This document shows positions 1 to 24,522 of a stretch of DNA of 24,522 nt, piece after piece. The DNA comes from a virus. A program made the translations under genes and the position numbers. The notes beneath the pieces are model-generated. The model made no database searches. It was given only the letters and a program-made list of their open reading frames with translations, and was not told where the DNA came from. Position 1 is the first letter of the stretch. The number at the start of each line of letters is the position of its first letter. The DNA lies in the IMG/VR virus record IMGVR_UViG_3300045950_000093, positions 1 through 24,522 of that record. One strand, written 5' to 3'.

Positions 1-1027
1 TTTCGTCGTGCAGATTCACCATCGCGCAAACGTGGTTGGGGATCACCCGCAAACGGTCCCCGACGCGATGCCGCGCTTGCGACGCGCTCAGGTCAACATG
101 GCCGTGCTCTTCCGAGAATCCCATGATTACCGCCGCGGGATCTTCCATGATCCGCCCAAAGCCGGCGCCGTTTCCGGTGCGCAAGCGGTCGGAAGAGAAG
201 GTCTTCGACCCACCGTCGACCATCATCCGTCCCGGGACGGCGTTGCTCACCACGGTCACCAGCACCGAGGCCGCGCAGTCCTCGATGCCGCAGGCGCCGG
301 TGCCGATGGTGTTCATGTCATTGAAGATGTAGGTGCCGGGACGAATCTCGTTGACACCCGGAAGCTGATGAGTGAGCTGCGCCGAGGGCGTCGAACCCCC
401 GCTGATGACTTCCAGCGGGAAGTCGGCTTTGGCGAACAGGTCCAGAATCTCCAGCAGCCGGGTGCGTTCCTGGGCCAGCAGTTCGTGATGTTTCTCGCTG
501 TTGGCCAGGAAGTGCCCCGGATAGACCATTACGCCGCGAAAGCGCAGGCCGGGCAACGCGCAGATGTGGCGCGCCATGGCCACGGCTTCGGGTCCGGCGC
601 TTACCCCGCAGCGGCCGAACCCGGTGTTGATTTCCAGGAGCGCTCCGAACTGCGCTTGGCGCCGCGCCGCGGCCGCCGACAGTCCCTCGGCTGCTTCGAT
701 GGAATCGACTGCCACCGAGACGCGCGCCCGGCGCGCGACCGCCGCCAGGCGCTCGCACTTCTGCGCGCCGACCACCGGATAAGCCACCAGAATGTCCGGC
801 AAGCCCGCCGCGGCCATCACCTCCGCCTCTCCGACTTTGGCCACCGTGATGCCGATGGCGCCGGAGCGCATCTGCCAGTGCGCCAGTTCCGGGGTCTTGT
901 GCGTCTTGGTGTGGGGCCGCAGGTTCAGTTGGTGGTCGCGGCAGTAGGCCGCCATCCGCGCCAGGTTGCGTTCGACGATGTCGAGGTCGATGAGCGCCGC
1001 GGGTGTATCGAGGTCGGAGAGCCGCAT
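1..1027 (-). CDS. D-threonine aldolase / D-serine dehydratase-like PLP enzyme, 3' end beyond the window
   Basis: The frame opens with ATG at 1027 and stays open to the window edge, giving 342 residues without a stop. It reads as a fold-type III pyridoxal-phosphate enzyme of the alanine racemase N-terminal superfamily (DSD1/D-threonine aldolase branch), which cleaves or deaminates D-hydroxy amino acids in the cytoplasm. The start MRLSDLDTPAALIDLDIVERN is typical. RPHTKTHK at about residues 37-44 holds the predicted PLP lysine (Lys41). Near the visible end PNHVCAMVNLHD carries His332 and Cys334, the H-x-C pair that binds zinc in D-serine dehydratases; many threonine aldolases have H-x-D there. 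D-serine dehydratase activity is therefore slightly favoured, but I cannot settle the substrate. It is a host gene, outside the prophage. Only the last few dozen residues should be missing. Its upstream region holds repeats and the probable phage end, so the insertion may have separated it from upstream genes or signals. Confidence 0.9.
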   Translation of the reverse strand, partial: MRLSDLDTPAALIDLDIVERNLARMAAYCRDHQLNLRPHTKTHKTPELAHWQMRSGAIGITVAKVGEAEVMAAAGLPDILVAYPVVGAQKCERLAAVARRARVSVAVDSIEAAEGLSAAAARRQAQFGALLEINTGFGRCGVSAGPEAVAMARHICALPGLRFRGVMVYPGHFLANSEKHHELLAQERTRLLEILDLFAKADFPLEVISGGSTPSAQLTHQLPGVNEIRPGTYIFNDMNTIGTGACGIEDCAASVLVTVVSNAVPGRMMVDGGSKTFSSDRLRTGNGAGFGRIMEDPAAVIMGFSEEHGHVDLSASQARHRVGDRLRVIPNHVCAMVNLHDE

Positions 1028-1040
1028 GCGGGTTTGACTC

Positions 1041-1122
1041 TAACACACGGAACTGCTAAACCACAGAGACACAGAGACACAGAGAAAGCTTCCTCCGGAC
1101 TCTGTGTCTCTGTGCCTCTGTG
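1041..1122. repeat. CACAGAG palindromic repeat, copy 1
   Basis: A left arm rich in CCACAGAGACACAGAG is followed by a loop around AAGCTTCC and a right arm CTCTGTGTCTCTGTGCCTC, so the element can fold into a long imperfect hairpin. In this copy the right arm continues into TGTGGTTT, closing the palindrome at about 1128. It matches the copy at 1198-1279 at 78 of 82 positions by direct comparison. It lies immediately upstream of the host gene starting at 1027. Interspersed repeats built on this motif occur in several GC-rich bacterial genomes; their function is not clear to me. Confidence 0.85.
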
Positions 1123-1197
1123 GTTTGGCTGTTGAAGCTGAACACTTCTGCTTCGCTTGCTCCACCGCCTCGGCCGGGGTCGCCCCTTGTCCCACCC

Positions 1198-1279
1198 TAA
1201 CACACGGAACTGCAAAACCACAGAGACACAGAGGCACAGAGCAAGCTTCCTTCGGACTCTGTGTCTCTGTGCCTCTGTG
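1198..1279. repeat. CACAGAG palindromic repeat, copy 2, interrupted at its right edge
   Basis: This is a direct repeat of 1041-1122 with four differences in 82 bases, including the leading TAACACACGGAACTGC. The right arm ends at CCTCTGTG and then changes to TAGCTTCGG, where copy 1 goes on to GTTTGG. The palindrome is therefore cut a few bases short of closing. The break falls where the candidate phage end begins. Confidence 0.8.
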
Positions 1280-1287
1280 TAGCTTCG
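1276..1287. other. Candidate right end of the transposable prophage
   Basis: The host palindromic repeat stops matching its neighbour copy at 1280. The sequence there reads TGTGTAGCTTCG, offering a terminal TG at 1276 or 1278, the dinucleotide at which Mu-like phages end. The first 22-bp-type repeat begins 10-12 bp further in. If the end is at 1278, the duplicated 5-bp target would be CTCTG (1273-1277). The other phage end is outside the window, so the exact base cannot be proven here. Confidence 0.45.
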
Positions 1288-1352
1288 GCAACGATCCGTG
1301 GCAGTGATCGGCAACGCTGCGTGGCAGGAGTGCAACACTGCGTGGCAGTGAC
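1288..1352. repeat. Three contiguous 21-23 bp direct repeats, candidate transposase-binding sites
   Basis: Units at 1288-1310, 1311-1331 and 1332-1352 all begin with GCAAC and share the core CGTGGCAG; units 2 and 3 differ at few positions (GCAACGCTGCGTGGCAG against GCAACACTGCGTGGCAG). They are head-to-tail with no spacers. Mu-like phages carry about 22-bp transposase-binding sites in the same orientation near the right end, and this cluster sits between the last late gene and host DNA. The role as transposase sites is inference from position, size and spacing. Confidence 0.6.
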
Positions 1353-1416
1353 CTGCCAGGGACACGAAAGGCGTCCACCCGGCAAGCCTAACATGGCCCA
1401 GGGCGGGCGCTGATGC

Positions 1417-1698
1417 CTACTGCCTGACCTGGGCGATGGTGAACGGGCCTGGAGTGGACGGAACCACCCAGGACTCGCGCCAAGCGCCAGGCGAATAAAC
1501 TACCGTGTACGTGCCTGGGACCAAGCTCACTCGGATGCGGCCTGCGACCACCGGTACCGTCAGCCGGCCAGCAGCGATTGTGAAGCCGTCAGGTGAGGCC
1601 CCGGCGTTCCAGGTGATCTCCAGAGATCCCTTGGGGACGGCAGCGCCATCTGCGCCCTGTACGACATCGTCAATCACGCGCAGTGCAGGTCCAGGCAT
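1417..1698 (-). CDS. Small beta-rich protein, last gene of the tail cluster
   Basis: The product has 93 residues, starting at ATG 1698, which overlaps the TAA of the large tail gene (TAATG). The sequence alternates short hydrophobic strands (SLEITWNAG, GFTIAAGRLTVPVVAGRIRV, YTVVYSPG), suggesting a single beta-sandwich or immunoglobulin-like domain. There is no signal peptide, membrane segment or catalytic motif. As the final gene of the late operon, next to the large tail protein, it is most likely a tail-tip accessory or fibre-tip module. I do not recognise the family. No convincing terminator follows it before the repeats at 1288-1352. Confidence 0.7.
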   Translation of the reverse strand: MPGPALRVIDDVVQGADGAAVPKGSLEITWNAGASPDGFTIAAGRLTVPVVAGRIRVSLVPGTYTVVYSPGAWRESWVVPSTPGPFTIAQVRQ

Positions 1699-4600
1699 TA
1701 CGCCACAAGCCTTCCTCTCCGCCCCGCTTCCGGCAAAGGTAGAGCCAATCCTTTGAGTGTGAAGTGATCCCACGCCCAAAGCGAAACTTTCAGACCTAGC
1801 CCGCGCGCGGCAATCAACTCGCGCTCGTAGACTGCGCTCGCCGATAACACAGGCAGGTTGTACCAGAGGTCGGCGGACGACCAAGCGCGCGGCGGCGTCA
1901 TCGGGAAGCGCATCGCCTCGATGGCTTTGGCCAGGTTGTGCTCGAACGCACCGAACGACAGCGCCTCCATCTTGAACGTGTCGAGGCCGCTTCCAGCTTT
2001 CTGCCAGAAGGCCGGCGGCAAGTTCACGTACAGAGAAAGCTGCTGGTCGTCGCGATTTACGTCGCGTGCCCAGAGCAATTCGAACTTGGCGCTTGGGTGC
2101 GACGCCAGGACGTGCGCGCGGATCGCGTCCACATGAGCCTGGAGGCGAGCGCGCAGAAAGTCGGCATCAGCGTATCCGTTCACAGCCGGTGAATCGTTGA
2201 GGGTTGCGAAGACCTGGAGAGCCCGGCCGAGCGCCGCTTGCGCCGCAGCTGTCGTGTCAGAGTCATAGAACGCCGTCTTTTGATTCACGTCCCCTTGCGC
2301 GTACCACCAGAGGAACTCACCGAACTGAAGCCAGATGCCCAGTCCCGCCGCGTTCATCAGATCCGCCAAGTATCGGTAGACGCGCTTGTGATACGCGAGG
2401 ATCGTGGATGAGAACGTGCAGTGCGTGCCGTTGAAGCCTGGAACCACCTGAAAAGTGGCTTGATCGTTATTCGCGTAGCGAGACGCCCACACCTGGCCAC
2501 CGCCTGGGTCCTCAGGCGGGTTCGTCATGTCGAAGGAGAAAGTGGACACGACCTCGATCCCATAGGCGCGCGCCGCTGAGAAGAAGTCCGCATGCCACGA
2601 CCGCGCGGCCAAGTCGAATACGGGATCGGCGGCTGCATCGATCACGTAGGTGCCGAGCGAGCGCGTTGCGCTCGCGCTCATGTCCCCACTCACGGAGACC
2701 GTTCCGGCCGCGCTCGTCTTGGCCGTGCTCAGGTCCACAATGTCCACGGGCGACCGGACGGTGATCGTGAGTACAGCGCCGGCCACGCTTGCCCAACACG
2801 CCGTGAAGACGGCGTTGATCGCGCCCGCCAACTGCTCCGCGATGCTGTTGAGCGTGTCGGCGGCAACGACGGTCTTGGTGATCGACGTAGCGCCAAAGGT
2901 AAGCGTCACTGTGTCGCCGTCCGCCCAGGTCCCACCAAACGTCACCACGGATTGCGGGAAGATTCCGTTGATCCGCACCCTCTGCGCGTAGAACAGGATG
3001 CCAACGAAGTGGTTGATGCGTCCACGCAGGCCGGAGCGATGAATCTGCCACACCAACCGCTCGGGTGGGAGTCGATACGAGTGATCGGTGTCGTAGTCTG
3101 TGGCCACGGCCACGTCAGAGTAGATGACTTCAGGATCAGGTACGTCGGCCTCGACCACTGCGTCCAGAAAGTCGAAGTGCATGATGCCGGCACTGGCCAG
3201 CGTCACCTCCACGTTGTGCTTGCCCGCCGCCAGGCCGCTGCGGATCTTCCGGCGCGCCCAGCCATCGCCGTTCGCGGCGTCGAGCGTAGTGGGTGCGTCG
3301 CCATCAACGGAAATAGCGTACACTCCATGCCCCGCGCCAAGGATCGTGCCGAGCCATAGATCATGCGCATACTGGCACCAGATCGTGATGGTGACCTTTG
3401 CCCCGATTTGCGATGTCGAACGGCCGTAGCCGCGATAGAAGCCGTTCGAGGCTTCCTCCGTCCACACGCCGCTGTACACCGCCCACCGGCTGCGTGATCC
3501 CACACGCACGGATTTCTTTGGGTCCGCGATCTTCAGAGTGCGGAAGCCATTGGGATCAGTAACTGTGATGTTCGAGAACCTGGCTGTCCATTCGGTGTTC
3601 GAGTAAGCTCCGCTATCGACCAAGCGTGGAGCCAAGGTCAGCCACATGCGCCTGATCTGCGTGATGTCCAGCGCTGAGAAGTCGAGCCGAATGCGCCAAG
3701 TGACCTCGGAATTCCCGCCGGCGAGCTTCACCGACGCCTGGGAGCATTTCAGGTTGTCGTTCTTATGCCGCTCGAACACGGTCACCATGTTGCCGTCGTA
3801 CCCGCCGCGCGGCGCCAGGTAGTTGACGCTGCCTTGTCCAGGAGCTGCGGGCGCGATCAGCAACTCGGTGGGGCTGTTCACTTGCGTGACCGTGTAATCC
3901 ACGCCGGCGATGCGAATCGCATCGCCGCCCGTCAGCCCGCTGAACCTCTCCCCTGAAATCCATGTCACCAAGTTGTCGAGCGTGTCCACCTTTCCGTAGC
4001 GTGCCGCTTTCAGGTTCAGGTTGTTGCCATTCCGGTCGGCACGCAAGGCGACCGGTGCGCCGATTCCGTTCCAGTTGGCGTCGTTGATCGCAGTCGCGAA
4101 CCACTTCACTACCGTCGAGAGTGTCACGCCGTAGAGTGTCTGTGTCCCACCCTCGGCCGTTGACGAGATCACGAAGCTCCCGCCGTCGTCTTTGCGGCGG
4201 TCAAGATCCACCTGGTGCGTAGGCACGCCCTGCGCCGCGACCACGTAGGGATCGCCTGCGCCGGCGTTAATCGCGCCGACCAGTGCCACAGCGACAGCCG
4301 CACTCGTATCGCCGGACTGCTCCGTGTACTCGTAGTTGACGCCTGCGACCGTGATGCGGTGAACCGTCCCCGGTGTGCCGGCGAAGAACTGGTAGGAGTG
4401 CTTCACTTTGGGCACGATGTAGTCCCACCCGATGCCCAGATAGAAAAGCGTGACGCGGTCGAACTGCGCGACGCCCTCCGCGCCTTCGGTGAACGTCAGC
4501 GTGCCAGCTGCTGCCGGCCACGATCCAAAGTTCACCAGGGTCGCGTAGTCCCACAAACGGATCTTGAATGCTGTGCCATCCGCCTTCAGCACGTTCAGGT

Positions 4601-4910
4601 AGGGCCAGTCAATCCAAGGAAATTTCGGAGACTCAATTGGCTGGAGGTCGTCGTAGAGCAGATCGAACTCCAGCACCATGCCCGCGAAATCGAAGTGCGG
4701 AAGCCATTTCCAGCGTGGGTGTCCGAAGTAGTCGTCCGCGTCGTAGAGGATCACTTCGGCTTTGTCGACACGGTCGCGGAAAACGCCGCTGACGCTGAAG
4801 GCGTTCTCGCTCGTCGAGTGGATCGCCGCTGTGAGCGTGGCGCTCAAAGGAGACACACCCAGATGGACCGTGCGGCGCGGATCGAACTTACGAAGCTGCT
4901 CGACGGCCAT
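1698..4910 (-). CDS. Large tail protein with probable TIM-barrel C-terminal domain
   Basis: The product has 1070 residues. The open frame extends upstream, but ATG 4910 (MAVEQLRKFD) is chosen because it overlaps the ASCH gene stop in a TGATG junction. Two similar beta modules are visible: residues about 180-225 (TVHRITVAGVNYEY then AVALVGAINAG) and about 660-710 (VTLTFGATSITKTV then AEQLAGAINAV). Both are the type of small repeated domain common in phage tail proteins. From about residue 765 the sequence looks like a (beta/alpha)8 barrel, with WHADFFSAARAYGIEVVSTF, LGIWLQFGEFLWWY, FELLWARDVN and LKVSLWAWDHF as strand ends rich in aromatic and acidic residues. This could be a glycan-binding or glycan-cleaving tail domain, or the barrel of the non-contractile tail sheath protein family. 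Catalytic residues cannot be assigned. It is probably the host-recognition end of the tail. Confidence 0.75.
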   Translation of the reverse strand: MAVEQLRKFDPRRTVHLGVSPLSATLTAAIHSTSENAFSVSGVFRDRVDKAEVILYDADDYFGHPRWKWLPHFDFAGMVLEFDLLYDDLQPIESPKFPWIDWPYLNVLKADGTAFKIRLWDYATLVNFGSWPAAAGTLTFTEGAEGVAQFDRVTLFYLGIGWDYIVPKVKHSYQFFAGTPGTVHRITVAGVNYEYTEQSGDTSAAVAVALVGAINAGAGDPYVVAAQGVPTHQVDLDRRKDDGGSFVISSTAEGGTQTLYGVTLSTVVKWFATAINDANWNGIGAPVALRADRNGNNLNLKAARYGKVDTLDNLVTWISGERFSGLTGGDAIRIAGVDYTVTQVNSPTELLIAPAAPGQGSVNYLAPRGGYDGNMVTVFERHKNDNLKCSQASVKLAGGNSEVTWRIRLDFSALDITQIRRMWLTLAPRLVDSGAYSNTEWTARFSNITVTDPNGFRTLKIADPKKSVRVGSRSRWAVYSGVWTEEASNGFYRGYGRSTSQIGAKVTITIWCQYAHDLWLGTILGAGHGVYAISVDGDAPTTLDAANGDGWARRKIRSGLAAGKHNVEVTLASAGIMHFDFLDAVVEADVPDPEVIYSDVAVATDYDTDHSYRLPPERLVWQIHRSGLRGRINHFVGILFYAQRVRINGIFPQSVVTFGGTWADGDTVTLTFGATSITKTVVAADTLNSIAEQLAGAINAVFTACWASVAGAVLTITVRSPVDIVDLSTAKTSAAGTVSVSGDMSASATRSLGTYVIDAAADPVFDLAARSWHADFFSAARAYGIEVVSTFSFDMTNPPEDPGGGQVWASRYANNDQATFQVVPGFNGTHCTFSSTILAYHKRVYRYLADLMNAAGLGIWLQFGEFLWWYAQGDVNQKTAFYDSDTTAAAQAALGRALQVFATLNDSPAVNGYADADFLRARLQAHVDAIRAHVLASHPSAKFELLWARDVNRDDQQLSLYVNLPPAFWQKAGSGLDTFKMEALSFGAFEHNLAKAIEAMRFPMTPPRAWSSADLWYNLPVLSASAVYERELIAARGLGLKVSLWAWDHFTLKGLALPLPEAGRRGRLVA

Positions 4911-5314
4911 CAGGCAGCCTCCTGCGGCCGCGCCCACTCCCACAGCCAGAGATAGCCGCGCGCCTGGATTGGCGGATCTATCAACCGAGGGTTGCGAAAG
5001 ACCCACGCGAAACGGCCGGGACCATAGTTGCCGAATTCGAGCTCGCGCTGGTCGATGCTGGCGACGATATCCTCGGTCGACACGCAGTCCACCAGGTCCA
5101 CAGTGCAGATAACAAGGCCTAGCGGCAACCAACCCTTGTGCCAGTAGTGGAACGTCGGTGCGGCGGCGAGATCCTGGCACCAGACTGGGAATGCCCGCGC
5201 GGCATGAATGGCCAGCGGTCCCCGATAGCGCGTGCACCACGACCGTGTTTCAATCGACTTCGCGCCCAGGGCGACAAGCGAAGCCCACGGCTGAGTCATG
5301 GTCAGGGCCTTCAT
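4910..5314 (-). CDS. ASCH-domain protein
   Basis: The product has 134 residues and is a single ASCH (PUA-like beta barrel) domain. The N-terminus MKALTMTQPWASLVALGAKS followed by IETRSWCTRYRGPLAIHAA (residues 21-39) carries the family features: QPWA at 8-11, a G-x-K at 17-19, E22-x-R24, and the RYRGPL-IHA strand. The C-terminus PIQARGYLWLWEW also fits. ASCH domains bind RNA or modified nucleosides, and some members hydrolyse N4-acylated cytidines; which applies here is unknown. It overlaps both neighbours by TGATG junctions, so it is co-translated with tail genes although it has no obvious structural role. It may be an accessory gene acting on host RNA or nucleotides. Confidence 0.85.
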   Translation of the reverse strand: MKALTMTQPWASLVALGAKSIETRSWCTRYRGPLAIHAARAFPVWCQDLAAAPTFHYWHKGWLPLGLVICTVDLVDCVSTEDIVASIDQRELEFGNYGPGRFAWVFRNPRLIDPPIQARGYLWLWEWARPQEAA

Positions 5315-6699
5315 CAGAGCCTCACCACCACGCTGAGGTCAGCGCCGGGATAAGTAGTGCCCACGGCGGTGACGTCCACGTTGAGGATGTCGCCGCCCAG
5401 CAGCGGCGAGAGTGAAGCCCCACTCACGAAGTTGGAGACCGTCGCGCCGGCCGGGATGGTCACCGTCGCGTAGGCCTGGCCGTTGCGGAGGACGGTCACG
5501 ACGAGGTCCGCGCCGGTGGGCGCCACGTTGACGCGCGCCGAGATATCGCGGCAACTGGCGGCGGCCGGAACCACGAGCGGAGGCGCAGGTGATGCCTCGA
5601 TCCCCAGGGTGCCGTCCACCTGGATCAGCAGTTCACTGCCCAAGTAGGTGCGCAACCCGAACCGGAATCCCGCAAACGGCTGGAACACTCCACCAACAAT
5701 CACGCCGTCCTGACCGAAGTAACCATCGAACTGCTGTAAGCCATGGACGCTGTCACCGAATGCGTTGGTCACCCAGGACTCCGCCAGGACGATGCGCACA
5801 AATGGCCAATCCTCCCAGTCGAACCAGAAAGCCGAGTCGGCAGAGGACCAGAACGGCGGCGTGAAGGTACGGTTCAACACCTTCGACTTCAGGCGGTACG
5901 CTGTGCATCCAGCCGCATGCGCGTCCGCACCGGAGCCACGCGTCACTGTCCACAGAGCGCCGTTACGCGAGACCAGCGTCACTACTTCGGGACCATAACC
6001 GCCCGTGTAGCTACCGTCATCGAGGAACACCAGGTCGCCAACCTGAAACAGGTCCGGGTTGGCGAAGACCATCTCCGTCTGCTGATTGTCCACGGCGCTG
6101 GCCAAAGCGCTAGATTGGCCCTCGATCTCGTCCACATAGGACACGCGGATGTAAGCCGCGCTGATGCTGGCGCGGTTGCCCGGCTGGCTGGCCAGCGCCG
6201 GCGGATAGATGAAGACTCCGCCCGGCCGCTTCTGCTGCAAGCCTGGCTGGAACTCCGAGAGTGGCACTTGGCTGAGGGCTGCGAGGCCGGTGTCGCCGTA
6301 CGTCTGAATCCCCGTGCCCGGCCCTTGGTCCAGCACGCTACCGATCTCCACCACCGTCACGTTGGACTCGGGATCAGGAACACGGAACTCCTGGCGCGAA
6401 ACCGCGACCACGTTCGTCGCATCCGTCACCACCCAACCAATCGGGCCGACGTCGTCGGCCACGTTCGGCGCAGGTTGCTGCGACCAGTAGAACCCTCCGA
6501 CGGAGTTGTAGTGCAGCCAGCTTTGCCGTGAGGCCGGGGCGGGCGGTAACACGGGAGCAGCAGCGGGCCGATACAGCGCCCCTTGAGCAAACAGCGCGCC
6601 CTTGGTGATCGTCGGCGTGAGCGCCGAGCCGACCGCCAACACAAATCCCGCCACGATTCCAGCCCGTTCGAAGTTCGGCGGCGCAGTGACGACGGCCAT
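5314..6699 (-). CDS. Tail tip protein with C-terminal beta domain
   Basis: The product has 461 residues; ATG 6699 overlaps the preceding stop (TGATG). The N-terminal 40 residues include a hydrophobic stretch (GIVAGFVLAVGSALTP) without a clear signal-peptide cleavage site. The middle is rich in beta and aromatic residues (FWFDWEDWPFVRIVLAE). The last 80 residues (DISARVNVAPTGADLVVTVL, then AYATVTIPAGATVSNFV and a closing TYPGADLSVVVRL) form a small beta-sandwich module found at the ends of many phage tail and fibre proteins. It lies between the hub genes and the large tail protein, so a role in the tail tip or baseplate is likely. No enzymatic motif is visible. Confidence 0.7.
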   Translation of the reverse strand: MAVVTAPPNFERAGIVAGFVLAVGSALTPTITKGALFAQGALYRPAAAPVLPPAPASRQSWLHYNSVGGFYWSQQPAPNVADDVGPIGWVVTDATNVVAVSRQEFRVPDPESNVTVVEIGSVLDQGPGTGIQTYGDTGLAALSQVPLSEFQPGLQQKRPGGVFIYPPALASQPGNRASISAAYIRVSYVDEIEGQSSALASAVDNQQTEMVFANPDLFQVGDLVFLDDGSYTGGYGPEVVTLVSRNGALWTVTRGSGADAHAAGCTAYRLKSKVLNRTFTPPFWSSADSAFWFDWEDWPFVRIVLAESWVTNAFGDSVHGLQQFDGYFGQDGVIVGGVFQPFAGFRFGLRTYLGSELLIQVDGTLGIEASPAPPLVVPAAASCRDISARVNVAPTGADLVVTVLRNGQAYATVTIPAGATVSNFVSGASLSPLLGGDILNVDVTAVGTTYPGADLSVVVRL

Positions 6700-7151
6700 C
6701 AGCGGTTCCTCTGCGCGTGGGTGATTACGGTCAAGATGCCGTCGTTGGTGTTTGTTTGCGCTCCACCATCCTTGTGGTACGCGACCACGCAGGAGACCAG
6801 CCCGGTCTGCTGGTTCACGTCAAAGCTCATGAACAGCAGATGCCCCGGCCCCCCAGTCGGACCACCTTGCAACTTGCCGCTCGCATCCCGCGACGCCGAC
6901 GCGGTGTACTTCACAGACCAGGAGTAGCGCAACTCCTCGCGCGTGTACTGGTAGCCATCCACGGGCGACACGGGCAGGGTCACGGTCTCGCCGTGCTTGT
7001 ACTCGGCGACGAACTGTTCGTTGCGCACCGCCGCGAACTTCGCGCCGGCATTCAGCGCCTTGAGGTTTGCGGAGGTGACCGGGTTGCCCGCATCGAACGC
7101 GGAGTCTGGCACTTCCGTGAAGCCTGGTTGTGTCTGAAGCGAAAGCGGCAT
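6699..7151 (-). CDS. Hypothetical tail-region protein
   Basis: The product has 150 residues, with ATG 7151 three bases after the stop of the preceding small gene. The sequence is soluble and mixed, with a polar N-terminus (FDAGNPVTSANLKALNAGAK) and a beta-rich second half (HLLFMSFDVNQQTGLVSCVV, AYHKDGGAQT, GILTVITHAQ). No signal peptide, membrane segment or known motif is seen. The alternation of strands and Gly/Asn-rich turns is in keeping with a small structural tail protein. Position among tail-tip genes is the only functional hint; I do not recognise the family. Confidence 0.65.
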   Translation of the reverse strand: MPLSLQTQPGFTEVPDSAFDAGNPVTSANLKALNAGAKFAAVRNEQFVAEYKHGETVTLPVSPVDGYQYTREELRYSWSVKYTASASRDASGKLQGGPTGGPGHLLFMSFDVNQQTGLVSCVVAYHKDGGAQTNTNDGILTVITHAQRNR

Positions 7152-7154
7152 CGG

Positions 7155-7355
7155 CTACCCGCGCTGGTAGAGTTCGAACTCCCGTACAACGGTTTCCAGC
7201 TCCGGACGTCCCGCGTGGTACAACTCAATGAGCATCCGGAGATGTGCGGGTTCATCGGCGCGTAGCGAGAAGGTGGGCACGTCGCGTTCCTCCACGGGCG
7301 CCTGCTCCACTTCCGCTTCCGGCGGCTGCTTGGGAAACTCTTTCACTTTGGCCAT
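7155..7355 (-). CDS. Small acidic helical protein
   Basis: The product has 66 residues from ATG 7355, preceded by a good ribosome binding site (AAGGGAGA, 5 bases upstream). The N-terminal third is rich in Pro and Glu (PKQPPEAEVEQAPVEE) and probably disordered. The rest (RMLIELYHAGRPELETVVRE) should form one or two amphipathic helices. It lies between the hub gene (12 bases downstream of its stop) and the next tail gene. It may be a tail assembly factor, but no family was recognised. Confidence 0.65.
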   Translation of the reverse strand: MAKVKEFPKQPPEAEVEQAPVEERDVPTFSLRADEPAHLRMLIELYHAGRPELETVVREFELYQRG

Positions 7356-7367
7356 AGGATTCTCCCT

Positions 7368-8702
7368 TCAGTAGATAGTTGACACTTCGATGATCGCGTC
7401 GCGCCCACTCGGCGCGAACTGGTAGGCCGCTTGCTGCCCGGTCAGGCCGGTGTCCAACAAACGGAACCGCATGCGACCGCGCGCGAAATCCGGCTCGCGG
7501 TCGATAACTTCGTATAGGCGGTGGGTAACGCCGAGCGCGCCAGTTAACAGGTTGGGCATCTTGGGGTGGGTGACGTTCACGAAGTCGCCAACCCAGACCG
7601 GCAACGTCATCAGGAACGCTTCGATCCGCGCGATGGGCGCTCCGCCCCGGAGCGCCGCCGGCGTACCCGCAAAGCGCCGGAACAAGCGCGAGGCGATCTC
7701 CTCGCAGAACCATAGCGCCCCAAGCTCTGTCCGCAGACCCTTCGACTCGATGCTGTGCTGCCGGGCCCGCCCGTAGAGCGAGATGCTCGTCTGGTCCACG
7801 AACATCAGCGTGTTCGCGAAGTCACTGCCCTTCGCGTCGAACTTGAAGACGATCTCGTTCACAATCTCCATGCGGTCGATCTCGGGGAACACGACCATGT
7901 TGCTGTCGTCGAAGGTATAGACGGCCTGCGGACCGCTGGCCGGCGCGCGGAACGGTTTCAGCGAGATCTTGCCATTGTTGTCGATCACCGGATAGAGGCC
8001 GCAGACCTTGTAGATCTCCTGCTCCAGGAACTGTTTCGCCTCGGTTGGCTCATTCAGCATGAACAGGAACGGGCGGACCACTTTGAACAGCCCTTCACTG
8101 CCGGCGTCGAGCTGGCTCATTCCGGTCCGGTCGATTTCCTCGACGGGCCGTCCTAGCGCGAAGAGGTAAATGGCTTGGACGATCTCCGCCGGCGTGCCCT
8201 GGAGAATCCAGGGATTCGATTCCTCGAGCGGCAAGCCATTCAGCGGGTTCTGCCATACGGTGCGCTTGGCTGACATTTGCCGGTCGCGCGCGCGGAACAG
8301 CCACGACGTGTAGTTGCGCGATGGCAGAATGCGAAAAAGCGTGTAGCTGTGGAGCGGGATGAACTGCGCATAGTCCATCCCGGGATAGCCCAACAGCAGG
8401 GTCGCGCTTGCGCCTTCGAGCGTCGTGGAGCCGACCAGTTGCCGGACCTCGCCCGCCTGATCCACCACTTCGCACTCCAGCTCACCAATGGAGCTCGTCC
8501 CGTTCAGAACGTCGATGGACTGGCTCGCTCCCCGTGGCGTCTTCAGCCAGGCGCGGAACTCGGGGACAATGCCACTGATTCCCTCGCGGGTGAGATCATG
8601 CGTCGAGTACACCCGAGCCTGGCCGCCGATGGAGAAGACATAAATCGGCCTCTTGCCGGTCGCGGTGTTCTTGGCATCGAAGCTGGTATTAGTGCCGATC
8701 AC
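7368..8702 (-). CDS. Tail hub (baseplate hub-like) protein
   Basis: The product has 444 residues. The start is GTG 8702, supported by a GGAG 7 bases upstream and a GTGA overlap with the preceding stop; no ATG lies near. The N-terminal half contains beta strands typical of hub proteins (KRPIYVFSIGGQARVYST, SSIGELECEVVDQAGEVRQL), followed by a helical and beta region ending in GRMRFRLLDTGLTG. Size and location two genes after the tape measure match the hub or Tal-type protein of siphophages, which closes the tail tube and anchors the tip. There is no peptidase motif. The assignment is mainly positional. Confidence 0.7.
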   Translation of the reverse strand: MIGTNTSFDAKNTATGKRPIYVFSIGGQARVYSTHDLTREGISGIVPEFRAWLKTPRGASQSIDVLNGTSSIGELECEVVDQAGEVRQLVGSTTLEGASATLLLGYPGMDYAQFIPLHSYTLFRILPSRNYTSWLFRARDRQMSAKRTVWQNPLNGLPLEESNPWILQGTPAEIVQAIYLFALGRPVEEIDRTGMSQLDAGSEGLFKVVRPFLFMLNEPTEAKQFLEQEIYKVCGLYPVIDNNGKISLKPFRAPASGPQAVYTFDDSNMVVFPEIDRMEIVNEIVFKFDAKGSDFANTLMFVDQTSISLYGRARQHSIESKGLRTELGALWFCEEIASRLFRRFAGTPAALRGGAPIARIEAFLMTLPVWVGDFVNVTHPKMPNLLTGALGVTHRLYEVIDREPDFARGRMRFRLLDTGLTGQQAAYQFAPSGRDAIIEVSTIY

Positions 8703-9139
8703 GCCGCTACTCCGTGGAAACGCGCCAGCACCTGGCTGGGCCCGGCGGGCGCGAGCGCGTCGGGCAAGACGCGGAACCGGAACGATTCGCTGTAGCGCTG
8801 CAAGCCGACGCGCTTCGGCTGGAACTTCTTGCCCTCAGCGACGCAGTGGTACTGCTCGTTGATGTCGCTGTTGGGGTAGAAGTCGAACTGCCCTCCGGCC
8901 AGCGCAAACTGCATGAACAAGTCCCACGCGTTCACCGCCGCCAGGTCCATCGCCGGCATGGTGAACTCGATCATCAGGTCCAGGTTCTCGACCACGCGCT
9001 CACGGGCCTGGCCGCCCGTTGCCAGATTGTCGTGGAGGCGGCCTTCGGTGTAGCAAGTGAAGTTCTGGGGTCCGTTCACGAACTGGAGGACGACGGCAGA
9101 AGAACCAGCCGGCGTGTAGACGATCTTCGGCAGGCCCAT
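8699..9139 (-). CDS. Distal tail (Dit-like) minor protein
   Basis: The product has 146 residues. It begins at ATG 9139, overlapping the tape-measure stop (TGATG), with GGAG 8 bases upstream; GTG at 9142 is an equally in-frame alternative. The protein is beta-rich (VVLQFVNGPQNFTCYTEGRL, LDLMIEFTMPAMDL, GGQFDFYPNSD) and has no membrane segment. The gene directly after the tape measure usually encodes the distal tail protein, the ring to which the tip attaches, and the beta-sandwich-like sequence fits. The family was not recognised with certainty. Confidence 0.7.
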   Translation of the reverse strand: MGLPKIVYTPAGSSAVVLQFVNGPQNFTCYTEGRLHDNLATGGQARERVVENLDLMIEFTMPAMDLAAVNAWDLFMQFALAGGQFDFYPNSDINEQYHCVAEGKKFQPKRVGLQRYSESFRFRVLPDALAPAGPSQVLARFHGVAA

Positions 9140-10899
9140 CACCGCGTCTCCTGGCCGCTGCGGCGCACGCTGGTCGCGATCAGGCGGACGTCGCGGTCGC
9201 GCACCGCCTCGTTGATGATGTCTGTCATCTCCTCGATGCCGGCCCGGCCGATAACATGCCCCTGGATGATCACCGTTACCCCGCCGCGCGGCCTGTCGCT
9301 CGCCGATCCGCCGCCGTCAGCAGGCAGCCCCCCGACCAGTCCAACCGGCGTCGCACTGACGCCGCCGCCTGTGCGCGGCGGCGCAATTGCGCGGCCCGCC
9401 ACAGCGGCTGCCCCGCCGACAGCGCCGAATATCGCGGCCGAGGTAAACGCCTCCCCTGCGGCCTTGAAATTGAAGTGCGCCAAGTGCCAGAACCCCAGAG
9501 CTGTGGCGTAGATCGCGCGGACAAACGCTTCGGCAGCCAGCGATGCAAGTACCGCAGCGGTGGCTTGGCGCATCGCGTCGGTGATGGAGCCGCGGTATAC
9601 GATGGCCATGGCGATCGCCTGGCCCAGAGCCTGGTTCAGCGCCAGTAAGCCGCCGCGCATCAGGTTCGTGGACTTGAGCCAAGCGTCGGCGGCCGCGCTG
9701 GGGGCGCTGACCGCAGCCGCTTCCCACTCCATCATTTCCCGCAGCGATTGGCTGAGCGCCGGGCTGAGGATCTCCGTTAGCGGGCGGCGAAATCCTTCCA
9801 TCGCTTTCGCCGCCGACTTCTGCATCTCCTGCTCGAACTCAGCCAGGTCGTCGAGGTACTCCTCCATCCGCGCAAACTCTTCATCGCGGATCAGCCTCTC
9901 GAATCGCTCTGCGGGCGTCAGGAGCGACGGTGCGGGGCGTTCCGGAACAGCAGGGACGAATACAAAGGGTGTCGCCTTTTCAGCAGCCGCAGCGAAGGTC
10001 CTGCCCGCGCCTTCCGCCGCGGACTCGGCGGCCTTGATGCGCTTCTCCAGGTCGGCCCACAGCAAGGCGAACTGCGCGCCGATGTCCGCGCCGACCGTCC
10101 ACACACTGGTCTGGCCGGTGATGAAGTTCTTGGCGGCAATGGCAGCGGCTTCCATCAGGACGATGAAGCTGCTCAGCTTGGGCAACACCTTTTGGCCCAC
10201 CTGGAGCACCATGGCGTCCCATTGGGCGTTCAGGTGCTGCAATTCCATCGTGAACTGCTTGGCGGCGACGATGTCGTGGTCGGTGAGGACCAGGCCGAGT
10301 TCCTCGGCGCGGCGGGTGAATTCGCGAATGCCCTCGCTGCCCCGATTCAGGAAGTCAATCAGTTCCGCCCCGCCGCGCGAGAACAGTTCGCGAGCGATGC
10401 GCGCCTTGGCCGTCGCGTCTCCCGATGAGCGAAAGGCATCGGAGACGCGCAGCAGCATCCGCTCCATGTCGCCGCCAGAGTGCACCAGGTCTTGCTGGCT
10501 GATCCCGAGCCGCTCGAACGTGGCGACCTGCTCCGTCGAGCCGCTGCGCGCACGATCAATAGCGGCAGCGAAGAAGATGAGGGAATTGCCCAGGAGGTCT
10601 TGATCGACGCCGAGCTGGCGCGACGCGAAGCTCAGCCGGGACGCCGCTTCCGCAGAGAGGCCAGTTTTGTCCGCTAGCGCGTCGATGTTGTCGGCGTAGT
10701 CGGCCGCCTTATTGGCCGCCGCAACGAGAGCGCCCACGACGGCCGTGGCTCCGGCTGCAGCCGCGCCGGCCCACACGGAGAAATCAGCCTTCAACGACGC
10801 AAGACTGCCGGACAGCAGCTCGCGGAAGCGGTTGAGCGCGCCCGCGGCTTCGTTGGCGTCCGCGCCGATCTTGAAGAGGAGTTCGGAAGTCTCAGCCAT
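9139..10899 (-). CDS. Tape measure protein
   Basis: The product has 586 residues. ATG 10899 overlaps the end of the chaperone T extension (stop at 10892-10894). The opening ELLFKIGADANEAAGALNRF and the following small-residue hydrophobic segment (about 42-62, VWAGAAAAGATAVVGALVAA) are characteristic, as are the long Ala-rich helices and the hydrophobic patch at about 485-515 (FTSAAIFGAVGGAAAVAGRA). The motif AADYADNIDALADKTGLSAE (65-84) is typical of tape measures. The protein sets tail length and occupies the tube lumen. At roughly 0.15 nm per residue this would give a tail somewhat under 90 nm, an estimate only. No lysozyme or peptidase domain is seen. Confidence 0.92.
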   Translation of the reverse strand: MAETSELLFKIGADANEAAGALNRFRELLSGSLASLKADFSVWAGAAAAGATAVVGALVAAANKAADYADNIDALADKTGLSAEAASRLSFASRQLGVDQDLLGNSLIFFAAAIDRARSGSTEQVATFERLGISQQDLVHSGGDMERMLLRVSDAFRSSGDATAKARIARELFSRGGAELIDFLNRGSEGIREFTRRAEELGLVLTDHDIVAAKQFTMELQHLNAQWDAMVLQVGQKVLPKLSSFIVLMEAAAIAAKNFITGQTSVWTVGADIGAQFALLWADLEKRIKAAESAAEGAGRTFAAAAEKATPFVFVPAVPERPAPSLLTPAERFERLIRDEEFARMEEYLDDLAEFEQEMQKSAAKAMEGFRRPLTEILSPALSQSLREMMEWEAAAVSAPSAAADAWLKSTNLMRGGLLALNQALGQAIAMAIVYRGSITDAMRQATAAVLASLAAEAFVRAIYATALGFWHLAHFNFKAAGEAFTSAAIFGAVGGAAAVAGRAIAPPRTGGGVSATPVGLVGGLPADGGGSASDRPRGGVTVIIQGHVIGRAGIEEMTDIINEAVRDRDVRLIATSVRRSGQETR

Positions 10900-11056
10900 G
10901 TTCTTCGTACTCGCTCAACGCTTCCTGTTGGATCTCCCGCAGCCGCCGCGCGGCGGCCAGGTCAAAGTTCGCCGCCAGCACCGGGTCCCCGATGGACAAC
11001 AGACTGGATGGGCGCAGGTGGAACGCCTCCGCCGTTAACACCAGGGCGTCCATCTG
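10892..11056 (-). CDS. Tail assembly chaperone, T extension reached by frameshift
   Basis: This open stretch codes for 54 residues after the shift and has no ribosome binding site or convincing start of its own. The peptide QMDALVLTAEAFHLRPSSLL followed by SIGDPVLAANFDLAAARRLREI resembles the C-terminal T domain of GT-type chaperones, in which a LLGI-D-x-AxxxDxA pattern recurs. Joined to the G part it gives a product of about 179 residues. The T domain binds the tape measure during tail assembly in well-studied siphophages. It sits exactly between the G frame and the tape-measure start, as expected. Confidence 0.75.
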   Translation of the reverse strand, partial: QMDALVLTAEAFHLRPSSLLSIGDPVLAANFDLAAARRLREIQQEALSEYEEHG

Positions 11057-11432
11057 GGGGCTGGCCACGAAAGGACTCGAGTTGCTGCGCCTCCTCGATC
11101 CGCAGCGCCCAATGCACGATGAACTGCGCATCCTCCCACGGAATGTCCTTCGGATGCACCTCGCCCTCCGCAGGAGTGAGAGAGATGCGCGGTTCCAGGC
11201 AGCACCAGACCAGCAGGTCGCGGTGCAGCCGCGCGATCTGCTCAACGTCCTGCGCCGTGATCCGCTCCGGAGCGATGCCGCCGACGAGCGACGCCGGCAT
11301 GACTCCCCAGGTGGCGAGCTGCAACGGGTCGGGCCGGCGCGCCTTGATGACGATGCCGCTCGGGAGGGTGAGATCCACGGCCGCCGCCAGCGCGGCGGTG
11401 CTCTGCTTCGCGATCCAATCGTGAGCCTTCAT
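10962..11432 (-). CDS. Tail assembly chaperone, short (G) form
   Basis: The short product has 156 residues from ATG 11432, with GGGGGA about 6 bases upstream and a 17-base gap after the tail tube stop. Residues 1-124 form an ordered domain (AALAAAVDLTLPSGIVIKA, ARLHRDLLVWCCLEPRISLT). After the C-run the frame encodes a low-complexity Gly/Pro tail (GVNGGGVPPAPIQS) that ends at TGA 10962, as is usual for the non-shifted product. Gene position between tail tube and tape measure, and the overlapping second frame, support a G/GT-type chaperone that coats the tape measure while the tube polymerises. Confidence 0.8.
   Translation of the reverse strand: MKAHDWIAKQSTAALAAAVDLTLPSGIVIKARRPDPLQLATWGVMPASLVGGIAPERITAQDVEQIARLHRDLLVWCCLEPRISLTPAEGEVHPKDIPWEDAQFIVHWALRIEEAQQLESFRGQPPDGRPGVNGGGVPPAPIQSVVHRGPGAGGEL
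11055..11063 (-). promoter_or_regulatory. Probable programmed frameshift site (C5 run)
   Basis: On the minus strand the G frame reads GGC CAG CCC CCA GAT GGA. The T frame continues as CAG ATG GAC after CCC. Entering it needs a +1 slip of the proline tRNA on CCC, or a -2 slip on CCA. The five C residues are at 11060-11056. Tail-chaperone genes of most siphophages use -1, and a -2 shift has been reported for Mu. The direction here cannot be told from sequence alone. Confidence 0.6.
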
Positions 11433-11449
11433 GCCGTCCCCCTTCTGGC

Positions 11450-12052
11450 TTACGTCGTCTCGTAGAGAATGCCGATGTTTCGCCCGGCGGTGCGGGTGGG
11501 ATCGGCCAGGCCCTTCACCTTGAGTTGGTACTTGCTCGGCGATTTCCGACCCAGCGGGAAGGCCACGGAAGCCTCGAAGATCGCGGAATAGAGGACGCAG
11601 ACGTGGGCCTTGGTCGCGTCGTTTCGTTTCGGCGCGATGACAGCAAATGCGACCTTCGCCGGCAGGTTGAGACCCCCAAAGGTATTCTGCTTGTAGCCGG
11701 CTGCTGTCGAGTACACCGACAGGCCGGCCAGGATCTGCTGGATCTTCGTCGCCTCGAGTTGCTTGAGATCCGCTTCGACCATCATCTCCTCCTCGGTGAC
11801 GAACTGGTCGAGGACGCCGGCGAACTGGTCGGCGCGGATGTCTTCCTTCTTCGCGGCCATCGTCACTTTGGTGTCGCCGTCGATCAGGCCCAGATGCACT
11901 GAGGCCGGGTGCGTGGTCGCATCCGGGGTCAACGTGGCGGCATCGAGCGTGAGCCGTTGCGTGGCGTCGCTCGGCGGCGAACCGATGATCCACAGGTCGC
12001 ACGGACCCTGCATGATCTCGGTTACCGAGTAAGCCTTAGCTGTTGCGGGCAT
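11450..12052 (-). CDS. Major tail tube protein
   Basis: The product has 200 residues from ATG 12052, preceded by GGAGGAGA in the end of the upstream 49-residue gene, which it overlaps by 17 bases. The sequence is beta-rich with features of siphovirus tube proteins: an opening Ala/Ser stretch and GPCDLWIIG strand, the GLIDGDTKVTMAAKKEDIRA segment, a central helix (EEMMVEADLKQLEATKIQQI), and the late strands KAHVCVLYSAIFEASVAF and YQLKVKGLADP. The position directly before the chaperone and tape measure is diagnostic. It polymerises into hexameric rings that form the non-contractile tail. No tail sheath gene is present beside it. Confidence 0.82.
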   Translation of the reverse strand: MPATAKAYSVTEIMQGPCDLWIIGSPPSDATQRLTLDAATLTPDATTHPASVHLGLIDGDTKVTMAAKKEDIRADQFAGVLDQFVTEEEMMVEADLKQLEATKIQQILAGLSVYSTAAGYKQNTFGGLNLPAKVAFAVIAPKRNDATKAHVCVLYSAIFEASVAFPLGRKSPSKYQLKVKGLADPTRTAGRNIGILYETT

Positions 12053-12185
12053 TGGTCTCCTCCTTCACGGGCTCCAGCGCGTGCGCGTAGGCCGCAGCGG
12101 TCTCGGCATCGAGATCGACGGCTGCGCCGGGATGATAGATCGTGCCGCCCACGTCGATGGGCAGCGTCACTCGGTAGCGCTTCAT
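12036..12185 (-). CDS. 49-residue hypothetical protein
   Basis: The product starts at ATG 12185, preceded by GGAGG 5 bases upstream, and its start overlaps the stop of the preceding gene (ATGA). The sequence MKRYRVTLPIDVGGTIYHPG then AAVDLDAETAAAYAHALEPV looks like a small barrel fragment followed by a helix, a pattern seen in short connector-like phage proteins of the tail region. The end overlaps the tail tube start by 17 bases. The strong ribosome site and coupled junctions support it as a real gene. Function unknown. Confidence 0.7.
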   Translation of the reverse strand: MKRYRVTLPIDVGGTIYHPGAAVDLDAETAAAYAHALEPVKEETNARNS

Positions 12186-12655
12186 ACTTCCTCCGTTTCC
12201 ACCAGCAGGGTCATCTCCGGGTAACGGGCCAGGCCCTTCCCGACCTCGAACAGCGGCCCATAGTCGTGCTCGACCACGAACACGCGCAGCACCTGGCCGT
12301 TCACCAGCAGCCCCTGCCACTCATTCGGTGTGGCTAGCTCCGCTGCAACCAGCGCGCGATCCACGGCCTTGCAATAATCCATCGCCAACACGTCCAGTTC
12401 ATCCGGCTCGGCCCCCGAAACGGCGATGGTGATGCGCAGCAGATGCTCCTGGCGGCGGCTCTGTTGCGCATCGGGATCGAACGTGGTCCGCACCGGCATC
12501 ACCCAGAGCGCCGGGAAGTTGGGAACGACGCCGGTGAACTGCTTGCCGAAGTCAGTGATGGCTTCGCGGTCCATCGGCTGAAGCTCCGCGAGCGTGTACT
12601 TCTCCAGGATGCGGAGCGTGTTCTCGACCACCGGCTTGATGAAGTCAGCGGGCAT
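12182..12655 (-). CDS. Possible tail terminator protein
   Basis: The product has 157 residues from ATG 12655 (MPADFIKPVVENTLRILEKY); the open frame extends upstream, but that part overlaps the preceding gene. An N-terminal helix is followed by alternating strands: NFPALWVMPVRTTFD, EHLLRITIAVSGAEPDELD, then a helix (LAMDYCKAVDRALVAAEL) and a strand pair (VLRVFVVEHDYGPLFEVG). This order of strands and helices, and the location two genes before the tail tube, match tail terminator or minor tail proteins, which cap the tube before head joining. The overlap with the upstream gene is 11 bases. The identification is structural guesswork supported by gene order. Confidence 0.7.
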   Translation of the reverse strand: MPADFIKPVVENTLRILEKYTLAELQPMDREAITDFGKQFTGVVPNFPALWVMPVRTTFDPDAQQSRRQEHLLRITIAVSGAEPDELDVLAMDYCKAVDRALVAAELATPNEWQGLLVNGQVLRVFVVEHDYGPLFEVGKGLARYPEMTLLVETEEV

Positions 12656-12971
12656 AAGCCCCGGCCTTCGCTTCCCACTCTTCTCTCGACACGGCCACAA
12701 AGCCGCGCTTCTGAACGTCCAGTGTTGCGGTTACCGAGACCTCTTCGCCGCAGCCCTCGCACTCGAACACCATTGATCCACCGTCATGAAGGACGATGAA
12801 CCAGCAGCGTGAGTGATTACGGCGCTGTGGCGTCGGGCAGGCGACGTGTTTCACTATCTGCTCGCGCATAGACGACTCCTCCCGTGCGGGCGGCGCGCCG
12901 CAGCAGGCCATGACGTGCCGGACGCCCGGCATCCTGTGGCAGGGGCAACCGCAACCGGCCGGGCGGCACAT
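12645..12971 (-). CDS. Cysteine-rich small protein, possible zinc ribbon
   Basis: The frame gives 108 residues from ATG 12971, which overlaps the upstream stop (TGATG). A second good start is ATG 12869 (MREQIVKHVACP), preceded by GGAGG 8 bases upstream, giving 74 residues. The long form opens with MCRPAGCGCPCHRM and MACCG, a striking Cys cluster. The common part has C-P-T-P, an isolated Cys, and the knuckle CEGCGEE followed by VSVTATLDVQKRGFVAVS. Together these could bind zinc. Overlaps on both sides show that it belongs to the operon. Function unknown; a nucleic-acid or protein-binding accessory role is a guess. Confidence 0.6.
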   Translation of the reverse strand: MCRPAGCGCPCHRMPGVRHVMACCGAPPAREESSMREQIVKHVACPTPQRRNHSRCWFIVLHDGGSMVFECEGCGEEVSVTATLDVQKRGFVAVSREEWEAKAGAYAR

Positions 12972-14239
12972 CAGTTCAGAACCTCCACCACGAACTGGCG
13001 AATGCTGATCGTGTTTGCGGCCGCCGCCGCCGACCACTGCGCGGTGATATCGAGCGTCCGGGCAAGCGTGGTGTCAATGGACTTCGCAGCGGTGGCAGGA
13101 TCATGCTTCACCACCGAGTTGATGAAGACCCAGGGAAGCTGGCTTTCTGCGGTCCCACCCGCTCCCGTGGTCGCGACGATGATGATCCACGACGCCGACC
13201 ACTGCGCGTTGGTTACCGTCGCCGCCGTGTTGACCACGTTGTGCCAGGTGGACGCTGCGATCCGCCCGCGGATCGTCACCGTGTCCGTGGCGTTGGCTGT
13301 CGAGTAGACGCCGCTCGCCGTCACCCGGATCACGCGATTGGCCGCGAGCGAGTTGGCCGGAATCGAGTAGCTGCTCAGCACCGTTTCTGTGATCGTGTTC
13401 GCGACAGTTGTCACGGCGTAGTCGGCCTTCACCGTGCCACTCAGCGGCACGTTATTGTCGAGCCGGTTCCCTTTCGGAATGCCGGCGCTCGACACACTCG
13501 CGAGCACGGTCCCCCCGCTGTTCTTCCACTGATCGAGGTCCGCGCTCTGGCCGCTCGCGCCGACCGTCGTGCGCGCCACCGAAGAGGACGATGGCGCGTT
13601 CACGGTCTCGCCCGTCGCCGTAGTGGCCCCAGAGGACGTCACGAACCAGCGGCCGCCATTAACATCGAGGGTGTTGACGCAGGTGGCCGTCAACAGGCAA
13701 AGCCGCTTGTTGGTTGCATCCCAGAACAGGTTGGAGTTGTCCTGGCTGAAGACGCCGCTCGCGATGATGAACGGGATCGATCCCGTCGTGAGCACCGTGG
13801 TAGTGCCCGTGCCGCCTTCCGCAGGCCGCACCGGCAGGCCCTGGCCGGGCAGGTAGCCGCGATAGGCCACGGTGAGGTTGGGCGACGTACCGCCGGAGAG
13901 CACCGAGAGGTTGGCAGTCACCCAGTTGTAGGTGCCCGACAGCGTCACCGTCTTGTTCGACGTACAGGTTTCCGTAAATGCGGTCGACCAGGTGACGGCG
14001 TCGGTGGACGTTTCGAGCAGGACCGTGCACGAGGCTGGCGAGCCCTGCACCGTGATGTCGAAGACGTGATTGGTGATCCCGATGCCGGCCACGTAGATAA
14101 ACGCTTCGCTGCGTCCGGTGGTGGTGCGTTTCACGAAGATCTGGCCGTACACCGCGCTGGTGCCAGACACCGCGCTCGATTGAGCCAATGCGGCGGCGGC
14201 CAAGAACAGCAGACAAACGACACACAGTACTCGCTTCAT
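12971..14239 (-). CDS. Exported fibre-like or decoration protein with signal peptide
   Basis: The product has 422 residues from ATG 14239. That start has GAGGAGGA just upstream and overlaps the gpG-like gene stop (ATGA), so the longer open frame is rejected. The N-terminus MKRVLCVVCLLFLAAAALA is a clear signal peptide with predicted cleavage after Ala19. The centre contains GSIPFIIASGVFSQDNSNLF and WDATNKRLCLL followed by NTLDVNGG, the repeat-like motif found in phage fibre and tail proteins. The C-terminal 160 residues (SSYSIPANSLAANRVIRVTA, ADTVTIRGRI-like strands, closing SIRQFVVEVLN) form a beta module also common in phage surface proteins. A secretion signal on a virion-type protein encoded within the head-tail operon is unusual. 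It may act in the periplasm or at the surface of the lysogen. Confidence 0.75.
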   Translation of the reverse strand: MKRVLCVVCLLFLAAAALAQSSAVSGTSAVYGQIFVKRTTTGRSEAFIYVAGIGITNHVFDITVQGSPASCTVLLETSTDAVTWSTAFTETCTSNKTVTLSGTYNWVTANLSVLSGGTSPNLTVAYRGYLPGQGLPVRPAEGGTGTTTVLTTGSIPFIIASGVFSQDNSNLFWDATNKRLCLLTATCVNTLDVNGGRWFVTSSGATTATGETVNAPSSSSVARTTVGASGQSADLDQWKNSGGTVLASVSSAGIPKGNRLDNNVPLSGTVKADYAVTTVANTITETVLSSYSIPANSLAANRVIRVTASGVYSTANATDTVTIRGRIAASTWHNVVNTAATVTNAQWSASWIIIVATTGAGGTAESQLPWVFINSVVKHDPATAAKSIDTTLARTLDITAQWSAAAAANTISIRQFVVEVLN

Positions 14240-14796
14240 TGCGTCCTCCTCGGAAAACCTTGGGGCTTGGCGAACTTGGCGTACCGCGGCACATCCGTCG
14301 GCAGCAGGCCGCGGCGGAAACCGCTTTGCGTGGCGATCTGCACCAGGTACAACTGCATCTGTTTGGTCATCTCCCGCTTCCACGGCTCGGAGAACTGGAT
14401 CTCCGGGCGGCGCGGCAGCACGCGGCGCGGTTGCGGAGACTGGTGGTAGATGGCGTAGGGCAGCCTGGTGCCCAACGTCAAGGTCCTCGGCTGCGGGTTG
14501 TAGACCGCGTTCGGATCGTGTTGCGACGTCAGCGACCGCATCAGGTCGCCCGTCCGCTGCAAGATCGGCCGGCCCGGATAATGCACCTGCTTCCAGCGCG
14601 CGTAAGGCTCGGAGAGTTGCGGCCAGGGTTTGCCGCCTTCTTCGCCCTCGGTCTGGAACTGCCTGCGTTCCATCGCGTAGAACACATCCGCCATCACCGG
14701 CCAGATGGGCCGGTAGTCCGACACACCGCCAGAGAACCGCGCGATCCCGCGATCCATCTGAATCTCGCCGGCGATGTCCAGGCGGAAACGAAACAT
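14236..14796 (-). CDS. Virion morphogenesis (Mu gpG-like tail completion) protein
   Basis: The product has 186 residues from ATG 14796, overlapping the stop of the small membrane gene. The segment GGKPWPQLSEPYARWKQVHY then PILQRTGDLMRSLTS (about 54-92) is the signature of the phage virion morphogenesis family, which includes Mu gpG; in it an RTGxLxxSL helix follows the GxxWxxLS motif. Upstream of it lie a helix and FRFRLDIAGEI, a first strand. A role in joining tails to heads is known for relatives. It is placed after the capsid gene, whereas in Mu the G gene precedes the protease. Confidence 0.82.
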   Translation of the reverse strand: MFRFRLDIAGEIQMDRGIARFSGGVSDYRPIWPVMADVFYAMERRQFQTEGEEGGKPWPQLSEPYARWKQVHYPGRPILQRTGDLMRSLTSQHDPNAVYNPQPRTLTLGTRLPYAIYHQSPQPRRVLPRRPEIQFSEPWKREMTKQMQLYLVQIATQSGFRRGLLPTDVPRYAKFAKPQGFPRRTQ

Positions 14797-14933
14797 CAGT
14801 TCTCGGAGCCTCCATCTGAGCGGCCAGCCCGCCGCCGATCCGCATCCTCATCGCGGCGAAGCCAGCGGTGCAGTTCGAGCGCGCACCAGGCGCCCCACAG
14901 AAACGAGCACACCACAATCGTGAACAGCGTCAT
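14796..14933 (-). CDS. Small single-pass membrane protein
   Basis: The product has 45 residues. ATG 14933 overlaps the preceding stop (ATGA), with GAGGA a few bases upstream, and its own stop overlaps the gpG-like gene start. Residues 3-19 (LFTIVVCSFLWGAWCALEL) form one transmembrane segment, and the tail is strongly charged (RWLRRDEDADRRRAGR). It could be an inner-membrane accessory such as a superinfection-exclusion or lysis modulator, but nothing more specific is visible. Confidence 0.6.
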   Translation of the reverse strand: MTLFTIVVCSFLWGAWCALELHRWLRRDEDADRRRAGRSDGGSEN

Positions 14934-15295
14934 GCGATCCTCCTCAGCACGCTGTGCAACTCCTGGAGAAACGCCACGCACGAGGGCGGCACGACAGCTC
15001 CACGCAGCCGGCCAAAGCGAAAGCGCTCCGCCGGGAACTCGGGCAGCTCGAGCGGATCACTGACATTGACGCAGCCACGCCCGTAGCCGTAGTCCGCGAC
15101 CACCTGCGTAAAGCGGCGGCCTGCCAGCGCGACAATCTGCTTCGCCGTCATGCCTTCTCCTTCGAGCGCGATCATCAGCACCACCTGGTCAAAGTCCTCC
15201 GGGTACTGCGATGCAAACCCTCTGAACCATCGCCGTCCTACCCATCCTGCGAGTCGCGCTGCTTCGTCTCCGGTGATCGTCTGCGGCCGTAGCAC
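14930..15295 (-). CDS. Hypothetical head-region protein, start uncertain
   Basis: The frame ends at TGA 14930-14932. Protein-like sequence (TITGDEAARLAGWVGRRWFR, GFASQYPEDFDQVVLMIALE) begins before the nearest ATG. GTG 15295 gives 121 residues and overlaps the preceding gene by 58 bases. GTG 15199 region or ATG 15151 (GGAG 5 bases upstream) would give about 90 or 73 residues. The rest (GEGMTAKQIVALAGRRFTQV, PELPEFPAERFRFG, CVAFLQELHSVLRRI) looks like a mixed alpha/beta domain. No family recognised. The frame is open far upstream of 15295, but that part is the shadow of the zinc-finger gene. Confidence 0.55.
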   Translation of the reverse strand: MLRPQTITGDEAARLAGWVGRRWFRGFASQYPEDFDQVVLMIALEGEGMTAKQIVALAGRRFTQVVADYGYGRGCVNVSDPLELPEFPAERFRFGRLRGAVVPPSCVAFLQELHSVLRRIA

Positions 15296-15726
15296 GCGCT
15301 CAGGTACTCCGTCAGGCTGTACTCCGGCAGCCCCGCTGTCCGGCGCATGTAGTTGTTTCGCACGAACGCCCGGCGCATCTGCTTCGTCACGTTCAGGAGA
15401 TCCGCGTAGATCCCCGCATGCCACACTGCCCACTCGCCCGGCGTCAAAAGATCCGGCATTTGTTTCCGCTCCCATCGGTACGCCCGATACTGCCGGGAGT
15501 GCGACACGCACAGCCCGCTGGTGCGCTGGTCCGACCCGCAGATAACCGGGCAGCCCGGATACAAACACCAGCGTTTCGAAGGATCGCGCACCGGCGGCGG
15601 CAATTGATCCGGCGCGGGCGGCTCCGACATCAGCCGGTGATACGTGCATTCGCCGCCCGGTTCGGGAGGAAACACACAGGCCGGATCGCTGCTGCATCCC
15701 ATCCGTTTGCTCCGATCTGCGTTCAT
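15238..15726 (-). CDS. Zinc-finger protein in the head-tail region
   Basis: The product has 162 residues from ATG 15726. Two similar Cys/His clusters occur: C11-x5-C17-x9-C27-x2-H30 and C54-x4-C59-x3-C63-x9-C73-x2-H76. The second has the form CLYPGC then SGLCVSH, a common short zinc finger of phage and mobile-element proteins (CxxxGC followed by GLCxxH). Residues 77-150 are basic and probably helical (MRRAFVRNNYMRRTAGLPEY). The likely role is nucleic-acid binding, for example in late regulation or packaging, but it lies among structural genes 15 bases after the connector candidate. Start and function are inferred. Confidence 0.7.
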   Translation of the reverse strand: MNADRSKRMGCSSDPACVFPPEPGGECTYHRLMSEPPAPDQLPPPVRDPSKRWCLYPGCPVICGSDQRTSGLCVSHSRQYRAYRWERKQMPDLLTPGEWAVWHAGIYADLLNVTKQMRRAFVRNNYMRRTAGLPEYSLTEYLSACYGRRRSPETKQRDSQDG

Positions 15727-15741
15727 TGGCGTGCATGCGGC

Positions 15742-16497
15742 TCAAAACACCTGCGTCTTGGAGAATGCCTGCTCCGCGTTCCCGTCGTCAGTCTCGATGT
15801 CGCCGCCGGACACTTGCGTGCCAGTTTCGAGCGTCGTCGCGCCTGGCTTAAACAGCCGGTCGTAGGCGCCCGACTCCAGGCGCTTCATCTCGTCCTGGTA
15901 GCGCCGCTCGAGTGTGCGCGCCAGGTTCCACTCTTGCGCGCCTCCCATCTGCCCGCCGATGGCTGCGGCGAGCATCGCCGCTGCTCCCACGCGGTTGATC
16001 ATTTCGAGGACTGCGGATGCCTCTGGCATTGCGGTGGAGCTCTCCGCTTGCTGCCAGTCGCTCGGCTTGAGCGACAGACCGCGACGCAGCATCGCCCCGG
16101 CGATGGCCTGGCCGACGGTGCCCACCCAGCTCTCCAGCTGCGCGTCGGTTATCCGCGTGCCGCCGCTCTTGAAACCCGGCACTTCACCGGCCACACGCGC
16201 AATGGTGGTGAACCCGAGCGGCATCTTCTCCGCAAACTCGACCAGCCACTGAATCCTGTTGGACTCCAGCGTGTCTGGATTGCGGACGTAGATGTCGATG
16301 GCCCGCGTGCCTCCGCCCGGTCCTACCAGCGTCGCGTCCACGGTGACAGTGAGCGTCTCCGCGTCCACGAATGTGGCCGCCGTGAGATTCGGGACCGCTG
16401 CCTGGGCACCGGCGACGAAGCCAGTGCCCTTCAGCGTGATCGCCGTCCCCGGAGGACCCGAAGGCGGCGCGGCGTAACCGAGTGTCGGCGCGGGCAT
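15742..16497 (-). CDS. IPT/TIG-domain protein, possible head-tail connector
   Basis: The product has 251 residues from ATG 16497, six bases after the capsid stop and without a clear ribosome site, suggesting coupling. Residues 3-75 match an IPT/TIG immunoglobulin-like fold: PTLGYAAPPSGPPGTAITLK-GTGF, then a strand pair and IDIYVRNPDTLESNRI. From about 95 the sequence is helical: RITDAQLESWVGTVGQAIAG, AMLRRGLSLKPSDW and later EWNLARTLERRYQDEMKRLE resemble adaptor proteins that follow the capsid gene in siphophages and sit on the portal. An IPT/TIG domain on such a protein is odd; it might project from the neck or capsid and bind glycans or the host surface. Confidence 0.7.
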   Translation of the reverse strand: MPAPTLGYAAPPSGPPGTAITLKGTGFVAGAQAAVPNLTAATFVDAETLTVTVDATLVGPGGGTRAIDIYVRNPDTLESNRIQWLVEFAEKMPLGFTTIARVAGEVPGFKSGGTRITDAQLESWVGTVGQAIAGAMLRRGLSLKPSDWQQAESSTAMPEASAVLEMINRVGAAAMLAAAIGGQMGGAQEWNLARTLERRYQDEMKRLESGAYDRLFKPGATTLETGTQVSGGDIETDDGNAEQAFSKTQVF

Positions 16498-16503
16498 CTG
16501 CGT

Positions 16504-17436
16504 TTACGCGACGGCGTTGATGAACCGCGTGCCGCAGTCCTTCGAGACCGTCTTGAGGGCGTAGTACTTCAGCACCTCGATCCAGTCCCCGCCGGCCGGC
16601 TCGTCGCGGTAGCGCTTCACCAGGCGGCCCAACTCGCCCACGTTCCACAGGAACGTGTACGCCAGGGCCATCTCATCGGGAGAAGGCTGCGCCGGGGCGT
16701 AGAACAGGATCGCGGTCTTGCCCCAGATGTAGTCGAGACTGGCGGCCTGACCCTCGGCGGCGGTGTCCTTCTTGGCCGCGCCGACGATCACCTCGTCGAT
16801 CTCCAGCAGCTCGGCCAGGGCCTGCGCGGTGACCCGGCTGCCCTCGAGGTTGGTCGATCCGGTGATGCGGCCGGTGACCTTGGCGTTGTTGCGGATGCCC
16901 CGGAAGACCGGAGCGGAGAGGAGCAGCTTGTTCGGCTCGACGCCGATGCGCTTGCCGATGGTTTCCTTCTCCGTGTAAATCCGCTTGATGGGATCGACGG
17001 TGTCGTCATCCCACTTGGCGGCGACCAGGTCGACCTGCGACGCCCCGGTCATGTCGGCAGCGAGCTGCGTGGCCAGGTTGTCCTCCTGCGCCAGCATGAT
17101 CATGCTGGTCAGCCGCCGCGTCTTCTGGATGTCGAGGCTGAGCACCGTGTCCGCGTTCTGGACCTCTTCGTCCGACAGGAATTTGCGCAGGGCGTGCCCG
17201 TCGCAGAAGTAAGCATCGGTGGAGAGCGTGTCCTCGGCCTCGTTGGCGACTGCGCCGGCGCGCTTGCGGTCGTCCAGGACGCGGAAGTCTTCCTTGCCCC
17301 AGACGTGATACTTGTCGCTCTGTTTCTGCACGGTGACCTCGGGGGCCACCCGCGGAGCAACCAGAGCGGCGTTGCGGAACTGCACGCTGACGTTGGTCAG
17401 AGCCTGGTCAACGTGCACCGAGTTGGGCGAAAGCAT
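16504..17436 (-). CDS. Major capsid protein (HK97-like fold expected)
   Basis: The product has 310 residues from ATG 17436, preceded by AGGAGA 9 bases upstream. The N-terminus (VHVDQALTNVSVQFRNAALV, APRVAPEVTV) and the following KYHVWGKEDFRVLDDRKRAG are typical of a capsid family found in Mu-like and related siphophages. The central helix (TRRLTSMIMLAQEDNLATQL) would be the spine. Later segments AKVTGRITGSTNLEGSRVTA, LLEIDEVIVG and the closing strand region also fit. It follows the protease and decoration genes in the usual order. No protease cleavage site can be identified from sequence. It forms the icosahedral shell. Confidence 0.88.
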   Translation of the reverse strand: MLSPNSVHVDQALTNVSVQFRNAALVAPRVAPEVTVQKQSDKYHVWGKEDFRVLDDRKRAGAVANEAEDTLSTDAYFCDGHALRKFLSDEEVQNADTVLSLDIQKTRRLTSMIMLAQEDNLATQLAADMTGASQVDLVAAKWDDDTVDPIKRIYTEKETIGKRIGVEPNKLLLSAPVFRGIRNNAKVTGRITGSTNLEGSRVTAQALAELLEIDEVIVGAAKKDTAAEGQAASLDYIWGKTAILFYAPAQPSPDEMALAYTFLWNVGELGRLVKRYRDEPAGGDWIEVLKYYALKTVSKDCGTRFINAVA

Positions 17437-17606
17437 GGTTGCGGTTCTCCTTTTGCTCCCATGGAGCGCTGTGGCGCGGCAGTACCCGGTGTCCGCTTCA
17501 CCGGGTCCCCTGGCAGTACCGCCTGGTCCCGCAGGGCGGAACCAGCGCCTGGCCGGCGGCGTTCACCAGGCACGCCGCCGGGCCCGTTTGCGCGGATCGA
17601 AAACCC
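17437..17606 (-). other. Hairpin-rich gap between decoration and capsid genes
   Basis: This 170-base stretch, the longest non-coding gap inside the late operon, holds two clear inverted repeats. CCCGGTG at 17485-17491 pairs with CACCGGG at 17499-17505 around a 7-base loop. CCGGCGGCG at 17553-17561 pairs with CGCCGCCGG at 17573-17581. The 9-mer GGCAGTACC also occurs twice (17478-17486, 17512-17520). No run of T follows either hairpin in the direction of transcription, so neither is a standard intrinsic terminator. They may protect or attenuate the transcript to raise capsid expression. No promoter is obvious. Confidence 0.6.
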
Positions 17607-18026
17607 TCAGCTCGCCGCGCGGAGGACGACGAACGGACGGATGTGGACGTAGACGATGTCGCCATCGGCAGCCGCGGCGGTCTCCGCGATGCCGAGGACG
17701 TGGAACGCCTGCGCCGCGCCCAGCGCCGTGATCGACGCCTCGCACGACTGCACCTTGCCGGTCGCGCCGGCGATATTGACGTGGTCGCCCACGGCAATCG
17801 CGCCCGCCGCCACCGCGCGGGTTATGCCCTCCTTGCGCACGTTCACGAACCTGTTCTGATTGAGTTGCGCTTCCTGGGTGACCCCGACGATAGCCGCAGC
17901 GTTGGCCGCCGCGGGCTTCTTGCACTTGCCCGCGCCGTCCGCCACAACCGCAAGGAACTGCCCGACGCCGGCGGCGTCGGTGATCTGATAGGCCTTGTCC
18001 AAACCGACCGAAGTTGCTCCTGCCAT
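17607..18026 (-). CDS. Capsid decoration protein
   Basis: The product has 139 residues from ATG 18026 with GGAG 7 bases upstream. It is Ala/Val/Gly-rich with short strands (IVGVTQEAQLNQNRFVNVRK, GITRAVAAGAIAVGDHVNIA, GIAETAAAADGDIVYVHIRP), the pattern of small beta-tulip decoration proteins such as the DUF2190 type. Proteins of this kind trimerise on the capsid surface and stabilise it after expansion. Gene order protease, decoration, capsid is the classical arrangement. The exact family is inferred from composition and order. Confidence 0.78.
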   Translation of the reverse strand: MAGATSVGLDKAYQITDAAGVGQFLAVVADGAGKCKKPAAANAAAIVGVTQEAQLNQNRFVNVRKEGITRAVAAGAIAVGDHVNIAGATGKVQSCEASITALGAAQAFHVLGIAETAAAADGDIVYVHIRPFVVLRAAS

Positions 18027-18050
18027 CTTTGTTCTCCTTCGCTTTGTGCG

Positions 18051-19106
18051 TCAGTTCTTCCCGCGTTGAATCGCCAGCTTGCGGCGCACCAGGTCGGCGT
18101 TCTCGCTGGCCACGAGTTTCAACGCCTCGCCGTAATCCTTCACGCCGCCCTGCATCTTGGCCTTGACCTTCTGGTCGATCTCGGCCTCGACGCGCTGCAG
18201 CTCGGTCAACTGCGTGGCTTCCTCGCCGGTTCCCGCGATGCCGCGCTCGTTGAGGTCCACCTTCGGGGCCGACTTGTCGATGATCGACTTGACGCTCTCG
18301 AACCCACCGTCGCTGAGGGCCAGCTTCAGATAGTCCTCGCGGTTGGCGGGTAGGACCTTGCCGTCCTTCACCGCCTGATCGATGAGCGCGATGGCGCGTT
18401 CCTGGTTGTGGCGTCCGACGAAGACATCGGAGGCGTACACCACGTCGTCGCCGGTGGGCATCTTCGCGAAGTCGTACAGGCCCTTCGCGTCGCGAGGCAC
18501 GTCGGTGAGACGCACCACGCGAGGCTGCTTCTCTTGCGCTTGCTCTTGCGTTGCGGTATTGCTCACGGGTTGCTCCTTCTCCCCGCCGTGCGGGGTTTCA
18601 CTTGCACTCTGCCAGCCCGCTTCCGAAAGCTGGATCGCGGGCATGGCGTCGAAAAACGGCGTGTTGGTGACGGCCAGGCTGCGCAGCGTCGTGCCCTGGT
18701 CCTCGCCTGTCTTCTTGTCGTGTGCACCCCAGTAGATGACCGGCGAGAGGTATTTCAGCTCGCCGGCCTCGATCATCTTTCGGCAGCGTTCGTTCAATTC
18801 GGCCAGACCCCACCAAATGCCTCGCTCGTCCGGCTTGTCCTCGACCTGCTTCAACCAGCCGGCTGCGGGAATGGGCTGCCCCTGCGCGACTTCGGGGAAC
18901 TCGCTGGCGTGCTCGTAATCGATCACCGTGTCGCCCTCGCGTTTGCGGAAGTTCGCGACCATTGCGGCGATGTCTTGCAGCGTGACGGCGAACTTCTGCG
19001 CGCCCTTGACCCAGCGCCCGATCATCGCCAGCGGGATGCGGACCAAACCCTCGGCAAACGTGAGCGCGCTCAGATTGACGACAAAGATGCGGTCCCGGTC
19101 TTTCAT
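18051..19106 (-). CDS. Mu I-like prohead protease and scaffold
   Basis: The product has 351 residues. ATG 19106 is chosen over the upstream frame because it overlaps the portal stop (ATGA) and follows AGGAGA. The protease domain covers residues 1-160: DYEHAS (63-68, catalytic His66), YLSPVI (119-124, Ser121) and LAVTNTPFF (144-152) are the Mu I-protein motifs. The next 30 residues are a Glu/Gln-rich linker. The C-terminal half (about 190-351) is helical, ending in LTELQRVEAEIDQKVKAKMQ, as expected of a scaffold segment; in Mu the scaffold Z is made from an internal start in the same frame. It directs capsid assembly and is then removed by self-cleavage. Confidence 0.88.
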   Translation of the reverse strand: MKDRDRIFVVNLSALTFAEGLVRIPLAMIGRWVKGAQKFAVTLQDIAAMVANFRKREGDTVIDYEHASEFPEVAQGQPIPAAGWLKQVEDKPDERGIWWGLAELNERCRKMIEAGELKYLSPVIYWGAHDKKTGEDQGTTLRSLAVTNTPFFDAMPAIQLSEAGWQSASETPHGGEKEQPVSNTATQEQAQEKQPRVVRLTDVPRDAKGLYDFAKMPTGDDVVYASDVFVGRHNQERAIALIDQAVKDGKVLPANREDYLKLALSDGGFESVKSIIDKSAPKVDLNERGIAGTGEEATQLTELQRVEAEIDQKVKAKMQGGVKDYGEALKLVASENADLVRRKLAIQRGKN

Positions 19107-21265
19107 GCGGCTCTCCTGTCTTCTCTGGCTTCGTCGGCAAACACGTAGACGTGGACGCAGCGGCATTTCGCGCCGCCCAGGCAGTCCGGGTTCGGGACGT
19201 CGGGGATCTCGTCCGGTGTCTTTGCGGTTCGTCCATCCGCCTGCTGGCATGGCTCGCAAACATTCGCGTCGAGGATCGCCGAGTACTGGACCTCGGCAAT
19301 ATCATCGGCGTACTGCTCATACCCCGCCTGGCGGCCGTCTGCGAAGGCTTCGTTGGCGGCTTCGGCGGCGATACCGTCCACCCACTTATCCGATTGCTCG
19401 TCGAGCAGGTCCTCGGTGCGGCGGATGATCTCGCCCCGGGTGATCTCGTCGTCGCCGGCGGCGCGGCGCTTCTGGTCGGCCACGATGTTGGCGGCCCGCG
19501 CCGTCAGGTTGTTGACGAACTTTGAGACCGTGGCATCCGCGTAGACGCCCAACGGATTGCGCTTGGCCGCGCCCGTAAACCGCAGGTCCGGTGCCTCCGC
19601 CGGAGCTTTGCCGGCGCGCTGCCGGCGGCGTTCCTGGCTGACCTGGCCGCGCCCGAATTGCGCCACGTCGTCGAGCACCTTCTCGATCCCGGCGATCAGC
19701 CGGGTATCCGGGGCGACCGACACGCGGTGCAGCTCGCGGATCGGCGCGGCCGCCAGACGCGACACCACCTCCGCCTGGATGCGCGACCTGGCCTTCCGCA
19801 TCGCCGCAGCGATCTCATCGCGGCCGCGGTCGAGCTCCGAGACGATCTCATCGAGCGCCAGGTATCGCTCGTAGCCCCGCGCCGCTCTGCGTTCCGACCC
19901 TCTGAATCTGCGTTCATCTGCGGGGGTGCCCGACGCGTTCAGCGTTGGGCCCTGTGGTTGCGGTTTCCGTTCCGGCGCGCCGAGCTTCTGCCGCAGCCAC
20001 GCCTCCAGATCCTCATCCGGCTGGACGGCCCCCGCGCCGGCGAGCCTCTGGAGTGCACTCACAATTGCCTCGAGCTTGAGCGCTAGAACCTGCGCTGCGA
20101 CCAGCCGCGGCGGCCGCACTTGCTCACCGAAGTTGAGCGTCACGATCCGCCGGATCGTAGTCGCGTTGAAGACTCCGGCGATGTTCTCCGCCGTCGCCTG
20201 CAGCGACAACATGAAGAAGTCGCCTAGCGACTCGCCGAGCGCGCGGTTCCCGGTCTGCGACTGGCCGAGCATCATGAACTGCGCCAGCGCGGCGAGCGAA
20301 ATCTGCACCTTGTGGTGCAGGATCAGGTCTTTCGGATCGCGCGTGGTTCCGGTGACGCCCTCCAGCTTGAAACTCCATTCGGGCGGCAACACCAGCGCCG
20401 CCTTCTCGTGCGTCGAGAGCTTCTGCAACCAGTCAATGGCCGTCTTGCGGTCCTCGGCCTTGGGATTGGGTCCCATCACGACGACAGGCACGCCCAGGCC
20501 GTTGCGCTCGGCTGCAATCGCCGCGATCTTTTCGAGCGCTTGCAACATGTACCAGTGTTTGTAGGCAGGCCGCAGCATCGAGCGGCCCGCGAAGTTGTCG
20601 CCTTCCTGCTGGTGCACGAACAGAGACAGCTTGGTCGCCGGAACCTGGACCGTGAGATATTGCCCGGCCCGATAGCCCTGCTGCTCAAGAGCCTGGAGTT
20701 CTCCGAGATCGTTGACGATCCAGCGGTAGAAGGTCTGGGGCAGGCGCGGCGCGAGCTTGCGCAGGCGCACGCGATTGCCGTCGACCTGGTAGACGTCCTC
20801 GTGCGCGGACGAGCCGAAGTCGAGCATCAGCAGCGCGTTCTCGAGCGCTTTCTTGAAATCGACGCACTCCCACAGGCACTCCTTCACCAGCTCCACAGCC
20901 TCTTCTTCGACCGGCGTGGGATCGGGCGGCGGAACTATCTGCCAGTCCGCGCCGCGGATCGGCAGCTTGACGGCCAACAAGGTCGCGGCGACCTGTGCGT
21001 CCGATCTCCGCATCTCCTCGTACACGCGATAGGCGGAGAGGCCGCTGAGCGTGGCGTTGTACTCGCCCAGGTCCCGCAAGAACCCGCCGAGGACGGGCGT
21101 CCCCGTGACACCCAGTTCCGACTCGACAAACGCACGGTCCACGGGAGGCGGAGCTTGCTTGTCCACTCCGAGCCAGCGCTGGATGGCGCCTGCAAGGCTA
21201 AAGCGCTCGCGCTGGATGGCGCCTGCAAGGCTAAAGCGCTCGCGCTGGATGGCGTCGCGGATCAA
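19103..21265 (-). CDS. Portal protein (Mu gp29-like, DUF935) fused to MuF-type domain
   Basis: The product has 720 residues. The start is TTG 21265, supported by GGAGG 7 bases upstream and a 4-base TTGA overlap with the terminase stop. Residues about 50-440 are a DUF935 portal: YNATLSGLSAYRVYEEMRRS, DAQVAATLLAVKLPIRGADW, FVHQQEGDNFAGRSMLRPAY, NGLGVPVVVMG, SQTGNRALGESLGDFF. Residues about 500-705 are a Mu F/SPP1 gp7-type head morphogenesis domain, with YSAILDANVCEPCQQADGRT (661-680), C695 and CRC at 701-703 as its Cys pattern. Mu encodes these as two separate genes. The fused product would form the dodecameric vertex and bring the ejected MuF part with it. An in-frame tandem repeat lies at residues 5-26. 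Confidence 0.88.
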   Translation of the reverse strand: MIRDAIQRERFSLAGAIQRERFSLAGAIQRWLGVDKQAPPPVDRAFVESELGVTGTPVLGGFLRDLGEYNATLSGLSAYRVYEEMRRSDAQVAATLLAVKLPIRGADWQIVPPPDPTPVEEEAVELVKECLWECVDFKKALENALLMLDFGSSAHEDVYQVDGNRVRLRKLAPRLPQTFYRWIVNDLGELQALEQQGYRAGQYLTVQVPATKLSLFVHQQEGDNFAGRSMLRPAYKHWYMLQALEKIAAIAAERNGLGVPVVVMGPNPKAEDRKTAIDWLQKLSTHEKAALVLPPEWSFKLEGVTGTTRDPKDLILHHKVQISLAALAQFMMLGQSQTGNRALGESLGDFFMLSLQATAENIAGVFNATTIRRIVTLNFGEQVRPPRLVAAQVLALKLEAIVSALQRLAGAGAVQPDEDLEAWLRQKLGAPERKPQPQGPTLNASGTPADERRFRGSERRAARGYERYLALDEIVSELDRGRDEIAAAMRKARSRIQAEVVSRLAAAPIRELHRVSVAPDTRLIAGIEKVLDDVAQFGRGQVSQERRRQRAGKAPAEAPDLRFTGAAKRNPLGVYADATVSKFVNNLTARAANIVADQKRRAAGDDEITRGEIIRRTEDLLDEQSDKWVDGIAAEAANEAFADGRQAGYEQYADDIAEVQYSAILDANVCEPCQQADGRTAKTPDEIPDVPNPDCLGGAKCRCVHVYVFADEAREDRRAA
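21176..21254. repeat. 33-bp in-frame tandem repeat at the portal N-terminus
   Basis: Units at 21176-21208 and 21209-21241 are identical; a third, partial unit continues to 21254. On the minus strand each encodes AIQRERFSLAG, so the portal begins with MIRD, two copies of this peptide, and then AIQRWLGVDK. Removing both units would leave the natural-looking start MIRDAIQRWLGVDK. The length (33) keeps the frame. It may be a recent duplication or an inserted repetitive element. Confidence 0.9.
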
Positions 21266-22593
21266 AACGCTGCCTCCACCAGGTTGCCCGCCACGGTGTT
21301 GCCCACCAGGCCGCCGTCAGCGAGGGGCACGTAGCCGGGCGAGCTGGCTGCGGAGACGGCCAGCGCCAGCGCCCAGAACTCATCCGCGTGACCGTGTTGG
21401 CTGCGGGCGGCGTCGAAGCGCATCTTGCCGGTGTCGCTCACGTAGCGCCGCAGGCTCTGGATCGCGCGGCGCAGGTCGCGGCTCGACGGGATCAACACCG
21501 TCCGCTCTTCAAAGCGCCGCTTTACCTCGACCGCCAGGCGTTCCTTGACGGGCTGCGTGAAGTCCACCGGTTCCACCCATGGGAACTCGCTGTTCAGTTC
21601 CTCGGCCAACTGGCGGCCGATGCCGGTCTGATCGATGCACAAGCGGTCAACGCAAGCAGCTACATCGGCGGCCACGGAGCGCTGCTCGGCGAAGGGCATG
21701 CGGCGCAGACTGATGACGCCACGAGTGAGGAGCGTGCCTCCAGGCAGCGCCTCCAGAATCCAGATCGTGGAGAGATCGCGCACGCGGCCCACGTCCATGC
21801 CGGCGTACACGCCAGGCCGCTTCAGACCGTCGAAGGCAAGCGGGCACTCGACCGACTCGCAGCCGAGGATCAACTCGAGCGGAATGAACTCGTCGCCGCC
21901 GGCCATTGGGACGCACAGGTATTCCTGCGCCCAGATCTCCTCATCGGCGATGGCGAGGCGCAGTGCCTCGACGTCCACCTGCAAGCCCTCGCGGACCGCC
22001 ATCTCGATGGAGACCCAGTGCCCGCTCCAGCCGTTGGGCGCGACCACCGGGCAGCCCGCCGGCTCGACGCCCGCGTGCAGCCCGCACTCCTTGGCCAGCT
22101 CATAGAACTTGTTGGCGGTGCCCATGAACGTGGAGGCCACGTCCACGCTGTAGCCACGCGTGATCCGCGACATCATGGCGGCCCAGATCGCCCGGTCGTC
22201 CTGGTGCATGGCGAACTCATCGAGCAGCACATCGCCCGAGTAGCCGCGCGCCGTGCGCGGATTGGCCGGCAGCGAGATGATGCGGCTGCCGTTTTTGAAG
22301 TTCACTTCGTGCTGCGTGATGGTGGTGTCTTCAAAGAACGAACTGCTCGACTCCACGGCCACGCCCATCGCTTCGCAGTGCCGCGCGACCTTATCCACCA
22401 GCAGTTCTTTCGACTGGCGTTCGCCGGCGCTCAGAAAGATCGAAAGACCGGGCGTCTCGATCCGCCGCAGCACATGCTTGAGCGTGGTCGTAAAGCTCTT
22501 CCCGGTCTGCACCGAGCCGACCAGCAGGCAGAAGCGCGCATCGTCCGCGATGTAGCGCTTCGACCAGTCGAGGAGTTGGATCGCCGGGGTCAT
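21262..22593 (-). CDS. Terminase large subunit (Mu gp28-like)
   Basis: The product has 443 residues from ATG 22593, two bases after the small-terminase stop. The ATPase half shows a Walker A motif GSVQTGKS (26-33), Walker B VLLDEFA (122-128, Asp125 and Glu126) and a coupling region STFMGTANKFY (154-164). The nuclease half shows three acidic positions of an RNase H-like site: GMDVGR (Asp267), IDQTGIG (Asp321) and HADE (Asp404). It cuts and pumps DNA into the prohead through the portal. Mu-type enzymes package headful DNA from integrated copies and take up flanking host DNA. All motifs look intact. Confidence 0.93.
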   Translation of the reverse strand: MTPAIQLLDWSKRYIADDARFCLLVGSVQTGKSFTTTLKHVLRRIETPGLSIFLSAGERQSKELLVDKVARHCEAMGVAVESSSSFFEDTTITQHEVNFKNGSRIISLPANPRTARGYSGDVLLDEFAMHQDDRAIWAAMMSRITRGYSVDVASTFMGTANKFYELAKECGLHAGVEPAGCPVVAPNGWSGHWVSIEMAVREGLQVDVEALRLAIADEEIWAQEYLCVPMAGGDEFIPLELILGCESVECPLAFDGLKRPGVYAGMDVGRVRDLSTIWILEALPGGTLLTRGVISLRRMPFAEQRSVAADVAACVDRLCIDQTGIGRQLAEELNSEFPWVEPVDFTQPVKERLAVEVKRRFEERTVLIPSSRDLRRAIQSLRRYVSDTGKMRFDAARSQHGHADEFWALALAVSAASSPGYVPLADGGLVGNTVAGNLVEAAF

Positions 22594-22595
22594 GG

Positions 22596-23159
22596 TTATG
22601 CCGTGAGTCCGTACACCTGTTGCCGGATGCGCGCGATTTCCTCCGTCGTCAGTTGCTCGCCCTTGGCTGCCTTCTCTTCCAGGCGCTCCGTTTCGGCGGC
22701 CAGCTTCGCTTGGCGGTCCTTGATCAGCGCCAGCTTCTGCTCGTCGATGGCCACCTGGCGCTTCTTGACTTCCAGCTCCTCGCGCTTAATGCGGAGCTTT
22801 TCCGCCTCCAGGTTCGTTCGCTGGATGTCAATCGGATCGGCCTTGCGGAAGCTGTCGGGGTCCATGAGGAGCTGGTCCGTAGCCATGGCCACGAGGATTT
22901 CAGGCGCGGCCAGGTTGTTTTCCTTCACCGCTGCGACCAGGTTGCGGGCGTGCTCGCGCGCGGCGGCGCGGCGGGCCTCTTCTCTCCGCCACTCGACGGC
23001 GCGCCGTGCCAGCGTGCGCTCCGCCACGCGCTCGCCGGTTTTTTGCTTCACCTCAGCGACGATGGCGCGGTACGTCTTCGCCGCCGCGAATCCGGCCAGG
23101 ATGATCTGCCACGCTGCCTCGCTCAGGTGGTCGGTCGCCTTGTGCGCGAACTTCGGCAT
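22596..23159 (-). CDS. Small terminase-like protein (Mu gp27, DUF3486)
   Basis: The product has 187 residues from ATG 23159 (MPKFAHKATDHLSEAAWQII), overlapping the preceding stop in a TGATG junction; a longer open frame upstream is rejected. The N-terminal 50 residues form a helix-turn-helix-like region (RAIVAEVKQKTGERVAERTL). Residues about 60-170 are long charged helices (LEAEKLRIKREELEVKKRQV, AKLAAETERLEEKAAKGEQL) that would form a coiled coil and oligomerise. Partner of the large terminase downstream, it recognises the phage end for packaging. The order winged-helix protein, DUF3486, large terminase, DUF935 is that of Mu-like phages. Confidence 0.87.
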   Translation of the reverse strand: MPKFAHKATDHLSEAAWQIILAGFAAAKTYRAIVAEVKQKTGERVAERTLARRAVEWRREEARRAAAREHARNLVAAVKENNLAAPEILVAMATDQLLMDPDSFRKADPIDIQRTNLEAEKLRIKREELEVKKRQVAIDEQKLALIKDRQAKLAAETERLEEKAAKGEQLTTEEIARIRQQVYGLTA

Positions 23160-23497
23160 CAGACCTCGACTTCGAACTCCACGCCAGGATCGAGCGGAAT
23201 CGCGCCCTGCTCCATGTCCAGCCCTTTGGCCGTGAGCTTGACCGCGATGATGTCCTCGGGCCGCCCCGATCCGCGCACTGAGCGGTCCCAACCTGGAATG
23301 TCCTTGCGTCGCGTGCATTCCACCAGCCCCTTTCGTTCGAGGTACATCAGCTCGCGGTCGAGTTGATTCGCGGACAGGGAGATGAGAAGGTTGTCGAGGG
23401 CCTTCATCATCTCGCGCACGCCCTTAGCCTCTTGGAGGCCGTCGTTGCGCGCGAGCACCTGGAGGATGCGCCCGCGAGCGTAAGTCGATTTGGCCAT
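23159..23497 (-). CDS. Winged-helix phage protein (VpaChn25_0724-like)
   Basis: The product has 112 residues from ATG 23497, which overlaps the preceding stop (TGATG). The pattern GRILQVLARNDGLQEAKGVR, SANQLDRELMYLERKGLVEC and IIAVKLTAKGLDMEQGAI is a small winged-helix fold, with the recognition helix around residues 55-72. The C-terminus PLDPGVEFEVEV resembles the VpaChn25_0724-type phage proteins (from memory), which sit just before the DUF3486 gene in Mu-like prophages. A DNA-binding role in packaging or late expression is likely but unproven. Confidence 0.8.
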   Translation of the reverse strand: MAKSTYARGRILQVLARNDGLQEAKGVREMMKALDNLLISLSANQLDRELMYLERKGLVECTRRKDIPGWDRSVRGSGRPEDIIAVKLTAKGLDMEQGAIPLDPGVEFEVEV

Positions 23498-23901
23498 CAG
23501 CTTTCCTCCTCTGCTCCCTTGGCCTGGATCACGGCGTACAGCTTGTCCATCTTGAGCGAGAGCTTCTCCACTTCGCCGGTGAGCGTCCGCGTGGCCATCC
23601 GCACGTCATCGTCCTGGCGGAATCGTTCTTGCAAGCTCGCGCTGAGCTGGCCCATTGCAGCCGCCTGCTCCCTCTGCGCTGCAACGGCATTCACTGCGGC
23701 GTCGATCAGCGGCCGCGCATGACGGTCGGCGAGCAGAAAGACGCCGGCGACGATCACGATGGCCGGCCCCCAGTTGGCGACCTGGCGCACGATCTCCGGG
23801 TTGCCCTGGACCACGCTGGTGATCAGCGCGCCGATTCCAACGCCTGCACCGAGCCCCACTGCTTGCGTGATGGCGGGCTTCGTCTTGTTCTCCTCAGCCA
23901 T
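23497..23901 (-). CDS. Membrane/coiled-coil protein, holin-like or DUF2730-like
   Basis: The product has 134 residues from ATG 23901, overlapping the upstream stop (TGATG) with GAGG 7 bases upstream; GTG 23904 is an in-frame alternative. Two hydrophobic segments occur at about 13-31 (QAVGLGAGVGIGALITSVV) and 44-58 (WGPAIVIVAGVFLLA), joined by a short polar loop. The rest (LSASLQERFRQDDDVRMATR, TGEVEKLSLKMDKLYAVIQA) is a helical coiled coil. Mu-like phages often have a membrane-anchored coiled-coil protein of this size here. Two membrane segments with a charged tail also fit a holin. Which is right is not decided by sequence. Confidence 0.75.
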   Translation of the reverse strand: MAEENKTKPAITQAVGLGAGVGIGALITSVVQGNPEIVRQVANWGPAIVIVAGVFLLADRHARPLIDAAVNAVAAQREQAAAMGQLSASLQERFRQDDDVRMATRTLTGEVEKLSLKMDKLYAVIQAKGAEEES

Positions 23902-24464
23902 CACTTGACCTCGACGCTGAAGGACTTCAGGCCCGGCTTATATCCGCCGAGCAGCAAGCGCGTGGCGCACGCGCCAGGCGCGAGCGTGATGGCGTCCTCC
24001 AGCCAGTCCTTCGACCAGGCGCCCGCATCGGGAACCTGGCCTTCGAACTCATCGGCCAGGCGATGTCCAGCGCCCGCCAGAATCGGAAAGATCGCTGCGA
24101 TTTCCGGGCTGGCCGAGATCGTCCCGCTCGCAGTGAAGAAGCCGGCGATCCACGACGCCCATTCGAGAATCCGCGCCGCCCGGTATTTCGCGTTCCCGCG
24201 CCGCGCCTTGCCGATGGCGGCTTGCGCCAGCGAACGGTTGACGGTCGAGATCTGTGTCTGCGCCGCCTGGATTACGCGGCCCGCCGCGACCACAGCGTCC
24301 TGGGGCGCGTTGCTGCACACCGTCACGTCGAAAACTGCGACGCCCTTGAGCCGCGATCCGAATGCCGCGCGGAATGTCTCGACCGGCTGCGGTGAGAACG
24401 ACGCGGTGAATTGCGCAGCGCCGTACGTCGTGGTCAGGAGCAGAAACACTACGAATCGAAGCAT
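23901..24464 (-). CDS. Exported protein of unknown function near the lysis/packaging junction
   Basis: The product has 187 residues. ATG 24464 (MLRFVVFLLLTTTYGAAQFT) follows GGGAGG by 6 bases and begins a signal peptide with likely cleavage after Ala17. There is no lipobox cysteine. The frame is open further upstream to the window edge, but the ribosome site and signal support this start. The mature part has a helix-rich first half (VVAAGRVIQAAQTQISTVNR, SLAQAAIGKARRGNAKYRAA) and a hydrophobic stretch (WIAGFFTASGTISASPEIAA, IFPILAGAG), then a beta-like end (GACATRLLLGGYKPGLKSFS). Position next to the membrane protein suggests a lysis or envelope function, for example a periplasmic spanin-like factor, which is a guess. 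Confidence 0.7.
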   Translation of the reverse strand: MLRFVVFLLLTTTYGAAQFTASFSPQPVETFRAAFGSRLKGVAVFDVTVCSNAPQDAVVAAGRVIQAAQTQISTVNRSLAQAAIGKARRGNAKYRAARILEWASWIAGFFTASGTISASPEIAAIFPILAGAGHRLADEFEGQVPDAGAWSKDWLEDAITLAPGACATRLLLGGYKPGLKSFSVEVK

Positions 24465-24522
24465 GAACAACCTCCCATGGGCGGGGCGGTGCAGGATTTC
24501 ACGAGCGTTCCCCGAAGGTCTC

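Follow-up and report, generated by a model that had tools for sequence, protein, structure and literature searches.

Where does the phage in this metagenome fragment end, and do the three tandem repeats found beside its host DNA mark the end of a transposable element? The window analyzed here, i.e., the whole stretch of 24,522 bp, holds one side of the phage and one copy only of any target duplication. The first-pass annotation had proposed a Mu-like right end starting with TG. We conclude with high confidence that a Mu-like transposable prophage of an acidobacterium has its right end at positions 1280–1348, with a TA terminus, a predicted 5-bp target duplication, and three sites (R1–R3) with the core TGGC.

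Repeat array and host junction

The left edge of the window carries a host gene for an Ala-racemase/D-Ser dehydratase-like protein (2–1027, minus strand), of which the best relatives are found in Terriglobia, Acidobacteriota. From 1417 to the window end, all genes belong to a late module encoded on the minus strand. This module consists of a short last late ORF (1417–1698, or up to 1884 in a longer TTG-start version), whose start overlaps the stop of the next gene, and genes for a tail protein of the non-contractile tail sheath TIM-barrel type (1698–5240; PF23845, phrog_6040), a tape measure protein (9139–10899), a major head protein (16504–17436; phrog_1005), a Mu I-type protease/scaffold (18051–19259; PF10123), a Mu-type portal with an F-like C-terminal part (19103–21265; PF06074, with PF04233 below its cut-off), and a large terminase subunit (21262–22593). 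Portal_Mu, the Mu I-type protease, and the related head protein constitute a Mu-type head module, with which the sheath-like tail protein coexists. The portal and the F-like domain are encoded in a single 720-aa frame, and a long frame was also observed in several relatives. A head-to-tail repeat of a ~33-bp stretch, cgctggatggcgcctgcaaggctaaagcgctcg, was additionally seen at ~21178–21250, at the portal gene start near the terminase gene end. No transposase or integrase gene was recognized within the 24,522-bp window.

Between the last late gene and the host DNA, the sequence GCAACNNTNCGTGGCAG occurs in exactly three copies (1288, 1311, and 1332), all on the plus strand and aligned head to tail with a spacing of 23 and then 21 bp. 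The control gave no hits, and the repeat families D2 and D3 agree with this triple count. The location, coordinates, and spacing of the array are hence as first described. Among triples spaced 20–24 bp apart, the array exhibited the best score of 42/48, compared with a maximum of 37 in 300 dinucleotide shuffles of the window, none of which equaled it; no second triple of such strength is present in the window. A scan of viral contigs gave two matches to the repeat pattern, both of which were discarded as chance-like occurrences in unrelated, apparently coding DNA. The three units were assigned as putative transposase-binding sites, R1 (1280–1304), R2 (1311–1327), and R3 (1332–1348), all on the plus strand, whose TGGC cores are located at nucleotides 20–23, 43, and 64 of the phage, respectively. 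The right end of the window phage thus appears to bear multiple transposase-type sites, as would befit a Mu-like end.

The terminus itself was located from the adjoining host DNA. Two sister repeats (1037–1122 and 1194–1279) share 94% identity, and their match ends after position 1279, which agrees with the earlier claim that a genuine host repeat ceases to match its sister copy at the phage boundary. A host hairpin repeat was recognized here from arm pairing (I1–I3), of which one copy is intact (1051–1133), while the right arm of the second (1208–1279, plus strand), identified also by comparison with the sister copy, was truncated by the insertion. Its arms consist of CACAGAGACACAGAG, the two copies lie 157 bp apart, and it resembles a dispersed host repeat element. 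The second copy follows both the first copy and the complementary sequence of its left arm as far as 1279, where the agreement stops. Since TGTG at 1276–1279 still matches both of them, the TG at 1276 or 1278, from which the phage had been thought to start, is host DNA. T1280 is the first base unexplained by the host repeat, from which the phage starts as TAGCTTCGG... The terminus reads 5'-TA inward (1280–1281, plus strand) and is identical at 19 of 25 positions to the right end of the related prophage G251, with the host repeat fixing the register independently. Within the first unit, GCAAC begins 8 bp inside this terminus, and TGGC 19 bp inside. In place of TG...CA termini, both the host repeat and the register hence give TA at 1280. 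By alignment with the right ends of the relatives, the phage begins at TA 1280–1281, and the truncated host hairpin independently puts the junction at 1279/1280.

From this terminus and the length of the duplications in two relatives described below, the target duplication is predicted to be CTGTG, with the host copy beside the phage at 1275–1279 (plus strand), instead of CTCTG or CCTCT as suggested previously. The remainder of the cut host hairpin arm, GTTTTGCAGTT, is predicted to lie beyond the phage left end, following the second CTGTG. A search for this left junction with the pattern AACCACAGTA N17 TGGC gave at least 120 matches, none of which was accompanied by a transposase of the G298 type or by the host repeat context.

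Ends and target duplications of related prophages

A related head protein is encoded in 43 of 399 Terriglobia genomes, and a single-protein scan with the window head protein detected no close relatives in viral or genome contigs. The closest large locus to the window is G298, which is collinear with it (TerL, 48%; portal, 51%). This locus and G251 are complete Acidobacteriota prophages possessing terminal inverted repeats and the triple array at the right end. In G298, three units are located past the last late gene, 21 and 22 bp apart, and the end pair TACTACGGAGCACG... / TACTGCGGCGCACG... is accompanied by an exact 5-bp duplication, TCGCG, when the right end is paired with the left flank; this end pair alone is not significant, being equaled in 3 of 20 shuffles. 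In G251, the array spacing is 22 and 23 bp, the end pair is TAGAGGGGGCAG... / TAGTGCCGGCAG..., and the exact 5-bp duplication is GTAAG. The terminal inverted repeat of this prophage matches at 19 of 25 positions, against a maximum of 16 in 20 shuffles. When G251 was excised in silico with one GTAAG kept, a 674-aa frame was restored, which reads ...SYGDCKDKANLMRALL... at the junction and matches DUF3857 and Transglut_core. Since the host flanks and a single GTAAG regenerate this transglutaminase frame, the phage extends exactly from TAG to CTA. Both termini of G298 and G251 are TA, as is the right terminus of the window phage, and the 5-bp duplication expected at insertion sites of relatives was found in both prophages, neither of which has a 6-bp duplication.

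The TGGC cores are positioned at nucleotides 20/43/64 from the tip in the window, 20/42/63 in G298, and 20/43/65 in G251. Sharing of the array and its register with the right ends of two transposable prophages, together with the portal kinship described below, argues for the assignment of the window array to the right end of a Mu-like phage, and its proposed likeness to R1-R2-R3 of Mu is supported at the sequence level by the same triple in G298 and G251. The left ends of G542, G546, G488, G401, and G402 also start with TA and carry TGGC at 20, though the T[AG]N17TGGC search that found them accepts either TA or TG and demands TGGC, and these ends are hence not independent of the pattern; homology of the G542 left end to G298 extends well past the search pattern. 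The mean pairwise identity of the ends is 0.53 inside and 0.28 outside the border. In total, ten readable ends of the clade begin with TA and two further ends are ambiguous, a count that overstates independence as five were picked by the pattern; only the window, G298, and G251 count as independent cases. The left ends of G530 and G478, which belong to the same transposase clade, are ambiguous.

In G298 and G251, a second copy of the site follows 116–118 bp inward from the left end, as does a weaker one in G542 and G546. Inverted copies of the repeat unit had been anticipated at the other boundary, where related sites indeed occur in the relatives, but as one terminal site and one ~117 bp inside rather than as a mirror-image triple. 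By sequence, the ends are asymmetric, with three tandem sites on the right, and one terminal and one distant site on the left. The IMG/VR relatives gave no recognizable terminus at their right ends; several of these records begin or end at gene borders and seem trimmed. Several further arrays were left uncounted: the right end of G530 has three TTGGAC-like units and TA without a matching duplication; the triples in G333, G253, G339, and G130 have different cores and unclear context; and a TGGCA-core triple at a contig edge of G098 (G098:C47, L139 ~36–95), at the right end of a prophage, would by register start with TG and is accompanied by a transposase only 23% alike to that of G298.

These ends bear on whether the window could instead carry a Mu-like end of the canonical kind, with TG/CA termini and a start at the TG of position 1276 or 1278. 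TG-CA is usual for Mu and B3-like phages (PMC8705779), and TG does occur at both positions; however, the TGTG there belongs to the sister copy and hairpin arm of the host, every readable relative end in register starts with TA, and the border of G251 is fixed by the restored gene. We hence regard a TG/CA end as highly unlikely.

Transposases of the relatives and proposed mechanism

The transposase of G298 is a 680-aa protein (DDE_2, phrog_310), of which PDB relatives are TnsB and MuA, and its gene is followed by one for an AAA ATPase that belongs to phrog_296, a phage transposition-protein family. This ATPase was checked and found in G298, G251, and G098, and both MuA- and MuB-family genes are present in G298 and G251. 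The similarity of the G298-clade transposase to MuA is recognizable only at E ~1e-5. The columns that do not vary among seven transposase relatives include Asp259, Asp331, and Glu386, which, given a spacing resembling that in MuA, probably form the DDE triad. For detection of the transposase, the G298 protein query worked better than Pfam DDE_2, which detected G298 only. Ten IMG/VR records encode transposases 43–56% identical to that of G298, and nine of them carry window-related portals with identities of up to 60%. In the transposase tree, all TA-ended members fall in a single clade (100/99). The portal tree places the window beside G546 (97/97), within a set of which the other members all encode the G298-type transposase; the fork defining this set has mixed support (81/100).

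Other features were observed in these loci. Collinearity of G545 with the window extends through the tail gene; the interval from that gene to the right end, which can accommodate accessory genes, contains what looks by eye like a gene for a DNA cytosine methyltransferase (~39600–40490; L384 ~18890–19780). In G531:C225 (L239, 50–4036), the portal gene has a transposase fragment next to it and no head protein was detected, as in a deleted prophage. Distant MuA-like transposase genes in G294, G348, G376, G289, and G397 (L194–L207) are opposite in strand to the head genes, unlike Mu.

Could the late module derive from an integrase-type phage, with repeats that serve, for example, regulation or packaging and are unrelated to integration? 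Such an origin would account for a window without a transposase gene, and the G298-type transposase was also not seen in the DNA taken for several more distant head relatives (G058, G044, G008, G081, and G122). It is hardly credible, however, given that the nearest head relatives all have TnpA, and that the array coincides exactly with the host junction and has the register seen in two complete transposable prophages. An assembly chimera, or an IS21-like insertion-sequence end with multiple terminal repeats beside phage DNA, is conceivable for a metagenome fragment but has a negligible probability, as no insertion-sequence gene was recognized between the repeats and the late genes and a G251-like terminus exactly at the host hairpin cut would hardly be expected of a chimera.

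For the transposable prophage, the following mechanism is proposed. The tandem sites R1–R3, with the core TGGC and 21–23 bp apart, would serve as loading sites for a MuA-like DDE transposase, the gene for which would lie outside the window. This enzyme would pair the right end with a left end presumably bearing one terminal and one internal site, nick 3' of the terminal TA, and join both ends to the target DNA at positions staggered by 5 bp. The phage would replicate by transposition, as in Mu.

Comparison with known transposable phages

Descriptions up to 2021 gave TG-CA as the conserved ends of Mu and B3-like phages (PMC8705779). This rule has been regarded as nearly universal among Mu-like phages and used for border finding. 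For genomes such as those examined here, a practical prophage-border rule is TA followed by TGGC at nucleotide 20, with the triple array at the right end. Burkholderia phage KS10 is also transposable and was reported to lack TG...CA termini and to have its own 15-nt sites, but no target duplication was found for it, and it has two sites per end and a D3112-like transposase (PMC2628397). The G298 TnpA matches only 20 of 50,697 phage-collection records. The nearest TnpA proteins among isolated phages in this collection are those of BalMu-1, Rhodovulum phage vB_RhkS_P1, and Fusobacterium phage phiRTG5, with identities of at most ~29% over about half of the protein. A new transposase specificity had been predicted for the window, and its site was indeed not matched to described Mu-like phages; the specificity is not unique to this phage, being common to a clade of Acidobacteriota phages.

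Mu shares with this clade the MuA- and MuB-family genes, the Mu-type portal and protease head genes, three right-end sites, a 5-bp duplication, and an asymmetric left end. It differs in its TG termini, in contrast to TA and a TGGC-core site in the Acidobacteriota clade, and in having portal and F in separate genes, which occupy one frame in the window phage; the latter also has a long non-contractile-type tail protein. A closer parallel in the termini is given by 28 Leptospira prophages with TA-TA ends and 6-bp duplications, for which the authors left the occurrence in other bacteria open (PMC8705779); no report of TA-TA phages outside Leptospira was found in the limited set of papers searched. 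The TA-TA ends of an Acidobacteriota phage clade bear on that question: TA-ended transposable phages, a kind previously reported only in Leptospira with 6-bp duplications, exist in Acidobacteriota with a 5-bp duplication and a TGGC-type site. Their natural end/transposase pairs provide a test of the role of the penultimate base in MuA-type strand transfer. The Leptospira WETA1 group likewise comprises Mu/B3-like transposable prophages of ~38–40 kb with TA at both ends, a MuA-like TnpA, and a partner protein (PMC8705779), a likeness by description, and its 6-bp duplication differs from the 5 bp in Acidobacteriota. The chances seem to us evenly balanced that the Acidobacteriota TA clade, with its 5-bp stagger and TGGC-core array, arose independently of the TA-TA group in Leptospira; the TG/CA rule would in that case reflect lineage rather than a chemical requirement of MuA-type enzymes.

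Follow-up and report, generated by a model that had tools for sequence, protein, structure and literature searches.

How is the second of two overlapping frames, lying between the tail tube and tape measure genes of a soil phage, reached by the ribosome? Tail chaperone frameshifts are common, and those needing +1 or -2 are often without a defined site. The window, which is the whole 24,522-base stretch of an IMG/VR record analysed here, carries a Mu-type head module and tail genes on the minus strand, comprising a terminase, portal, major head protein, neck protein, tube-like protein, G/T and tape measure (Table 1). An initial annotation had proposed a programmed frameshift in a tail chaperone G/GT gene, with a run of five C as the slip site. 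The +1-type frame change was borne out by our comparisons and the slip site was not. Judged from the sequences of relatives, it is highly likely that G and T form one gene, in which programmed +1 frameshifting at UCC_UUU_CGU (11075-11067) would make a G-T chaperone.

Table 1 Features of the window discussed in the text.
Feature	Position	Strand	Basis
Tape measure protein	9139..10899	-	Several tape measure PHROGs, best named E=5e-25
T, +1-frame extension (TTC GTG GCC ... TGA), 59 aa counted from the slip codon	10892..11071	-	T protein kept in +1 relation
Predicted GT fusion, 179 aa if TTTC is read as a single Phe	10892..11432	-	Translation
G, predicted tail assembly chaperone, 0-frame, 156 aa	10962..11432	-	Translation, tube/tape measure position, fold search
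C5 run, proposed earlier as slip site; not conserved	11056..11060	-	Alignment of relatives
Predicted +1 slip site TCC_TTT_CGT, E/P/A codons; TTT at 11072-11070	11067..11075	-	Conservation in relatives
Tail tube-like protein	11450..12052	-	phrog_885 major tail protein E=0.005; phrog_2175 Ig-domain protein E=2e-11
Mu-type portal protein, query for relatives	19103..21265	-	PF06074 E=4e-52; phrog_113

G starts at an ATG (11432-11430) preceded by AGAAGGGGGACGGC and stops at a TGA (10964-10962). The T frame is open from 11428 to a TGA at 10894-10892 and includes FHLRPSSLLSIGDPVLAANF, and its codons are +1 relative to G, or equivalently -2; coordinates and translation thus confirm the two overlapping frames and their +1 or -2 relation. 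The ATG of the tape measure gene (10899-10897) overlaps the 3' end of T. The location of G/T between the tail tube and tape measure genes, and a conserved T protein that overlaps the end of G without a conserved start, are as expected for a chaperone G/GT gene. At 65% GC, a long open T frame is weak evidence by itself, and what raises it above chance is that every relative in which both parts were found has a conserved T protein at +1 to G. Elsewhere in the window, the C-terminus of the portal ORF contains a MuF-like stretch (PF04233, residues 614-704, below the Pfam cut-off), which suggests a portal-MuF fusion. A 1180-aa ORF at 1698-5240 matched phrog_6040, of unknown function, in three stretches (E=2e-34) and weakly matched tail sheath and tail assembly families; it is perhaps a tail tip protein.

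In viral contigs, no relatives were returned by protein searches that used only G, the tube protein or the tape measure protein as query. With the portal protein, 8 loci were found in viral contigs, and the G/T region was present on three of those contigs (L002, L004 and L003), that of L003 being located further along the same contig and entered as L018. Further searches gave 49 loci with the portal alignment and 7 with the G/T alignment, and a profile search, covering 48 further records, identified G/T in 21. These 21, the window and the three first relatives make up the first set of 25 contigs, 24 of them distinct at the site. In bacterial and archaeal genomes the portal search yielded 19 loci, spread over 18 genomes. 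Apart from one Sumerlaeota MAG, these bear the labels Acidobacteria, Acidobacteriia, Acidobacteriaceae or Terriglobia, which points to Acidobacteriota as the most likely host lineage, subject to the general uncertainty of binning. The G/T alignment A2 recovered only already known viral contigs and had no match in genomes. G/T matches were observed in 14 of the 18 portal-positive genomes and in 2 of the 27 remaining viral records, and the second set, mostly Acidobacteriota MAGs, contained 18 loci with a G/T match, both parts being matched in 16. Rows left out were L127, at a contig end, L149, which has ACC_TTT_CGC but lacks a T match, and the duplicates L073 and L152; L125 was retained as an exception, and in L069 and L132, with two in-frame TTT_C each, the last one was used.

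Among annotated phages, tblastn with the window G, P0007 (L004) and the L080, L085, L087 and L078 type proteins found no relatives, and the L083 type protein had one match, MW202444. The annotation of that record treats T as a hypothetical gene apart from G (L099:3506-3679), and the internal start given for it removes the conserved first part. Two of the first relatives each carry two tandem tail tube-like genes (L002:11019-12236 and L004:8172-9383) with 39-43% identity to the window tube protein. The portal frame at L004:1003-3102 has an in-frame stop within its tblastn-matched span, for which an interruption, a frame artefact or an assembly error are all possible.

In the first set, each of the 24 distinct loci has TTT_C at the junction, as TTT_CGT in 20 and TTT_CCT in 4. 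TTT, the following C and a T at the sixth base were each invariant (24/24), the fifth base was G in 20 and C in 4, and no other column within 36 nt of the site rose above 1.59 bits in these loci. The site had been found by seeking in-frame TTTC, and the test was repeated over all in-frame tetramers in the regions open in both frames (doubly open regions): TTT_C alone was present in 24/24, and the GC-rich GAGG and GGCG reached 23. The hexamer TTTCGT occurred in 20 of the 24 doubly open regions, the next best hexamer in 10. In these GC-rich phages TTT is the less used Phe codon, at 29% pooled over 24 contigs; TTT_CGT codon pairs number 9 in 118,124 codons, and 3,900 upstream G-frame codons contain TTT_C 10 times and TTT_C[GC][TC] 0 times, chance figures for the site that ignore phylogeny and shared descent.

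The second set gave the same picture, with T in +1 in 16/16 loci and TTT_C in the doubly open region in 15/16. The exception, L125 (G061:C566), has TTT_TGT instead of TTT_CGT, a change that is silent in the T frame and keeps its Phe-Val; UUU_U could still re-pair and slip. The 39 distinct loci with TTT_C, which form 15 clusters at 60% DNA identity, comprise 29 with CGT, 6 with CCT and 4 with CGC. A UUU_CGN sequence is thus found in the 0 frame within the overlap in the window (11072-11067) and, with CGT or CGC, in 33 of the 39, and the downstream frame is +1 in all loci with both parts. MW202444 (L099), an annotated circular phage record from spring water, has TTT_CCT, and its T opens 14 nt before. 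In the 39 loci the shortest distance from the opening of T to the slip is 14 nt, and that from the slip to the G stop is 9 nt, so that a shared site must fall within this corridor.

The C5 run is present where it had been described and is in frame in the window, and +1 slips at CCC are known from phage tail and capsid genes, namely in SPP1 (PMC6316719) and Listeria PSA (PMC5009743) according to the available parts of these papers. A proline tRNA slipping +1 at CAG_CCC_CCA, at least in the window phage, is nevertheless very unlikely. Runs of at least five C were observed in the doubly open regions of 2 of the 24 distinct loci, and at that place in the window only (1/24); the initial annotation had suggested looking for the run in relatives, and the aligned relatives keep TTTCGT, not the C5 run. 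The conserved TTT_C lies 12 nt upstream of the run. Between the two, the T frame of the window encodes FVAS, to which FVAS, FVAG and FVMG correspond in relatives. Because these residues are conserved, +1 decoding starts before the run, and together with the limits of the corridor they place the shift at TTT_C.

The same frames could be joined by -2 frameshifting somewhere within the overlap, as in phage Mu, whose gpGT uses -2 (PMC3498833 and PMC5009743, in the portions available). Some actinophage records annotate a joined product, and the lengths given in the structure library are divided on this point: those of the actinophages Madruga (273 aa) and MrMiyagi (363 aa) fit a -2 join, +1 giving 272 and 362, whereas that of Wollypog (263 aa) fits +1, and the direction of frameshifting therefore looks unsettled among annotators. 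The corridor holds no conserved G or C run. Three of the 24 doubly open regions do contain runs of at least five G, lying 50 to 117 nt 3' of the site in every case, and a conserved slippery run of the Mu type was not found. Since UUU_C allows complete re-pairing of tRNA-Phe forward to UUC and not two bases back, the -2 option lacks both a site and support, and we regard it as very improbable.

A third explanation, that T has a start of its own as an independent gene or that a sequencing error splits the frames, we consider extremely unlikely. In some records (Predator, MW202444) T is indeed a CDS in its own right that begins internally, but these annotated starts cut away conserved T residues. 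The statement that T lacks start signals of its own held in the main: the window has in-frame candidates (TTG 173 nt and ATG 59 nt upstream of the slip, and GTG at +4), none of which is conserved across loci, and the GGAGG before the ATG directly abuts it. In 22 of the 39 distinct loci the T frame had no start codon preceded by an SD-like word at a workable spacing. An error is disfavoured because T stands at +1 in each relative for which both parts were matched.

For the identity of G we turned to its fold. PHROG and Pfam searches returned no family at significance for G/T, and a fold search of the PDB with the G model (mean pLDDT 74, built from 7 sequences) gave chance matches only. Against BFVD, four of the six matches at E<=0.001 were named tail assembly chaperones (Predator, Madruga, Hawkeye and Wollypog). 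The modelled G thus resembles known tail assembly chaperones, to which it would be related by fold only.

The named actinophage chaperones extend the comparison to cultured phages. Those of Predator, Madruga, Wollypog and MrMiyagi are like the window G in fold (E 5e-6 to 9e-3) and in their +1 frame, with TTT_CGC at the junction, whereas a tblastn search of that phage collection with the window G found nothing. Predator has ACC_TTT_CGC with gp29 in +1. Related records numbered 90 for Predator and 94 for Kurnik, and 13 phages were chosen for diversity: Predator, Damien, Labelle, Sadboi, Madruga, SirHarley, Kurnik, MrMiyagi, Madi, Aikoy, DrLupo, Hiddenleaf and Wollypog. T was in +1 in 13/13, and TTT_C was located in the doubly open region in 12/13, ten with CGC and two with CGT (Kurnik and Hiddenleaf); Labelle and Madruga are 99% alike at the site, and counting them once gives 11/12. 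The exception is the Mycobacterium phage Aikoy (L166), which has no TTT_C in its doubly open region and whose T frame opens at TTG AAA AGT (AAA_A, G offset 697); from this sequence, a slip at AAA_A may replace UUU_C in Aikoy's genus. The site therefore recurs in cultured phages of Mycobacterium, Gordonia and Micrococcus and in relatives in Acidobacteria. The actinophage annotation tables examined do not name a slip site.

For the slip itself, its direction and rate, and the role of the products in assembly, we infer the following course. A peptidyl-tRNA-Phe (anticodon GAA) would sit on UUU in the P site with CGU waiting in the A site, and a minority of ribosomes would move one base forward, the tRNA re-pairing with UUC at all three positions and exchanging a wobble pair for a full pair. 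A single tRNA-Phe generally serves both UUU and UUC. Decoding would then continue with GUG GCC AGC in the T frame, yielding much G and some GT. By analogy with lambda gpG and gpGT, G would bind the tape measure and T would recruit the tube protein. Among possible stimulators, SD-like words upstream, comparable to that of prfB, were present in 16/39 loci against 19% of background positions, a weak excess, and no RNA structure was detected 3' of the site in the 39 loci (mean z -0.27, 3/39 below -2). CGT is uncommon and not extreme (12% of Arg codons), and a cause of A-site slowness for CGU, CGC or CCU is not evident.

A single conserved motif serves annotators as a rule and replaces loose '+1 or -2' annotations by one site that can be tested in laboratory phages; for work on recoding it provides naturally occurring +1 sites for bacterial ribosomes. 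An influenza-type site becomes open to study in safe laboratory phages such as Predator and MrMiyagi on Mycobacterium smegmatis, and the variants CGT, CGC, CCT, TGT and, in Aikoy, AAA_A can inform the contribution of the A-site codon. We see even odds that UUU_C with GY or CU after it is an ancient +1 signal, retained widely in the tail chaperone genes of bacterial and archaeal tailed viruses and used independently by eukaryotic RNA viruses. On that reading, independent use would follow because one tRNA-Phe (GAA) reads UUU and UUC, and the CCU form would mean that codons other than those for arginine can occupy the A site and that a UUU_CGN rule is too narrow.

Compared with known systems, the window is like lambda in that a single start, in a gene flanked by those for tube and tape measure, would give rise to two proteins (PMC5009743, available text), and it differs in its direction, lambda using -1, Mu -2 and the window +1 without a long homopolymer run. 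D3112 and B3, which the initial annotation had put forward as comparators, share the Mu-type head genes and siphovirus tails, and both have T in the -1 frame, a relation not found in the window set; for the D3112 group, T_TTT_TTC with -1 has been proposed (PMC4378225, in the part available). The available text on PRFect (PMC10885494) holds that forward shifts have as yet no general motif, and PRFect's own forward motif of three equal bases would in principle admit TTT. Our literature search, which covered few subscription papers, returned no report in which UUU_C is named for the tail chaperone gene of a bacterial phage, nor is it named in the accessible portions of PMC3711429, PMC8211752, PMC2628397, PMC3483164, PMC6588377 and PMC8785237.

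The closest likenesses are to viruses of eukaryotes and archaea. Influenza A PA-X has UCC_UUU_CGU, nine bases identical to those of the window, with the same proposed P-site slip from UUU to UUC, and its +1 shift was shown by mass spectrometry and peptide data (PMC3498833, as far as its available text goes). The same P-site slip has been proposed for UUU_CGN in amalgaviruses, in a paper whose available part states that one tRNA-Phe reads UUU and UUC in plants (PMC5052127). Both differ from the window in their eukaryotic ribosomes and unrelated genes, the likeness being one of mechanism, not descent. In haloviruses of the HF1 group, +1 at TTT-CGC was suggested for the tail chaperone genes of six genomes (PMC7230728, available text); as in the window, G/T lies between tube and tape measure, +1 is needed and TTT_CGC is near the G stop, and our check of HF2 found AAG_TTT_CGC_AGA_TAG with T in +1. 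These are archaeal myoviruses, whereas the loci described here are many, belong to bacterial phages with Mu-type head genes or to actinophages, and use CGT and CCT as A-site codons too. The kind of site is thus already known, since UUU_CGN was suggested earlier for the tail chaperone gene of HF1-group archaeal viruses, and what the present comparisons contribute is its bacterial extent, the exact PA-X nonamer in the window and the CCT form.
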